From assembly GCF_029936995.1 (NCBI RefSeq), contig NZ_JAPYRE010000001.1:310001-374000 (forward strand): a DNA stretch of 64,000 nt. Direction: 5' to 3'. A program made the position numbers and the translations under genes. The stretch is from Henriciella sp. Lineage in GTDB: Bacteria; Pseudomonadota; Alphaproteobacteria; Caulobacterales; Hyphomonadaceae. Shown here in pieces: positions 1 through 64,000 of this stretch. The notes beneath the pieces were generated by a model. The model was not told where the DNA came from. It did not search any database and worked only from the letters and a program-made list of their open reading frames with translations. Within the stretch, counting starts at the first letter, position 1; every line of letters starts with the position of its first letter.

Positions 1-1099
1 CTGGGGGCTGATCCTGCTCCTGATCAGCATGGCGCTGATCGGCACGGCTGCGCTCTACAGCTCTACATACACCAATCCGGCCGAATCCGCTCTGCCAGCC
101 CGGCATGCCATCCGCTTTGTCGTGGCTTTGGGCATCATGTTTGTCATCGCGCTCGTGCCCGTTAAGATCTGGCTGAGGGCGGCCTGGCCAGCCTATTTCG
201 TGACGCTCGCCATGCTGGTCGGTGTGGAGCTTTTCGGCGTGAGTGGCGGCGGCGCGCAGCGCTGGCTGCCGCTCGGCCCGGTCAATGTACAGCCGTCGGA
301 GTTCATGAAGCTGGCACTCACCCTGGCGCTGGCCCGCTATTACCACAACAACCTGACAAGCGATTCGGGGCGGTTCTTCATTCACCTGCCTGCACTGTTC
401 ATGATCCTCATCCCCGCCGCGCTGATCTTCAAGCAACCGGATTTCGGCACCACGCTTGCCCTGTTCGCATCCGGTAGTGTCCTGATCTATCTCGCGGGCC
501 TCTATTATCGTGTCATTGCTGCGGTGGCCGTGACGGGCCTGGTCAGTATCTGGCCGGTCTACCAGTTCGTCCTGGAAGACTATCAGCGCGAGCGTGTCGA
601 CACTTTTCTGGCGCAGCTGACAGGCCAGGCAGTGAACACGTTGGATGACGGGTACCAGATCGAACAGGCCAAGATCGCCATTGGCTCAGGCGGCTGGCAG
701 GGCAGGGGCTTCATGGAAGGGATCCAGGCCCAGCTCGACTATATCCCCGAACAGCATACCGACTTTATCCTGACAGTCATTGCCGAGGAGTTCGGGTTCC
801 TGGGGGCCACGGGCCTGCTGGTGATCTGGGCGATCATCCTCGTCTGGGGGATGGTTATCGCGCGGGGCTCGTCGAGCCTGTTCGGCCGGTTTGCCGCAGC
901 CGGCTGTGTGGCGACGGTGGGGTTCTTCATCCTGTTCAACGTGGCCATGGTGCTCGGCCTTGTGCCAGTGGTGGGTGTGCCCTTGCCGCTGGTCTCGTAT
1001 GGCGGCACAGTGATGTTCACGACGATGGCCTGTTTCGGCATCATCATGTCGGTGCACCTGGGGCGGGATGAAAGGTTGAATGCGCAGGGGGTGATTTAA
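1..1099 (+). CDS. rodA: Rod shape-determining protein RodA (SEDS glycosyltransferase), 5' end outside window
   Basis: RodA polymerises lipid II into glycan strands in the elongasome, partnered by a class B PBP2. The reading frame is open from the first bases of the window, so the start lies upstream. About 365 residues are visible, near full length. Seen: many hydrophobic membrane segments and the SEDS hallmarks, an early VQPSEFMKLA-type motif, QHTDFILTVIAEEFG in the large periplasmic loop and LPLVSYGGT near the C terminus. FtsW shares the fold, but the motif wording and short C-terminal tail fit RodA better. mrdA (PBP2) would be expected just upstream, outside the window. The stop codon is TAA at 1097-1099. 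Confidence 0.93.
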   Translation, partial: WGLILLLISMALIGTAALYSSTYTNPAESALPARHAIRFVVALGIMFVIALVPVKIWLRAAWPAYFVTLAMLVGVELFGVSGGGAQRWLPLGPVNVQPSEFMKLALTLALARYYHNNLTSDSGRFFIHLPALFMILIPAALIFKQPDFGTTLALFASGSVLIYLAGLYYRVIAAVAVTGLVSIWPVYQFVLEDYQRERVDTFLAQLTGQAVNTLDDGYQIEQAKIAIGSGGWQGRGFMEGIQAQLDYIPEQHTDFILTVIAEEFGFLGATGLLVIWAIILVWGMVIARGSSSLFGRFAAAGCVATVGFFILFNVAMVLGLVPVVGVPLPLVSYGGTVMFTTMACFGIIMSVHLGRDERLNAQGVI

Positions 1100-1180
1100 C
1101 CCCTATTGCGGCAGATGCGTTGACGTCTGTCCCACGATATATACTGTCCCGCGAAAATCATTTCCTGGAGGGAGCAAAAT

Positions 1181-2599
1181 ATGGAAATTGGCCGCAAGAC
1201 TGAGACCTGGGGCTCGAAATTCGGCTTCATCATGGCCGCAGTGGGCTCTTCGGTGGGCCTCGGCAATTTCTGGCGTTTCCCGTACACCGCCGGCGAAAAT
1301 GGCGGCGGGGCGTTCATCGTGATCTATCTCGTTTCGGTGGCCTTTGTCGGCCTGCCGTTGCTGATGGCGGAATACTCCATGGGCCGCAAATCCGGCATGT
1401 CGGCCATTGAGGGTGTGCAGTCGCTCGCCCGTGCCGAGGGCAAGAGCCTCAACTGGGGCATCGTCGGCTGGGTCGGCACGCTGACGGCGACCTTCATTCT
1501 CAGTTTTTACCTTGTGATTTCGGCCTGGCTGATGGCTTTCACGTTCCAGGCGCTTGGCGGTAACTTTACCGGCATGGATGCTGCGAGCTCGGGCACCAAT
1601 TTCAACAACACGATCGGCCAGGGTGAGCACCCACTGGTTTCCAAATGGTACATGCTGCTTCTGCTCGGCATCTTTATTGCCGCAAACATCTTCGTCGTGG
1701 GGCGCGGTGTGAAAGGCGGTATTGAACGTGCTGCCACCATCCTCATGCCGGCTTTCTTCATCATGCTGGTCGTGGTCGTCGGTTTCGCACTGACAACCGG
1801 AGACGGTGCCGCGGCTGCAGAATTTCTCCTTACGCCGAAATGGGGGGATGTCGGCTTCAACACCTTCCTTGAAGCCATCGGCCAGGCCTTCTTCTCCATT
1901 GGTATCGGTGTCGGCCTGATGATCACCTATGGTGCCTACCTGTCGCGCCAGACGAACATCCCTCAATCTTCCGGCATCGTGGCCGGGTCCGATACGCTGG
2001 TTGCGATGGTCGCAGGCTTCGCGATCTTCCCGATCGTCTTTGCCGTCGGCCTTGACCCGGCCGGCGGGCCGAGCCTGTTCTTTGTCTCCATGCCGGTTGC
2101 CTTCGGTTCCATTCCGGGCGGCGGTTTCATGGCCATCATTTTCTTCGGTCTTGCGCTGTTCGCGGCCTTCACCTCGTCGATCTCCCTCATGGAGGTGTCG
2201 GTCTCATGGCTTGAGGAACGCCAGGGCGTGACCAGGTTCGGGGCCGCGCTCGGCATGGGCGTGATCCTCTTCCTGGTCGGTTCGGCTTATGTCTTCGGGC
2301 CGGAATACCTGGACTTCATGGACTTCGTGACGGGCAACCTGCTGCTGCCGCTCGGCGGCCTTCTGGCGGTTATCTTTGCCGGTTGGGTGCTCTCACGTGA
2401 CATGCTGACGACAGAAATCGGCGAAGGCACGATCATGAATGTCTGGCGTTTCCTGATGCGCTGGTTCGTGCCGGCGTTCCTCGGTTTCGTCCTGTTCTTC
2501 GGCTTTTTCGACAAGATCCAGGAACAATACAATGTTCCGCTGCCCGGTTTCATGACCATGCTTCTCGGTCCGAACGCAGAGCTGCCTGCGGGGGAGTAG
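1181..2599 (+). CDS. Sodium-dependent transporter, NSS/SNF family (LeuT fold)
   Basis: This is a 472-residue inner-membrane symporter that would use the sodium gradient to import amino acids or a similar amine; the substrate cannot be told. The N terminus carries the family signature GSSVGLGNFWRFPY (about residues 23-36), the TM1 sodium/substrate-binding segment of LeuT-type proteins. Eleven to twelve hydrophobic segments follow. The start is supported by a GGAGGGA ribosome-binding site about 8 bases upstream. The gene is monocistronic between rodA and a convergent gene, and a strong hairpin follows its stop. Confidence 0.9.
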   Translation: MEIGRKTETWGSKFGFIMAAVGSSVGLGNFWRFPYTAGENGGGAFIVIYLVSVAFVGLPLLMAEYSMGRKSGMSAIEGVQSLARAEGKSLNWGIVGWVGTLTATFILSFYLVISAWLMAFTFQALGGNFTGMDAASSGTNFNNTIGQGEHPLVSKWYMLLLLGIFIAANIFVVGRGVKGGIERAATILMPAFFIMLVVVVGFALTTGDGAAAAEFLLTPKWGDVGFNTFLEAIGQAFFSIGIGVGLMITYGAYLSRQTNIPQSSGIVAGSDTLVAMVAGFAIFPIVFAVGLDPAGGPSLFFVSMPVAFGSIPGGGFMAIIFFGLALFAAFTSSISLMEVSVSWLEERQGVTRFGAALGMGVILFLVGSAYVFGPEYLDFMDFVTGNLLLPLGGLLAVIFAGWVLSRDMLTTEIGEGTIMNVWRFLMRWFVPAFLGFVLFFGFFDKIQEQYNVPLPGFMTMLLGPNAELPAGE

Positions 2600-2612
2600 G
2601 GCAGACCCGGAT

Positions 2613-2645
2613 TTCCGGCTGGATGGCTTGATCGTCCAGCCGGAA
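2613..2645. terminator. Perfect 11-bp hairpin between convergent genes
   Basis: The arms TTCCGGCTGGA (2613-2623) and TCCAGCCGGAA (2635-2645) pair perfectly around an 11-base loop. It sits between the stop of the symporter and the stop of the minus-strand gene beginning at 2648. There is no clear U-tract on either strand, so it may be a bidirectional or rho-assisted terminator. Confidence 0.55.
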
Positions 2646-2647
2646 CT

Positions 2648-3073
2648 CTAATTGCCTTCAGAAGCAATATCCTTGCTCATCTTAAGCCACTTACTGCCTG
2701 CTTTTTCATCGCCTGCTGCGAGAAATATCTGGCCTATATTGTGAGCCTGAGTGGAGCGCTCACTGGCTGACAGGCTTTTGTCAGATACAAGCGGTATAAG
2801 CATCATGGCCGCGTTGGTATGTTCACCCAGTTCCACATAGATGGCAGCGCGGAGCTTTCTTACAGCCTGTCGCTCATAGCAGTTGAGCTCGGAGGAAAAG
2901 AGCGTATCTGACAGGGCAAGCGCCTCTTGCGGGTCATGCTCCTGTAGAAGCGCCGTTTCCGCTTCTAGATAGATCGCTCCATTCTTGCTGCTGAAGCTGT
3001 TTACAGTGCAGGCCTGGGCTTCCGCACACAGTCCGGCGAAAGCAAACGTCGACAGGGTAATGAAGTGCTTCAT
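2648..3073 (-). CDS. Small exported TPR-like protein of unknown function
   Basis: This 141-residue protein has a signal peptide (MKHFITLSTFAFAGLCAEAQA, cleavage probably near residue 21) and would be periplasmic. The mature part is helical, with a helix-turn-helix pattern resembling Sel1/TPR units (AIYVELGEHTNAA, NIGQIFLAAGDEKAG), but I do not recognise a defined family. Two cysteines, one in CTVNSF just after cleavage and one in ELNCYER, could form a disulfide. The base composition is less GC-rich than the neighbours, and the upstream region is distinctly AT-rich with a 13-bp palindrome close to the start. A GGGAGA ribosome-binding site precedes the ATG. Confidence 0.75.
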   Translation of the reverse strand: MKHFITLSTFAFAGLCAEAQACTVNSFSSKNGAIYLEAETALLQEHDPQEALALSDTLFSSELNCYERQAVRKLRAAIYVELGEHTNAAMMLIPLVSDKSLSASERSTQAHNIGQIFLAAGDEKAGSKWLKMSKDIASEGN

Positions 3074-3090
3074 TTGAGTCTCCCTATTTA

Positions 3091-3103
3091 TGATATAGTA
3101 TCA
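3091..3103. promoter_or_regulatory. 13-bp palindrome upstream of the exported TPR-like gene
   Basis: TGATATAGTATCA is a perfect dyad (TGATA arms around TAG) 18 bases upstream of the minus-strand start at 3073, inside an AT-rich patch at about 3085-3175. It could be an operator or part of a promoter -10 region. No regulator can be named. Confidence 0.3.
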
Positions 3104-3169
3104 CATTACACGAACATCATATAATATCAACTCCCAATTGAGTGGGCTTACAATCATTAATAGAGCAGA

Positions 3170-4126
3170 TTAGCCGTAGCTTTTCGCAAAGGTTCGCGTG
3201 GCGCGGATGAGCTGATCGACGATGCCGCTGTCGAGGCTCGAGTGGCCCGCATCGCCGACAATGTGCAACTTCACGTCCGGCCAGACCTTGGACAGCGCCC
3301 ATGCGGTCGCCAGCGGTGTGACGACATCATAGCGCCCGTGCACAATCACGCCGGGAATGCCCTTGAGCTTTTCCTTTGCCTGCTTGAGCAGCCAGCCATC
3401 TTCGGGGAAGAAGCCCTTGTTGACGAAGTAGTGGCACTCGATGCGGGCGAAGGCGTCGGCAAAATCGTCTTCCTGGAACTTGGCCGGGCGTGAGGATGGG
3501 CCCTGGATGGAGATTGTCTCGCCTTCCCAGCAGGCCCAGGCCTTTGCTGCCTCGATACGGGTCTTGCGGTCATCGCCGGTCAGGCGCTTGTGGAAGGCGT
3601 TAAGCAGGTCTCCGCGTTCTTCTTCCGGAATGGGGGCGACATAGCGGTCATAGGCATCCGGGAAGATGCGGCTTGCCCCGTCCTGGTAGAACCACTGAAT
3701 CTCGGCCTCTGTGATCATGAAGATGCCGCGCAGGATCAGGCCAACGACGCGCTCGGTGTGAGTCACCGCATAGGAAAGCGACAGCGTCGAGCCCCATGAG
3801 CCGCCGAACACGACCCATTTGTCGATGCCCAGATGCTCGCGGATGACTTCCATGTCGCTGACAAGCGCCCAGGTGTCATTCTCGCGCAGCTCTGAATGCG
3901 GCCGGGAGTTACCGCAGCCGCGCTGGTCGAACAGGATAATGCGGTAGAGTTCGGGGTCGAAGAAGCGCCGCATTTCGGGGCTTGAGCCACCGCCCGGCCC
4001 GCCATGCACGCCAATGACGGGCAGGCCGTCCGGATTGCCCGACTCTTCCCAGTAGATTTCATGCAGGTCTGATACTTTCAGACGGCCGGTTCTCTTGGCT
4101 TCGATAGGTGGGTAAAGTTTGAGCAT
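3170..4126 (-). CDS. pip: Proline iminopeptidase, alpha/beta hydrolase (S33)
   Basis: It removes N-terminal proline from peptides, probably in the cytoplasm because no signal peptide is seen. The 318 residues match the family's usual length. Visible motifs are the oxyanion-hole loop HGGPGGGSS (about residues 41-49), FDQRGCGNSRPH, the nucleophile elbow GGSWGS with Ser110, the catalytic Asp in HGRYDVVTPL and the His in GDAGHSSL near the C terminus. It is transcribed alone and divergently from the lipoprotein at 4252. Confidence 0.93.
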   Translation of the reverse strand: MLKLYPPIEAKRTGRLKVSDLHEIYWEESGNPDGLPVIGVHGGPGGGSSPEMRRFFDPELYRIILFDQRGCGNSRPHSELRENDTWALVSDMEVIREHLGIDKWVVFGGSWGSTLSLSYAVTHTERVVGLILRGIFMITEAEIQWFYQDGASRIFPDAYDRYVAPIPEEERGDLLNAFHKRLTGDDRKTRIEAAKAWACWEGETISIQGPSSRPAKFQEDDFADAFARIECHYFVNKGFFPEDGWLLKQAKEKLKGIPGVIVHGRYDVVTPLATAWALSKVWPDVKLHIVGDAGHSSLDSGIVDQLIRATRTFAKSYG

Positions 4127-4251
4127 AGTCTAACCTGTTCACGCCCTCTTCATGTGTTGTCATTCTTTATGTGCTATAGCTCTGGACGTGTAACAGCTAT
4201 TCTGCAATCTAAAACGCTCTGACGCATGTCCTCAGGGCCAGTTGACTATCG

Positions 4252-4875
4252 ATGATCAAAGCACTGACCTTCGCCGCTCTCCTTTCACTTACCGGGTGCG
4301 CTACTGTATCCATGGTGTCCAAGGAGGCAATTGTCGAAACCGGTGCCTCGGAGGAAAGCTCCGAACTTGCCCGTTCGTCGAAAGCCTTTACCAAGACGGC
4401 CGAAACGCAAGGCTGGGTTGGCGAACAGCGCGGGCTCATGGATTATGCGAGCGCCCTGTTCAGCAGCGGGCCTGAGAATGCATCCAGCAAGGGCGCAAGC
4501 TATGCCACCCGGATTTCAGCTTCGGAAGCTGCGCCCGCGACAGTGTTCGAGACGATAACCGCCGACGCGGCAGCGGCCTCAGAGGGATTCGCGGAGATCC
4601 AGTCGCTTGCGAGTGACAGGCTGGCCAGCGGCACGGTCGTTCGCCAGGACCTTATCCATTTCGAGACCGCGCTTGTGACCGCGCAGAAGGTCCACCGCGC
4701 CTTTGCCGAGGCCACGGGCCTTGCCGCGGAACGTGCAGGCCAGACCGCCGGACTGGACACAACCGATCGTGCGCTCGCTGATTTCGCCACGCGGATTGAT
4801 GCTGCCAGCGAAACGGCTGATGAACTTGCCGACGCGTATGCTGAAAGCAACAAGTCCACCTCCGCCGCCAGCTAG
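4252..4875 (+). CDS. Putative lipoprotein, alanine-rich, unknown function
   Basis: This 207-residue protein begins with a short signal and the lipobox LTGC (Cys16), so it is predicted to be lipidated and anchored in a membrane facing the periplasm. The remainder is low-complexity, rich in Ala, Ser, Thr and Glu, and looks helical with possible coiled-coil stretches. No catalytic motif or known domain is recognised. It lies between the divergent pip and the convergent DUF262 gene, so the context gives no function. Confidence 0.72.
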   Translation: MIKALTFAALLSLTGCATVSMVSKEAIVETGASEESSELARSSKAFTKTAETQGWVGEQRGLMDYASALFSSGPENASSKGASYATRISASEAAPATVFETITADAAAASEGFAEIQSLASDRLASGTVVRQDLIHFETALVTAQKVHRAFAEATGLAAERAGQTAGLDTTDRALADFATRIDAASETADELADAYAESNKSTSAAS

Positions 4876-4906
4876 ACATGGCATATAGGCAGGCAGGTTA
4901 CGCCTC

Positions 4907-6589
4907 CTAGATACCCGACCCGTCGAACCAGACATCCATCATGATGTCGACGAGCTGTGCTGTGCGTGCGCGTACGTCTTCAGGGGTCCACGTGTTGCGG
5001 TGGCGCAAATCCTCGGTCAGCGCGAAGACGCGCGCACCATCCCCGAAAAAGATTTTCTTCTTTTCCCGGAAATCCAGCCGGTCGGCGCGGTGATTGACCT
5101 GCTGGGGCACGATCACGAAATTGCCGAGTGTTTCGCAGAGTTCGCGCTGGACATGGAGGTTTGGCCAGGTGGTGTTCCAGTAGGAGCCATCTGGAACGGC
5201 CCGCGGCAGGACATGCTCGACAGTGGCATCGTCCTCCAGCGTGATCGCCTCGCCGTTTTCCAGGGCGGCATTGACGCGCAGCACGATGGCCCGGCGCTGG
5301 CCGAAGGTTGCATAACGCCCCATCATGCGCTCGCGCACTTTCTTGCGTTCATCCTTCGAGAAGCGCAACGGGCTGCTCTTTTCAAACAGGGGTTTGCCAT
5401 TGAGAATCAACTGGGTGAGCTTCTGGTAGCGCTTCTGGCGTGCCCCGGCCGTCGTGAAGTTCAGCATCATGGCGAAAGCGAGCCGCTCAAGCAGCTGGAA
5501 GAATCGCAGGGTCTCTACCCCGTTTCCGGGATAGTGATAGAGATAGGCCACAGCCGGTACCCGCCATATCTGGTGGTCCAGAAGCCTGAGATGGTTCAGC
5601 GTGGCGCGCAGCTGCTCATTATATTCTCCGAGGTCGGTATCGCCTCTCAGGATGACGCGGTAGGCCTCGACATACAGGGGCAGCTCGGAATCGATGAAGG
5701 TCCGCGGGTCGACCCGTGAGAGAACCGCCTTGGCAAACACATTGGCGGTCTTGCCCTTTGTGTTGCGGCTATAGAGCTGGCGGATGATGTGCAGGAGTTC
5801 GTCGAGGCCGCCGCCGCCAAGTGCAGCCTCATGGTCCAGCCATTCGCGGGCATAGTGGCCGGCTTCCTCGACGCTGAAATTGGCGTGCTGGAGGATTTCG
5901 GTCTTGATGATGTCGTGGCTGTTCGGGGCCTTTCCGCGCGTATTCAGGACGCGGAATACGTCGTAGCCGCCATCCCAGTCGGGCACGACGACTCGCACAA
6001 GCACGATCCGGTCGCGCACAGCATAGAACAGGTTGCGGCGCGCCTCGATGGAGAGCGCGCTCAGGATTTCGTCCAGGAAGGTGAGGTTCTTCTGCATCCC
6101 TTCATGATTGGAATGCGCGCTTGTCTCGATATCCCGGCGCCGGGTGGCGCCATCGGTCTGGACCGCCTCACGGAAGAAGGGGTTGTCGACATCGTTGAGC
6201 GTCAGCCGCCAGACGGCACTCTCCCCCAGCAAGGGCCGGGCCGGGTCTCCGATCAGGTTATGGATGCCGGACCGGATCAGCGGATCGGTTTCCAGATCGC
6301 GCAGTGTGGCAAGGATCATGGTCAGCGTTGTCAGGCGCTGCTGGCCGTCGACGACCTGAAAGCTGTGGTCTTCCATGCCGACGAGGACAACCGCGCCCAT
6401 GAAATGATACCGCCCCGTCTCGCTGGCATTCAGCAGGTCGTCGACAAGCTCGCGGACCTCGTTTTCTTCCCATGAGTAACTGCGCTGGTAAGGCGGCATC
6501 TTCAGGGCATGGCCGGGCGAGAGAATCTCGGAAAGGCCGCATTCGCGCGCCCGTATACCGGAGTCCAGGTAGGCCAGTCCTGAATCCAT
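4907..6589 (-). CDS. DUF262/DUF1524 protein, GmrSD-like nuclease
   Basis: The single 560-residue chain carries both halves of a GmrSD-type (type IV, modification-dependent) system. The N-terminal DUF262 ParB-like domain shows PPYQRSYSW (32-40), FMGAVVLV and the nucleotide-handling motif DGQQRLTTL (81-89). The C-terminal DUF1524 His-Me/HNH-type nuclease domain shows EHVLPR (about 458-463), LGNFVIVPQQVNH and a basic FREKKK stretch. In characterised relatives (GmrSD, BrxU) the DUF262 part hydrolyses NTP and the DUF1524 part cuts glucosylated or otherwise modified phage DNA. That role here is inferred. No methylase or other defence gene is adjacent, so it is a solitary candidate defence gene in a housekeeping region. 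Confidence 0.88.
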   Translation of the reverse strand: MDSGLAYLDSGIRARECGLSEILSPGHALKMPPYQRSYSWEENEVRELVDDLLNASETGRYHFMGAVVLVGMEDHSFQVVDGQQRLTTLTMILATLRDLETDPLIRSGIHNLIGDPARPLLGESAVWRLTLNDVDNPFFREAVQTDGATRRRDIETSAHSNHEGMQKNLTFLDEILSALSIEARRNLFYAVRDRIVLVRVVVPDWDGGYDVFRVLNTRGKAPNSHDIIKTEILQHANFSVEEAGHYAREWLDHEAALGGGGLDELLHIIRQLYSRNTKGKTANVFAKAVLSRVDPRTFIDSELPLYVEAYRVILRGDTDLGEYNEQLRATLNHLRLLDHQIWRVPAVAYLYHYPGNGVETLRFFQLLERLAFAMMLNFTTAGARQKRYQKLTQLILNGKPLFEKSSPLRFSKDERKKVRERMMGRYATFGQRRAIVLRVNAALENGEAITLEDDATVEHVLPRAVPDGSYWNTTWPNLHVQRELCETLGNFVIVPQQVNHRADRLDFREKKKIFFGDGARVFALTEDLRHRNTWTPEDVRARTAQLVDIMMDVWFDGSGI

Positions 6590-6706
6590 TGAAATCCCCG
6601 CTGGAAAGACTAGTGGTCTGATTTACTCACTAGCGGTCCTTGCCCCTTGATACACTGTCTGTCGGGTTGATTTCGGGCAAGTGTGACAGGAGGGCAACGC
6701 AAAAAG

Positions 6707-7561
6707 ATGAGATGGCTAAATTTTGACCACGCCGGAGAGCTCCATTGCGGCCTGCTGGAGGGTAACAAGGTCTACCCGCTTGCCCGTGGCTGTCTCAGCC
6801 AGGCCCTGCCGGACCTTAGCGCGCGCGCAGAGAACGCGCGCAGCTCTACACCCATCGCGCTTGAAGATGTCCTGGTCCGCCAGCCGGTCATCCGGCCCGG
6901 CAAGATACTCGGTATCGGGCTGAATTATGCTGCCCATGTTTCGGAGAGTGTCAGCTTCATCAGGAATGACGCGCCGGAGGTTCAGAAATGGTTCAATAAA
7001 CAGGCTACCGCCGCCAATGGGCCGGGTGGGGCGATCCACAAGCCGCGTGTCTCGGACCAGATGGACTATGAGGCCGAGCTTGTTGTTGTCATCGGAAAGC
7101 ATGGCCGCCACGTCCCTGCCGACCGCGCCATGGAGATCGTGGCCGGCTTCAGCTGCGGTTGCGACGTGTCTGTGCGCGACTGGCAGAAGGCGAGCCCGAC
7201 CATGATAATGGGCAAAGGGTTCGATACCCATGCACCCTTCGGTCCGTATCTCGTAACGCCCGATGAGGCAGGCCCCCTCGATGGCCTGTCCATTCGCGGC
7301 TACGTCAATGACGAGTTGCGCCAGGAAGGGCGGCTGGGCGACATGATCTTTTCCATAACCGACCAGATTGCCCACCTCAGTGAAGCCTTCACGCTGGAGC
7401 CCGGCGACGTGCTGTTTACGGGCACACCGGCTGGCGTTGGTGCAGGCCATACCCCGCCAAAATGGCTGACGGCCGGAGACTGCGTGCGAGTCGAGATCGA
7501 GAAGATCGGGACGCTGGAAAACCCGGTTATCAAAGAGCCGGAGACTGAACGGATTGGCTAG
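6707..7561 (+). CDS. Fumarylacetoacetate hydrolase (FAH) family protein
   Basis: This is a 284-residue FAH-superfamily enzyme, which would cleave C-C bonds of, or isomerise or decarboxylate, small diketo-acids; the substrate is unknown. Motifs are GLNYAAHVSE, the metal-binding DYEAELVVVIG (Asp-Tyr-Glu-Ala-Glu), CDVSVRDWQ, KGFDTHAPFGP and the FTGTPAGVG loop. A GTG at 6683 is also in frame, but it would overlap the GGAGGG ribosome-binding site (6688-6693), so I prefer the ATG at 6707. Its stop overlaps the next gene by 8 bases, suggesting translational coupling. Confidence 0.9.
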   Translation: MRWLNFDHAGELHCGLLEGNKVYPLARGCLSQALPDLSARAENARSSTPIALEDVLVRQPVIRPGKILGIGLNYAAHVSESVSFIRNDAPEVQKWFNKQATAANGPGGAIHKPRVSDQMDYEAELVVVIGKHGRHVPADRAMEIVAGFSCGCDVSVRDWQKASPTMIMGKGFDTHAPFGPYLVTPDEAGPLDGLSIRGYVNDELRQEGRLGDMIFSITDQIAHLSEAFTLEPGDVLFTGTPAGVGAGHTPPKWLTAGDCVRVEIEKIGTLENPVIKEPETERIG

Positions 7562-8342
7562 GCGTGCGGCAATCCCGGCAGGCTTGCTGCTGGCTCTTTC
7601 AGTGGCAGGTCTTGCGGCCTGCTCGCCGGCGGGGAATGAGCTGACATCTGACCGGGTGCAGGAATCGACCAGACCCGCAATCGCTCCGGGTGATTTCGTG
7701 CTCCTGCCGTGCAAGGCAGAAACGGACCGGCCCTGTGCCTTCGTCATGGCGGGCGGCAAACGGTTGATGTTCGGTGCCCCCGCAGGCGCAGCCAATGGGC
7801 TCGGTCCGGAAGACCGGGCCAGTCTTGATGCCCTGATGCTGTTCTCGCTTCACCCTGAGGATGTCGCGGGCGCTGATGAGCTGCGCTATTACGGCTGGCG
7901 GGCAGGCCGTGGCGACGCCCTGCCGGTTACAGGTCCGCAGGGAACCGGGAGCTTTGTCGAGGGCCTCAATCTTGCCTATGAGCAGCCGGACGCAATCAGT
8001 TTCGTGGAAGATGGCGCCCCGTCAGGGGGGTATGTCGCCGCGCTTCTCTCTGTCGCCTCGGATGTGCGTGAGGATGCGCTCGTCTATGACAGTGGAGACC
8101 TGAAAGTCCGCGCCATGACCGGGCAGGCCAGCGGTCTGGCCTATCGGGTCGGCTATCGCGATATCGACGAGACGTGGCATGAGGCCCTGCTTGTGCCCTG
8201 TAGCAGCAGCGCAGACATGCAGCCCGGCAGTTATCCGGGGACACTTGAAAACACAGTGACGGTTGGATGTGGAGGCGATGGTGAGCTCGCGGCCGTCTGG
8301 CCGCTCGACGCTGCACTGTTTGTTGAGAAATCCAGCGGCTGA
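7554..8342 (+). CDS. Putative lipoprotein of unknown function
   Basis: This 262-residue protein seems to start at a TTG codon overlapping the end of the FAH gene; no in-frame ATG or GTG lies before the signal sequence. The N terminus MARRAAIPAGLLL ... GLAAC is a typical signal II sequence with a lipobox ending in Cys23. The mature part has paired cysteines (LLPCKAETDRPCAF; later VPCSSS and VGCGGD) and looks like a small periplasmic beta-rich domain. No family is recognised. It is co-transcribed with the FAH gene and followed by a strong GC hairpin. Confidence 0.68.
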   Translation: MARRAAIPAGLLLALSVAGLAACSPAGNELTSDRVQESTRPAIAPGDFVLLPCKAETDRPCAFVMAGGKRLMFGAPAGAANGLGPEDRASLDALMLFSLHPEDVAGADELRYYGWRAGRGDALPVTGPQGTGSFVEGLNLAYEQPDAISFVEDGAPSGGYVAALLSVASDVREDALVYDSGDLKVRAMTGQASGLAYRVGYRDIDETWHEALLVPCSSSADMQPGSYPGTLENTVTVGCGGDGELAAVWPLDAALFVEKSSG

Positions 8343-8648
8343 AAAGCAACGGGGTCCCGCTCGATCAAGCGGGACCCCGGTCTCCCCCGAGACGCCCCCG
8401 TCCGGCCAATCAGGCCGCGGACTTATTAGGCGTGGGTCTTGGGGCAGGTTCTATAGGCGTTTCAGAGCAAGTCAAACCGGTTTGAGCCTCCAGACACCAT
8501 CAAGATTAAAAGTGTGTCATGAAAAACACGCTGTGGAGTGTCCGGACCTTGGGCATTGGCAAGCTGCGCAAATCACCTCAATGCTGGGAATTCGTTAACC
8601 CTTGGCGTCTATTTGTTAACGTTAATCGTGTTCGGGGCTGAGTGAGTC
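8343..8648. other. 306-bp intergenic region upstream of the tipF-like gene
   Basis: Besides the hairpin at 8351-8378, the region holds two GTTAAC hexamers at 8594-8599 and 8615-8620, exactly 21 bp apart (two helical turns), with a TTAA at 8622. They resemble CtrA half-sites (TTAA), but the N7 spacing of the CtrA consensus is not present. A 40-codon ATG reading frame (8519-8641) has no convincing ribosome-binding site or recognisable product and is not called. Confidence 0.4.
8351..8378 (+). terminator. Strong 11-bp GC hairpin after the lipoprotein gene
   Basis: The arms GGGGTCCCGCT (8351-8361) and AGCGGGACCCC (8368-8378) are perfectly complementary with a 6-base loop. They lie 9 bases after the stop at 8342. 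No U-tract follows, so this is a terminator-like hairpin rather than a textbook intrinsic terminator. Confidence 0.55.
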
Positions 8649-9875
8649 ATGATTGGTATACTTTTCATCTTCTACATTGCGCTCGGTACCGCGCTCGGGC
8701 TCGGTCTCTGGTTCTATGCAGGTCTGGGAATAGGCATTTCCGTCGCGCTCGGGGCTGTGACGACCATGGTGCTCGGCCAGCTACACCTCATCATCTCGCA
8801 TGTGACCGGCCGGGCGGAATCGGAAGAACGTTTCTACAAGCTCGAGCGGGGGATTGCAGGCAACCGTGAGCGCGTCGATCTGATCGAGTCGCGCACCGAA
8901 AGCCTTGAAGACACCGTCAAGCACGAGCTGACAGAGCGCCGCGATGCGCTGGTCAACGAGATGCGCCAGCTTGAAGGGCTTATTGGACGTCTCGCCAAGA
9001 GTTTCGAGGGACGCCTTTCCAAAAACTCTGCGCCGGAAGCTCCGCCTCGTGAAGATGCCGCGCTGCGTAGTGTGAAGGCCGCCTTGCAGGATGGCCGCGT
9101 TGACCTGCATCTGCAGCCCATTGTTTCCCTGCCCCAGCGTCGTGTCGCTTTCTACGAAGGTTTTACCCGTCTGCGTCGCCCGGATGGCTCGCTGATTCTG
9201 CCGGCAGAATTCCTCGATGCGGCCCGCCGTGCCGGGCTCATGGGAATGATCGACAACATGCTGCTTTTTCGCTGTGTGCAGATTGTCCGCAGGCTGTCAG
9301 AGCGGGACCGCCGCGTCGGTGTGTTCTGCAACATCTCGCCAAGTTCGTTGACCGATCCGTCCTTCTTCCCGCAATTCCTGGATTTCATGCGGGAAAACAG
9401 GGATCTTGCCGGGGCGCTTATCTTTGAAATCCCCGCTGACCGCTTCGAGAACCGTAACCGCGAAATGCGTGAAAGTATGGAGCAGCTCACGGCGCTCGGC
9501 TTCCGTTTCTCGATTGATCATGCCCATGACCTCAATATCGACCTGCCACGCCTTCAGGATGCCGGTGTGCGTTTCATCAAGATGAATGGCGGCGAGTTGA
9601 TCGACCAGCTTCGTGACCCGTCCGGACCCCGCCCGCAGTCCACCATAAATCGCCACCTCCAGGGAGAAGAGGTTTCGGCGGTCTGTTCGCGCTTCGGTGT
9701 GACGCTGATTGCTGAGAAGCTTGAAGAGGAAGTCAATGTCGTCGAGATTCTCGAATACGACATTCCTTATGGGCAGGGGCACGTCTTTGGTGCGCCGAAA
9801 CCGATCAAGTCCTCGCTCATGGAAGCAACCGCCCCATCGGCGGAGTTCATGGCCCGGCTGCGTGCCGTCGGATGA
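8649..9875 (+). CDS. tipF: TipF-like membrane EAL-domain protein (degenerate EAL)
   Basis: The 408 residues comprise two adjacent transmembrane helices (about 3-23 and 25-48), a charged coiled-coil region (about 55-125) and a C-terminal EAL domain (about 140-400). The layout matches Caulobacter TipF, a c-di-GMP receptor that marks the pole for flagellum assembly. The EAL domain is altered: the signature reads YEGF (169-172) instead of E-A/V-L, and the downstream DDFGTG-type loop reads DHAHDLN. Phosphodiesterase activity is therefore unlikely and ligand sensing more plausible. The neighbouring HAD hydrolase and ribF-ileS-lspA block fit a caulobacterial arrangement. The name rests on architecture, not on a database search. 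Confidence 0.65.
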   Translation: MIGILFIFYIALGTALGLGLWFYAGLGIGISVALGAVTTMVLGQLHLIISHVTGRAESEERFYKLERGIAGNRERVDLIESRTESLEDTVKHELTERRDALVNEMRQLEGLIGRLAKSFEGRLSKNSAPEAPPREDAALRSVKAALQDGRVDLHLQPIVSLPQRRVAFYEGFTRLRRPDGSLILPAEFLDAARRAGLMGMIDNMLLFRCVQIVRRLSERDRRVGVFCNISPSSLTDPSFFPQFLDFMRENRDLAGALIFEIPADRFENRNREMRESMEQLTALGFRFSIDHAHDLNIDLPRLQDAGVRFIKMNGGELIDQLRDPSGPRPQSTINRHLQGEEVSAVCSRFGVTLIAEKLEEEVNVVEILEYDIPYGQGHVFGAPKPIKSSLMEATAPSAEFMARLRAVG

Positions 9876-9922
9876 TGTTCGTGAGGTTTGACGCCTGTAC
9901 TGCGTCTGACTACTGAGCTGCC

Positions 9923-10777
9923 ATGAAAAGACCTGAGCATCCGGAAGGCTTCCGAGAGATTGCCGCACAATATGACGCTGTCCTGTGCGATGTGTGGGGC
10001 GTTATTCATAATGGCCGGCGAGCCTTTACCGAAGCGTGTGATGCGCTCAGCCGCTATCGCGACCAGGGTGGAACCGTCATCCTCATCACTAATGCCCCGG
10101 TGCCGAAAGAGCAGGTGATCTCATACTTCAAGCCGATGGGCGTTCCAGACAGCTGTTTCGACGATTGTGTCTCCTCCGGGGATGCGACACGCGAAGAACT
10201 GGCCCGGCGCAGCGATGAGAAGATCTGGCGCCTGGGTGTCGACAGTGGCTGGGAGCGGGACCAGTTTCTCTATCGTGGCCTGGACCTGACTTTCGTCGAG
10301 CCCGAAGCGGCTGAAACCATGTTGTGTATCGGACTGGCTAACCAGGAAGATGACGATCCGGAAGATTACCGCGAAACACTGAAGGATGGTGCCGGAAGTG
10401 GCCTGCCGATGATCTGCGCCAATCCGGATATCAAGGTCCGTATCGGGGACCGGCTGGTCTGGTGCGCCGGTGCACTGGCCGCGATCTATGAGGAAGAGGG
10501 CGGCAGCGTCATCTATCCCGGCAAGCCGCATCCGACGATTTACCAGCTTGCATTGCGCCGGGCAGCGCGGGCGCGCGGCGACAGCCCGGCCTCGGTTCTC
10601 TGCATCGGTGACAGCCCGGCTACCGACATGCGCGGGGCAGCACAGCAAGGCCATGACGCCCTTTATGTCGGCACCGGACTGGCCGAACACGGCCACGATT
10701 TCAAAGCTGAGGTTGCAGCCCTGCTCGAAAAGTATGAAACATCGGCCCGTTATGCCATGCCGGCTTTGAGGTGGTGA
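9923..10777 (+). CDS. TIGR01459 family HAD-type hydrolase
   Basis: This 284-residue cytoplasmic phosphatase-like protein is related to NagD/pyridoxal phosphatase-type HAD proteins. Motif I is CDVWGVIHNG (the two Asp-type residues of HAD motif I are present as D-x-W), motif II is ILITNAP, and motif III/IV is GKPHPTIY followed by CIGDSPATDM. A C2-type cap lies between them. The family is widespread in alphaproteobacteria and its substrate is not established. It lies 47 bases after the tipF-like gene on the same strand. Confidence 0.88.
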   Translation: MKRPEHPEGFREIAAQYDAVLCDVWGVIHNGRRAFTEACDALSRYRDQGGTVILITNAPVPKEQVISYFKPMGVPDSCFDDCVSSGDATREELARRSDEKIWRLGVDSGWERDQFLYRGLDLTFVEPEAAETMLCIGLANQEDDDPEDYRETLKDGAGSGLPMICANPDIKVRIGDRLVWCAGALAAIYEEEGGSVIYPGKPHPTIYQLALRRAARARGDSPASVLCIGDSPATDMRGAAQQGHDALYVGTGLAEHGHDFKAEVAALLEKYETSARYAMPALRW

Positions 10778-10833
10778 CGCCGGGGCGCTGTCATTGTAAC
10801 AGACGTCGGCCCTATCAATTTGGAGTAAGGTAG

Positions 10834-11265
10834 ATGAGTGCCAAGGAAGGTTACAAATTCGAGGATCTGAGTGTCGGCATGTCGCATGAGCGCACGCACA
10901 CGATCACGGCGGAAGATATCGACCTCTTTGCGAAAGTCTCGGGTGATCACAACCCGATCCATGTCGATGACGAGTATGCGAAAAACACACCTTTCGGCCA
11001 GCGTGTGGCCCACGGGGCGCTGACGGCGAGCTATATCTCCGGCATCCTTGGCAATGACCTGCCGGGCCCCGGCGCGATCTTCACACATCTGGAGATGCGC
11101 TTCCGCCGCCCGGTCTTCATCGGCGATACGGTCACCGCGCGCGCCGAAATCATTGAGACAATCGAACGCGGCAAACGTGCCACGTTGAAGATCACCTGTT
11201 CGGTTAATGGCAAGGTCGTCGTCGGCGGCGAGGCCAAGGTCATGGTGCCGGGCCGGGAGGACTGA
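10834..11265 (+). CDS. MaoC-family (R)-specific enoyl-CoA hydratase
   Basis: This 143-residue single hot-dog-fold protein would hydrate trans-2-enoyl-CoA to (R)-3-hydroxyacyl-CoA, linking beta-oxidation to hydroxyalkanoate or fatty-acid metabolism. The hydratase-2 motif is intact: the catalytic Asp/His in SGDHNPIHVDDEYA, then FGQRVAHGALT. A GGAGTAAGG ribosome-binding site precedes the ATG. Its stop overlaps the ribF start by one base (TGATG), suggesting coupling. Confidence 0.9.
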   Translation: MSAKEGYKFEDLSVGMSHERTHTITAEDIDLFAKVSGDHNPIHVDDEYAKNTPFGQRVAHGALTASYISGILGNDLPGPGAIFTHLEMRFRRPVFIGDTVTARAEIIETIERGKRATLKITCSVNGKVVVGGEAKVMVPGRED

Positions 11266-12188
11266 TGGCAGTCCATGCGGGCTATACACACCTGCCGGAC
11301 AGCGCACGTGGCTTCTCCGTCGCGCTTGGCAATTTCGATGGCGTGCATGCCGGCCACAGGGCGGTCATAGATGCCGCCCGCATAGATGGCGCAAAGCTTG
11401 GCGTTGCCACCTTTGAGCCGCCGCCACGCGCGCATTTCCGCCCGAACGACCCGCCCTTCCGCATTTACCGGCCAGCCCGCCGGAATGCCCGGCTGATCGA
11501 GCTTGGCGCGGAAGCGGTCTTCGAGCTGCCGTTCAATACCGACATGGCCTCGATGACCGATGAGGAGTTCTGCCGCAACGTCCTGCATGAAGGACTGGGT
11601 GTGACGCATGTCGCGGTCGGTTTCGATTTCCGTTTCGGACGCGGCCGCATGGGCGATGCCGCGCGGCTTTCCTCGCTTGGTCGGTCGCTGGGCTTCAGTG
11701 TCACCGTCGTGGAGAAGATCGAGACACCCGACACAGCCAAGGCTTCCTCCACTGCCATTCGCGAAGCCCTTATCGCGGGTGAGCCCCGCAAGGCGGCCAG
11801 CATGCTCGGCCACCCCTGGATCGCTGACGGCATTGTCGAGCGCGGTGAACGCCGGGGGCACACGATCGACTTCCCGACGGCCAATATCCACCTGGGTGAG
11901 CTGATCCATCCCCGCCACGGGGTCTATGCCGTGAAGGCCCGCATTGACCGGGCGGGCGACTGGCTGCCCGGTGTTGCCAATTTCGGGCGCACGCCCACAA
12001 CAGGCATGCGTGACCCGGTGCTGGAAACCTTCATCTTCGATTTCGACCGCGACATCTACGGCCATCCGCTCGAGGTCGAGCTGCACGAATTCCTGCGTCC
12101 GGAACTGCATTTCCCGTCACTCGAAGAGATGATCGAGCAGATGAAAAAGGACACAGAGCAGGCCCGGGCCGTTCTGGCTGGCGCCTGA
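11265..12188 (+). CDS. ribF: Bifunctional riboflavin kinase/FMN adenylyltransferase
   Basis: RibF converts riboflavin to FMN and then FAD. The 307 residues contain the N-terminal nucleotidyltransferase domain with GNFDGVHAGHR (about 22-32), the FDFRFGRGRMGD segment and STAIREAL, then the C-terminal flavokinase domain with GHTIDFPTANI and GVYAVKARI. The length is normal. No FMN riboswitch is possible upstream because the gene overlaps the MaoC gene. Confidence 0.95.
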   Translation: MAVHAGYTHLPDSARGFSVALGNFDGVHAGHRAVIDAARIDGAKLGVATFEPPPRAHFRPNDPPFRIYRPARRNARLIELGAEAVFELPFNTDMASMTDEEFCRNVLHEGLGVTHVAVGFDFRFGRGRMGDAARLSSLGRSLGFSVTVVEKIETPDTAKASSTAIREALIAGEPRKAASMLGHPWIADGIVERGERRGHTIDFPTANIHLGELIHPRHGVYAVKARIDRAGDWLPGVANFGRTPTTGMRDPVLETFIFDFDRDIYGHPLEVELHEFLRPELHFPSLEEMIEQMKKDTEQARAVLAGA

Positions 12189-12267
12189 GGACTGTTTCTC
12201 TGCCGCATGGGTGACAAAGCCCCCCTCGCACGTCAGACTGGCGCGAGAGAAACTGAAGGGGCATCCC

Positions 12268-12768
12268 ATGAGATTGAGTGTGATCGCGGTTCTGGCCGTT
12301 GTAACTTGCTGGCTTGCGGGAGCAGCGCACGCGCAGGATGGTGTGAACGTCAACACCGCCAACCAGCAGTCCCTGCTCAATATCGCGCAGTCTGCGGGCC
12401 ATTCCGCCCAACCGTCAAATATTGGCGGAGACGGGGTTCCCGGCATCGAAGTGCGCACCCAGGACGGGATCACATTTTATGCCGTTGGCACAGCCTGCGA
12501 GCAGGGCGGTTGCCGCGGTATCAAGCTGATGGCGCGTCATCAGCCAGCCGGTACGGTCAGTTACGGGAAAATCAATACAATCAACCGGGAAATGTCGCCT
12601 CTGAAGCTCTGGTACACGCCTGAAGTCGTCATACTTGAGCGTTATCTCATTCTCGATGGCGGCGTTTCGCCTGCCCATCTGGCGTTCGAGATGAGAATTT
12701 TCCCGACCTATGTGTCCCTGGTGACGGAGCAGTTGAATCAGGCTGAGGGAAGCAGCCAGGCCCAGTAG
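12268..12768 (+). CDS. Secreted YbjN-like domain protein
   Basis: This 166-residue protein starts at the ATG preceded by AAGGGG, with a signal peptide ending AGAAHA-Q. The body resembles the YbjN fold (type III chaperone-like): a Cys pair in GTACEQGGCRGIKL, then an alpha/beta stretch with KINTINREMSPLKLW and the LDGGVSPAHLAFEM segment typical of YbjN proteins. YbjN proteins are linked to stress and motility phenotypes, but the function of exported versions is unknown. It sits alone between ribF and ileS. Confidence 0.7.
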   Translation: MRLSVIAVLAVVTCWLAGAAHAQDGVNVNTANQQSLLNIAQSAGHSAQPSNIGGDGVPGIEVRTQDGITFYAVGTACEQGGCRGIKLMARHQPAGTVSYGKINTINREMSPLKLWYTPEVVILERYLILDGGVSPAHLAFEMRIFPTYVSLVTEQLNQAEGSSQAQ

Positions 12769-12779
12769 TCTGCCTGGCT
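12754..12779 (+). terminator. Hairpin spanning the stop codon of the YbjN-like gene
   Basis: The arms AGCCAGGC (12754-12761) and GCCTGGCT (12772-12779) flank a 10-base loop containing the TAG stop. There is no U-tract. It may attenuate readthrough into ileS. Confidence 0.3.
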
Positions 12780-12973
12780 TGCGTCCGGGGAGATGACATC
12801 CGGGGAACGCTCTGCTAGAGCCTGCGGCCATGATGATTTGGCCAAAGCCTTCCGCGATACGAATTAGCCGCCCGGCTCGGCGGTGAGGGTCCCTCGAACA
12901 GGGGCGTCACGCTGAAGCCGGGATTTGCCTTTCGCCCAAAGACACACTGCTGGTTCGAGACTGATCAAGACAC

Positions 12974-15913
12974 ATGAGTAACGACACAAAGACAGCCACG
13001 GCTGACTATCGCGACACGCTGTTCCTGCCGAAAACTGAATTCCCCATGCGCGGCGGCCTGCCAAAGGCGGAACCGAAATGGATCGAGCGCTGGGACGAGA
13101 TGCGCCTCTATGACCGTATGCGCGAGGATGCGAAGGCGCGCGGGGCCAAGCCCTTCATCCTTCATGACGGGCCACCCTATGCAAACGGGCCGATCCATCT
13201 CGGCACGGCGATGAACAAGATCCTCAAGGACATGGTGGTTCGCGGCCACCAGATGCTCGGATACGACGCCTCCTACATTCCGGGCTGGGACTGTCACGGC
13301 CTGCCGATCGAGTGGAAGGTGGAAGAGGAGTTCCGTTCCAAGGGCCGAACCAAGGACGACGTGCCGGGCGACGAATTCCGCCGCGCCTGCCGGGACTATG
13401 CCGCCAAATGGATCGAGGTGCAGAAAGACGGCTTTCGCCGCTGCGGCGTCGAGGGCGAATGGGACAATCCCTACCTCACCATGAACTATGAATCCGAGGC
13501 TGCGACGGTGCGGGAATTTCTGCGCGTGGCGATGAGCGGACGTCTGGTGCGCGGGGCAAAGCCGGTGATGTGGTCCCCGGTCGAACGCACCGCGCTCGCT
13601 GAAGCGGAAGTCGAGTATCACGACCGCAAGGTGCCGCAGATCTGGGTGAAGTTTCCGGTACAGGGCGAGGACTTTTCCGTCATTATCTGGACGACGACGC
13701 CGTGGACCATCCCGGCCAACCAGGCGGTCAGCTTCAACGCTGGTATCACTTACGGCCTCTACGAGGTCGAGCGTGTGATGAGTGAGGAGGAGCTTGGTTT
13801 TGCGCCCTTCGCCAATCCGGGCGACAAATATGTCATCGCCGATGCGCTGGCCGACAGCGTCATGGACAGCGCGAAGGTCAGCGCGTTCAAGCGCCTTGGC
13901 GACGCGGACCCGACAGGCTGGACGCTCTCCCACCCGCTCGCCGGCCTGTCCGACTTCTACAAGCACGACATCCCGATGCTCGCGGGCGAGCATGTCACCG
14001 ATGATGCCGGTACGGGCTTCGTGCATACCGCGCCGGCCCACGGTGAGGACGACTTCCTCGTCTGGATCGCCAGTGGTCACAAGGCCTCCGACATCCGCGC
14101 TATCGTCAACGAAGACGGCGTCTACGAACATGACGAGTTGCCGGATGCGCTTCAGGGGCTCGATGTGATCCGCACGTCGGGCAAGAAGCGCGGCGAGCCG
14201 GGCAAGGCGAACCCGGAAGTCATGAAGCTGCTGACCGAGGCGGGCAATCTCCTCTCGCGCGGTGTGACCATGATCCGCGATGCGCATAGCTGGCGTTCCA
14301 AGGCGCCGGTCATTCGCCGGGCAACCCCGCAATGGTTCATCGCGATGGACAAGCCGGGCGCCAATGGCAGCCCGCCGCTGCGCGAAATGGCGCTGAAGGC
14401 GCTGGATGAGACCGGCTTCGTGCCGGCCTCCGGGCGCAACCGGATCACGTCGATGGTCGCCGACCGGCCGGACTGGCTGATCTCGCGCCAGCGTAACTGG
14501 GGCGTGCCGATCACCATTCTCGTCAATGAGAAAGGCGAGCCGCATACCGCTGCCCTGCCGGAAGACAAGGCCGCCGAGGTCAACACCCGCATCCTCGATG
14601 CCATCGCCGCGGGGGGTGTGGAAGCATGGTTTTCCGCAGACCCGGCAACCTTCCTCGAAGGCATCGCCGATCCGGCAGGCTGGGAGAAGGTCACGGACGT
14701 GCTCGATGTCTGGTTTGACAGCGGCACGACGCACACCTTCACCCTGCGTGACCGGGGTGTGATAGATGGCGAGACGGGGCAGGCGGATGTCTATCTCGAA
14801 GGCTCAGACCAGCATCGCGGCTGGTTCCAGTCTTCGCTTCTGGAGTGCTGCGCCACACGCGGCATGGCCCCCTACAAGAACGTCGTCACCCACGGCTTCA
14901 TTGTCGATGCCGAGGGCAAGAAGATGTCCAAGTCGCTCGGTAACACGGTCGAACCGGAGCAGGTTGCGGGCCAGTTCGGCATCGAGATACTCCGCCTCTG
15001 GACGGCAAGCTCGGACTTCACCGAAGACCTGCGCATGTCCGACGACACGCTGAAGACCAATGCCGAATCCTATCGCCGCCTGCGCAACACGCTGCGCTAC
15101 ATGCTCGGCGCGCTGGATGGCTACAGCGAAGCCGATGCCGTGGCCCCGGCGGACATGCCGGGCCTCGAGCGCTGGATGCTGCACCGCCTTTCCGAACTCG
15201 ATGCGCTTGTCCGCAAGGCGTATGCGAATTTCGACTATAAACGCATCATGGCGGCTATGCTGAACTTCGCCAGCGTGGACCTGTCTGCGATCTATTTCGA
15301 CATCCGCAAGGACAGCCTCTACTGCGATGCGCCGGATGAGTTGCGCCGCCGCGCCAACCGCACCGTGATGAGCCTGATACTGGAGCGGCTCGTCACCTGG
15401 CTTGCTCCGATCATGCCGTTCACCACCGAAGAGGCTTTCCTGATGAGCCATTTCGCGGGACGGGCAGACAGTGTCCACCTGCTGACCTTCCCGGAAACAC
15501 CGGAAAGCTGGCGCGATACGGCCCATGCCGAGCGCTGGGAGCGGATATTCAAGGTCCGCCGCGTCGTCACCGGCGCGCTGGAGATCGAGCGCAAGGAAAA
15601 GCGGATCGGTGCCTCACTGGAGGCCAGCCCCGATGTCTATATCGAGGATGCGTCCCTCATCGAGGCGTTCGAGGGCGAAAACCCGGCAGACCTGTTCATC
15701 ACTTCGGGTGCGAAATTGATAGAAGGGGCAGGTCCGGCAGATACTTACCGGCTTGAGGACACCCCTGGCGTGGCTGTTGTGCCGTCGAAGGCCGATGGCG
15801 TGAAGTGCGAGCGCAGCTGGAAGTATTTCGACCCGGCCACAGCCGATCCTGAGTTCCCGGACATCACGCCGCGCGATGCGGTAGCAGTCCGTGCGATCCG
15901 GGGTGCAGCATGA
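12974..15913 (+). CDS. ileS: Isoleucyl-tRNA synthetase
   Basis: This 979-residue class Ia synthetase charges tRNA-Ile. Seen are the N-terminal GPPYANGPIHLGTA (HIGH region, about residues 63-76), the CP1 editing domain with TTTPWTIPANQA and GTGFVHTAPAHG, the KMSKSLGN catalytic loop (about 651-658) and an anticodon-binding domain. The fourth HIGH residue reads Thr (HLGT), which is worth comparing with relatives. The C terminus lacks the four-Cys zinc knuckle of E. coli IleS, common in shorter forms. It overlaps lspA by 4 bases (ATGA). Confidence 0.95.
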   Translation: MSNDTKTATADYRDTLFLPKTEFPMRGGLPKAEPKWIERWDEMRLYDRMREDAKARGAKPFILHDGPPYANGPIHLGTAMNKILKDMVVRGHQMLGYDASYIPGWDCHGLPIEWKVEEEFRSKGRTKDDVPGDEFRRACRDYAAKWIEVQKDGFRRCGVEGEWDNPYLTMNYESEAATVREFLRVAMSGRLVRGAKPVMWSPVERTALAEAEVEYHDRKVPQIWVKFPVQGEDFSVIIWTTTPWTIPANQAVSFNAGITYGLYEVERVMSEEELGFAPFANPGDKYVIADALADSVMDSAKVSAFKRLGDADPTGWTLSHPLAGLSDFYKHDIPMLAGEHVTDDAGTGFVHTAPAHGEDDFLVWIASGHKASDIRAIVNEDGVYEHDELPDALQGLDVIRTSGKKRGEPGKANPEVMKLLTEAGNLLSRGVTMIRDAHSWRSKAPVIRRATPQWFIAMDKPGANGSPPLREMALKALDETGFVPASGRNRITSMVADRPDWLISRQRNWGVPITILVNEKGEPHTAALPEDKAAEVNTRILDAIAAGGVEAWFSADPATFLEGIADPAGWEKVTDVLDVWFDSGTTHTFTLRDRGVIDGETGQADVYLEGSDQHRGWFQSSLLECCATRGMAPYKNVVTHGFIVDAEGKKMSKSLGNTVEPEQVAGQFGIEILRLWTASSDFTEDLRMSDDTLKTNAESYRRLRNTLRYMLGALDGYSEADAVAPADMPGLERWMLHRLSELDALVRKAYANFDYKRIMAAMLNFASVDLSAIYFDIRKDSLYCDAPDELRRRANRTVMSLILERLVTWLAPIMPFTTEEAFLMSHFAGRADSVHLLTFPETPESWRDTAHAERWERIFKVRRVVTGALEIERKEKRIGASLEASPDVYIEDASLIEAFEGENPADLFITSGAKLIEGAGPADTYRLEDTPGVAVVPSKADGVKCERSWKYFDPATADPEFPDITPRDAVAVRAIRGAA

Positions 15914-16446
15914 GCAGCCGGGCGGGAAACCTGTACGCCTGGCTGGGCCTCATCCTCGTCGTGGTCGTTTCCGACCAGGTAACGAAATGGATGGTGCTGA
16001 ACACGCCTGCCTTCAATGCGCGGGCTTGCCTGGATGTCACGGTTGCCTGTGGACAGATAAAGGTCTCACCGCTGTTTGACCTGACCATGCTGTGGAACCG
16101 GGGTATCAGCTTCGGCACCTTCCAGTCTGACGGGATCATGCGCTGGGTGCTGGTCGGGGCGACAAGCGGTATTGCGGTGGCCTTTGCCATCTGGCTGACG
16201 CGGGCTCAACGCTGGCTGACCGCGCTATCACTGTCGCTGGTGATCGGCGGGGCCATCGGCAACCTGGTCGACCGGGTGAGGTTTGGCGCTGTCGTTGACT
16301 TCCTGGACTTTTCGGGAATGTATTTCCCGTGGGTATTCAACATTGCGGATTCGGCAATAACTGTGGGCGCGGTCTTGCTGTTTCTCGATCAGTTTTTAAT
16401 GTCACGTTCCGGTCCCAAGTCTGAAACAGGGACCAGCAGGAATTAA
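15910..16446 (+). CDS. lspA: Lipoprotein signal peptidase (signal peptidase II)
   Basis: LspA removes signal peptides from prolipoproteins in the inner membrane. The 178 residues show four membrane segments, the DQVTKWMV motif, the LWNRGISFG signature and the two catalytic aspartates in VDRVRFGAVVDFLDF and FNIADSAI. It overlaps ileS by 4 bases, the common bacterial arrangement. The many lipoproteins in this window are its probable substrates. Confidence 0.95.
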   Translation: MSSRAGNLYAWLGLILVVVVSDQVTKWMVLNTPAFNARACLDVTVACGQIKVSPLFDLTMLWNRGISFGTFQSDGIMRWVLVGATSGIAVAFAIWLTRAQRWLTALSLSLVIGGAIGNLVDRVRFGAVVDFLDFSGMYFPWVFNIADSAITVGAVLLFLDQFLMSRSGPKSETGTSRN

Positions 16447-16462
16447 TCGAGTGAGGACGCCA

Positions 16463-16939
16463 ATGAGACGAGCTATTCTGACGATGACGGCGATGGGGGC
16501 GCTCCTTGCGGCTGGCGGATGCTCCATGTTCGGCAATAGCGGCCCATCCGGACCGGACGAATTCCGCGTCGTGACCAAGGCTCCCCTGTCTGTTCCGCCG
16601 GAATACAGCTTGCGTCCGCCTGCAGCGGGAACATCCGTTCCAGCTGAAGCCGACCCGTCGCGCGCACCAGTCTCCGCCGCTTTCGGTACGAGCATCGGCG
16701 CGGATGCCAGTGCTGTCGAACGTGCGCTTGTGAGCGCCGCCGGTGCCAATGCAGTGAGCCCGACGATCCGCTCTGTCGTGGATTATGAGCAGTCCGGCAC
16801 TGTCCGTAAGTCCCGTGAAGATGCTGACCAGATCATCGGCTACCGTGGCGATGGCACTGTCGAGGACAATGCGACTGGCGGCGGCGATGTCACCATTGCA
16901 CGCGGTAGCGGCGACAAGGTGAAGCTGCCGGGGACCTGA
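16463..16939 (+). CDS. DUF3035 lipoprotein, BamF-like
   Basis: This 158-residue lipoprotein (GGC lipobox, Cys about residue 20) carries the DUF3035 hallmark FRVVTKAPLSVPPEYSLRPP. Proteins with this PL-x-x-PP-x-x-LRPP stretch are found after lspA in alphaproteobacteria; BamF, a BamC-like accessory lipoprotein of the outer-membrane Bam complex, has a comparable motif. The BamF link is inferred. The ATG at 16463 has AGGA 5 bases upstream; an in-frame GTG at 16451 is less likely. It is co-directional with lspA and the M16 pair. Confidence 0.8.
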   Translation: MRRAILTMTAMGALLAAGGCSMFGNSGPSGPDEFRVVTKAPLSVPPEYSLRPPAAGTSVPAEADPSRAPVSAAFGTSIGADASAVERALVSAAGANAVSPTIRSVVDYEQSGTVRKSREDADQIIGYRGDGTVEDNATGGGDVTIARGSGDKVKLPGT

Positions 16940-16991
16940 CAAGCCACAAAATCACAGATAGAGTTTCCAGACCAAGGACCGGAGGATGAAG

Positions 16992-18407
16992 ATGAGAACA
17001 ATTCTTGCGGGGGGTCTGGCGGCGCTTGCCATTTCAGCCGGCCCTGCGATCGCGGATACAGCAGGGGCGGACTGGTCGCCGACAACATATGAACTGGACA
17101 ATGGCATGGACGTCGTTGTCCTCGAAGACCATCGCGCGCCGGTTGTTACACATATGGTGTGGTACAAGGTTGGCGCAGTCGATGAAGACCCCGGAAAATC
17201 CGGTATCGCACACCTCTTCGAACATGTGATGTTCAAGGAGACCGATGATATCGGCCCGGAAGAGTTCACCTCGATCGTCCAGCGCAATGGCGGCCAGCTG
17301 AACGCCTTCACCTCCTGGGACTATACCGCCTATTATGAGCGCGTCGCCAAGGACCAGCTCAGGACGATGATGGAGCTGGAAGCCGAGCGGATGACGGATC
17401 TCGTCATCAATGACGATCCGGAAGGCCCGTTCATTTCAGAGCGCGATGTCGTCAAGGAGGAGCGCCGTCAGCGGATCGACAACAATCCCGGCGTCATCCT
17501 GCAGGAGCAGATTTTTAGCGCGCTCTATCAGGACCATCCTTACAACATCACCGTGATCGGCAAGATGGAAGAGGTTGGTGCGCTGACCCCTGAAGATGGT
17601 CTGGCCTTCTACAACAAATGGTACACTCCCTCGGAGGCCATCCTCGTCGTTGCGGGTGATGTCCAGCCGGAAGAGGTGCTGGACCTTGCAAAGGCCACCT
17701 ATGGCACGATCGAGGTCGAGGATACCGAGCCTCCGGCCCGCGGCTGGCAGGATGTCGAGCCGCTGGCAGAGACCCAGCTGATTACCCATCGTGATCCGAA
17801 AGTGCGCCAGCCGGAATGGCAGCGCTGGTACCTCTCGACCTCCTATACGCAGGACCGTGACTTCGCCTATGCCCTCGATGTGGCCATGGACGTGCTCGGC
17901 GGCGGACGTACTAGCCGTCTCTATCAGGCGCTTGTCGAAGACCAGAAGATTGCTGTCGAGGCGTCCTCAGGCGCGTACCTCTCCCTTCACGACCGTGCAC
18001 CGGCCATTCTCTCGGCGTCTCCGTCTGACGGTTTCAGCCTGGATGCGCTGGAAACGGCTTATATGGAGGTCGTCAACGAGGTCCTGGAAAACGGCTTCAC
18101 CGAGGCGGAAGTCGAACGCTCCCGCAATTCGCTGGCCGCCAGTTCCATCTACCAGCGTGACAGCCAGTCCAGCATGGCCAACCTCTATGGCCGCACGCTG
18201 GCTGTCGGCGGGTCAGTTGAGGACGTGATGAATTATCCCGACGATATCCGTCAGGTCACGAAAGAGGATGCCATCGCCGCGCTCCGCCGCGTGCTGGCAG
18301 ACGACAGGCACTATGTCGAAGGCCATCTTCTGCCGGAAGCTGAAGAGGCAGCGGCTGAAGATGAAAGCCAGACCGAAGGCCAATCTGAAGGGGAGAGCGA
18401 GCAATGA
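16992..18407 (+). CDS. M16-family zinc metallopeptidase, catalytic subunit
   Basis: This exported insulinase/processing-peptidase-type protein has 471 residues and a signal peptide ending AIADT. The inverted zinc motif HLFEH (74-78) and a downstream EERRQR glutamate make it the catalytic member. A second M16 repeat (C-terminal half) includes the GGGRTSRLYQ loop. A GGAGG site 6 bases upstream favours the ATG at 16992 over the in-frame ATG at 16986. The C terminus ends in a Glu/Ser-rich tail. It overlaps the next gene by 4 bases, so the two subunits are probably made together. Confidence 0.92.
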   Translation: MRTILAGGLAALAISAGPAIADTAGADWSPTTYELDNGMDVVVLEDHRAPVVTHMVWYKVGAVDEDPGKSGIAHLFEHVMFKETDDIGPEEFTSIVQRNGGQLNAFTSWDYTAYYERVAKDQLRTMMELEAERMTDLVINDDPEGPFISERDVVKEERRQRIDNNPGVILQEQIFSALYQDHPYNITVIGKMEEVGALTPEDGLAFYNKWYTPSEAILVVAGDVQPEEVLDLAKATYGTIEVEDTEPPARGWQDVEPLAETQLITHRDPKVRQPEWQRWYLSTSYTQDRDFAYALDVAMDVLGGGRTSRLYQALVEDQKIAVEASSGAYLSLHDRAPAILSASPSDGFSLDALETAYMEVVNEVLENGFTEAEVERSRNSLAASSIYQRDSQSSMANLYGRTLAVGGSVEDVMNYPDDIRQVTKEDAIAALRRVLADDRHYVEGHLLPEAEEAAAEDESQTEGQSEGESEQ

Positions 18408-19888
18408 AAATGAACCTGACCCCGCTGTTTGGCGCTGCCACAGCGTCCGCGCTCATTCTTGCGGCGCCACTGGCCTTCGCAGCCCCGCAGCAAGCTGACA
18501 CCGCCCCGGCTGATGCGGCCAATACGGCTGAAAGCCTCGACGTCACCGTGCACGAGGGCGACTTCGCCACCATCCAGCAATTCACCACACCGGGTGGGAT
18601 TTCCGTCTGGCTGGTTGAGGAGCCATCCATCCCGATCATGTCGGTGCGCATGGCCTGGGAGCAGGGCGAGGCCACCGATCCGGAAGACCTGGAAGGGCTC
18701 ACCGGCGCGATGACCTACATGATGAACGAAGGTGCCGGCGACATGGATTCGCTCGCCTTCGCGACCCGCATGGAAGAGCTGAACATGAGCTTTAGCTGTG
18801 GATCGGGCAATGAGAATACTTATTGCTCGGCCAACATGCTGACAGACAATGCGTCCCAGGCGATGGACCTCGTCGCGCTTGCCCTCAATGAGCCGCGCTT
18901 CGATACCGGCCCGATCGAGCGGTTCAAGCGTGAGCAGCTTATCTCGATCAAGACGCGTGAGACGAATGCGAACTACCTCGCCGGACGAGCGCGCAACCAG
19001 GCCCTGATGCCGGACCATCCGTTCTCGCGCGAGACCAGTGAAGCCAGCATCAATGCGATCACGCCGGAACTGATTGCCGGGCGCAAGGACCAGATCATGA
19101 CCCATGAGGGCCTCTATGTGACGGCTGTCGGCGCTATGTCTCCGGAAGAGCTTGCCCCGCTGCTTGATGCCGCCCTGTCGGAGCTGCCAGCGGAGACCGG
19201 TCTTGAGCCGGTCGGCGATGTCGAGCTCAAGGCTCCGCTTGCCGAGCCGGTCGTCGTCGACCTGCCGCAACCGCAAAGCCTCGTAAGTTTCACAAGTCCG
19301 GCCATGGCGCGCGACGATGCGGACTATTTTCCCGCTTACGTGCTGAACTACACCTTTGGTGGTGGCGGTTTCGAGAGCCGGCTGATGAAGGATCTGCGCG
19401 TCGAAAAGGGACTGACCTATGGCGTCTATACTGGCATCTCCACAGGCGATCATCTCAACACATGGCGCGGTGGCGGCCAGACGAAGAATGAAAGCGTCGG
19501 CGCGTTCATCGAAGGCATCAAGACGAATATGCTGTCCATCGTCGAGGATGGCGTGACCGAAGAAGAGCTTTCAGATGCGAAAGCCTATCTCACCGGGTCC
19601 TACCCGCTTTCCTTCGACAGCAACTCCAAGATCGCCTCGAACCTGATGGGGGTGCGTCTCGAAGACCTAGGTGTCGATTATTTCGATCGCCGCAATGCAC
19701 TCGTCCAGGCCGTCACACTGGAAGATGTGAACCGCGTCGCCGCGGAGTATCTCAAGCCTGAGAATTTCAGCTTCTTCGTCGTTGGCCAGCCGCAGGGGCT
19801 CGATGAGGGAGCTGAAGCTTCCACGGATGAAGAGAGCATGGAAGCGGCCGGCGAAGAGGCGTCTGCAGAGGCAAGCGAGTCCGAATAG
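18404..19888 (+). CDS. M16-family peptidase homologue, non-catalytic partner
   Basis: The 494 residues have a signal peptide (AAPLAFA-A) and an M16 fold, but the zinc motif is lost: the equivalent stretch reads GLTGAMTYMMNEG, with no HxxEH. The C-terminal domain retains FGGGGFESRLMKDLRVEKGLTYG, typical of the substrate-binding partner in heterodimeric M16 proteases. The ATGA overlap with the catalytic gene supports a heterodimer. The C-terminal tail is Glu/Ala/Ser-rich, like that of its partner. Confidence 0.9.
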   Translation: MKMNLTPLFGAATASALILAAPLAFAAPQQADTAPADAANTAESLDVTVHEGDFATIQQFTTPGGISVWLVEEPSIPIMSVRMAWEQGEATDPEDLEGLTGAMTYMMNEGAGDMDSLAFATRMEELNMSFSCGSGNENTYCSANMLTDNASQAMDLVALALNEPRFDTGPIERFKREQLISIKTRETNANYLAGRARNQALMPDHPFSRETSEASINAITPELIAGRKDQIMTHEGLYVTAVGAMSPEELAPLLDAALSELPAETGLEPVGDVELKAPLAEPVVVDLPQPQSLVSFTSPAMARDDADYFPAYVLNYTFGGGGFESRLMKDLRVEKGLTYGVYTGISTGDHLNTWRGGGQTKNESVGAFIEGIKTNMLSIVEDGVTEEELSDAKAYLTGSYPLSFDSNSKIASNLMGVRLEDLGVDYFDRRNALVQAVTLEDVNRVAAEYLKPENFSFFVVGQPQGLDEGAEASTDEESMEAAGEEASAEASESE

Positions 19889-19916
19889 GGCACGCCTCCT
19901 GACAAGACCTGAGAAG

Positions 19917-19946
19917 AGGGCGGTCCAGGGTGGGCCGCCCTTTTTG
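19917..19946 (+). terminator. Rho-independent terminator after the M16 pair
   Basis: The arms AGGGCGGTCC (19917-19926) and GGGCCGCCCT (19932-19941) form a 10-bp stem with one G-T wobble and a 5-base loop, followed directly by a run of T (19941-19945). It ends the co-directional block and supports the later mutL start at 20009. Confidence 0.85.
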
Positions 19947-20008
19947 CTGTGGGTGAGCGGTATGCCCTGCCTGCACCCGCTTTTGGAATCCTGCTACACT
20001 TCACATCC

Positions 20009-21916
20009 ATGCCTGATTCTGCACGCATCTCCACGCGGCCCGTGATCCGCCAACTTCCGCCTGATGCGGTCAACCGGATTGCGGCAGGCGAAGTCGTCGA
20101 ACGCCCGGCAGCAGCCGTGAAGGAGCTGGTCGAGAACGCGCTCGATGCCGGGGCAAGCTCAATTGCCGTATCGATTGAAGCGGGTGGGCTGAAACGTATC
20201 TGTGTCGAGGATGATGGCTGCGGCATGAATGCCGACGAGATGCTGATGGGGCTTGAGCGCCACGCCACCTCCAAACTCGCCCCCGGTGATGATGGCCGCA
20301 TCGACCTGTTGAACATTCACACAATGGGCTTCCGGGGCGAGGCGCTGCCTTCAATCGCCAGTGTCTCGCGCATGAGCCTCATCTCCAGGGCTGAGAGTGA
20401 GGATGCCGCCGAAGTTTTCGTCGAGGCTGGCCGTGTCGAAGGTCCGAAACCCGCCGCCTGGACAGGGCGCGGCGAAAACGGCACGCGCATAGAGGTACGC
20501 GACCTCTTCCATGCGACACCTGCGCGTCTCAAATTCATGAAGTCCGAACGCGCCGAGACGATGGCCGTCACCGATGCGCTCAAGCGTCTTGCCATGGCGA
20601 ATGCCGGTGTTTCCTTCTCGCTTGAGAGCAATGGCCGAACCACATTCCGATATGCTGCACATACACCGACGCCGGAGGGCCATCTCGAACGCCTCGGCGC
20701 GATCATGGGCCGGGAGTTCCGCGAGAATGCGCTCGCTATAGAGGCCGAACGTGACGGCGTCACCCTGTCCGGTTTCGCCGGGCTGCCGACACTCAATCGC
20801 GGCAATGCGCAATACCAGTTCCTGTTCGTCAACGGACGCCCGGTAAAGGACCGTATGCTGACGGGTGTGATCCGCGCTGCCTATCAGGATTTTCTCGCGC
20901 GCGATCGCCATCCTATGGCAGCGCTCTTCGTCGACTGCGATCCGGAGCTGGTCGATGTGAACGTCCACCCGGCCAAGACCGAGGTCCGATTCCGCGATGC
21001 CGGGAATGTCCGTGGCCTGATTATCGGTTCGTTGCGCCACACGCTCGCCGCGGCCGGCCACCGGGCGAGCACGACCGTTGCAGGCTATGCGCTTGGCAAG
21101 ATGCAGGGCGAAACGCCTGAGCGCGCGCGCGATGAGCCGCTGCCCCGCCCTTCGGTCTGGGACCGCTCAAGCCTGTTTCGCGATTCCTACGGGTCCACAC
21201 CGCCGCGTCCCGCACCACAACAGGATTGGCAGCCTGCCCCGCCCGCACCGTCCGGCATGGCGGAAGATAGCCAGCGCTATGACGCGCCATCTGCACGTTT
21301 CGAGGACGTGTCCGATGCTTCGCCCCAGCATGATTTCCCGCTCGGCGTCGCCCGGGCCCAGCTGCACGAGACCTATGTTGTTGCCCAGACAAAGGACGGC
21401 ATAGTCATCGTCGACCAGCACGCCGCACATGAGCGCCTCGTCTATGAGCAGATGAAGGCGCAGATGGCGGCGGACGGGGTAAAACGGCAGGCCCTGCTGA
21501 TCCCCGAAGTGGTCGAGATGGGCGAGGATGAAGCCGCCCGCGTCATCGAACGTGCCGGTGAGCTTGCCGAGATGGGTCTGGAGATCGAAGCGTTCGGGGC
21601 AGGGGCCGTCTGCGTGCGGGCCACACCCGCCCTGTTTGGCAATATGGATGCCGCCGGGCTTGTCCGTGACCTGGCGGATGATTTCGCCGAATACGAGTCC
21701 GGCCTCGCCCTCAAGGAGCGGTTCGAGGATGTCATGGGCAACATGGCCTGTCGCGGCGGGGCCGTGCGTGCAGGCCGCCGCCTCAACGCCGAGGAAATGA
21801 ACGCGCTCCTCCGGCAGATGGAAGACACGCCTTATTCGGGGCAGTGCAATCACGGCCGGCCCACCTATGTCGAACTGAAGCTCGCCGACATCGAGAAACT
21901 GTTCGGGCGACGGTGA
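20009..21916 (+). CDS. mutL: DNA mismatch repair protein MutL
   Basis: MutL couples mismatch recognition by MutS to strand nicking. The 635 residues show the GHKL ATPase motifs ([20 protein letters not shown]) and a proline-rich linker (about 370-430). The C-terminal domain keeps the intact endonuclease motif DQHA(x)2E(x)4E (from about residue 469), plus [10 protein letters not shown] and CNHGRP, as expected in bacteria that lack MutH. I place the start at the ATG opening MPDSARIS, 62 bases after the terminator; an in-frame GTG at 19949 lies almost on the terminator and is rejected. Confidence 0.95.
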
Positions 21917-21919
21917 GGC

Positions 21920-22222
21920 TTACCCGGACTTATTATACATGACAGGCGTACAGGTGCCGGAGACGATGCGCTGGCGTTCGAGCGTCACGGTCTGGCCGGT
22001 TTCGTGCGGTCCTTCCAGTGAGCTTGCGGGAAGACGGAAGTCCCCATCCGGTCCATTGAACATGACCGTGTCCCCTTCAGTCCCGGCCACCTTTGCCTCG
22101 ATTATATCGCTTTCATAGCTGCACGGCCCGCCCACAAGATCCGACTGGCAGGCAGAGAGGTTCCCCGCGGCCAGGATCAGACCGCTCCAGCCACAGGCTT
22201 TCAGTATCCTTGCCGTCTCCAT
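21920..22222 (-). CDS. Small putative lipoprotein
   Basis: This 100-residue protein has a signal sequence and lipobox LSAC (Cys25), plus further cysteines in GPCSYES and GTCTPV that could form a disulfide. The middle (AKVAGTEGDTVMFNG) suggests a small beta domain. No family is recognised. A GGAAGGTGA site precedes the ATG. It is convergent with mutL, with the stops 3 bases apart. Confidence 0.65.
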   Translation of the reverse strand: METARILKACGWSGLILAAGNLSACQSDLVGGPCSYESDIIEAKVAGTEGDTVMFNGPDGDFRLPASSLEGPHETGQTVTLERQRIVSGTCTPVMYNKSG

Positions 22223-22312
22223 CCGCTCACCTTCCCCTGCTCAAATTGACCGTATGCAGGGGATGCTATTACTCACGGAAGAACAAGACAAAAAACGAGG
22301 GAGGCGGGTGCC

Positions 22313-23464
22313 ATGAAGCTCAAGGACGCGCTCAACATCGATGACCTGCGCACCATTGCAAAACGCAAGCTGCCACGCATGGTGTTCGACTATATCGATG
22401 GCGGTTCCGACGATGAGGTGACGCTGCGCCGCGCGGTTTCGCGCTATGACGATTACGGCATGACCTGGCGCGTGCTGAAGGATGTCGCGGAGATCGACAC
22501 CTCGACCACCATCATGGGCCAGGACACGCGCCTGCCTTTCTTCATCTCGCCCACCGCCTCGACCCGGCTGTTCCATCCGGCCGAGGGGGAGCTGGCCATG
22601 GCGCGGGCAGCCAGGGAACACGGCGTGATCTATGCCTGTTCGACCCTCGCCACCCAGACAGTGGAAGATATCGCGAAGGCCAATCCCGGCCCGAAATGGG
22701 TGCAGCTCTATGTCTGGAAGGACAAGGAGATCGTGAAGGAGTTCCTGACCCGCGCAAAGGAAGCCGGCTTTACCGGGTGCCTCCTGACAGTTGACCTTGC
22801 CGTGGCCGGCAAGCGCGAACGCGATCCGCGCAACCAGTTCTCAGTTCCGCCGAAGCCGAACCTGTCGCTTGCCCGGCAGGTGGCGACAAAACCCGGCTGG
22901 ATGTGGGACCTGATCCGCAGCCCTAAAATGAGCCCTGCCAACTTCTCCCATATGATCGGCAAAGGCGATCAGGGCGGCCTGATGGGCTTTGTAAACTCAC
23001 AATTCTCCCGATCGGTGACCTGGAAGGATGTCGAGTGGATCCGTGAGTTCTGGGGACCGGGCTTTGCCATCAAGGGCATTTCGCGCGGCGAGGATGCCAA
23101 GCGCGCGGTTGATGTCGGGGCAGATGCGGTCTGGATCTCCAATCATGGCGGGCGCCAACTCGATACCTCCGTTCCCACCATCGACCTTGTGCCGGAAATC
23201 GCCGAAGCCGTGCGTGGCCGTGCCGACATCATCGCCGATGGTGGAGTGCGCCGGGGCAGTCATGTTGCCAAGCTGCTTATGCGCGGGGCCACGGGTGTCG
23301 CCCTCGGCCGGGCCTCGCTCTATGGCATCGGAGCGGGTGGCGAAGCGGGCGTGCGCCGTGCCCTCACAATCATCGAGGAAGAGTTCCGCAGCACGATGGC
23401 GCTTCTCGGCGCGACCAAAATCTCCGAACTCGATCCGGAGCTTCTGCGCATTCCAAAAATGTAA
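22313..23464 (+). CDS. FMN-dependent alpha-hydroxy-acid oxidase/dehydrogenase (LldD-like)
   Basis: This 383-residue TIM-barrel flavoenzyme oxidises an L-2-hydroxy acid such as lactate. Seen: YIDGGSDDEVTLRRA near the N terminus, ISPTASTRLFHPAEGE for FMN contacts, the active-site SNHGGRQLD (His base and substrate-binding Arg) and DGGVRRGSHVAKLLMRGA for phosphate binding. The length fits the LldD/glycolate oxidase family; the exact substrate cannot be told. GGGAGGCGGG precedes the ATG. Confidence 0.9.
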   Translation: MKLKDALNIDDLRTIAKRKLPRMVFDYIDGGSDDEVTLRRAVSRYDDYGMTWRVLKDVAEIDTSTTIMGQDTRLPFFISPTASTRLFHPAEGELAMARAAREHGVIYACSTLATQTVEDIAKANPGPKWVQLYVWKDKEIVKEFLTRAKEAGFTGCLLTVDLAVAGKRERDPRNQFSVPPKPNLSLARQVATKPGWMWDLIRSPKMSPANFSHMIGKGDQGGLMGFVNSQFSRSVTWKDVEWIREFWGPGFAIKGISRGEDAKRAVDVGADAVWISNHGGRQLDTSVPTIDLVPEIAEAVRGRADIIADGGVRRGSHVAKLLMRGATGVALGRASLYGIGAGGEAGVRRALTIIEEEFRSTMALLGATKISELDPELLRIPKM

Positions 23465-23543
23465 TCAGCTGCACATGCCATCTTGGTATAATTATCAGTA
23501 AGGCATGGTATTGGGTGTGTCCTGACAAGACAGGAAGAAGGCC

Positions 23544-24197
23544 ATGCTACCGATTGCTGAAAAGGACCGGCGTTTCTGGGACAAGACGGCTGAAAGCTAC
23601 GCCGAGAGCCCGATTGCCGACGAGGACACCTACCAGAAGAAACTCGAGCTCACGCGGAAGTATCTGACACCGGAAAGCGAGGTCTTTGAATTCGGCTGCG
23701 GTACCGGCTCGACCGCGATCCTGCACGCGCCACACGCCAAGCATATCCTGGCAACCGATGTGTCGGAGAACATGCTGAAAATCGCCCGCCAGCGCGCCGA
23801 GGATGCCGATGTGAAGAACATCACCTTCAAGCAGGCCGGGATAGAAGATTATGATGCGGGCGACCGCGAGTTCGATGTCGTACTCGGTCTTAACATCATC
23901 CATCTCTGCAAGGAGCCTCTGGCGGTAATGCAGAAAGTGAACAGCCTGCTCAAGCCGGGTGGTTATTTCATCCAGTCGACGGCCTGCCTCTCAAGCTCCA
24001 TGCCCTATATCCGCCCGGTCCTTCCGCTGATGCGGCTCTTCGGCAAGGCCCCGCACGTCTCCATGTTTTCCTCGAAGAAACTACGCGGCTACCTGCCCGG
24101 TGCGGGGTTCAGCATTGCTGAAGACTTTGTGCCCGGTGGACGATCGGCAGAGTTTATCGTGGCGAAGAAGGTGGCGCGGATCAGCACAGGGCCATAA
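23544..24197 (+). CDS. Class I SAM-dependent methyltransferase
   Basis: This 217-residue Rossmann-fold methyltransferase of the Methyltransf_11/25 type has motif I EFGCGTGST (about residues 49-57), the acidic ATDVSENML segment and LGLNIIHLCKEP in the post-I region. The substrate is unknown. AGGAAGAAGG precedes the ATG. It is co-directional with the hydroxy-acid oxidase (79-bp gap) and convergent with the MerC-family gene. Confidence 0.88.
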   Translation: MLPIAEKDRRFWDKTAESYAESPIADEDTYQKKLELTRKYLTPESEVFEFGCGTGSTAILHAPHAKHILATDVSENMLKIARQRAEDADVKNITFKQAGIEDYDAGDREFDVVLGLNIIHLCKEPLAVMQKVNSLLKPGGYFIQSTACLSSSMPYIRPVLPLMRLFGKAPHVSMFSSKKLRGYLPGAGFSIAEDFVPGGRSAEFIVAKKVARISTGP

Positions 24198-24203
24198 GTC
24201 CGC

Positions 24204-24599
24204 TCATCCGGGCGGCGTATGGCCGTGGCGTGCGTGCCGTCTCCATCGCCAGATATGTGCGGCTGCGACCATCAGGGCGCCGGTAACCGTCAGTGCGGTT
24301 TCGGCTTCATGCAGGGCTTCCAGGAAGGCCGAGGCCAGCATGAGGCTGAGGCCGGCAACCGCCAGGAATATACATCCCCTTGCGGTGCGAGAGGTCCTGC
24401 TTCCCAGGAAGGCGATGCCCGAGACAGGAAGGGCAATCAGAACGAGCACTTTGTGGATCCACTCAGCCTCTGCAAAGGTACCGGCAAGCGGGAGCCAAAG
24501 GGCCGCGACGGGCAAGGCGAGACAGTGAATGATGCAAAGCCCAGAGATCGTCAGCGCGGAGCCATCCATCATCTGGGCGGGTCTGGTCATAAATGTCAT
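24204..24599 (-). CDS. MerC-family membrane protein, probably Zur-regulated
   Basis: This 131-residue protein has four membrane segments and the MerC-domain feature GLCIIHCLALPVA, with two cysteines in the first helix region. Classical MerC imports mercuric ion, but this gene is not in a mer operon. A Zur-like compound operator lies 57-79 bp upstream of the start, which suggests zinc homeostasis; that role is inferred. GAGGA lies about 8 bases before the ATG. Confidence 0.82.
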   Translation of the reverse strand: MTFMTRPAQMMDGSALTISGLCIIHCLALPVAALWLPLAGTFAEAEWIHKVLVLIALPVSGIAFLGSRTSRTARGCIFLAVAGLSLMLASAFLEALHEAETALTVTGALMVAAAHIWRWRRHARHGHTPPG

Positions 24600-24655
24600 G
24601 CTCGTGTCCTCTGTTAGGCTGCCGGGTGCTCGAATGATGCCTTTAGCTCAAAATA

Positions 24656-24678
24656 GTTATATTATAACATAATGTTAT
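24656..24678. promoter_or_regulatory. Zur-box-like compound palindrome
   Basis: Two overlapping perfect dyads are visible: GTTATATTATAAC (24656-24668) and ATAACATAATGTTAT (24664-24678). The first matches the GTTATA-n-TATAAC core of the Zur box known from proteobacteria. The position upstream of the minus-strand MerC gene fits an operator. The other neighbour presents its 3' end to this site, so only the MerC gene can be the target. Confidence 0.7.
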
Positions 24679-24729
24679 CACAAGGGGCTGTGTGTAGCGG
24701 AATATGCAGATGAAGTGAGGGTAGGTATC

Positions 24730-25215
24730 CTATGGCCGCGCGCGGCGTTTCAGTTTCTGCATTTCCACTTCCAGCGCCGAGAGGAAATTCGAGCGGTCTG
24801 CCGGTCTGAAGGCTTTCGGCCCGCTCGTCTGCTCGCCTGTTGCGCGGAGGTCTTCCATGATGGCGCGGGTGGCGACAGCCTGGCCGATGGAGTTCTCGGT
24901 GAAAGGCTTGCCGTTCGGGGCAAGCACGCGCGCGCCTGCTTCGAGACAGCGCTGGGCCAGCAACATGTCGGAGGTGATGACCACGCACGCCGCATTCGCG
25001 CGTTCGGCGATCCAGTCATCGGCGACATCCGGGGCCTCGGGCACGGTCACGCGGGTAAAAAGCCGGTGCTGCGGCACGCGCATGAAACTGTTGGCGACCA
25101 CGTTTACGGGCACCTCATGGCGCAGCGCCACCTTGTAGACCTCGTCCTTCACCGGGCAGGCATCGGCATCGACATGGATGCGGATACCGCCCGGCTGGTC
25201 TTGTGAAGAACTCAT
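24730..25215 (-). CDS. YaiI/YqxD family (DUF188) protein
   Basis: This 161-residue PIN-like protein of the UPF0178 family has IHVDADACPVKDEVYKVA at the N terminus (the family's invariant DADACP), ADDWIAERA and VITSDMLLAQRCLE. The function is unknown; the fold suggests a nuclease relative. Its start codon overlaps the stop of the upstream amidohydrolase gene (4 bases, ATGA), so the two are probably co-translated. Confidence 0.9.
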   Translation of the reverse strand: MSSSQDQPGGIRIHVDADACPVKDEVYKVALRHEVPVNVVANSFMRVPQHRLFTRVTVPEAPDVADDWIAERANAACVVITSDMLLAQRCLEAGARVLAPNGKPFTENSIGQAVATRAIMEDLRATGEQTSGPKAFRPADRSNFLSALEVEMQKLKRRARP

Positions 25216-27278
25216 TCCGGCGCAACGATCTCCGGAACGTCCGTGAAGGGCTCGATCCCGAAGGCCGGATAGATTTCGGTCGGGAAGTAGGCCGTGCCGT
25301 CCTTCATTACCATGCGGATCGTCTTGATGGCCTTGAAGTCCTCGACCGGGTTGCCTGGCACCAGGAAGAAGTCAGCATATTTGCCTGCCTCGATGGAGCC
25401 ATAGTCCTCGCTGTGTCCGAGATATTCCGCCGACTCAAGTGTCGCGCGGGCGAGGATTTCGCCCGGTGTGAAGCCGACCTGCTGGTAGAGCTCCAGTTCG
25501 CGGTGGAGGTTGAAGGACCCGCCCATATCAGTGCCGAACAGGATTAAGATGCCGCGCTCGCGCATCATGGTCAGCGTCTCGATGATCCGGTCGAATGCCC
25601 CGGCATAGGCGGCATCGTCTTCAGCGGTCTCGATCTTCGACCAGGCCTGCTTGGCGCCGCGTTGCACGCTGATCGGCATATGCTCGATATAGTCGCTGAC
25701 GCCCGGGCGGAAACTGCCATCCCGCGACAGGAGAAGCGCCTCATGGATCGCCACGGTCGGGTCGATGGCGACATCATTCTCGACCATCAGGTCAAGCGTC
25801 GTCTTTACAGCTTCGGAGGAGAGGTCGAGATCCGGCAGGCGCGACAGGGCCGTCAACCGCAGCAGCGTGCGCGTGTCCTCGCCCTGTTCAAGCACCCAGC
25901 CGAGCATCACCTGGTTGATGTGCGTCAGCTCGTCATAACCGGCTTTGATCATCTTGTCGGCGCGTGAGAAGGCCGGGACATGGCCGGCAACATGCATGCC
26001 GTATTCATGGGCCAGCTCGACCATCTGTGGCACCCACGCCCCCTTCATCGAGTTGTAGACCTTGATCTGGAAGAAGCTGCCATCCTCACCATAGGTGCGT
26101 ACCGCCTCGAGGGCTTCTTCCTGGTTGGTGACGATGATGCCATTATTGGAATTGTAGGGGCTCTTGCCCTCAATAAAGCCGGACTTGATGATGCGTGGAC
26201 CTGCGAGCACGCCTTCGTCGATCTTTTCGATCAGCTCTGAGAGCACTTCATTATCATTGCCCATATCGCGCACGAATGTGACGCCCGCGGCGATGTTCAG
26301 CATCGCGTCGTCCTGGCCCATGTGCCCGTGCATGTCGGACAGGCCGGGCACCAGCGTGCCGCCCTCACCGTCAATGACATATTCGCCGGTGCCAGCCTGC
26401 GCGTCCGCAGCTTCGACAGCGGCGATCCGGTCGCCCTCGACCAGCACGGATTTCGGCTCGGTCAGTGCCATGGTCTCCGGGTCGAACAGGCGGACATTCG
26501 TGATCCGCACCGGCTGATCGAATGTGTGGGCGGTGTCTTCCTGCAACTGCTCGAACCGCTCTGTGGAATAACGCACGGCCATGTCGCGCAGGCGCTTGTC
26601 TTCAGCCTCGAAGCCTTCGCGCACGACAAGGAATTCCGGGGTTATCATGGCGACGAAGTCGTCCGCCGCGTCCATCACGAAATAGGTCGGGTCGAGGTCC
26701 GGGCCGACCAGTGCATAGGAGGTTGCGGAGACGGACGTGTCTGCGCCTTCAAGCTCGAAGCTTTCCAGCTCCTGCAAGGTCAGCGTGCCGCCGGGTAGGG
26801 CGGGCATAGACATGTCCGCGTCGGCCATCAGTGCTCCGGCATAGACCGCCAGCTGGTAGGGCGAACCCGACTGCGTGATATAGACAGATGGCTCTTGAAT
26901 GTCGGCAGAGCCCTTGCCTGTCGAGTCCATCCACTGGGCCGTCCCCGCGCTCAGGGAAAAGCTCTCATCGACAGCGCTGCCGAAGGTCGTGTTGCCCTCG
27001 ACCGTCCAGGCCACAGGCACCCCGTCTTCGCCGAGCACGATGGTCTCGTCCATGGTCGGGCCACGCCCATTATTGCGGTACTCATAGTCGATGCTGATGG
27101 CCGGGCCGGATTCGGTGACCACCATTTCCCCGATTTTTGTCCCGCTCGTTAGGACCGTGTAGACGGTCCCGGCGCCTGCAACATCGTCCGGGGTGTCGGC
27201 CGGTGCCTGGGCGGAGAGGCTGGCGGGGGCGGCGATCAGGGCGGCCAGACCGGCGCTGGCGGTCAGGAGCTTTTTCAT
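25212..27278 (-). CDS. Exported amidohydrolase-family protein with N-terminal extension
   Basis: This 688-residue protein has a signal peptide (ending ASLSAQA). The N-terminal 260-270 residues form a beta-rich domain without recognisable catalytic motifs. The amidohydrolase TIM barrel follows: metal ligands in SDMHGHMGQ, the HVAGHV and ELTHINQ region and GTDMGG near the C terminus. Relatives include exported dipeptidase- and imidazolonepropionase-like hydrolases; the substrate is unknown. GAAGAGG precedes the ATG. The gene is divergent from the sugar dehydrogenase and leads a two-gene unit with the YaiI gene. Confidence 0.88.
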   Translation of the reverse strand: MKKLLTASAGLAALIAAPASLSAQAPADTPDDVAGAGTVYTVLTSGTKIGEMVVTESGPAISIDYEYRNNGRGPTMDETIVLGEDGVPVAWTVEGNTTFGSAVDESFSLSAGTAQWMDSTGKGSADIQEPSVYITQSGSPYQLAVYAGALMADADMSMPALPGGTLTLQELESFELEGADTSVSATSYALVGPDLDPTYFVMDAADDFVAMITPEFLVVREGFEAEDKRLRDMAVRYSTERFEQLQEDTAHTFDQPVRITNVRLFDPETMALTEPKSVLVEGDRIAAVEAADAQAGTGEYVIDGEGGTLVPGLSDMHGHMGQDDAMLNIAAGVTFVRDMGNDNEVLSELIEKIDEGVLAGPRIIKSGFIEGKSPYNSNNGIIVTNQEEALEAVRTYGEDGSFFQIKVYNSMKGAWVPQMVELAHEYGMHVAGHVPAFSRADKMIKAGYDELTHINQVMLGWVLEQGEDTRTLLRLTALSRLPDLDLSSEAVKTTLDLMVENDVAIDPTVAIHEALLLSRDGSFRPGVSDYIEHMPISVQRGAKQAWSKIETAEDDAAYAGAFDRIIETLTMMRERGILILFGTDMGGSFNLHRELELYQQVGFTPGEILARATLESAEYLGHSEDYGSIEAGKYADFFLVPGNPVEDFKAIKTIRMVMKDGTAYFPTEIYPAFGIEPFTDVPEIVAPE

Positions 27279-27484
27279 GCAATGAACCTCTTCTTCGGAT
27301 AACGGGCCTGTCGTGCCCGTTCCGGTTACAGACTGATGCGGCTATAAAAGCATTCACGCTGGCCAAAAGCGAGGGCGCGGGAGGAATTCACTGCATGCGG
27401 AAGGTGAGAGCCGGGCCATAGGGTGTCGAGCTTGGAACCAGGGCCTATCGGACCATCTTGTTCATTATGAAAGGAAACCGTTCC

Positions 27485-28798
27485 ATGCGTATCGCCTCCA
27501 CCATCTCCCTGTTGTCGCTGCTGAGTGTGGGGGTGGTGGCATGTGCCACGTCAAGCCAGGCGCCGGTCTCGATCGGTTATGGCCCGTCGCCCGTCCTGCC
27601 GGAGCCGAAGACAAGCCTCATCCCCACGGTGGACATCGCGAAGGCGACAGGCTGGCCGGAAGGTGCGCGTCCACGCGCTGCAAAAGGTCTTGAGGTACAG
27701 GCTTTTGCAGGTGGGCTCGATCACCCGCGCTGGCTGCACGTCCTGCCGAATGGCGATGTACTGGTGGCCGAGACGAACGCCCCGCCGCGCCCGGAGGATG
27801 GCGACGGCATCCGTGGCTTCTTCATGAAGCAGGCGATGAAGAAGGCCGGTGCGGCCGTGCCGAGCGCCAACCGGATTACCCTCCTGCGCGATACGGATGG
27901 AAATGGCGTCTCCGATGAGCGGCATGTCTTCCTCGATGGGCTTAACTCGCCTTTCGGCATGGAGCTGATCGGCGATACCTTCTATGTCGCCAATACTGAC
28001 GCCATCGTCGCTTTTCCCTATGAGCCGGGCGCGACAGGCATCGCGGCAGAGGGGCGAATCCTGACCTCCCTGCCAGCCGGTGAGATCAACCATCACTGGA
28101 CCAAGAATATCATTGCCTCGCCGGACGGATCGAAACTTTATGCCACGGTCGGTTCCAACTCGAACATTGCCGAGAATGGCATGAGCGCCGAGCAGGGCCG
28201 TGCGGCGATATGGGAGGTCGATGTCGCAACAGGCGAAAAACGTCTCTTCGCGACCGGTCTTCGCAACCCCAACGGCATGGACTGGAACCCGGCTTCAGGC
28301 GCACTCTGGACGGTGGTGAACGAGCGTGACGAGCTCGGCAACAATCTCGTGCCGGATTATATGACTTCCGTGCAGGACGGGGCTTTCTATGGCTGGCCGT
28401 GGAGCTATTGGGGCGAAAATGTCGACACCCGCGTTGAACCGGCCCGTCCGGACATGGTGGCCCGCGCCATCGCGCCGGACTATGCGCTGGGCAGCCACAC
28501 CGCCTCGCTCGGCCTGGAGTTTTCGCACAGGGCAAGTCTCGGTCACGCCTATGGTGAAGGCGTCTTCATCGGCCAGCACGGCTCCTGGAATCGTGAACCG
28601 CCAAGCGGCTACAAGGTCGTCTTTGTGCCTTTCAATGGCGCCCGTCCGGCCGGGAACCCGCGTGAGGTGCTTGGCGGCTTCCGTGTCGATGACAAGGCGC
28701 TTGGCCGGCCCGTCGACGTCGCTACCGCCGCGGACGGCGCACTGCTGGTGACAGACGATGTCGGCAACACGGTCTGGCGCGTCAGCCGGGCGGACTAG
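27485..28798 (+). CDS. Sorbosone/glucose dehydrogenase-type beta-propeller lipoprotein
   Basis: This 437-residue protein starts at the ATG after AAAGGAAA; a signal with the lipobox GVVAC predicts a lipoprotein. The mature part is the GSDH/L-sorbosone dehydrogenase propeller: DHPRWLHVLPNGDVLVAETN, NRITLLRD, LNSPFGMELIGD, ATGLRNPNGMDWNP and GQHGSWNREPPSGYKVVFV. It would oxidise an aldose or similar sugar in the periplasm using PQQ, but no PQQ genes are in the window, so the cofactor is assumed from the family. Confidence 0.88.
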   Translation: MRIASTISLLSLLSVGVVACATSSQAPVSIGYGPSPVLPEPKTSLIPTVDIAKATGWPEGARPRAAKGLEVQAFAGGLDHPRWLHVLPNGDVLVAETNAPPRPEDGDGIRGFFMKQAMKKAGAAVPSANRITLLRDTDGNGVSDERHVFLDGLNSPFGMELIGDTFYVANTDAIVAFPYEPGATGIAAEGRILTSLPAGEINHHWTKNIIASPDGSKLYATVGSNSNIAENGMSAEQGRAAIWEVDVATGEKRLFATGLRNPNGMDWNPASGALWTVVNERDELGNNLVPDYMTSVQDGAFYGWPWSYWGENVDTRVEPARPDMVARAIAPDYALGSHTASLGLEFSHRASLGHAYGEGVFIGQHGSWNREPPSGYKVVFVPFNGARPAGNPREVLGGFRVDDKALGRPVDVATAADGALLVTDDVGNTVWRVSRAD

Positions 28799-28873
28799 CG
28801 GCTCTCTCTATCTATTTATATCCAGGGCCAAACCTCATCCTTAGCCCGCCGGAGGATGAAGCTGACTATCCTA

Positions 28874-28947
28874 TGTCAAATTTTCTTGTTAAAAATTCTT
28901 GACAGTAAAAAATTTTATACATATCTGCATGTCAGGTATTTTTGACA
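28874..28947 (+). promoter_or_regulatory. Promoter with two TGTCA/TGACA inverted repeats
   Basis: This AT-rich stretch precedes the membrane-protein/XRE pair. TGTCAA (28874-28879) pairs with TTGACA (28899-28904), and TGTCA (28930-28934) pairs with TGACA (28943-28947). The TTGACA at 28899 is a perfect -35 box, 17 bp from TATCTG (28922-28927) as a possible -10. The flanking dyads would suit autoregulation by the XRE protein encoded downstream. The operator role is inferred. Confidence 0.5.
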
Positions 28948-28962
28948 CGAAAGAGAACAACA

Positions 28963-29385
28963 ATGTCATTCCATGAAAAATCCGCCTGGGTGATGGGGGC
29001 CGTCCTGCTGGCCGGGGCCATCTTCTATTTCAAGACCGTTACGGAGATGTCGGCAGCAATGGGCGAGATTGCGCCCCCCGTCCTGCCGCTGGTCGTGGCC
29101 TACATTATTGCGATCATCGTGCTGTCGATCATCGGCCATGTCCTGATTGCCATCACAAAGCCTTCAGAAGCCGACGACACGATGGATGAGCGTGACCGGA
29201 TCATTGCAAGCCGGGCGGGCTCCTTCAGCGGTGTCCTGCTGGGGATCGGTGTGCTGAGTGGGCTTGGGGGCTATCTCATGAATTATGATGGCAACCAGCT
29301 TTTCCACATTGCCTTTGGAGCGATGATGATCGCCAGCCTGGGCGAGTATGCCTCAAAGATCTGGCATTACCGGCGGGGCGTCTGA
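28963..29385 (+). CDS. Four-helix integral membrane protein of unknown function
   Basis: This 140-residue protein has four transmembrane helices (about residues 9-26, 40-62, 84-102 and 108-126) and an acidic DDTMDERDR motif with a following RAGSFSG between helices two and three, as in DUF2178-type proteins. Such proteins are often paired with a short XRE regulator, as here (next gene after one base). I place the start at the ATG; an in-frame TTG at 28942 falls inside the inverted repeat. The function is unknown. Confidence 0.75.
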   Translation: MSFHEKSAWVMGAVLLAGAIFYFKTVTEMSAAMGEIAPPVLPLVVAYIIAIIVLSIIGHVLIAITKPSEADDTMDERDRIIASRAGSFSGVLLGIGVLSGLGGYLMNYDGNQLFHIAFGAMMIASLGEYASKIWHYRRGV

Positions 29386-29386
29386 G

Positions 29387-29611
29387 ATGGCGAAACGCCC
29401 GCCCATCACCAATCGCGTGAAAGAGCTGCGCGAGGCCCACGGACAGATGTCCCAGGCCGCGCTTGGAGAGGCAATTGGCGTCACGCGCCAGACCGTCATT
29501 GCCATAGAGCAGGGGCGTTATTCGCCCTCGCTCGAAAGCGCCTTTCGCATTTCCCGTCTTTTCGGTGTCGGCCTTGAGGATGTCTTCGGTTGGGCCGAAG
29601 ACGCGGGCTAG
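29387..29611 (+). CDS. Small XRE-family HTH regulator
   Basis: This 74-residue protein is almost entirely a helix-turn-helix domain (RVKELREAHGQMSQAALGEA; VTRQTVIAIEQGRYSPSLE; FRISRLFGVGLEDVF), the YozG/Cro-like short type. It begins one base after the stop of the membrane-protein gene, so translation is probably coupled. The upstream in-frame ATG at 29348 would overlap that gene by 38 bases and is less likely. It probably controls the pair. Its 3' end overlaps the convergent permease gene by 4 bases. Confidence 0.87.
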   Translation: MAKRPPITNRVKELREAHGQMSQAALGEAIGVTRQTVIAIEQGRYSPSLESAFRISRLFGVGLEDVFGWAEDAG

Positions 29612-30849
29612 CCTGTCAGAAGTGGCGCGATCAAAAGCCCGCCTGCAAGCCACAGACAGGCGATGACCGAAAGGCCGAACAGCACCCTTTCCGTGATCCC
29701 TGTACCCATCGGATTGCCGAACCCGGCCGTCACTGCCTTCCACCAGAGGAAAACCCCCGAGAGCGCGAGAAAGGCGAGGTTGAGGAAAAGGGTATAGTCG
29801 ACGTTGAAGAATTCCCGGTCGGTCACGCTCTTCACACTTCCGGCATCCGGCAGAATCCCCATGCCCGCAAAGGCGTAGTGGAGCACCAGCGCGGTCGCGG
29901 CGAGAGCGAGGAGGAAGACGCCAGCGATATAAAGCGCCATGCCCCAGCCATAATATTTCGCCTGTATGCGCAGCACCGGCAGGACTACAAGGTCCGAAAA
30001 GATAAAGGCCATGATCCCGGCGAAGCTCACCCCGTTGGAAAACAGCACAGCGGCGAGCGGGATATTCCCCATTGAGCCGATAAAGGTGAAGAAGGCCGCC
30101 ACAGGCCCGATCACGGTCTGTGCGGCAACTTGCCAGAAAGCCGGATCGTCGCTGCCCGAGCCGATGAAGAGGGCCTCGAAAAAGCTGCGCGGCACGAAGG
30201 CGGCGATGATCCCGGCCACGGTGAAGCCCACCGTGACATCCTTCCACACCATGCCCCACTCCATGACATAGCGCTGGGCGACCTTGCGCCAGCCTTCGCG
30301 GCTGGCCATGAGCTTCTTCCAGTCCGGCACATCGCCGTTGTCGTCGCTGCCCTCCTGCGCCTGCGCGCGCTCTCGCGCTTTTTTCGTCAGTCCGAATGCG
30401 CCGGTCACCCGCACGATCAGCCATGTCAGCAGGATCAGCAGGATACCCCCGGCATACTCCCCGACGACGAACTGCCAGCCGAGGAAGACCGCGATGATGA
30501 TACCGAGTTCGATCACAAGGTTCGTGGAGGCGAGCAGAAAGGCGAGCGCCGGGATAAGGCCCGCCCCCTTGGCGAACAGAGAGCGTGTCGTGGCAAGCGC
30601 TGCAAACGAGCACGAACTGGAAATGAAACCGAAAAATGTACCGAGACCGACAGCTTTGGGGCCACGCCCGCCCATCGTTTTCTTCATCCGCTCACGGGTG
30701 ACGAAGACCTGGATCATGGAAGAGACGAGATAACCAAGCCCGAAGGCCCAGAGGGCCATCCAGAACAGGCCGGCGGACGTCATCGCCGCTTCGTGCCAGG
30801 TGGAGAGAAAAGTGTTCAAACTGCCCGTCCGGTTCAGTTTCAGCCACAT
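29608..30849 (-). CDS. Permease, COG0701/DUF318 family (ArsP-like)
   Basis: This 413-residue membrane protein has eight or more transmembrane helices in two related halves. SSCSFAALATTRSLF and FLLASTNLVIELGI in the first half, and GNIPLAAVLFSNGVSFAG in the second, are typical of the permease family that includes ArsP (organoarsenical efflux) and metal-linked members. The central cytoplasmic loop is charged. The substrate is unknown. The ATG at 30849 is preferred over a TTG two codons upstream; neither has a clear ribosome-binding site. Confidence 0.85.
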   Translation of the reverse strand: MWLKLNRTGSLNTFLSTWHEAAMTSAGLFWMALWAFGLGYLVSSMIQVFVTRERMKKTMGGRGPKAVGLGTFFGFISSSCSFAALATTRSLFAKGAGLIPALAFLLASTNLVIELGIIIAVFLGWQFVVGEYAGGILLILLTWLIVRVTGAFGLTKKARERAQAQEGSDDNGDVPDWKKLMASREGWRKVAQRYVMEWGMVWKDVTVGFTVAGIIAAFVPRSFFEALFIGSGSDDPAFWQVAAQTVIGPVAAFFTFIGSMGNIPLAAVLFSNGVSFAGIMAFIFSDLVVLPVLRIQAKYYGWGMALYIAGVFLLALAATALVLHYAFAGMGILPDAGSVKSVTDREFFNVDYTLFLNLAFLALSGVFLWWKAVTAGFGNPMGTGITERVLFGLSVIACLWLAGGLLIAPLLTG

Positions 30850-30945
30850 AGGCAATGTTTCTGGACTATCGCAGTTCCGATAGAATTCGGTCGCAGGTCG
30901 CTTTCAGGTGCCAGCCCTGTGGAAATGTGTTATGGCGGATAGATC

Positions 30946-31482
30946 ATGCAACAGGACGTCAGGGAGCTTGTAGACAGGGTCTATACCGCCCGGCGGGACG
31001 AAAGCCCCGATGACGCCCACATGTTTGCCACCGACGCAGTCGAGTATGCGCGCGGGGCCCGTGACCCGGAGCTGCTAGTGCGGGCACTTATGGCCAAGGG
31101 GCAGTGCTACCGCGATGAGGGCCAATACGGGGATGCAGAAACCCTCTATATCGAGGCCGCCAATCTTTGCCGGCGCGAGGATGTCGACGCGCTCGTGACT
31201 GCCCATGTCATCCGTCACCTTGGTGACGTCGCTGCCGAGCTTGGCCGATATGGCATGGCCCAGACACATTACGAGGAAGCACTTGAGCTCTACCGCGAGC
31301 TGGACGGTATTGGCCCTGTAACGCTCGCCAATGCCATCCGGCCGCTGGCAAAGCTGTATGACCGGATAGATGACACGGTCGAAGCAGCCGCCTGCTGGCG
31401 GGAGGCCCGTGACCTATACGAACAGGCAGAGATGGAATCCGGGGTGGAGGAGTGCACGCAACGTCTGAACGGGGCAGGCTAG
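30946..31482 (+). CDS. Tetratricopeptide-repeat protein
   Basis: This 178-residue protein has no signal peptide and several TPR units: LLVRALMAKGQCYRDEGQYG, HVIRHLGDVAAELGRYGMAQ, LANAIRPLAKLYDRIDDTVE and EAACWREARDLYEQ. This suggests a cytoplasmic protein-binding scaffold. It lacks any enzymatic domain, and its partner cannot be told from context. It is divergent from the permease and convergent with the nitrilase. Confidence 0.83.
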   Translation: MQQDVRELVDRVYTARRDESPDDAHMFATDAVEYARGARDPELLVRALMAKGQCYRDEGQYGDAETLYIEAANLCRREDVDALVTAHVIRHLGDVAAELGRYGMAQTHYEEALELYRELDGIGPVTLANAIRPLAKLYDRIDDTVEAAACWREARDLYEQAEMESGVEECTQRLNGAG

Positions 31483-31498
31483 GGGCAAGTCTATATGC

Positions 31499-32437
31499 CT
31501 AGCCCCGTTCGCCGGGATAGATTTCACGACCTGCTACTTCCAGCCGGAACAGGTCTGGCCGCGAATAATGCCCGGCCGGGTCGCTTGCTACCTTGCACTT
31601 GCGGGCCAGCGACAGGTCGGCGTCCACCGTCAGGATACCTTCCTCGCCGGTCAGCGGCCCGGCAACGATTTCGCCGCGTGGATCGATAATGGCGGTGGCG
31701 CCATTATGGTCGAACAGGTAGAGTTCCCTGAAACGTTCGGGCACATGGTCTTCCATGCGCAGGCCGGCTGAACAGATCACCCAGGCGCCGGCCTGGCTGG
31801 CAAAGGCGCGGCTCAGCAGCAGCTGTCTTGCCCAGACCGGTTCTTCCGGAGCGGTCTCCGGTTCGCGGCCTGGCCATGCAGCGACATGCACATCCACGCC
31901 TTGTGCCATCAGGCTATAGCCCGGCAGGACGGCATTGTGCTCCCAGCAATTGAGCCCCGACAGCCGCCCCCAGTCACGTTGCACCGGGTGCAGCCCTTTC
32001 GCGTCTCCATCGCCCCAGACGGAACGTTCATGATGTGTGGGTTTCAGCTTGCGGTGGCGGTTCAGAAGCTCGCCATCGCGCGAGATGAACAGGAGCGTGC
32101 AGTAGAGCGTGGCCTCTGTCTGTGGATCGAGTTCGTTGATCCCGATGACGAGATCGGCGCGGGCCTGTTTGGCGGCCTTTTTCAGCGTAGAGACCTCCGG
32201 TCCATCGAGTCGCGCACCATTGGCCAGCAGCTCGGCAGCGGCATCCCACCAGACTGGCGAAAGCGGGCTGTCGATGAAAAACGGATAGCCGGGCAGCCAG
32301 CTTTCCCCGAAGGCGATAACGTCGGGCCTGTCCTTCGCAGCCTGCGCAATCCAGTCACAGGCCAGCTCAAGGCTTGCCTGCTTGTCAAAAAGGCGGGGCG
32401 CGGCCTGCACGGCGGAAAGCCGGATTGTCTCTGTCAT
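31499..32437 (-). CDS. Nitrilase (carbon-nitrogen hydrolase superfamily)
   Basis: This 312-residue enzyme would convert a nitrile to a carboxylic acid and ammonia. The catalytic triad is visible: Glu45 in FGESWLPGYP, the Lys of HRKLKPTHHER (128-138) and Cys164 in GLNCWEHN. The HRKLKPTHHER and NCWEHN contexts are those of branch-1 nitrilases rather than amidases. The start is set at MTETIRLS, which aligns with the superfamily N terminus; longer in-frame extensions read through the repeat element at 32511-32550 and are not credible. Confidence 0.83.
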   Translation of the reverse strand: MTETIRLSAVQAAPRLFDKQASLELACDWIAQAAKDRPDVIAFGESWLPGYPFFIDSPLSPVWWDAAAELLANGARLDGPEVSTLKKAAKQARADLVIGINELDPQTEATLYCTLLFISRDGELLNRHRKLKPTHHERSVWGDGDAKGLHPVQRDWGRLSGLNCWEHNAVLPGYSLMAQGVDVHVAAWPGREPETAPEEPVWARQLLLSRAFASQAGAWVICSAGLRMEDHVPERFRELYLFDHNGATAIIDPRGEIVAGPLTGEEGILTVDADLSLARKCKVASDPAGHYSRPDLFRLEVAGREIYPGERG

Positions 32438-32510
32438 GGGATGAAGGCGTAACGAGCTGCGCATGTCTGCGCAAATCACATAAACGCCATAGGTTCCTGT
32501 CATTTGTGCC

Positions 32511-32550
32511 GTCCCCCCGGATATTTGCTGGCGCGAATGCCGGGATGACG
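32511..32550. repeat. Dispersed repeat, partial copy
   Basis: The roughly 40 bases contain GGATATTTGCTGGCGCGAAT and end in CGGGATGACG. They match the right half of the larger palindromic element at 57690-57792 with only a few differences. The copy is intergenic, between ttcA and the nitrilase gene. Confidence 0.75.
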
Positions 32551-32564
32551 CCGGAACGGTGAAG

Positions 32565-33443
32565 CTAGAACGGCACGTTCGGGTCGTCCTCGCCGGCGCC
32601 GCCGAGTGCCAGTCCGGCAAAGTCGAACAGGTTCGTGTCATGCAGGTGGCTCGGACGTACCGTCGTCATCGCACGGGCCATGACCTGGCGCACGCCGGGC
32701 TTCTTGGCCTCCCACTCATCCAGCATCGCCTTCATCGCCTGGCGCTGCAGGCCATCTTGTGAGCCGCAGAGATTGCACGGGATGATGGGAAACTCCATCG
32801 CCTCGGCAAACTTGGCGAGATCGGCCTCGGCGCAGTTGATCAGGGGGCGAAGGACGAACATGTCGCCGGCATCATTGAGCAGCTTCGGCGGCATCGCGGC
32901 CAGCCGCCCGCCATGCACGAGGTTCATCATGAACGTCTCGAGTGCATCGTCGCGGTGATGGCCGAGCACGATCGCCTCGCAATCTTCCTCGCGCGCGACG
33001 CGGTAGAGTATCCCCCGGCGCAGGCGTGAACACATGGCGCAGAAGGTGCGGTTTTCCGGCACTTTCTCGGTGACGATGGAATAGGTGTCTTCGGTCTCGA
33101 TGCGGTATTTCACGCCCACAGTGTCCAGCCATTCGGGCAGGACATGTTTCGGGAAGCCGGGCTGGCCCTGGTCGAGATTACAGGCGATGAGATCGACCGG
33201 CAGCGCCCCTTGCCATTTCAGGTCGATGAGCGCGGCGAGCAGGGCGTAGGAGTCCTTGCCACCCGACAGGCAGACCAGCCACTTCGACGGTTCGCCCTCG
33301 CGCGCGCGGTTAACCATGCCATACTGGTCAACAGCCTGCAGCGCGCTGCGCACGATCCGCTTGCGCAGCTTCTTGAAGCTCACACTCTTCGGCACATCGG
33401 CGAAGATCGGCGGCACCATGCCTGTCATCATGTCATCAGCCAT
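32565..33443 (-). CDS. ttcA: tRNA 2-thiocytidine synthetase TtcA
   Basis: TtcA thiolates cytidine 32 of tRNA using an iron-sulfur cluster and ATP. The 292 residues show the PP-loop [10 protein letters not shown] and the two CxxC motifs, [10 protein letters not shown] and CNLCGSQ, that bind the cluster. The length is typical. It is transcribed on the same strand as the downstream nitrilase, with the repeat in between. Confidence 0.95.
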
Positions 33444-33508
33444 GTGCGGCTTCTGCCACAGGAAGGGCCAGCAGGGCCAGAGCGGTGCTCACCTGTGGGA
33501 GCCGAGCG

Positions 33509-35233
33509 TTACTCAAACTCTATGACGATCTCGATGCGGCGGTTCTGCGGCTCGGCGACGTCATCTTCTGTGGAAATGGCTGGCTGGCTTTCGCCGCGCC
33601 CTTCGGCCGAGATAAGGCTCTCATCGATGCCCTGTTCGACAAGATAGTCCTTCACGGCATTGGCCCACTGGAAGCTCAGCAGTCCATTGGCATCGGCCTC
33701 ACCAATGGTGTCCGTATGAGCGACGATCCGGATGGCGCTTATCCCACGGCCTTCAGAGGCCTCCAGAACTCGCAAACCATAGACCCATGCGTTGAAATCA
33801 TCACGGTCCTCAACTGGTATGGTGAGTTCGATCTCTTCGGCCGGCATAGCGGCCCGTGGCTCAGAAGGTGGAGGCGGCGGAGGCGGTGGCGGTGAAGCGG
33901 GCGGCGCGAAGATACGCATCGGGCTTTCGTCTGCTGGGGCCTGGCTTGCCTTTTCAAGCGGAAAAGCGGTGCGAAACAGGGAGCAGCCCTCATATCCCGG
34001 CGCGATATCGGTGCTCACACGGAAGTACGGATCGCCCTCGGGTGTGTCGGCATAGCGGCGCTCCTCAAGAGCGCGGTCTTCCGGATTGTGCTCTGCCATC
34101 GCACACAGCATGTCGCCGAGGATGAAGGGGTTGTCGGAGTAATAGTTGTGACCCAGTCCAAACAGCTCTGTCGCGACACCGCTGGCATCCACGGTCTCGT
34201 AATAGTCATTGCGCCGGATATAGGGCCGGTTGCCGTCCGTATCGCCGAGGCGCAGGTTCTGGTTCACGATTTCCGAGACATGCAGCGCGCGATCCGCGTC
34301 TGAGGTATAGATCGTGACATTGGCCTCGAGATTGTCGAGCACGCCCGTGATGCCGTCGAATATGTCACGGTCGACGTCTGCGGCCACCAGCACGATGCGA
34401 AACTCGATGTCGCGACGCTCCTGGCGCTCAAGGTAATCGGCCGCGTAATCTTCCAGGGCCTTGGTCAGGATACGGTTGCCCATGGAATGAGCGACGATGT
34501 TGATGCGGTCGATATCGGCGTTCTCGACAATCAGGTCGAGAAATTCCTCAAGGTAGGGAGCTGCGGCGATGGAGCGGTCCTGGTCTCCGCGATACTCACT
34601 ATAGGAGACCTTGCCCGCCGACGGCCATGAAAACAGGAGGGGCACACCGACGTCGAAGACATCGCGGCGTGAGAGATCCACCGACAACTGGGCTGAACGG
34701 ATGAGTGCGTCCTCGAACGGTGTGTTGAAACCGTGAACGAAGAGAAGCGCTGAATATGAGTCCTGATCAATCAGGACGTCATCGAGGTCAGCCAGGAAAT
34801 GCGCGCGGCCGGCCTTGGTAATACGGGTCAGGAAGACATATTTGACCAGCTCACTGTCTTCTTCCGGAACCTCACCCTCGAGGTACGGTGTCTCACCGCG
34901 CTCTCGTGTGCCGCCCTCTTCGATGAGTCTGGGCAGCCAGACATCCGCACGCCCCAGATGCAGTTGTTGGCTGTCTTCGGCGACGATCTCGCCTGTATCT
35001 ATCTCGGAGTCCGGAGCAGGGGCCTCACCATCGAATTGCACATTCCGGTTGGTGCCATAGAAGACCCGCACGCAGTCGACCGCGTTTTCAGTGTCGACTG
35101 TGAGAAGCTCGCGGCAGTCGGCTCCGAAGTCAGGATGGTAAAGGCTGGTCTTCGGCTGAAGCAGCCAGACAGCTCCAGCCCCAAGCGCGCCGATGGCACC
35201 GAGAACCAGTATCGCAATGAGCGCCCGTAACAT
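33509..35233 (-). CDS. Membrane-anchored DUF900 alpha/beta hydrolase fused to an OmpA-like domain
   Basis: The 574 residues comprise one N-terminal membrane helix (about 3-25) and a DUF900/COG4782 hydrolase (about 45-410). The hydrolase shows VFYGTNRN, LLFVHGFNTPFEDALIR, PLLFSWPSAG and the nucleophile elbow AHSMGN with Ser250. A proline linker with nine prolines in a row follows, then a C-terminal OmpA/MotB peptidoglycan-binding domain: VAHTDTIGEADANGLLS, AVKDYL and QNRRIEIVIE. It would act in the periplasm, tethered to both inner membrane and cell wall. The substrate is unknown. I choose the ATG directly before the membrane helix. Confidence 0.87.
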   Translation of the reverse strand: MLRALIAILVLGAIGALGAGAVWLLQPKTSLYHPDFGADCRELLTVDTENAVDCVRVFYGTNRNVQFDGEAPAPDSEIDTGEIVAEDSQQLHLGRADVWLPRLIEEGGTRERGETPYLEGEVPEEDSELVKYVFLTRITKAGRAHFLADLDDVLIDQDSYSALLFVHGFNTPFEDALIRSAQLSVDLSRRDVFDVGVPLLFSWPSAGKVSYSEYRGDQDRSIAAAPYLEEFLDLIVENADIDRINIVAHSMGNRILTKALEDYAADYLERQERRDIEFRIVLVAADVDRDIFDGITGVLDNLEANVTIYTSDADRALHVSEIVNQNLRLGDTDGNRPYIRRNDYYETVDASGVATELFGLGHNYYSDNPFILGDMLCAMAEHNPEDRALEERRYADTPEGDPYFRVSTDIAPGYEGCSLFRTAFPLEKASQAPADESPMRIFAPPASPPPPPPPPPSEPRAAMPAEEIELTIPVEDRDDFNAWVYGLRVLEASEGRGISAIRIVAHTDTIGEADANGLLSFQWANAVKDYLVEQGIDESLISAEGRGESQPAISTEDDVAEPQNRRIEIVIEFE

Positions 35234-35482
35234 GTCCCCGCATGTCCCCCCTCGCTTGTCCCGCTCTGTAGTCACCACAGCGGTAAGGCAAGATCAAGGC
35301 TGTCATCAGGCCATGACGGGGCTATCGAGCTTCCTCTTGTATCGGGCGAGGAGAAGTTGAGCGAAAGCAGCGGTACGAGCCTTGGCCCATTTCTGGACCG
35401 CTCTCACACCGCTGCTGTACCGCTGTCACACCATGCAAATTGCCGCCAGTGCGACCGGATGGAAAAAATTCACCCGACCGTA

Positions 35483-37114
35483 TCAGGCGCTGGCGCCGAG
35501 CTGTTCCATCGCGAAGTTCTTGATCGACTTGTAGTCGGCCTTGCCGTTCGGCGCGCGGCCGAGCGATGGCTTGAACAGGATCTTCTTGGGTGCCTTGTAG
35601 GCGGCAAGCTGTGTCTTCACGAAAGCGCGCAGCGTGTCTTCATCCGTGCTGGCGCCTTCATTGAGCTGAACGACGGCTGTGACTGCCTGGCCCCATTTCT
35701 CGTCTTCAAGGCCGACCACGAGCGCGTCGAGCACGCTTTCATGGTTCTTCAACGCCTCCTCGACCTCTTCGGGGTAGATCTTTTCACCGGCCGAGTTGAT
35801 GCAGTTGGAGCCGCGCCCGAGCAGCGTGATGGTGCCGTCTTCCTCGACAGTGCACCAGTCACCCGGCACGGCATAGCGAACCCCATCGACTTCCCAATAG
35901 GTCTTGGCGGTCTTCTCCGGGTCCTTGTAATAGCCAAGCGGTACCGCACCGCCACGGGCGATGAAGCCGGGTTCACCTGAACCGGGTTTGACCTCGCGGC
36001 GGTCTTCAGTGAACACCTTGCAGTTCTCGCCCAGCTCGAACTTGGCGGTCTGCTGCTCGCCTTCGGCTGTGAACACCGACATGCCAAAACCGACAGCTTC
36101 TGACGCGCCGAAACTGTCCATCAGCGCGGCCTGTGGCATGTGCTTGATAAGCCCACGCTTGACGTCCATCGACCACATCACGCCGGAGCTGGTTATGGTC
36201 TGCACAGTGGAGAGGTCATATTTGCCGGGGTTTTCCTCCAGCACGCGCAGCATCGGCTTGGCGAAGGCATCCCCGACGATCGCCATGGCGGTCACACCGC
36301 GCCGGTCGACCGTGTCCCAGAGCTCGACAGGATCGAATTTCTTCGTGTTTTCAAGCGTTACGATTGCCCCGCCGCCGACCATGGCGCCCATGGCTGTAAA
36401 CAATCCGGTGCCATGCATGAGCGGGCAGGCGGGCAGCTGGCGCGACAGCTTGCCCATTTCGTTCACCAGCATCAGATGCTGTTCCATCGATTCCGGTGCG
36501 AAGCCGTAAATCTTCTTCATCGATTCCAGCGAGGACTCCCGCCAGATCCTGTGGCTCCACATCACGCCCTTGGGCATGCCGGTTGTGCCGCCGGTATAGA
36601 GGAATATCTGATCGTCGTCGGAACGTTCGATTTCCAGTGGGCTGCCATTGCCTTCGGTTGCCAGCGCCTCGTAGGCGACAGCGTAATCCGGCGTATCGGA
36701 GCCGTCACCGCCGACCTCGACCCAGATCTTCACCTTGTCGAGACGTTCGCGGACCCGCTCGACGTTCTCACGGAATTCGCGGTCGAAGAAGACGATCGCG
36801 GAATCGGAATTGTCGAAGATATAGACGAGCTCGTCGTCGAGATAGCGATAGTTGACGTTCACATGGGTGAAGCGCCCTTTGAAGCAGGCCGCCAGCCCTT
36901 CCATGTATTCCGGCTGGTTGCGCAGGTAGAAGCCGGCCTTGTCGCCAGCTTCGGCGCCGCGTTCATGCAGGGCGCGGGCGACATTGTTGGAACGCGCCGT
37001 CATCTCCGGCCAGGAGATGACACGGTCACCGTGAATGAGCGCTGGATCGTCCGGCCCGAGCGCTTTGCCGACCGCGTCCAGCATGTCCCCCAGATTGAAG
37101 ATGCTGTTGCCCAT
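35483..37114 (-). CDS. Acyl-CoA synthetase (AMP-binding, FadD-like)
   Basis: This 543-residue ANL-superfamily enzyme activates a carboxylic acid to its CoA thioester through an acyl-adenylate. Seen: the P-loop YTGGTTGMPKG, the adenylate motif SFGASEAVGFG, the hinge region GDWCTVEEDGTITLLGRGSN and the C-terminal lysine in PNGKADYKSIK. The substrate class (fatty, steroid or aromatic acid) cannot be told. It stands alone, flanked by about 200 bp and 125 bp of non-coding sequence. Confidence 0.92.
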   Translation of the reverse strand: MGNSIFNLGDMLDAVGKALGPDDPALIHGDRVISWPEMTARSNNVARALHERGAEAGDKAGFYLRNQPEYMEGLAACFKGRFTHVNVNYRYLDDELVYIFDNSDSAIVFFDREFRENVERVRERLDKVKIWVEVGGDGSDTPDYAVAYEALATEGNGSPLEIERSDDDQIFLYTGGTTGMPKGVMWSHRIWRESSLESMKKIYGFAPESMEQHLMLVNEMGKLSRQLPACPLMHGTGLFTAMGAMVGGGAIVTLENTKKFDPVELWDTVDRRGVTAMAIVGDAFAKPMLRVLEENPGKYDLSTVQTITSSGVMWSMDVKRGLIKHMPQAALMDSFGASEAVGFGMSVFTAEGEQQTAKFELGENCKVFTEDRREVKPGSGEPGFIARGGAVPLGYYKDPEKTAKTYWEVDGVRYAVPGDWCTVEEDGTITLLGRGSNCINSAGEKIYPEEVEEALKNHESVLDALVVGLEDEKWGQAVTAVVQLNEGASTDEDTLRAFVKTQLAAYKAPKKILFKPSLGRAPNGKADYKSIKNFAMEQLGASA

Positions 37115-37239
37115 AATGAGGCTACCTCCCGTTATGTGATGTTTTCCGGCACTTTAACCAGAAAACCGGGGCATCGGGGAGGGGTTACGTGGCGTCGGCT
37201 AGCGGATGTGACAGGTCAGCACCGCTTCCGGTCGCGGGG

Positions 37240-37806
37240 TCAGGCGGCGTGTGCCGCCCGGCGGACAGGCGCGAAACTCATCCGGTGGCAACCTGACGGG
37301 CCCAGCATGTCCAGCGCTTCGGCATGTTGCGGGGTGCCGTATCCCTTGTGCCGGCGAAGCCCGTAGCCGGGAAAGCGGTTGGCGAGTTCGACCATGGCGC
37401 GGTCACGCGCGACTTTCGCCAGCACAGAGGCTGCCGAGATGGCCGGTTCGCTGAGGTCGCCCTTGATGATGGCGTTTGCCGGGCATGGCAGGGCTTGCGG
37501 CAGGCAGTTGCCGTCAACGAGAATTTCGCTCGGGACCAGCCCCATGATCGCGATGGCCCGTTTCATGGCGAGGAAAGTGGCCTCGCGAATATTGAGCTGG
37601 TCAATCTCGACCGGGCTGGCCCAGCCGATGCCATAGGCAAGCGCCTTGGCCTTGATCTCACAGTAAAGCGCTTCTCGCCGCGCTTCGCTCAGTTTCTTGG
37701 AATCTGTAAGTCCACCAACAGGGTTGTCCGGGTCGAGGATCACTGCGCCTGCGGTCACAGGTCCTGCCCAGGGGCCACGTCCGGCCTCGTCTATACCGCA
37801 GATCAT
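37240..37806 (-). CDS. rnhB: Ribonuclease HII
   Basis: RnhB removes RNA from DNA-RNA hybrids and starts ribonucleotide excision. The 188 residues show the catalytic GIDEAGRGPWAGPV, DSKKLSEARRE, LVDGN and the substrate-binding HKGYGTPQHAE. The ATG at 37806 has GAGGA 8 bases upstream; an in-frame ATG five codons earlier overlaps that site. It is divergent from the quinone oxidoreductase (52 bp between starts). Confidence 0.95.
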   Translation of the reverse strand: MICGIDEAGRGPWAGPVTAGAVILDPDNPVGGLTDSKKLSEARREALYCEIKAKALAYGIGWASPVEIDQLNIREATFLAMKRAIAIMGLVPSEILVDGNCLPQALPCPANAIIKGDLSEPAISAASVLAKVARDRAMVELANRFPGYGLRRHKGYGTPQHAEALDMLGPSGCHRMSFAPVRRAAHAA

Positions 37807-37858
37807 GCTTATGTTCCTCATCTATAACCAATAGACCATGATTCCGGGAGTATTCACC

Positions 37859-38830
37859 ATGAGCGACGCATATTGCATTCAGATTAACGAGACGGGCGGC
37901 CCGGAGGTTTTGACCCGGGTTTCCATGGAGCCGCGCCGACCCGGACCCGGCGAAGCCCTTGTCCGTCAGAGCGCCGTCGGGCTCAATTTCATCGATACTT
38001 ACCATCGCTCAGGTCTCTACCCGGTGAAGATGCCATTCACCCTCGGTTCAGAAGGTGCAGGCACGGTCGAGTCTGTCGGAGACGGGGTTGAGAATATCAA
38101 GCCGGGTGACAGGGTCGCCTATCTCGGAGCCGGGGCCTATGCGACCCATTTTACCGGCCCGGCCTCGCGCATGCTCAAGTTACCTGAAGGCGTCAGCGAG
38201 GAAGAAGGCGCAGCGACCCTGCTCAAGGGGCTGACGGCGTGGATGCTGCTGTTTGAAGTCTATCGGCCGGAACCCGGAGAAACGGCCCTCGTCTGGGCCC
38301 CTGTTGGCGGGGTCGGTTCATTGCTGGTGCCGTGGGCGACCTCGCTCGGAGTACGCGTCCTGGCTGTCACTTCGTCTGAGGCGAAAGCGGAAATGGCTCG
38401 CAAAGCAGGCGCCAGTGACGTGATCTTCAGCCATGAGGATGTGGCCAGCCGCGCCAAGGCGCTGACTGGCGGTAAGGGCGTCGATGTTTCCTATGACAGT
38501 GTCGGCAAATCCTCGGCCATGGCCTCCCTCGACAGCCTCAAGCCACGTGGCTGGTTTGTCAGCTTCGGTAATGCCTCAGGTGCAGTTGACCCGATCGCGC
38601 CGGTCGAGCTGTCCAAGCGGGGGTCGCTGGTGATGACACGGCCTGGCCTGTTCCATTTCATAAATACCGAAGAAGGGCTCCACAAAGGCGCGTCCGCTCT
38701 TTTTGGAGCTCTGAGAGCAGGAACCTTCAAAGCGCATGTCGGTCAGACTTTCGACCTGGCAGACGCCGCAGAAGCGCATCGTGCCATCGAGAGCGGCAAG
38801 ACCACGGGGGCGACGCTGCTGAAACCCTGA
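37859..38830 (+). CDS. qor: Quinone oxidoreductase (zeta-crystallin-like MDR)
   Basis: This 323-residue NADPH-dependent medium-chain dehydrogenase/reductase has no zinc ligands. Motifs are GLNFIDTYHRSGLYP, PFTLGSEGAGTVESVG, the NADPH-binding APVGGVGSLLVPWA and VDVSYDSVGKSS. The length and motifs match bacterial Qor. The ATG with GGGAG about 9 bases upstream is preferred to an earlier in-frame ATG at 37838. Confidence 0.9.
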   Translation: MSDAYCIQINETGGPEVLTRVSMEPRRPGPGEALVRQSAVGLNFIDTYHRSGLYPVKMPFTLGSEGAGTVESVGDGVENIKPGDRVAYLGAGAYATHFTGPASRMLKLPEGVSEEEGAATLLKGLTAWMLLFEVYRPEPGETALVWAPVGGVGSLLVPWATSLGVRVLAVTSSEAKAEMARKAGASDVIFSHEDVASRAKALTGGKGVDVSYDSVGKSSAMASLDSLKPRGWFVSFGNASGAVDPIAPVELSKRGSLVMTRPGLFHFINTEEGLHKGASALFGALRAGTFKAHVGQTFDLADAAEAHRAIESGKTTGATLLKP

Positions 38831-38865
38831 ACCCGGGGAAGCTGAACTCTGGCGGCCGGGGCGTT

Positions 38866-39360
38866 TCAGTTCCGGCTGTCTTCATTGTCGTTGCCGGACT
38901 TGTCGAAGACATGTCCTTCAATCGTTCTGAGCGGAACGAGGACCAGAAGCGCAAAGCCTGTGCCCATGAGGGCGATGGTGATAAAACCGGCCCCGCTCGC
39001 AAGGCCGATTGCCCCAGCCAGCCACATGCCCGCGCCGGTAGTCAGGCCCTTCACTGCGCCGCGCGACTGGATAATCGTGCCTGCTGCAAGGAAGGCGACC
39101 CCTGCGGTTACGGCTTCGACCACACGGATCGGATCAAGCTGTGTCCGGTCATCCTCGGAACCGAATTGCGCGATCATCTCAAGCGCGATCAGGGCAAATA
39201 CCGCCGCAGCCAGCGAGACGAGCATATGGGTCCGCAAGCCCGCCGGGCGTTCACGCGCTTCCCGCTCGAACCCGATCAGGAAGCCGCAAAGGCCTGCCAG
39301 GCCGAGCCTTACGCCCATGTCGGCCAGCGCAATCGAGGTTTGGAAATTCAGTCCGTCCAT
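38866..39360 (-). CDS. MgtC/SapB-family membrane protein
   Basis: This 164-residue inner-membrane protein has four or five helices and the family signature GFEREARERPAGLRTHMLV (about residues 29-47), followed by GVAFLAAGTIIQSRGAVKGLTTGAGMW. MgtC proteins modulate F-ATP synthase and magnesium or acid tolerance in pathogens; the role in free-living bacteria is unclear. It is divergent from the amidase. Confidence 0.9.
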   Translation of the reverse strand: MDGLNFQTSIALADMGVRLGLAGLCGFLIGFEREARERPAGLRTHMLVSLAAAVFALIALEMIAQFGSEDDRTQLDPIRVVEAVTAGVAFLAAGTIIQSRGAVKGLTTGAGMWLAGAIGLASGAGFITIALMGTGFALLVLVPLRTIEGHVFDKSGNDNEDSRN

Positions 39361-39482
39361 AAGTCTGTCTCATCGTATGACATTTTCATTACATGATACG
39401 GCCAGACGGGAACAAGGTTGCCAGCCGCAAACCGTCGTGATAGTCATTTCATAAATGCCAGTCAGGCGATGAGGAGGACAGG

Positions 39483-40868
39483 ATGACAAGAACGGTGACC
39501 GATCTGGGCAGTGCTGATGCGCTCGAGACGGCGGACCTCGTGCGCAGAAAAGAGGTTTCGGCGCTTGAGGTCTGCGACGCGGCAATTGACAGGATAGAGC
39601 GGCTGGACAATGCCATTAATGCTGTTGTTGTACGGGATTTCGAGCGTGCGCGTAAGGCGGCAAGATCAATCGACGCGAACCTGTCAGACCTGAGCGGCAA
39701 GCCGCTTCTCGGCGTGGCCATGACGGTCAAGGAATCCAACGACATGACCGGCCTTCCCACGACATGGGGGATGGAGGCTTTTGCGGATTACAGACCGGAT
39801 ACGGATGCGCTTGCAGTAAAGCACCTGAAAGATGCCGGGGCGGTGATTGTTGGCAAGACCAATGCGCCGGTTGCTCTGGCAGACTGGCAGAGCTTCAACC
39901 CGGTCTATGGGCGCACTGTGAACCCGCATGACACCAGCCGCACGCCTGGCGGGTCATCAGGCGGGTCATCTGCCGCGCTGGCAGCCGGGATGGTGCCGCT
40001 GGAGCTTGGCTCCGACATAGGTGGCTCAATCCGGGCACCTGCGCACTTCTGCGGGATTTTCGGACACAAGCCGACCTATGGGGCGGTTTCGCTCAAGGGC
40101 CATGCACTGCCGGGCACGGACGGGGTGGAAGTCCCGTTAGCCGTCGTCGGGCCTATGGCAAGGTCTGCCCGTGATCTCGACGTGGCATTTACCACAGTGG
40201 CCGGACCGGCAGGCCCGGGCTGGACGCTTGATCTCGCGCCGGCCCGAAAGACCCGGTTAGAAGAGTACAGGGTGCTCGTCCTGCCGGCAGATGGCCTGCC
40301 GCGTGTCGCAGGTGAGGTGTCGGGTGCAATCAACCGCTTTGCTGAACGCCTTGATGCGGCAGGTTGCGATGTACGGTATGAGACCGGGCTTCTGCCGGAC
40401 ATCATGGTCGCGCATGAACATTATGTGCGTATGCTGAATACAGTGATTACGCGAGGCACGCCTGAAGCAAAACCGATTGATGCGCACCAGTGGATGGAGC
40501 TGCTGAACATACAGATGCGGCTTCAGAGGCGCTGGGATAAACTCTTCGGAGAATTTGATACCGTTCTCGCCCCGATTGCCAGCATGACGGCTTTTCCCCA
40601 TGCCGATCAGGCGATCTGGAGTTCTCCGCCTTACATCATCGATGGTGAGCCGGTGGAATTTGCCAGCCAGCTCGTATGGGCTGGACTGGCCACGTTCCCC
40701 GGCCTGCCGGCAACAGCCATCCCACTCGAAGTCACGAAGGAAGGACTGCCGACAGGTGTGCAGGCACTGGGGCCGCAGTTCGGGGACAGGACTACACTGT
40801 TCTTCGCCGAGCAGGTCGAAAAGGCCGGACTATGTCTAGACCCGGCCACCAATATACCTGCAGGCTAG
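39483..40868 (+). CDS. Amidase signature family amidohydrolase
   Basis: This 461-residue enzyme has the Ser-cisSer-Lys triad in place: Lys83 in MTVKESND, Ser158 in [10 protein letters not shown] and nucleophile Ser182 in [14 protein letters not shown], with the usual 24-residue spacing between the serines. It is not GatA-like in context, since no gatB or gatC is present; a small-molecule amidase is likely. AGGAGGACAGG precedes the ATG. Confidence 0.9.
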
Positions 40869-40894
40869 GCTTCGCGCCGAGGAGCCGGTAGCCT
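40862..40894. terminator. Inverted repeat between convergent amidase and dodecin genes
   Basis: Outer arms AGGCTA/TAGCCT and inner arms GGCT/AGCC form a bulged hairpin that covers the gap between two convergent stops. There is no U-tract, so the terminator role is tentative. Confidence 0.3.
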
Positions 40895-41108
40895 ATGGCT
40901 TGTCCTCATATTTGAAGCCAAGCTCGAGAACCACCTGATAGTATCCGACTTCGCCATTCTCGATATATCCGCGTGTCGATACCACTTCAAACCAGTCGAG
41001 ATTGCGGATGGATTTGCTCGCCGATTTTAGAGCGCCGTCGATCGCCTCTTCAATCGAGGTCTTCGAGGTGCCTACAATCTTTGTCATGGCAAATGTGTCT
41101 GTCGACAT
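40893..41108 (-). CDS. Dodecin (flavin-storage protein)
   Basis: This 71-residue protein matches dodecins: KIVGTSKTSIEEAIDGAL, the flavin-stacking Trp in NLDWFEVVSTRG, and a C-terminal strand YYQVVLELGFKYED. Dodecins form hollow dodecamers that bind FMN or FAD and buffer free flavin. The start at MSTDTF is supported by AGAAAGGA upstream. It is convergent with the amidase. Confidence 0.93.
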   Translation of the reverse strand: MSTDTFAMTKIVGTSKTSIEEAIDGALKSASKSIRNLDWFEVVSTRGYIENGEVGYYQVVLELGFKYEDKP

Positions 41109-41227
41109 GGGAATGTCCTTTCTCAGCTGTTCGGGAAAATAACAGACCCGCGGGCGGGCAGGTTCCGACAATTGCCAAGTTTTGACGCATAAACAGGATC
41201 AAAGCCTGAAAGGCAGCCTGTAGTCTG

Positions 41228-42076
41228 TCAGCTATCCTGACTGATCTGCCGCTTAAGCTCGCGAACCTTGTAATTGCGCGCGTCTGATCCGGGCGGTGCC
41301 TGGTCCTGGAAGGCTTCGTCGATTTCCTGCCAGCGTTCCTTCGCGCCTTCCCTGGCAACGGCATGTGTCACGATCAGCCATTTGCCAGCGCGTGCGCCCT
41401 CGACGGCTGCCTGAGCAGCCTGGCTCGCCGGCATACCCATGGACATCAGTTTTTCGCCTGTCGTCAGGGCTTCTTCGCTTTCCTTGAGCCCTGCCTTCTC
41501 CCGGCTTGCATAGAAGCTCGTATTGACGAGACCGGGACAGAAGACACTGATGCCGACGCTGTCCGGCATTTCCCGGCGCATGACATCGGCAAGCCCCAGA
41601 ATGGCATGCTTGGTGGCTGTGTAGAGCGCGGCACCGTCATGCTGAAAGCCGAGACTGTGTTCAGAGCCGGTAAAGCAGATCCGGCCTGTCTCCTCTCGGT
41701 CGATCCACCTTCGGACAAAGGCCCTGGCCGTCATCCAGCTTCCCTTGATATTAGTGCCGATCTGCAGGTCGAACTCGTGGGCGCTTGCTTCGATGACGGG
41801 GGCGTCGAACTGGAGGCCGGCATTGGCGAAAACCAGGTCGACATGGCCAAGTTCGTCAAAGGCCGTCCGCGCCATGGCTTCAACGTCGTCTTCGCTGGAA
41901 ACGTCAACCTTGTGCACGGTCGCTCGTGCGCCAAGTGCTTCGCGGGCACTGTTGAGGCTGTTGTCATCCATGTCCGCAATGAAGGCCTGGCCACCGCGGT
42001 CTATGATGTAGCGGGCCATTTCCAGGCCCATGCCGGAGGCGCCGCCTGTGATGACGGCATTCTCGGCTCGGGTCAT
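41228..42076 (-). CDS. SDR-family NAD(P)-dependent oxidoreductase
   Basis: This 282-residue short-chain dehydrogenase has the classical motifs TGGASGMGLEMA for cofactor binding, NAGLQ, the catalytic Ser region CFTGSEHS and Tyr-x3-Lys in YTATKHA. Asp at the end of beta-2 (FIADMDD) suggests NAD rather than NADP. The substrate is unknown. AGGAGAGATC precedes the ATG. The M23 peptidase gene lies just upstream on the same strand (10-bp gap). Confidence 0.9.
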   Translation of the reverse strand: MTRAENAVITGGASGMGLEMARYIIDRGGQAFIADMDDNSLNSAREALGARATVHKVDVSSEDDVEAMARTAFDELGHVDLVFANAGLQFDAPVIEASAHEFDLQIGTNIKGSWMTARAFVRRWIDREETGRICFTGSEHSLGFQHDGAALYTATKHAILGLADVMRREMPDSVGISVFCPGLVNTSFYASREKAGLKESEEALTTGEKLMSMGMPASQAAQAAVEGARAGKWLIVTHAVAREGAKERWQEIDEAFQDQAPPGSDARNYKVRELKRQISQDS

Positions 42077-42086
42077 GTGATCTCTC

Positions 42087-42995
42087 CTAGTGTGGCTCAA
42101 GCGCCAGAAGCAGCGCCGGGTCCACATAGAAATCCCTGTCCCGCCCGGAAGTTTCCTCATTGCGCCACTTCACGGCCCAGTGGAGGTGCGGGCCGGTCGT
42201 ACGGCCGGTATTGCCCGTCGCGCCCAGCCGGTCGCCCTGGGAGACGACATCGCCTTCCGTCACGTCGACAGCGGAAAGGTGGAGGAAGACTGATACGAGC
42301 CCACCCCCATGATCGAGGAACACTGTTCCGCCTTCATAATAAAGGTCCGTATCGGCCAGCACCACGGTCCCGCCAGCTGGCGCCGAGACGGGTGTGCCGG
42401 TCGGTACGGCGAAATCAAATCCCTCATGTACGGAGACTTTTTCGCACGGGTCGCCATTCGCGCCAGTGCCGACATATTTCCGTGTTGGACCGAAGGGCGA
42501 CGAGGCAGGTCCGTTCACCGGCTTGATAAAGCCCTTCGAGAGAGCGGGGCCGGTATTGAAGCGGGCAAAGGCGTCCTGCTTTTTCACCCAGCTTTCAGCG
42601 GCGTGCTGTTTCTGGGCCTCGGTACGTGCATCGACCTTGTCGCAGTTGAAGCCCCTGATCAGCCTGAAGTCATCATCGCGTGGGGCGACCTGAACCGTAA
42701 CCGGCGGGATTTGGCCGGGGTCAGGCGTCAGGGTGAGCGTTGACGCCTCTTTCTGGTGCAGACCGATCAGGACCGTACCTGCTTCATCCGTGCGCACGGT
42801 GCGATCATGCTTGTCCTTTGGGGAGGTGACGTGGATTGCAGTCTCCGGCGGGCCTTCGCAGACAAGCAGTCCCCCCTGTTTCGTCACGCCGGTACAGGTC
42901 AGAGCTGTTGCCGGGGGCGGGGGCTCTGTGCGGGCCGGGCTGGCGAGCAGCAATACAAGCGGGGCCAGCAGGGATAGTTTGTGCAAGACGGCCAC
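42087..42995 (-). CDS. M23-family peptidase (LytM domain), exported
   Basis: This 302-residue protein starts at a GTG with AGGAG upstream; its signal peptide ends ASPARTE. The C-terminal LytM/lysostaphin domain keeps the zinc ligands HEGFD, FLHLS and GPHLHW, plus GTPVSAPAGGTV, so it is likely an active peptidoglycan endopeptidase. Four or five cysteines in the N-terminal half (TCTGV, VCEG, FNCDK) suggest disulfides. It overlaps the end of the DUF2093 gene region closely, suggesting an operon DUF2093-M23-SDR. Confidence 0.88.
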   Translation of the reverse strand: MAVLHKLSLLAPLVLLLASPARTEPPPPATALTCTGVTKQGGLLVCEGPPETAIHVTSPKDKHDRTVRTDEAGTVLIGLHQKEASTLTLTPDPGQIPPVTVQVAPRDDDFRLIRGFNCDKVDARTEAQKQHAAESWVKKQDAFARFNTGPALSKGFIKPVNGPASSPFGPTRKYVGTGANGDPCEKVSVHEGFDFAVPTGTPVSAPAGGTVVLADTDLYYEGGTVFLDHGGGLVSVFLHLSAVDVTEGDVVSQGDRLGATGNTGRTTGPHLHWAVKWRNEETSGRDRDFYVDPALLLALEPH

Positions 42996-43002
42996 GCCGG
43001 TC

Positions 43003-43215
43003 TCAGCTCCTGTCGGGAACCATGCGGCTCGCAGCAGCGGCAGCATCAATATAGGGTTCCTGGAGATCGACGCTCCAGTAACGCAGTGCCGCAATCGGAA
43101 TCTTCCGTCCGGTGACGGCGCAGACGACATAGTCGCCAGGCTCGATCACATCGAGATCGGCGTCGAGATAGCGGAGCTTTGCTTCTCCGGGGGGTGTTCC
43201 TGTACGTGTCAGCAT
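43003..43215 (-). CDS. DUF2093 domain protein
   Basis: This small 70-residue conserved alphaproteobacterial protein shows the family features LRYLDADLDVIEPGDYV, CAVTGRKIPIAALRYWSV and QEPYIDAAAA. The CAVTG turn suggests a small metal-binding or beta-ribbon domain, but the function is unknown. It is the probable first gene of an operon with the M23 peptidase. Confidence 0.87.
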   Translation of the reverse strand: MLTRTGTPPGEAKLRYLDADLDVIEPGDYVVCAVTGRKIPIAALRYWSVDLQEPYIDAAAAASRMVPDRS

Positions 43216-43260
43216 GGCGCTATAATGGCGATGTTTCGGCCCGGATGGAAGGGGCCATCC

Positions 43261-44025
43261 TCAGGGCAGGCCGGCACTCTCATCCGATGCGCCGGGGGCT
43301 GGCCGGTCCGGGTTCGGCGTTCGGAAGATGAGTGAGAGCGTGCGCAGATGGTCAAGCGGCCAGTCGCCGCTCATTTCATGGTGGCTCGCGCGGATCACGA
43401 TCTGCACATCGACATCCGGATGATTGAAGACATGATCTTCAGTGACAGCGCCCGTGCTCAGCGGGGTTTCACCGGGGCGGGAGCCTGTCCACTCGGCCAC
43501 GGCGGGGCATTCGCTGATGCGGTTGGCGATCCTGTCCCGGCGGGCGCGCAGATCGTCAAGGTATGGGCTTTCGCCATGCCCCAGGCCGAGCTGGCAGGTC
43601 ACCTGGTTATACGGTGAACCGGCGGTCTGTGGATCCGCCGCCGGGATGACGACGGTGCAGTAACTGGCACCGATTTCCCCAATTCCGCCGCCAGTCTCAT
43701 ATGTACCGATCACGGCGCCTTCTTCTGTTGACGGAGAAAGGCTGGCAAACCGGCTGGGCGTGACGCCCGCCCGGATAATAGGACCGATCTCCGTACATAA
43801 TGTGTCAGGTGGCGGGGCGGGCTCCGGCGGGGGGCGCCGGTTCGGATAGGTCGGATTGGCTGGCGGTGCCGATCTCACGGTCGGTTCAAAAGGTAGGGTT
43901 GTAGGTGGCGGGTCGTCCTGCGTCTGTTGTGCCGCCTGCCCAGCTGCCGGGCCTGCGGCTGTCATGACAAGACCTGCAACAGCGCCCGTGGTGAGCGCCG
44001 GAATGTGTCTGGAAAGCGCGATCAA
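43261..44025 (-). CDS. Exported proline-rich protein of unknown function
   Basis: This 254-residue protein appears to start at TTG with CGGAG seven bases upstream; its signal peptide ends AAGQA. A proline-rich linker (about residues 40-75, PPPEPAPPPD) precedes a domain with three or four cysteines (TLCTEIG, ASYCTVV, VTCQLG, SECPAV). No family is recognised. It sits between recA (divergent) and DUF2093 (same strand, 45-bp gap). Confidence 0.7.
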   Translation of the reverse strand: MIALSRHIPALTTGAVAGLVMTAAGPAAGQAAQQTQDDPPPTTLPFEPTVRSAPPANPTYPNRRPPPEPAPPPDTLCTEIGPIIRAGVTPSRFASLSPSTEEGAVIGTYETGGGIGEIGASYCTVVIPAADPQTAGSPYNQVTCQLGLGHGESPYLDDLRARRDRIANRISECPAVAEWTGSRPGETPLSTGAVTEDHVFNHPDVDVQIVIRASHHEMSGDWPLDHLRTLSLIFRTPNPDRPAPGASDESAGLP

Positions 44026-44105
44026 GCGGGGCTCCGTAAGCGTCCTTATAGGTTGAGTTTAGGCTGTATTCCCAGCGCGTAGCAAGGCCCGCAAAGCGGT
44101 CAAAA

Positions 44106-44138
44106 GTTTTTGTTTTGTTCTAAGAACATTTGTGGTAC
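44106..44138. promoter_or_regulatory. Candidate SOS/LexA operator region of recA
   Basis: GTTT-N7-GTTC (44106-44120) differs by one base from the alphaproteobacterial SOS box GTTC-N7-GTTC. An overlapping reverse-orientation site GAAC-N7-GTAC (44124-44138) also has one mismatch. At their junction is the perfect 11-bp palindrome GTTCTAAGAAC (44117-44127). It lies about 70-100 bp upstream of the recA start, suitable for LexA control. Confidence 0.55.
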
Positions 44139-44206
44139 ATGCGTCGCTCAAGATGAAACGCCGGCCTTGCATTGCAGGGTCAGATATGGACCTAAGGAGA
44201 CGACTC

Positions 44207-45304
<1,098 letters not shown>

Positions 45305-45449
45305 AGTCAGGCAGGCCAACTGTAAATCTTTCCAGCCTGTGGCACGCCCGGCGCTTGGCGGGCCGCAGGTGACCCTTTATATCGCGGTGGAGTAATGTTT
45401 GCGGCCTGAACCCGTGAGCAGTGTGACAAGCGATAGTAACGGACCATAG

Positions 45450-48101
45450 ATGACAAGCGTCAACGATCTCCGCGAGACCTTCCTGTCCTTCTTCGAGGGA
45501 AAGGGCCATACGCGCCGCGCCTCTGCGCCGCTTGTGCCGGATAATGATCCGAGCCTGCTCTTCATCAACGCCGGCATGGTGCCTTTCAAGAACATCTTTA
45601 CGGGTGCGGAAACCCCATTTGCGCCACGCGCCACGAGCTCGCAGAAATGCGTGCGGGCTGGTGGCAAGCACAATGATCTCGACAATGTCGGCTATACCGC
45701 ACGCCATCATACTTTCTTCGAGATGCTGGGGAATTTCTCGTTTGGCGATTATTTCAAGGATGAGGCCATCGACTTTGCCTGGCAGCTGGTGACGAAGGAC
45801 TTCGGCCTGGCCAAGGAGCGCCTGCTTGTTACGGTCTATTCCGAAGACGAGGAAGCTGCGAGCCTGTGGAAGAAGGTGGCAGGCCTTTCCGACAGCCAGA
45901 TCATCCCGATTTCGACCTCGGACAATTTCTGGTCCATGGGCGATACAGGCCCGTGCGGCCCATGCTCTGAAATCTTTTTCGATCACGGCCCCGATGTCCC
46001 CGGCGGCCCTCCCGGTTCACCGGATGAGGACGGCGACCGTTTCATCGAGATCTGGAACCTTGTTTTCATGCAGTATGAGCAGCATGCAGACGGGTCACGT
46101 ACCGAGCTGCCGAAGCCGTCCATCGACACGGGCATGGGGCTCGAGCGTATGGCAGCCGTACTGCAAGGCAAGCATAACAACTATGAAACCGATCTCTTCC
46201 TGAAGCTGATCGCGGCAGAGGAAGATGTATATAAAACAAAGGCCAGTGACGACCAGATTGCCTCATTCCGAGTCATTGCCGATCATCTTCGCACGTCTGC
46301 TTTCCTGATCGCCGACGGCGTGACGCCGTCGAATGAGGGCCGCGGCTACGTGCTGCGCCGGATCATGCGCCGTGCCATGCGGCATGGACACATGCTCGGC
46401 GCGCGCGAGCCGGCCATGTACAGGCTGGTCGGAACGCTGGCGAATGAAATGGGCGAAGCCTTTCCTGAGCTGAACCGGGCCCGGCCCGCGATTGAAGCCG
46501 CCCTCGAGCAGGAGGAAGCCCGCTTCCAGCGCACGCTCGGGCGTGGGCTTGCGCTGCTCGATGATGCCACTGAAGGCATGGGCGATGGCGGTGAGCTGCT
46601 TGGCGAAACGGCATTCAAGCTCTATGATACTTATGGCTTCCCGCTCGATCTCACGCAGGACATCCTTCGGGGGCGTGGCATGGCTGTCGACCAGGCCGGT
46701 TTCGACAAGGCAATGGCGCAACAGAAAGCCGCCGCACGCAATGCCTGGTCGGGCTCTGGTGACTCCGCATCAGAAGCCGTCTGGTTCCGGGTGCGCGACA
46801 AGATCGGGGCAACCGAATTTCTTGGCTATAACGGGACAGAGGATAAAGGCATACTGAAAGCGATTGTCGCAGATGGTGCGATGCAGGAGCGCTGCGACGG
46901 CGGCGAATGCAGCCTCGTCTTCGACCGGACGCCTTTCTATGCCGAAAGCGGTGGTCAGGCCGGCGATCATGGCGAAATTCACTTCGAGAACGGCGCACGC
47001 TTTATCGTTCGCGATGTTCTGAAGCGAGCCGGTGACCTTCACGTCCATATCGGCGAGCTGACGGATGGTGAAGTTTCAGTGGGCGAACCTGCCCGGCTTG
47101 AGGCAGCCTATGAGCGCCGCCAGCGTATCCGTGCCAATCACTCCGCAACGCATCTGCTGCATGCCGCCTTGCGCAGCGTACTTGGCCCGCATGTCACGCA
47201 GAAGGGGTCGCTCGTCGAGGAGGACCGCCTGCGGTTCGACTTTTCACATGGCGGTCCGGTCACAGCAGCTGAGCTTGAAGCCATCGAAGACCAGGTCAAT
47301 CAGGTGATCCGCCAGAATGACGAGGCGCAGATCGAGGTCATGGCCCCTGACAAGGCGATCGAGGCGGGTGCGCTTGCCCTGTTCGGCGAGAAGTATGGCG
47401 ATGAGGTCCGTGTCCTCTCTATGGGCAAGCCGCTCGAAAGTAGTGACCTGCCATATTCGGTCGAACTCTGCGGGGGCACCCATGTCGCCCGCACCGGAGA
47501 CATCGCGGCTTTCGTGATCACATCGGAAGGTGGTGTGTCGGCCGGCATTCGCCGGATTGAGGCTGCCACAGGGGCAGAAGCGCTCGACTTCCTGAAGGGG
47601 CGCGCCCAGGTCGCCGTGGATCTCGCTGACCAGCTTAAGGTGCCCCTCAAGGATGTGGGCCGCAAGATTTCCCAGCTCAGTGATGAACGCCGCGCCCTTG
47701 AGCGTGAACTGAACGAGGCCAAACGCAAGCTGGCCATGGGCGGCGGCGGATCAGCTGCGCCAGCCGGCCCGGAAGAGGTCGGCGGGTACAAGCTGATTGC
47801 CCGCGTGGCCGAAGGTGTAGGCGGCAAGGATCTGCGCGGACTTGTCGACGAGGCCAAGACGAAACTCGGTTCCGGCATCGCCGTCTTTGTCGGCGTGAAT
47901 GATGGCAAGGCCGGTGTGGCTGTCGGTGTGACGGACGACCTGACGGACAAGGTGTCGGCCGTCGACCTGGTGCGCGTGGCGTCTGCTGAAGTTGGCGGTA
48001 AGGGGGGCGGTGGCCGCCCTGACATGGCGCAGGCCGGTGGACCAGACGGTGACAAGGCCGAAGCCGCGCTTGAGGCTGTCAGGAAAGCACTGGCAGGCTG
48101 A
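45450..48101 (+). CDS. alaS: Alanyl-tRNA synthetase
   Basis: This 883-residue class II synthetase has full length. The catalytic core opens with [17 protein letters not shown] and contains the [18 protein letters not shown]-type motif. The editing domain carries the zinc ligands HSATH (HxxxH) and CGGTH, and the C-terminal C-Ala region is glycine-rich and coiled ([16 protein letters not shown]). It clears Ser- and Gly-mischarged tRNA-Ala. It is monocistronic, with 145 bp separating it from recA. Confidence 0.97.
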
Positions 48102-48108
48102 GGCTGTC

Positions 48109-48759
48109 TCAGGCCTGGGGAAAGACGGGCTCGTTATCGCCGGGCTGCCATTGCTTGAATTTTGGCATGACGGCCCTGAAGCGCGCGCTTTCCAGGTGGC
48201 CCTTTAGCCAGCGCTGGAGGGCTTCAAGCGGCTGGGCATCGAACCATTCACGGTCGGCGTTCGCGAATTGGCGGACGAAAGGCATGATTGCCATGTCTGC
48301 CAGCGACACGCGTGCACCGAACAGCTGTTCACGGGTCTTAAGGCGCTCATTGAGCTGCTCCAGAAACCGCAGGCCCTCAGCGCGGTGTTGGTTTGAATCC
48401 TCGCCCTCATACCGGGTTGTGTACTTGTAACGATCGAGATTGTGCTTGAACGGACCGTCGCAAACCTCGATCAGGGCCAGCATGTCATCCAGCGTTCCGT
48501 CTTCGGGGTCGAGCCAGTTTTCGGGGTCGTGACGACCGAGCGCATGCTGCATCACCTCGAAGCTCTCTTCGATAACTTCGCCATTTTCCAGGACCAGAAC
48601 CGGGACGGTGCCCTTGGGCGAAACTTCCAGCATCGCGGCGGGCTTGTCGCGTAGCACGACTTCCCGCAGGCGGCATTCTAGGCCGGATACGGCAAGGGCC
48701 AGACGCGCGCGCATGGCATAGGGGCAGCGGCGAAAGGAATAGAGGATGGGCCGGGTCAT
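48109..48759 (-). CDS. Glutathione S-transferase family protein
   Basis: This 216-residue thioredoxin-fold GST has the N-terminal active site RRCPYAMRAR, a CPYx cysteine-type site as in omega GSTs or Grx2-like proteins rather than Ser/Tyr GSTs, followed by PKGTVPVLVLENGEVIEES (cis-Pro and glutathione-binding Glu-Ser). The C-terminal helical domain is SLADMAIMPFVRQFA. Deglutathionylation or dehydroascorbate reduction is plausible. Its start overlaps the end of trhO by 4 bases. Confidence 0.9.
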   Translation of the reverse strand: MTRPILYSFRRCPYAMRARLALAVSGLECRLREVVLRDKPAAMLEVSPKGTVPVLVLENGEVIEESFEVMQHALGRHDPENWLDPEDGTLDDMLALIEVCDGPFKHNLDRYKYTTRYEGEDSNQHRAEGLRFLEQLNERLKTREQLFGARVSLADMAIMPFVRQFANADREWFDAQPLEALQRWLKGHLESARFRAVMPKFKQWQPGDNEPVFPQA

Positions 48760-49697
48760 GTATCTCCTGTGCGGACAGGTGTGCGACCGATGTGGGCTTC
48801 CCCGCGCTTGTGGGCAAGCTCGACCTGTCGCTGGCGCTCGGCAAAACGGGCGCGCTGCTCATCGCTAAGCCGATCATAACAGGCCGGGCAGGAAACTCCT
48901 TCCTCGTAGCGTGGATCGGCCCGTTCGTCTTCACCGACCGGGCGCTTGCAACCATGGCATAATGTGTAGCTGCCCAGTTCGAGCCCGTGGCCGACGGAGA
49001 CGCGCTGATCGAAGACGAAGCATTCGCCTTGCCACTTGCTTTCCGGCTGGGGCACGGTTTCGAGGTATTTGAGAATTCCACCCTTGAGGTGGAAGACCTC
49101 TTCTATGCCTTCGGCTTTCAGGAAGCTGGTCGCCTTCTCGCAGCGGATGCCGCCCGTGCAGAACATGGCGACTTTTGGGGCCTTGCCCTGGGTTTCAACT
49201 GACTGGCGGAACTTGCGAAACCAGTTCGGAAACTCCCGGAAGCTCGCTGTTTCCGGGTCAATCGCGCCTTCGAAGGTCCCGATCCCGACTTCATAATCGT
49301 TTCGTGTGTCGATGAGAATGGTATCAGGATCGCTTATCAGCTCGTTCCAGGCCTTAGGCGAGACATAGGTGCCGACGAGGTGGTTCGGATCTGTATCTGC
49401 CACGCCCATAGTGACAATTTCCTGCTTCACGCGAACCTTCAGCCGCCAGAACGGCATGTGCTCAGCGTGGCTTTCCTTTGCATCCAGGTCGGCAAGCCCA
49501 TGCAGCGATCTCAGGGCTGTCATTGCGGTATCAAGGGCATCACCTTCTGCCGCGATGGTGCCGTTGAGGCCTTCGCTAGCAACAAGGACAGTTCCTTTGG
49601 CGCCGAGCTTCGATAGCGCAGTCTCAACCTGATCACGCAGTGTATCAGGAGCCTCGACGGACATGAATTTGTAGAAGGCGGAAACACGGACGGTCAT
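48756..49697 (-). CDS. trhO: tRNA uridine(34) hydroxylase TrhO (rhodanese family)
   Basis: This 313-residue UPF0176/YceA-type protein makes 5-hydroxyuridine at tRNA position 34 in an oxygen-dependent way. The N-terminal acylphosphatase-like domain (TVLVASEGLNGTIA) is followed by a rhodanese domain with the active Cys in MFCTGGIRCEKA. The C terminus carries a CHGCKR ... CPACYDR zinc-binding pair. The start at MTVRVSAF fits the family. It forms a two-gene unit with the GST gene. Confidence 0.93.
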   Translation of the reverse strand: MTVRVSAFYKFMSVEAPDTLRDQVETALSKLGAKGTVLVASEGLNGTIAAEGDALDTAMTALRSLHGLADLDAKESHAEHMPFWRLKVRVKQEIVTMGVADTDPNHLVGTYVSPKAWNELISDPDTILIDTRNDYEVGIGTFEGAIDPETASFREFPNWFRKFRQSVETQGKAPKVAMFCTGGIRCEKATSFLKAEGIEEVFHLKGGILKYLETVPQPESKWQGECFVFDQRVSVGHGLELGSYTLCHGCKRPVGEDERADPRYEEGVSCPACYDRLSDEQRARFAERQRQVELAHKRGEAHIGRTPVRTGDT

Positions 49698-49770
49698 GAG
49701 GCAAGCTTATGCCAGAGCAGACCGCCCGGTTCCAGTTGCCGCGGCAGGTCGCCCGGCAGTCTTGCAAGGT

Positions 49771-49911
49771 CTAGCGCTGGGCTTCGTCAGCTTCGCGTGA
49801 AAGGGCGTCGCCAGCCGTGGAAACGTCCTCACCAAATCCTTCAACCGTGTTGCAGGCTGTCAGTGCGGGCAGTGAAAACAGTGCAAAAAGTACCAAAGCA
49901 AGTTTTTTCAT
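49771..49911 (-). CDS. Entericidin EcnA/B-family lipoprotein
   Basis: This 46-residue lipoprotein has the signal MKKLALVLFALFSLPALTAC and a mature part NTVEGFGEDVSTAGDALSRE that is typical of entericidins. E. coli EcnB is a bacteriolytic lipoprotein paired with EcnA; here only one copy is seen, as in most alphaproteobacteria, and a structural or stress role is possible. CAGGAGA lies about 9 bases upstream of the ATG. It is divergent from purQ. Confidence 0.9.
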   Translation of the reverse strand: MKKLALVLFALFSLPALTACNTVEGFGEDVSTAGDALSREADEAQR

Positions 49912-50087
49912 TGGCTTATATCTCCTGAACAGGCCCGCAAATATCATATGAGGGCTGATATTTGGCAACATAAATCGCGAACGCCCGGCGAGTTCCATGC
50001 GTACTGGCATGAAAGCCGCAGCAGACAGCGTGAAATCTGCGACTGTGACATTCCCAAATGGGCCGACTCCCTGCTAAAGGAGCTGTC

Positions 50088-50750
50088 ATGAAAAGCGCCG
50101 TTATTGTTTTCCCCGGATCGAACTGCGATCGCGATGCCCAGACCGCTCTCAGGGAGGTCACCGGCCAGGAGCCGGCCATGGTCTGGCACAAGGATGGCGA
50201 TATTCCCGAAGAGACCGATCTTGTGGTCGTGCCGGGCGGGTTTTCCTATGGCGACTATCTGCGCTGTGGGGCGATGGCGGCCAACTCTCCCGTGATCGGG
50301 GCATTGAAGCGCCATGCCGAACGCGGGGGCTACGTGCTTGGTGTCTGTAACGGTTTTCAGGTGCTCACTGAAACACGTCTCCTGCCGGGTGCGCTCCTGC
50401 GCAACGCAGAGCTGAACTTTATCTGCAAGCCACAGCCGCTGAAGGTCGAGAATGCGAATTCCGCTTTCACCAGCGCCTATGCGGGCACGAACGAGGTGGC
50501 TTTCCCCGTAGCCCATCATGACGGGAATTATGTTGCCGATGAGGAGACGCTGGACCGTCTTGAAGGTGAGGGCCGTGTGGCGTTCCGTTATGCGGGCAAC
50601 CCGAACGGCTCTTCACGTGATATTGCCGGCATCCTGTCTGAGAATGGCCGTGTCCTTGGCCTGATGCCGCACCCGGAGCGTGCCATTGGCGGGCATGAGG
50701 GCGGTTCTGACGGTCGCGCCATGTTTGAAAGCCTTCTGCAGGCTGTCTGA
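50088..50750 (+). CDS. purQ: Phosphoribosylformylglycinamidine synthase, glutaminase subunit
   Basis: PurQ supplies ammonia from glutamine to PurL in purine synthesis. The 220 residues are a class I glutaminase domain: [28 protein letters not shown], the nucleophile elbow GVCNGFQVL and the His-Glu of [15 protein letters not shown] precedes the ATG. purL begins 4.65 kb downstream instead of adjacent, and no purS is seen in the window. Confidence 0.96.
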
Positions 50751-50769
50751 CCGCTAGCCTGACCGGGCT

Positions 50770-51927
50770 TCAGGTCTTGGCATTTTTTAAGTATTTCTGG
50801 CGCCTTCCGGTGAACCTGGCAGGCTGCTCAGGCGCGATGCGCAAGGCGAAGAACATATCTCCCTCCATACCTGTCGGCACCCAGCTGGTTGCAAGCGGGT
50901 CCGACTTGTCGCTGAACGACGCATGAGAAGGATCGTACGCGTAGCGACGCTTCACACGAACACCTGTCTGCCTGAAGCAGATATCCTCAAAGCGGGCCGA
51001 GAAGGGCAGGCGTACACGGGCAAGGCGGGCCCGGTGTGCCAGTTTCCGGGCTGTTCGCACGAGGCGTGGAACAATTGCAACGGGGTCCAGGCCGGGGCGC
51101 ACGACCATGTCACTGATTTCCAGTTCGGGGGGCTCGAAGCTGTTGGGTTTGGTGACAACCAACTGGATGAGACCGTCAATCATGGAGTTGTCGATCAGTC
51201 CCAGCAGGATTGAACGCCCAGGGGCATCGGGATCACTCATCTGCCAGTCATAGACGGCGGCTGTTCTTGCTGGTGCTGCCATGCTGGCCGTGGAAACGGC
51301 CTTGCCGAACTCATCAATCAGGCGGGCATGCGCATCCTGTTCAGGGTGCAGCCGTATGATCCCGTCCGCAGCGCCGGGTATGTCGTTTGGCAGGACAGAC
51401 ACGCTGGCAAAGAGTTCCCGTTCACTTAGCCAGTCATAAATGGATTCACGTCTGGCGAGGCATGTGAGGATTTGCCCGGTCACCATGGAAAGTGGCTGGA
51501 CGGGCCACTCCATCCGCACCCGGCCCGGTGCGCCGAGCCAGGCTTCAAGGCCAATCTTCTTGTGAAAAGTCCCGGCGATGGCATTGTTGTTCAGGGAATA
51601 GATTGCGGTGCTGCCATGTAGCTTGAGTGCCCTTCGTGCCAGCGCAAAGCCTGCGCCCCGGCCTTCCTTTCCAGAGATGAAGGTGTGTCCGCAGACCGCC
51701 TGGATGGGTGTGCCGTCGGCCACGAAGTCACGCGCCTGCAAACCGATCATTGCGACCAGGCGCCCGCCCCGTTCGGCCACCAGCCCCGGCGGAACATCAT
51801 TCTGCTGGGGGTTGCCAAACAGGACCCATCGCCAGCCCGCCTCACTGCGAACAGGAAATCCGGCGTCTTCGACCAGCCGGGCAATTGCCGGAATATCTTC
51901 CGGTACAATCTGACGTATTGCAGTCAT
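50770..51927 (-). CDS. GNAT-like acyltransferase domain protein
   Basis: In the 385-residue protein, roughly the first 150 residues resemble a GNAT fold: IRQIVPEDIPAIARLVEDAG, GLVAERGGRLVAMIGLQ, and an acetyl-CoA-loop-like GKEGRGAGFALARRAL. The next 235 residues look like a second degenerate GNAT or FemAB-like domain of unknown role. The acceptor is unknown. The gene is convergent with purQ and divergent from the DUF3089 gene. Confidence 0.68.
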   Translation of the reverse strand: MTAIRQIVPEDIPAIARLVEDAGFPVRSEAGWRWVLFGNPQQNDVPPGLVAERGGRLVAMIGLQARDFVADGTPIQAVCGHTFISGKEGRGAGFALARRALKLHGSTAIYSLNNNAIAGTFHKKIGLEAWLGAPGRVRMEWPVQPLSMVTGQILTCLARRESIYDWLSERELFASVSVLPNDIPGAADGIIRLHPEQDAHARLIDEFGKAVSTASMAAPARTAAVYDWQMSDPDAPGRSILLGLIDNSMIDGLIQLVVTKPNSFEPPELEISDMVVRPGLDPVAIVPRLVRTARKLAHRARLARVRLPFSARFEDICFRQTGVRVKRRYAYDPSHASFSDKSDPLATSWVPTGMEGDMFFALRIAPEQPARFTGRRQKYLKNAKT

Positions 51928-52078
51928 TCCCCAGTCCCTCCGGACATGACTGTATCAGATTACCGCCTCTAAAGTAGAAATCCAGCGCCTAAATTTAATC
52001 TGTTCGAATAAACTCGCGTGCAAGACGATTGGCGGGGTAGGGAATTGTGTGCATGCTTGGCGCTCAGGGAGGAAGAGA

Positions 52079-53332
52079 ATGAAAAAAGCATATGGGGCAG
52101 TGCTATCGTCGCTCATGCTGGTCATGGCGTGCGGCCAGTCGGGCGACAGTCCGGACAATGAGGAGCGTGCCGGGGCAAAGCCGGAAGAAGCCACGGGTAA
52201 GGAAGAGACTGCGACAGTCGCTGAAGCAGATGGCAGCACTAGCGCTCAACAGGCAGATTATACCAGTATGGATAACTGGCTGTGCCATGCGAACAAGGCT
52301 GATGATGCCTGTTCCGGCGAGCGTGATTACACTGTCGTGAACGCGGATGGGGAACTGGATGTGAAGACATTCCAGGCGGCGGAGAATCCGCAAGTCGACT
52401 GCTTTTACGTCTATCCGACCATTTCAATGGACGTAACGCCGAACAGTGACCTCGATGCGGGAGCGGAGGAGAAGCGTGTCGCGGCCAGCCAGTTTGGAAG
52501 TTTCGCTGAAAGTTGCCGACTGTTCGCTCCTGTCTACAGGCAGGTGACGCTGCCACACTTGCAGACGGTCATGCGGGGCGGAGAATTCACTGCCGATACC
52601 GAGTTGGCCTTTGGCGATGTGAAGGATGCCTGGCATCACTACCTGGAGACGTCGAATAATGGCCGTGGTGTCGTGCTGATCGGACATTCACAGGGCGCGC
52701 GGATGGTCGAACGCCTCCTGCGTGAAGACGTCACTGGCAGTGAGGCAGAACAGCTGATCGTCTCTGCCATGCCCATCGGCTATACGATGTATGGGGATGA
52801 CGACACCGGCGCGGTCGGTCCGTTTGAACTCTGCACCACGAAAGATCAGACCGGATGTCTCATCAGCTATGTCAGCTTTCGGTCCGATTTTCCGCCACCT
52901 CCCGAAAGCCGCTTTGGCGTGAGCCATACCGATGGCCGCAGGGCGATATGCGTTAACCCGGCAGAGCTTTCCGGGGGTGATGGCGAACTGGATGCACGGC
53001 TTTCCAGGGCAGGCTTCTTCGGTCTGGAGAATGCCAGTTTTGTCGATGGCAGCAGTATCGAGACACCCTATGCAGCTTTGCCCGGCATGCTGTCGGCAGA
53101 ATGTGTCGAAGGCAAAAACCATACATGGCTGTCAGTTACAGTCGATGGTGATCCGTCAGACCCGCGGGCCGATGATATCTCGGGAGATGTGATCGCGCAG
53201 GGCAACACACTGCGCGACTGGGGCCTGCACCTGATCGACATGAATGTCGCGATGGGCAACCTGCTGGATATCGTGGCGGCACAGAGCGAAACCTGGTCAG
53301 CCCGTCAGGCAGCCAACGAAGCTGAAAACTAG
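52079..53332 (+). CDS. DUF3089 alpha/beta-hydrolase lipoprotein
   Basis: This 417-residue protein has an excellent GGGAGGA ribosome-binding site. A signal and lipobox MAC (Cys18) anchor it to a membrane; a low-complexity Glu/Ala/Gly spacer (about 20-55) follows. The DUF3089 domain shows CFYVYPTISMD, APVYRQVTLPHL and the nucleophile elbow GHSQGARM, consistent with a serine esterase or lipase-like enzyme. The substrate is unknown. It is convergent with the permuted oxidase (12 bp between stops). Confidence 0.87.
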   Translation: MKKAYGAVLSSLMLVMACGQSGDSPDNEERAGAKPEEATGKEETATVAEADGSTSAQQADYTSMDNWLCHANKADDACSGERDYTVVNADGELDVKTFQAAENPQVDCFYVYPTISMDVTPNSDLDAGAEEKRVAASQFGSFAESCRLFAPVYRQVTLPHLQTVMRGGEFTADTELAFGDVKDAWHHYLETSNNGRGVVLIGHSQGARMVERLLREDVTGSEAEQLIVSAMPIGYTMYGDDDTGAVGPFELCTTKDQTGCLISYVSFRSDFPPPPESRFGVSHTDGRRAICVNPAELSGGDGELDARLSRAGFFGLENASFVDGSSIETPYAALPGMLSAECVEGKNHTWLSVTVDGDPSDPRADDISGDVIAQGNTLRDWGLHLIDMNVAMGNLLDIVAAQSETWSARQAANEAEN

Positions 53333-53344
53333 GCTGGCTGCTGG

Positions 53345-54475
53345 TCAGGCCTGACTGGAGAGGCGGCTGGCAAGGTCGGCATGACCTCTGACCATTCGTT
53401 CGACCTGGGCAGGGTCCGGTTCCATCCGGCTCTCGCCCATTTCATGTGTGCCGCCCAGCACGATCCCGGTCCGGCGTGGAAACATATAGAGTACGCCTTC
53501 AGAGGTCGGTGCGACGTATGAATAGTCGATCTCCGGCTGTGGCAGCAGGTGGCTCAGCTGACCGCGGATTGGCGTCAGGCTTTCATCCCCGAACAGGTCG
53601 CGTGCGCCGAGCCCGGTGCAGTTCACGATCGTGGTCTGTGGCAGCGCAAGAACGTCATCGAGTGTGTCGAGTCTTGCTGCTATGAACTTTGCCCCGGCAA
53701 GCTGGGCATCCTTCATGATGCGGTCGAGATAATAATCCGGGTCGATAATCAGCGCCTTGAAGCGCTCCATATAGTTATAGCCGAACAGGGTGTTCTCGTG
53801 GACACGCTGAAGCTCGGGATAGATGTCATCGCCGCCGGGGAGTGTATTATAGCTGCCGGGTTCCCGGCCTGAGAGCGCATGGTGATCGGACCAGTAGACG
53901 CCATAACCCGGCCGGTTCACATATGGCAGGAAGCCCTGCCGGGCCGCCCGGATCAAAACGCGGTTGCGGCGCAGAAAGTCCTCGCTGACGGCGTCATCAT
54001 CGAAATAGCCGGTCGGAAACCACAGGACGCCTGCGATATTCGAGGTGGTGTTCGGAGGAAGCTCTGCCGCATAGACGGTGACATCGTGACCGTGCCGGGC
54101 AAGCAGGAGGGCGGTGGTCAGGCCCATGACGCCAGCGCCAATTACGGCAATTTGTTCATTGCCAGTTGCCCCTGCCATGCCGGCTGCAGCTTCGCTTGTG
54201 CCCCAGCTCATTGTTACACCACAGCCGCCATGTCCGTAATTGTGAATGACGGTCTTGCTCCCAAGACGCTCGCCTTCAAGGCGATAGCCTTGGGGGCGGT
54301 AGGGCCGCAGGCCGACAACCGTGCGTGTCACGCGGTCCAGCGACGAATCGACGGGGGCGTAAGTACGTCCGGGCGTGTAAGTGCTCGGGGTGGTGGCCGG
54401 GGAGGCGGGTGTTGTCGTGGTGCAGGCGCCAAGTGTAATACCACCGAGCCCTGCCAGCATTTCGCGCCGCTTCAT
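53345..54475 (-). CDS. D-amino-acid-oxidase-like FAD oxidoreductase with circularly permuted order
   Basis: The 376 residues open with MKRREMLAGLGGITLGAC, a twin-arginine/lipobox-like leader. The block that ends canonical DAAO comes first: GLRPYRP (55-61), YRLEGE, then VIHNYGHGGCGVTMSWG (76-92). After a short linker (about 100-107) comes the block that begins canonical DAAO: the Rossmann motif IAVIGAGVMGLTTALLLA (about 109-126), NTTSNIAGVLWFP, TIVNCTGLGARDL, IRGQLSHL and finally YMFPRRTGIVLGGTHEMGE. The order is thus permuted relative to the family, while every signature is kept, so FAD binding and amino-acid oxidation remain plausible. The ATG at 54475 follows AAAGGAT; ATGs further upstream are less likely. 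Confidence 0.85.
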   Translation of the reverse strand: MKRREMLAGLGGITLGACTTTTPASPATTPSTYTPGRTYAPVDSSLDRVTRTVVGLRPYRPQGYRLEGERLGSKTVIHNYGHGGCGVTMSWGTSEAAAGMAGATGNEQIAVIGAGVMGLTTALLLARHGHDVTVYAAELPPNTTSNIAGVLWFPTGYFDDDAVSEDFLRRNRVLIRAARQGFLPYVNRPGYGVYWSDHHALSGREPGSYNTLPGGDDIYPELQRVHENTLFGYNYMERFKALIIDPDYYLDRIMKDAQLAGAKFIAARLDTLDDVLALPQTTIVNCTGLGARDLFGDESLTPIRGQLSHLLPQPEIDYSYVAPTSEGVLYMFPRRTGIVLGGTHEMGESRMEPDPAQVERMVRGHADLASRLSSQA

Positions 54476-54586
54476 CACTGGCCTGATCCTTTTCATCCTG
54501 CACAATATCTCTGCGCAAGAGGTCGCGCCAAGACAAGGCTTAAAGCCGTCTTGCCGCAGAATGGCCCTGTTTCAGGTAGAGATAAC

Positions 54587-54620
54587 GAAAAAGGCCGGAC
54601 TCGCTCAGCAGGTCCGGCCT
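54587..54620 (-). terminator. Rho-independent terminator of the acidic lipoprotein gene
   Basis: On the minus strand AGGCCGGAC and GTCCGGCCT form a 9-bp stem with an 11-base loop, followed by a T run (TTTTT including the last stem base). It lies 26 bases after the minus-strand stop at 54646. Confidence 0.75.
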
Positions 54621-54645
54621 ATATAAATGCTTGTGAAGCGGGCGC

Positions 54646-55272
54646 TTACTCGGCGTCGTCCTCAGACTCTTCCTCATCACCCTCTTCGTCTTCTTCTTCA
54701 GATTCCGGGCCCTGGTATTCCATTTCCGGGCGGCAGTCTGAGACGAGCTCGCTGACGGCTTCGGACGCAGGAACGATGATGATGTCTTCACCGACAACGA
54801 CACGTATCTCGCCGCGGGCTGCGCCCATCATGGTGGCGAAATAGTCATCCATCGGGGTTGTGACGTCAGCCGGGGCGCCGGTGGCCTGATAGGATTTGTT
54901 GCCAGCAGACGTGAAGACAGCAATGGCGGTGTTCTCGCCTACTTCGTCTTCATCGACATAGCGGCGCAGCGTGATCGAGTTCGACTGATCCTCACCGCCC
55001 TCACGGCAGATCACGGCGAGTTGCCGGTTTTCTTCAGCGTCTTCGAAGGCCACGGCTGAATTCCCGTCGATGTCCGCAGACGACCATGTTCCTTCCATGG
55101 CGTCGCCGGAGGCTTCGGTAGAGCCGATGGAATTTTCGTACTCAGTCAGCTCGACGGTTGACCCGTCGCTACCTTCGGGATGCGGTTCCGGCATCCGGGC
55201 ATCAGGGTCGACATCGCCGCCGCCGCAGGCGGCGAGTGAGAGAGCGGCCAGGCTCAGGCAGAGATGGCGCAT
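54646..55272 (-). CDS. Acidic putative lipoprotein of unknown function
   Basis: The 208-residue product starts at the ATG with GGAGGA seven bases upstream; its lipobox is LAAC (Cys16). A globular middle part (ENRQLAVICREGGEDQS; IRVVVGEDIIIVPASE) is followed by a strongly acidic C-terminal tail of about 20 Glu/Asp-rich residues. No family is recognised. The acidic tail could bind cations, which is speculative. It is divergent from purL, with 129 bp between starts, and has its own terminator. Confidence 0.72.
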   Translation of the reverse strand: MRHLCLSLAALSLAACGGGDVDPDARMPEPHPEGSDGSTVELTEYENSIGSTEASGDAMEGTWSSADIDGNSAVAFEDAEENRQLAVICREGGEDQSNSITLRRYVDEDEVGENTAIAVFTSAGNKSYQATGAPADVTTPMDDYFATMMGAARGEIRVVVGEDIIIVPASEAVSELVSDCRPEMEYQGPESEEEDEEGDEEESEDDAE

Positions 55273-55401
55273 GGGGCATTCCTCCAATCGGTTCGGGATA
55301 TTAACCCGGAAAATGATCATCCGTTTCCCGTTTAAGCAACCTTGTGAGGAATTTCCACCACCTATCTGGCGACTCGCAGCATCTGGCGTTAAGGAGCGGG
55401 C

Positions 55402-57675
55402 ATGACAGACACTTCCGCTATCCTGGCCCACCTCAAGGCCGAACAGAGTGAAGCCGATGCTTCAGGCCACGGCATCAATGCCGAGGAGTGGGACCGGCTC
55501 ATCACGCGCCTGACCCGCAAGCCAAATCTTGTCGAGCTTGGCATCTATTCGGTGATGTGGTCGGAGCATTGCTCCTACAAGTCTTCGCGCCGGCACCTGT
55601 CGAAGTTTCCGACAAAGAATGACCGGGTCATCCAGGGGCCGGGCGAGAATGCGGGTGTCATCGATATTGGCGACGGGCAGGCGGCCATCTTCAAGATGGA
55701 GAGCCATAACCATCCCTCCTACATCGAGCCCTATCAGGGCGCGGCGACCGGGGTTGGTGGCATCCTGCGAGATGTCTTCACGATGGGCGCGCGCCCGATC
55801 GCGCTGGTGAATGCCCTGCGCTTCGGCTCGCCCGATCATCCGAAGACGCGCTCTCTGGTGGCGGGTGTCGTTTCTGGCATTGGGGGCTATGGCAATTGTG
55901 TCGGCGTGCCGACGGTGGCCGGCGAAACGCAGTTCGACGAGGGCTATAACGGCAATATCCTCGTCAATGCGATGGCCGTCGGTCTCGCCGATCAGGACCG
56001 GATTTTCTATGCGCGCGGCGCAACACCCGGGAACCAGATCTTCTATGTCGGCTCCAAGACGGGCCGTGACGGCATTCACGGCGCGACCATGGCATCTGCG
56101 GAGTTCTCTGAAGAGGCGGAAGAAAAACGCCCGACCGTGCAGGTTGGCGATCCGTTTACCGAGAAGCTGCTGATCGAAGCCTGTCTGGAACTGATGGAGA
56201 CAGATGCGATCCAGGCCATTCAGGACATGGGGGCAGCCGGTCTCACATCGTCTAGCGTGGAAATGGCCGACAAGGGTGGCATCGGCATCGAGATGGACCT
56301 CGACAAGGTGCCCCAGCGCGAAGAGGGGATGAGCGCTTACGAGATCATGCTGAGCGAGAGCCAGGAGCGGATGCTCATGGTACTCAAGCCCGGCAAGGAG
56401 GCCGAAGCCAAAGCGGTCTTCGAGAAGTACGATCTAGATGCCGAGGTGATCGGCATGACGACCGATACCGGCCGCATGGTGCTGAAGCAGTTCGGTGAGG
56501 TGGTCTGCGATATTCCGGTCGCGCCGCTGGCCGAAGATGCGCCGAACTATGACCGGCCATGGACCGAGCCAAAACCGCGCCCGGCCTTTGATATCTCGAA
56601 GCATCCCGAGCCGGAGGATTATGGCGAGGTATTGCTGAAGCTCATGTCGTGCCCGGATATGGCGTCCAAGCGCTGGATCTGGGAACAGTATGACCGCCAC
56701 GTCATGGGCGATACAATCGATAGCTCGCAGAGCATGGGCGACGCGGCGATCGTGCGTATCCACGGCACGAACAAGGCGCTGGCGATCTGTTCCGACTGCA
56801 ATCCGCACTATGTCGCCGCCGACCCTTATGAAGGCGGCAAGGCTGTGGTGGCGGAAGCCTACCGCAACCTCTCAGCCGTGGGCGCGACACCGATTGCGAT
56901 CACCGACAATCTCAATTTCGGCAACCCGGAAAAGCCCGCCACAATGGGCACGATCGTGAAAGCCATTGAAGGCATGGCGGAAGGCTGCCGTGCGCTCGAC
57001 TTCCCGGTCGTCTCCGGCAATGTCAGTCTTTACAATGAGACCAATGGCAAGGCGATCCCGCCCACGCCCGTGGTCGGCGGTGTGGGCCTGATCGAAGATG
57101 TCTCGAAGGTCGCGACACTGAAAGGCGCGCAGCCGGGGGACGCGCTGATCCTCATCGGTGAGACCAAGGGCCATCTCGGCGCTTCGCTCTATGCCCGCGA
57201 ATGGCTTGGCCTGAAAGGCGAGGCGCTTGGGCCGCCGCCGCCAGTGGATCTGGAGGTGGAGAAGACTAACGCCGCATTTGTGCGGGGCCTGATCGAGCAG
57301 GGGCTGGTCAATGCCGTCCACGATGTCAGCGATGGGGGCATTGCCTGTGCAGCGGCTGAAATGGCGCTGGCGAGTGGGGTAGGTGTCACGCTCGATATGG
57401 GTGAGCGCTTCGGTGAAGCAGACCGCGTGAGTGCGCTCTTCGGGGAGCGAGGGGCTGGTTACCTGTTGAGCGTGAAGGATGCAGATGCCGTGCTCGACCA
57501 GGTCGAGGCATATGAGCGTGAGATACCCAGCCTGATGCTTGGCAGCTTCGAGGCTGAACCCGTGATTGGCTTGGTGCGCGAAGTGCGTGCGGAAAAGACG
57601 GACAGAGTGAAGCTTTCTGTGCTTCGCGATGCCCATGAAGGCTGGTTGCCGCGTTATATGTCGGATGAAGGTTGA
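55402..57675 (+). CDS. purL: Phosphoribosylformylglycinamidine synthase subunit PurL
   Basis: PurL converts FGAR to FGAM with ATP and ammonia delivered by PurQ. At 757 residues it is the small PurL type that needs PurQ and PurS. Motifs are [55 protein letters not shown]-type ATP/metal site residues and [17 protein letters not shown] in the C-terminal half. AAGGAG precedes the ATG. Confidence 0.96.
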
Positions 57676-57689
57676 GCCTGGTCTCTCCG

Positions 57690-57792
57690 CGTCATCCCGG
57701 GCGACCGCAGGGAGACCCGGGACCCAGTAATTTGATGTCTGTTCGGGCAAACTAGGTCCCGGATATTCGCTGGCGCGAATTTCGGGATGACG
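57690..57792. repeat. Dispersed palindromic repeat, full copy
   Basis: The roughly 103-bp element is bounded by CGTCATCCCGG on the left and CGGGATGACG on the right. Internal inverted arms (CCGGGACC at 57718-57724 and GGTCCCGG at 57755-57762) could fold into a large hairpin. Its right half recurs at 32511-32550. It occupies most of the 289-bp gap between purL and the M2 peptidase; the rest of the gap shows nothing further. Confidence 0.75.
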
Positions 57793-57964
57793 CCTCCGTG
57801 TTCTTGTTCTGCAAACAATTCATGCGCAATTTTCCTGCGTCTGAAATCGGTTGGATAAAAAGCTGTCCCACGCTTGCGAGGCCTGAAGGGCAAAAATCGC
57901 TTCGCGGGCATTGACCTTGCACGCGCTTGGCGCTTCGCTATGCGCCATCATGGAGGTCCCCAGA

Positions 57965-59848
57965 ATGAAAAAGATATTCTTCACCGCGAGTGCCACGGCG
58001 ATATCACTGGCGCTGGTGTCCGGTTGTGCCGGCAGCAGCTCTGAAAACCTGAAACCCGCCGACGCCCCGGCGCCGCCAACGTCCACGGCAGCCGACCCGG
58101 TTGAAGCAGCCGATGCGCCCACGGTCGCGGAGGCGCGCGCCTTCCTCGAACGTGCAGACGCCGAGCTTGGCCAGATGTCCAAGGAGGTCAGCCCGATCTT
58201 CTGGGAGCAGGCGACCAATATTACCGACGAAACCAACGCTGCCGCCGCGGATGCAGGCGCACGCGCCACGAAACTGGCCGTGTCGCTCGCCAATGAGTCG
58301 AAGAAGTTCAACGATACCGACCTGCCGCCAGAGCTGGCGCGGAAGATGCAGCGTCTCCAGTCCGGTGTGACGATTCCGGCGCCTTCCACGGAAGGGGCGG
58401 CCGAGGAGCTTTCCGAGATTACCACCGGGCTGGAAGCAACCTATGGCACCGGCACCTTCACCTATAAGGGCGAGGAGCTGAATCTCGACGAGTTGTCGAC
58501 TATCATCGAGACGAGCCGAGACCCGCAGGAGCTGAAGACAGTATGGGAAGGCTGGCGCACCATTTCGCCGCCGATGAAGGATGATTATGTCCGCATGGTC
58601 GACATCGCCAATGAGGGCGCACGCGAGCTTGGCTATGACAACCTCAAGACGATGTGGTTGTCGAAGTATGACATGCCGCCCGAAGAAATGGCAAACGAAG
58701 TCGACCGGCTCTGGGGACAGGTTTCGCCGCTCTATGAGGAGCTGCACTGCTATGTGCGTGCTGAACTGAACGAGGAATATGGCGACGAGGTCCAGCCCGC
58801 GACGGGGCCGATCCGTGCCGACCTGCTGGGCAATATGTGGTCGCAGCAATGGTCGAACATCTATCCCATCGTGAAACCGGAAGGCCTGCCGGGACAGGGC
58901 TATGACCTGACCGAGGAACTCGAACAGGCCAATTACGACGCCATCAAGATGGTCGAGACGGCGGAAAACTTCTTCGTGTCACTCGGCCTCGAACCACTGC
59001 CGGCAACGTTCTGGGAACGCTCCATGATTACCCGGCCTGAAGACCGGGAAGTCGTCTGCCATGCCTCCGCCTGGGACCTTGATGACGAGGAAGATGTCCG
59101 TATCAAGATGTGCACCGAAGTGAATGCGGAAGACTTCTACACCGTCCATCACGAGCTTGGGCACAATTACTACCAGCGTGCCTACAAGGACGTGGATTAC
59201 CTCTACAAGGACGGCGCGCATGACGGCTTCCACGAGGCGATCGGCGATTTCATTTCCCTGTCGATCACCCCGGTCTATCTGGAAAAAATCGGCCTGATCA
59301 CCGAAGACCAGATTCCCGGCGCCGATGCAGACATCGCGCTCCTGCTGAACACCTCGCTCGACAAGATCGCCTTCCTGCCCTTCGCGCTGACGGTCGATAA
59401 CTGGCGTTGGGACGTGCTCGACGGCACGACGCAACCGGCTGACTATAACAAGGCGTGGTGGGAAAAGCGCACGGCCTATCAAGGTATCGTGGCGCCCGGG
59501 CCACGCCCGGAAAACGCCTTCGACCCTGGTGCGAAGTATCACATTCCGGGCAATACGCCTTACCTGCGCTACTTCCTGTCATTCGTGATGCAGTTCCAGT
59601 TCCACAAGGCCGCCTGTGAGCAGGCTGGTTGGGATGGCCCGCTCCACCGCTGTTCCATCTACGGCAACGAGGAAGTCGGTGCCCGCTTCAATGCGATGAT
59701 GGAAATGGGGGCGTCCGAGCCATGGCCGGACGTGCTGGAAACCTTCACGGGCACACGTGAGATGGATGGCTCGGCCATGGTCGAGTATTTCGATCCGCTG
59801 ATCACCTGGCTCGAGGAAGAGAATGAAGGCCGTAGCTGCGGCTGGTAA
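57965..59848 (+). CDS. M2-family peptidase (ACE-like dipeptidyl carboxypeptidase), lipoprotein
   Basis: The 627 residues start at the ATG after GGAGG. Signal II with lipobox VSGC (about Cys21) and a Pro/Ala-rich spacer predict a membrane-anchored periplasmic enzyme. The M2 domain shows the zinc motif HHELGHNYYQ, the third ligand in FHEAIGDFISLS and the family segment PYLRYFLSFVMQFQFH. It would release dipeptides from peptide C termini. A terminator follows. Confidence 0.92.
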   Translation: MKKIFFTASATAISLALVSGCAGSSSENLKPADAPAPPTSTAADPVEAADAPTVAEARAFLERADAELGQMSKEVSPIFWEQATNITDETNAAAADAGARATKLAVSLANESKKFNDTDLPPELARKMQRLQSGVTIPAPSTEGAAEELSEITTGLEATYGTGTFTYKGEELNLDELSTIIETSRDPQELKTVWEGWRTISPPMKDDYVRMVDIANEGARELGYDNLKTMWLSKYDMPPEEMANEVDRLWGQVSPLYEELHCYVRAELNEEYGDEVQPATGPIRADLLGNMWSQQWSNIYPIVKPEGLPGQGYDLTEELEQANYDAIKMVETAENFFVSLGLEPLPATFWERSMITRPEDREVVCHASAWDLDDEEDVRIKMCTEVNAEDFYTVHHELGHNYYQRAYKDVDYLYKDGAHDGFHEAIGDFISLSITPVYLEKIGLITEDQIPGADADIALLLNTSLDKIAFLPFALTVDNWRWDVLDGTTQPADYNKAWWEKRTAYQGIVAPGPRPENAFDPGAKYHIPGNTPYLRYFLSFVMQFQFHKAACEQAGWDGPLHRCSIYGNEEVGARFNAMMEMGASEPWPDVLETFTGTREMDGSAMVEYFDPLITWLEEENEGRSCGW

Positions 59849-59875
59849 TAATTCTTTATGCAGGCTCTAGACAGG

Positions 59876-59907
59876 AAACCCCGGGCCGGAGGGTCCGGGG
59901 TTTTCTT
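59876..59907 (+). terminator. Rho-independent terminator after the M2 peptidase gene
   Basis: AAACCCCGG (59876-59884) pairs with CCGGGGTTT (59895-59903) over a 10-base loop, followed by TTTTCTT. It reads on the plus strand and touches the 3' end of the convergent nuclease gene. Confidence 0.82.
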
Positions 59908-60409
59908 ATGTGCACCAGCTGCGCCTGTGATCGCCCCAGCGCCGGGCAAACCCTTCGGCCACAAGCTTGTCACCCACGGAGTGGCCATTGACGGTGGCGA
60001 CACGCAGCAGGCGGCCATACTTGTCACTGTCACGTGATGAGGTCTTCTTCAGCTTCACATGACCTTCGTTGAGAAGGTCCAGTAGCCGGTTGCTGGCGCG
60101 TTCGCCCATCAGTTTTTCCCAGTCGCATTCGGGCGAAAAGATTTCAGGTGCGTCGATGTCCGTGAGGCGGATCTTCATGCCATTCGCCCAGATCGTGTCC
60201 CCATCAACGACACAGTTTAGGCGTTGCTGGCCATCACAGGGCTGGAAGCTGGCACTTTCTGGCAGGGCGGTCACTTCACCTCGTGGCGCATTGAGATAGG
60301 ACAGGCCGATTGCAATGGCCAGGAGGGCGAGAAGTGGAAGGATCGAGACATCGCCGCCCTGCACACGCAGCCAGCGCCGGAACAGGACGGACCGCATAAT
60401 ACGCACCAT
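59906..60409 (-). CDS. Membrane-anchored thermonuclease (SNase-like)
   Basis: This 167-residue protein has one N-terminal membrane helix (about residues 21-40) and an SNase domain: VVDGDTIWANGMKIRLTDIDAPE, GERASNRLLDLL, SRDSDKYGRLLRVATVNG and VAEGFARRW. The Asp and Arg residues of the catalytic centre appear to be kept. It is probably a periplasm-facing nuclease that degrades incoming DNA or RNA. Three cysteines (FQPCDGQQRLNC, PECDW) may form disulfides. Confidence 0.87.
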   Translation of the reverse strand: MVRIMRSVLFRRWLRVQGGDVSILPLLALLAIAIGLSYLNAPRGEVTALPESASFQPCDGQQRLNCVVDGDTIWANGMKIRLTDIDAPEIFSPECDWEKLMGERASNRLLDLLNEGHVKLKKTSSRDSDKYGRLLRVATVNGHSVGDKLVAEGFARRWGDHRRSWCT

Positions 60410-60476
60410 CGTGAGGGTTCCCTGATGAGACCCCCTAGAATGGTTTCAGAAAGGTTACAGAAGTCTTTCTAGTTTA

Positions 60477-61448
60477 CTACTTCTTTGCAGCCACCCACTT
60501 ATCCACGGCCTCGGCCATAAGGATGACAGTGTCGACAGAGCGCGCAAAGGTTGCCTGATCAACCCGGTCGAACGTGTCGGTTGGCTGGTGATAATCGGCA
60601 TGGTTCTCGACCCCCAGATAGATGATCGGTATGCCAGCGCGCAGAAAGGGCGCATGGTCTGACATCAGCGACCAGTCTTCGTCTCCCCATTCCGGGCTGT
60701 CATGACCGCGTTTCAGGGTGATTGGTGCAGACCGGGCAGTGCGGTCTATCAGCGGAACGAGACGGGGGTTGTGATATGCCCCTACCGCATAAAGGACACC
60801 ATCATCAGCGCGGGCGACCATGTCGAGATTGAGGTTGAAAGCCAGCCTGGAGCGGTCTGTAGTGCTGAGTGTCCGGACAAAGTGTGAGGAACCGCCAAAT
60901 CCGGTTTCCTCTGCATCAAAGAAAGCAAATATGAGCGTCGCGTCTGGAGGATTGGCCTGGAACCAGCTGATCGTTTCCAGCAGGGCAGCGACACCAGAGG
61001 CGTTGTCATCGGCCCCGTTGTAGATGTCGCCATTGACCTTGCCGAGATGATCGAAATGGGCCGACAGTACAATGAGCGGGCTATCGGCTCCGCCTTTACC
61101 CTCGATCATTGCCAGCAGGTTCGTGCCCTTCACGGTCTCGTCCGGCGCGTTGAACTTGTGGGTCGCGAAGCTGTGGCGGTAGCTGTTATCGCCATAGGGG
61201 ACCACTTTCATGCTGGTGAGACGGTCTTCGATCCAGGCGATGGCGCGTGCGTTCCCGGGGGTGCCTGTCCGGCGTCCAGCGAACCTGTCAGAAGATAGTG
61301 TGCGCAGTGTCGCCAGCGCGCGATCTGCTTGATGATGCTGGGCGTCATAGACCGGGTTTTCAGCTGTCTCCGATTGGGCTGGTCCGGAGTGCGAGCCGGC
61401 AGTGCAGGCCGCAACAAGAAACACGCTGAAAAGCAGGGTACGCAACAT
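60477..61448 (-). CDS. M28-family metallopeptidase, lipoprotein
   Basis: This 323-residue protein has a signal and lipobox VAAC (about Cys15). The M28 aminopeptidase fold carries its two-zinc ligands in VLSAHFDHLG, NGADDNASGVAALLE, FFDAEETGFGGS and NLDMVARADDG, with the last His expected in YHQPTDTFDRV. It probably trims N-terminal residues of peptides in the periplasm. It is divergent from bolA (74 bp between starts). Confidence 0.92.
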   Translation of the reverse strand: MLRTLLFSVFLVAACTAGSHSGPAQSETAENPVYDAQHHQADRALATLRTLSSDRFAGRRTGTPGNARAIAWIEDRLTSMKVVPYGDNSYRHSFATHKFNAPDETVKGTNLLAMIEGKGGADSPLIVLSAHFDHLGKVNGDIYNGADDNASGVAALLETISWFQANPPDATLIFAFFDAEETGFGGSSHFVRTLSTTDRSRLAFNLNLDMVARADDGVLYAVGAYHNPRLVPLIDRTARSAPITLKRGHDSPEWGDEDWSLMSDHAPFLRAGIPIIYLGVENHADYHQPTDTFDRVDQATFARSVDTVILMAEAVDKWVAAKK

Positions 61449-61522
61449 AACAGTCTTTCGGATCAGGGCTCACTTGACCCTAGAGCCATTGCGCGCCATG
61501 TGCCAGCGGAAGGAGACAGCCT

Positions 61523-61756
61523 ATGGCAATGGATCGCGAGACACTCGAAACGCATCTCAAGGATGCTTTTCCCGATGCGGAAATTACCCTGACTGACTTG
61601 GCGGGTGACAATGATCACTGGCAGGCGGAAATTGTGTCCGAGCAATTTTCGGGCGTGCCGCGCGTGAAGCAACACCAGATGGTCTATGCGGCTCTCAAGG
61701 GGAAGATGGGCGGCGACCTCCACGCCCTTGCACTGAAGACGCGAACACCCGGCTGA
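61523..61756 (+). CDS. BolA-family protein
   Basis: This 77-residue protein matches the short BolA/IbaG type: LKDAFPDAEITLTDLAGDND, a conserved FSGVPRVKQHQMVYAAL with the invariant His, and a C-terminal GGDLHALALKT. BolA proteins bind iron-sulfur clusters with monothiol glutaredoxins. In many alphaproteobacteria purL, bolA and grxD are neighbours; here bolA lies 3.8 kb after purL and grxD is not seen. AAGGAGA precedes the ATG. Confidence 0.93.
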   Translation: MAMDRETLETHLKDAFPDAEITLTDLAGDNDHWQAEIVSEQFSGVPRVKQHQMVYAALKGKMGGDLHALALKTRTPG

Positions 61757-61758
61757 AG

Positions 61759-62973
61759 CTATTCCTCAGGCGACTTTTTCGTGTCGTCGCCGTCTTCGTC
61801 GTCAGTTTTTTTGTCGAACGCTTCGTTGTGTCCTGATGGCAGGCGTCCCTGAAGACCCGCATTGTCTTCATAGTCGCCCGGCAGGACATCCATTTCCTGA
61901 ACAGAGTATGCGCCATCCTTGCGAAGGCCCGGCAGGGGGCGATCGCCAGAAGGGGCGGCCTGTTGTGTATTTCGCTGTGTGCGCTTCAGCCCCGGCCAGG
62001 GGCCAGCGGGTTTGTCCGAGCGAGCCGTGCTGGTCTTGGTTTCGGACTGTTCCTGCTGCGGTGTAACGGTGCGGCGGGTGACTGTCGGCTCAAGCTCAGG
62101 CTCAGGCGCAGGCGCTTCATTATCAGGGCTGTTTTCTGCTGCCGGGGGTGGCGTCATATTGCCGGACTGACGCGCGGCATCCTCGCGGGTCGTTACCATC
62201 TCCCTTGGAAGGGTGCGGGTATAGCGACGTGTCCGGACAACCCGCTGGGTCGGTTCAGATTGAACACTGGTTCCCGTTTCGGCAACAGGTGACGTCTCCG
62301 TGTCCGGCTGCGTCTCTACGCGTGGCGGCGCCTGTTTGAGACTTGGTGCGGTCTGTGGAGCTGCGGGTTCGGACCGGACTGGCGCAGGTGCGGGCTCTCT
62401 TGCCGTGCTCTCAGGCTCGTAGCCGGGCGGGTAACTCTCGACGGTAATGCGCATTTCCGAAAAATCCGGCACGCGTTCGGCAGCTGCAGCCGGAGACTGT
62501 CCAGCGCGGGCAGGTGTTCCGGATTGAGGTGAGACGGTCGGCCTGGTCTGAACTGGGGGCTGCGTAGATGGTTCTGAATATTCTGGCGTGGAGCTACCGG
62601 CAAGTGTCTCTGTCGAGGCAGGTGGCGAGGCTTGCCCCATTGGCTGGCCATACGCGGCGCCAGTCGGTGGGCTTGACCGGTCTACCCCTGAAATGGCGGC
62701 GGGATGCCTGTCGATATTATCCGGCGCCGTTTTCAGCTCACAGCGCGGCCCCTGCCTGAAGGTCGGCGGTGTAAGCGTCCAGGCGCGGCAGAGATTGTCT
62801 GCTTCGCAGCTGGCGGCGCAGGCATCAGGCGTAGTGCCGCGCAGGGAACGGTAGGGAACAGTCTCGTTGTAAGTCCCTGAAGGGGACATCTGTGGCTGCT
62901 CGCCAGCAGTTTGACCCTCAGCCGTGAGGCAGAGCCCCAGAATGAGGGTGAGCGCGGATGTGAGGCGCATCAT
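61759..62973 (-). CDS. Exported PAN/apple-like domain protein with long disordered region
   Basis: The 404 residues begin with a signal peptide (cleavage near AEGQTAG). The next ~70 residues resemble a PAN/apple domain: YRSLRGTTPDACAASCEADN, CRAWTLTPP and RCELK, with the expected cysteine spacing. The remaining ~300 residues are low-complexity, rich in Pro, Thr, Glu and Arg, with no fold visible, and end in an acidic/Lys tail. PAN domains bind proteins or carbohydrates. The start may instead be a GTG seven codons upstream at 62994. Confidence 0.72.
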   Translation of the reverse strand: MMRLTSALTLILGLCLTAEGQTAGEQPQMSPSGTYNETVPYRSLRGTTPDACAASCEADNLCRAWTLTPPTFRQGPRCELKTAPDNIDRHPAAISGVDRSSPPTGAAYGQPMGQASPPASTETLAGSSTPEYSEPSTQPPVQTRPTVSPQSGTPARAGQSPAAAAERVPDFSEMRITVESYPPGYEPESTAREPAPAPVRSEPAAPQTAPSLKQAPPRVETQPDTETSPVAETGTSVQSEPTQRVVRTRRYTRTLPREMVTTREDAARQSGNMTPPPAAENSPDNEAPAPEPELEPTVTRRTVTPQQEQSETKTSTARSDKPAGPWPGLKRTQRNTQQAAPSGDRPLPGLRKDGAYSVQEMDVLPGDYEDNAGLQGRLPSGHNEAFDKKTDDEDGDDTKKSPEE

Positions 62974-63042
62974 GATTTTTGGTTCCCGAGACACTGTAAA
63001 CTGAGAAAGGCTGGCCCAGACCTCTTAAGATCGGGTTAGGCA

Positions 63043-64000
63043 TCAGGACTTCGAGGCGAGCTCTTCCTTCAGGGCTTCGATCGCAAGCCAGTCCTCTTCC
63101 GCACTCTCCAGTTCCTGACGAGCTTGGTCGAGGCGTTTGCTGATACGTTCGAAGGCTTCGGGGTCCCTGTTGAACAGTTCCGGGTCGCCAAGCTTTGCTT
63201 CGAGATCGGTTATCTCAGCTTCCAGCCGGGGCAGCGCTTCCTCGGCTTCCTTCAGGCGGTGCTTGTCCTTGAAGGATAGCTTCGTTTCGCGTTTCGGCGC
63301 GCTGGTGGCGGCTTGCGTCGGTTTTGTCTTGGGCTTGTCCGCTTTGGAGGGGGCAGCGGCGGTCCTGTTGACCAGCGATGGCACCTGACGGGCGGCATCA
63401 TTCCAGCCGCCGGGCGTTTCAACCCATTTACCGCCCCCCATGGGCACAAGGCATGAGGTAACAATGGCATCGAGGAAAGCGCGATCGTGGCTGACGAGTA
63501 TCAGTGTTCCGTCAAAGTCGCTCAGCATCTCCTCCAGCAGATCGAGCGTCTGCATGTCGAGATCGTTTGTTGGTTCGTCCAGGACAAGCACATCGGCGGG
63601 CTTGGCCAGTGCGATGGCGAGTGTCAGCCGGTTACGCTCACCGCCGGAAAGGGCCGAGACTGGCTGGCGCAGCTGTTCGGGCGAGAACAGGAAGTCCTTT
63701 GCATAGGCAGCGACGTGCTTGGACTTGCCCTGCACCATCACGGCGTCCCCGCCCGAAGGAGCGAGCGCTTCCCAGAGCGTATCGTCGGGTTTCAGTGTTT
63801 CGCGTGTCTGGTCGAGATAGGTGACTGTCAGGTTCTGTGCAGTCTTCACGGAGCCGGTATCGGGAGTCAGCTCGCCAAGCAGGAGTTTGAGCAGTGTCGT
63901 CTTGCCGACCCCGTTCGGGCCAACAATGCCGATACGGTCGCCTTTGAGGATACGGAGTGAAAGGTCCTTCGCAATCACAAGACCATCGAACGCCTTGGAG
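63043..64000 (-). CDS. uup: ABC-F ATPase (Uup-like), 5' part outside window
   Basis: The visible C-terminal ~318 residues run off the window end, and the frame is open to base 64000. Seen: the second nucleotide-binding domain with Walker A GPNGVGKTTLLK, signature LSGGERNRL, Walker B VLVLDEPTNDLD and VSHDRAFLD, and then a C-terminal coiled-coil domain (KLSFKDKHRLKEAEEAL; LDQARQELESAEEDW) of the Uup type. ABC-F proteins act on ribosomes or in DNA metabolism, not in transport. A GTG at 63978 is in frame, but homology (AFDGLVIAKDLSLRI) continues upstream of it. Confidence 0.9.
   Translation of the reverse strand, partial: SKAFDGLVIAKDLSLRILKGDRIGIVGPNGVGKTTLLKLLLGELTPDTGSVKTAQNLTVTYLDQTRETLKPDDTLWEALAPSGGDAVMVQGKSKHVAAYAKDFLFSPEQLRQPVSALSGGERNRLTLAIALAKPADVLVLDEPTNDLDMQTLDLLEEMLSDFDGTLILVSHDRAFLDAIVTSCLVPMGGGKWVETPGGWNDAARQVPSLVNRTAAAPSKADKPKTKPTQAATSAPKRETKLSFKDKHRLKEAEEALPRLEAEITDLEAKLGDPELFNRDPEAFERISKRLDQARQELESAEEDWLAIEALKEELASKS

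Follow-up and report, generated by a model that had tools for sequence, protein, structure and literature searches.

A putative natural circular permutant of the D-amino-acid-oxidase family in Henriciella, with a predicted export leader

Is the protein encoded at this locus of Henriciella sp., in which the motifs that close a canonical D-amino-acid oxidase (DAAO) stand ahead of the FAD-binding motif, a natural circular permutant of that enzyme, and if so, how often did the rearrangement arise and what might the product do? DAAO, a flavoenzyme familiar from textbooks, is used in industry, in biosensing and in pharmacology. The gene (Table 1) lies in a stretch of 64,000 nucleotides that was analysed as a whole and is referred to here as the window; its product is designated P0001. 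The open reading frame begins with ATG and has no inner stops over its 376 residues, the start being provisional because an alternative upstream TTG would add ten residues. We favour, with a probability of roughly 0.8, the reading that P0001 is a natural circular permutant whose moved block occupies its canonical place, and which would deaminate D-amino acids after export by the Tat pathway and tethering as a lipoprotein.

Table 1. Features of the permuted gene and its product, in window coordinates.
Feature	Residues	Position	Strand	Basis
Gene of the permuted DAAO-family protein (P0001)	1-376	53345..54475	minus	ORF, Pfam DAO, PDB matches
Predicted leader, KRREMLAGLGGITLGAC	1-44	54344..54475	minus	own rule; pLDDT <50 at residues 1-26
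Moved block: GLRPYRP, HNYGHGGCG, SWG and helix	46-102	54170..54340	minus	alignments, model
GxRPxR motif	55-60	54296..54313	minus	alignments to solved DAAO and D-aspartate oxidase chains
HNYGHGGCG motif	78-86	54218..54244	minus	alignment
Join between former C-terminal helix and former N-terminal strand	103-106	54158..54169	minus	model secondary structure, length comparison
FAD-binding and substrate block, usual DAAO order	107-375	53351..54157	minus	Pfam, PDB alignments
GAGVMG dinucleotide-binding motif	113-118	54122..54139	minus	sequence, alignment
New C-terminal helix	355-375	53351..53413	minus	model; cut after helix

Block order in the window gene and in other genomes

The preliminary description of this DNA had placed the closing DAAO motifs at residues 55-92, ahead of the FAD-binding GAGVMG at 113-118, and the translation agrees, with GLRPYRP at 55-61, HNYGHGGCG at 78-86, SWG at 90-92, GAGVMG at 113-118 and LGGTHEMGE at 340-348. 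Its further statement that the protein stops after the last of these motifs has to be corrected, since 28 more residues follow, of which 355-375 form a helix in the model. In a phmmer search of PDB sequences, human D-aspartate oxidase (DDO; 6rkf) matched P0001 in two separately significant stretches, residues 107-357 aligning with chain positions 13-259 (i-Evalue 1.3e-16) and residues 51-100 with positions 281-333, near the C-terminus of the chain (i-Evalue 1.9e-06), values that rule out coincidence as the source of this order. Each of the 17 DAAO or DDO sequences among the matches listed covered P0001 in two or three stretches, and in all four PDB alignments inspected the order was swapped, with query residues 107-357 or a shorter part on the front of the chain and 51-103 or a shorter part on its end. 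The Pfam DAO family (PF01266), against which the preliminary description had advised aligning the two blocks separately, likewise matched in two stretches, totalling 121.8 bits against a curated cut-off of 27.9, and a genome profile search of the window gene found profile positions 280-351 preceding 2-296 in the reading direction.

Neither block was found a second time in P0001, and the moved block occurred twice in none of the 188 scored ORFs (some of which are the same gene in two loci), which bears out the initial observation that no motif is duplicated or lost. According to PMC9844085, GxGxxG must stand at the N-terminus of a DAAO, while GxRPxR and YGHGGxG are common to bacterial DAAOs and also occur in some glycine oxidases. 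All three motifs are present in P0001 in another order, with GxGxxG (113-118) following GxRPxR (55-60) and YGHGGCG (80-86). The elements of the family are kept, none is doubled, the old termini are joined and new termini lie elsewhere, which is the sequence pattern of a circular permutant. Judged from sequence, P0001 is almost certainly a natural circular permutant of the DAAO family, as had been proposed, a conclusion supported by the two-block matches, by the recurrence of the order in dozens of genomes, by a single split in the phylogenetic trees and by confident structure models.

To place the gene among its relatives, 62 homologs were retrieved from genome contigs by means of peptide patterns, including HNYGHGGC. 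The block order was permuted in 47 and canonical in 15. Among the permuted loci, one (L046) is cut by a contig end and another (L045, Nakamurella endophytica, about 5001-6070) is split over two frames with the break at one point, attributable either to faulty sequencing or to a genuine frameshift. When Pseudomonadota were sampled evenly, 20 of the 398 genomes, that of the window among them, presented a near-full-length collinear match to the permuted model, and the corresponding ORFs have the permuted order; within the window's family 55 of 105 genomes matched, each in one collinear piece. The order therefore recurs beyond the window, where the preliminary description had advised looking for it. 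An assembly or sequencing artefact joining two separate genes, which that description had named as one of two findings that would overturn it, has a practically negligible probability, given that the order is seen in isolates, metagenome-assembled genomes (MAGs) and complete plasmid records alike.

As a control, canonical DAAOs were sought in the same 398 Pseudomonadota genomes with a canonical model (A3) at E-values up to 1e-13. Of the 31 genomes with matches, 20 were those already known to be permuted; the proteins of the remaining 11 (loci L270-L280) gave no match to the HNYGHGG block and appear ThiO-like by eye. Two of the permuted genomes (G111 and G159) each hold a second match of the same kind. 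With up to five scored candidates per genome, a canonical DAAO was found in none of the 398.

Permuted members were identified in six phyla, Chloroflexota and Verrucomicrobiota being represented by one genome each. The draws outside Pseudomonadota were built around centre genomes already known to contain a relative, so that the sample is uneven, and each draw carries the phylum label of its centre locus, one genome (G398, locus L031) being placed by its protein kin. Matches were obtained in 19 of 198 genomes for Actinomycetota (one permuted, the centre, and 18 canonical), six of 199 for Planctomycetota (three permuted, including the centre, and three canonical), 25 of 199 for Acidobacteriota (16 permuted, including the centre, eight canonical and one fragment), 13 of 201 for Chloroflexota (one permuted, the centre, 11 canonical and one fragment) and two of 145 for Verrucomicrobiota (one permuted and one canonical, the centre). 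The Chloroflexota member comes from a single MAG and its protein groups with a Rhodospirillaceae row, so this occurrence could reflect mis-binning or transfer. One genome of the Acidobacteriota draw (G839) presents four collinear matches to the permuted model, and at another locus (L189) a canonical DAAO-like stretch lies within a 733-residue stop-to-stop frame that is possibly a fusion. Among mobile elements, 21 of 72,556 plasmid records matched, and of six inspected those from Niveispirillum, Rhizobium, Kozakia, Bradyrhizobium and Nonomuraea are permuted and that from Mycobacterium lentiflavum is canonical; 50,697 phage records yielded one partial match.

Origin of the order, the join and the cut

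The main phylogenetic tree comprised 127 rows, 76 permuted and 51 canonical; excluded beforehand were 16 loci that were duplicate, truncated or weak, the weak second ORF of one locus (L121) and 44 rows whose identity to another row exceeded 88 per cent. Permuted and canonical proteins fall on opposite sides of one branch (SH-aLRT 99), requiring one change of order, and a 79-row tree recovers the same split with support of 100/99. For these alignments the blocks were brought into one order by script beforehand, a step that could itself impose a junction signal and make several independent permutations at one place appear as one. We regard this as quite improbable, since trees built from only the end-trimmed C block or only the N block (57 columns) each require one change (support 99 and 90, respectively), as does every one of the 200 bootstrap trees of the 79-row set. 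The same pair of single-block trees bears on domain shuffling, that is, the fusion of an N-terminal block from another DAAO gene in front of the protein followed by loss of the original end. Shuffling could yield an identical final architecture, and duplication followed by trimming is also one of the routes to a permutation; the N block nevertheless gives the same permuted/canonical split as the C block, and no scored ORF carries the block twice, which makes a foreign origin of the block improbable. The agreement of both trees and of each block taken separately makes a single permutation event the best reading of these sequences, and very probably the correct one.

When the tree was rooted with six distant DAO proteins, leaving out two long-branch rows, some canonical rows branched first and the permuted rows stayed together. 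On this topology the permuted order probably is derived and arose a single time; support at the forks concerned ranges from 58 to 96, and three outgroup branches are very long.

The position of the old and new termini could be delimited by comparing lengths. Across the 76 permuted rows, the distance from the end of YGHGGxG to GxGxxG has a median of 26 residues (range 25-62), compared to a median tail of 20 residues after YGHGGxG in 50 canonical rows, which implies that the old ends were joined almost directly; the difference approximates the few residues that precede GxGxxG in canonical proteins. At the other end, the blocks as modelled are 12 residues apart at the median in canonical rows, and in permuted frames the median distance from the block to the frame end is nine residues. 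In the P0001 model the last element is helix 355-375 and the first after the leader is strand 49-59, placing the cut in the loop that separates this helix from the GLRP strand. The rearrangement would thus have set the former C-terminal strand-strand-strand-helix block ahead of the FAD-binding strand, fusing the old ends with few if any extra residues and opening new ones in the loop before GLRP.

A cysteine at position 85 had appeared invariant in one alignment (A1), and a special thiol was considered and dropped: the 76 permuted rows carry Cys in 37, Ser in 19, Ala in 16 and Gly in four cases. The apparent invariance is best explained by the use of HNYGHGGC as a retrieval pattern.

Modelled structure, active site and gene neighbourhood

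AlphaFold models were obtained for P0001 (pLDDT 87.2, pTM 0.86), with a leader that is disordered (pLDDT <50 at residues 1-26), and for a leaderless relative that groups with Phycisphaerae (L031; pLDDT 92.7, pTM 0.91). The moved block forms strand-strand-strand-helix in both. For each model, the 33 best PDB matches in Foldseek were DAAO or DDO entries, among them 4qfd and 4qfc, which we take to belong to these enzymes. Foldseek aligns in chain order and here fits the main block only, over roughly 260-300 columns with TM-scores near 0.6. About 44 of the 376 residues of P0001 are unable to contribute to the pTM, so that 0.86 is near its ceiling, and we would expect a value nearer 0.7 if the 57-residue moved block were unplaced; with the pTM values obtained, an unplaced N-terminal block seems unlikely.

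The active-site residues were examined in the 127-row alignment. Arg57, the aligned counterpart of the substrate Arg in the DAAO Arg-Pro pair, and Pro58 are present in all 76 permuted and all 51 canonical rows. In DAAO the substrate is held by Tyr, Arg and Gly, the latter two being Arg308 and Gly335 in the Rasamsonia enzyme according to PMC6697736, and the spacing of 27 residues between Arg57 and Gly84 of P0001 is that between R308 and G335 of this fungal ReDAAO. In the alignment used, the position of Tyr330, in the strand before LGG, is occupied by Tyr in 55 of the 76 permuted rows and in 40 of the 51 canonical ones; PMC9844085 describes the active-site Tyr as not universal in DAAOs. The conservation of residues from both blocks that are needed at one ligand argues that the moved block lies in its old place, although the Tyr position is variable. 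The block would accordingly be packed as in canonical enzymes, with R57, G84 of HNYGHGG and Tyr330 meeting at the flavin as in DAAO. On this evidence D-amino-acid oxidation is the activity that we favour for P0001, with some reserve.

A different reaction would be that of a FAD dehydrogenase, in which the exported enzyme hands electrons to quinone or cytochrome c, perhaps acting on something other than free D-amino acids, such as D-amino-acid peptides, amines or opines. The release of H2O2 in the periplasm by an oxidase would be awkward, and the neighbourhood of the permuted genes contains two features in favour of such an enzyme: a PF00144 serine hydrolase is encoded no more than four genes away in at least four of 57 loci, and the permuted gene of Kozakia baliensis has serine hydrolase genes ahead of it and a cytochrome c gene after it. 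Against it, the best sequence and structure matches are oxidases, and a CxxCH gene is the immediate neighbour of the permuted gene in one of 57 loci and occurs within four genes of it in two. We consider a dehydrogenase a tentative alternative, less likely than the oxidase that we prefer.

Gene neighbourhoods were called using a codon-position score, and in the 57 loci examined no operon tying the permuted family to D-amino acids and common across clades was found. Pfam assignments for 30 neighbours consisted mostly of unrelated or housekeeping families, some neighbours having no family; four PF00144 hydrolases, S15 and S9 peptidases and an alanine symporter among them are at most suggestive. 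On the Kozakia baliensis plasmid the genes in question (L121, 1364-7661) share one strand, with a gene for a further FAD-dependent oxidoreductase upstream. Plasmids of Rhizobium (L118, 4491-8717) and Bradyrhizobium (L122, 4363-8690) carry a leaderless permuted gene in an operon-like trio, flanked by genes for a FAD-binding oxidoreductase and a thiamine-diphosphate enzyme. In six of seven Phycisphaerae-type loci (L027, L029, L030, L031, L036 and L039) members of one gene family lie three or four genes from the permuted gene, and the L029 copy is a Na:alanine symporter according to Pfam.

In the window, the convergent neighbour at 52049-53332 (plus strand) encodes a DUF3089 domain, as read from locus L240, with a start that looks lipoprotein-like by eye, and in two other genomes of the genus a relative likewise adjoins the permuted gene. 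The stretch of the permuted gene lies between genes that are purQ-like (50058-50750, plus strand) and purL-like (55402-57675, plus strand) by eye. A gene cluster is common to 14 loci including the window, and its member in locus L001 matches the 55402-57675 gene in size and place. A promoter and terminator scan was uninformative, returning no terminator and a single promoter-like site that lies on the opposite strand.

The export leader and relation to known enzymes

Leaders were scored by a rule of our own, which asks for a twin arginine ahead of the first block with a hydrophobic stretch free of charged residues after it. The leader of P0001 is of the twin-arginine type and has a lipobox-like LGAC followed by a spacer; with the twin arginine, the hydrophobic stretch and the lipobox, the protein is a predicted Tat substrate and lipoprotein. 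Henriciella and Hyphomonas leaders share a lipobox-like L(G/S/A)AC, and TatC is encoded in the window's genome. From these sequence features Tat export of P0001 is likely: the protein would fold with FAD in the cytoplasm before export and, in Henriciella, would be tethered as a lipoprotein and act on D-amino acids in the periplasm. Most likely, therefore, P0001 is an exported, probably lipid-anchored, putative D-amino-acid oxidising flavoenzyme.

The Tat/lipoprotein-like leader claimed initially is thus present in P0001, and in most proteobacterial and acidobacterial rows, but it does not extend to the whole family. The larger permuted arm has 51 rows, 48 of them with a leader, whereas one was detected in three of 25 rows of the smaller arm (22 lacking it) and in none of the 51 canonical rows; by the same rule it was found neither in Phycisphaerae rows nor in the four-row rhizobial/Nonomuraea group, which indicates that the leader is not part of the permutation itself. 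With three unclear loci (L020, L107 and L174) left open, Fitch parsimony reconstructs a leader at the root of the permuted proteins and its absence from the canonical side, in three changes altogether; counting those loci as lacking one raises the number of changes to six. A bolder proposal is that permutation and export were one evolutionary step that opened a periplasmic DAAO branch, the leader being lost later at least twice. The chain of an ordinary DAAO begins right at the FAD-binding strand, which is buried, and a leader fused there would interfere with cofactor loading ahead of Tat export; with the C-terminal block in front, the protein would gain a surface-exposed N-terminus able to carry a Tat leader. 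We consider this scenario doubtful.

P0001 shares with DAAO and DDO (6rkf, 8hy5, 1kif, 7ct4) both blocks, the FAD motif, the GxRPxR and YGHGGxG-type motifs, the substrate Arg and a similar fold, and the permuted family differs from them in its swapped blocks, its new termini before GLRP and, in many members, an export leader. Canonical bacterial DAAOs (51 rows) have GxRPxR and YGHGGxG in common with permuted proteins but lie on the other side of the tree branch, with an N-terminal GxGxxG and no leader; PMC9844085 names those of A. protophormiae, R. xylanophilus and S. coelicolor. The DAO superfamily fold is common to P0001, glycine oxidase ThiO and other members of PF01266, but P0001 scores 56.5 bits on the ThiO model against a cut-off of 250.8. 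Searches of open-licence PMC papers returned no report of a permuted DAAO, and the term "permut" is absent from PMC9844085. Within the literature searched, the fold and family are known, and the permuted subfamily, its apparently single origin and its link to export appear undescribed.

The N-terminal FAD fingerprint is used for recognising DAAOs (PMC9844085), and the permuted family falls in an annotation blind spot, the three inspected plasmid genes with an annotation being labelled FAD-dependent oxidoreductases. A natural permutant of apparently single origin suggests that the DAAO fold tolerates a cut before the substrate-binding strand, and the family may offer ready-made scaffolds for engineering. 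It would also exemplify a permutation that falls, on the tree, at the same point as the acquisition of an export signal.
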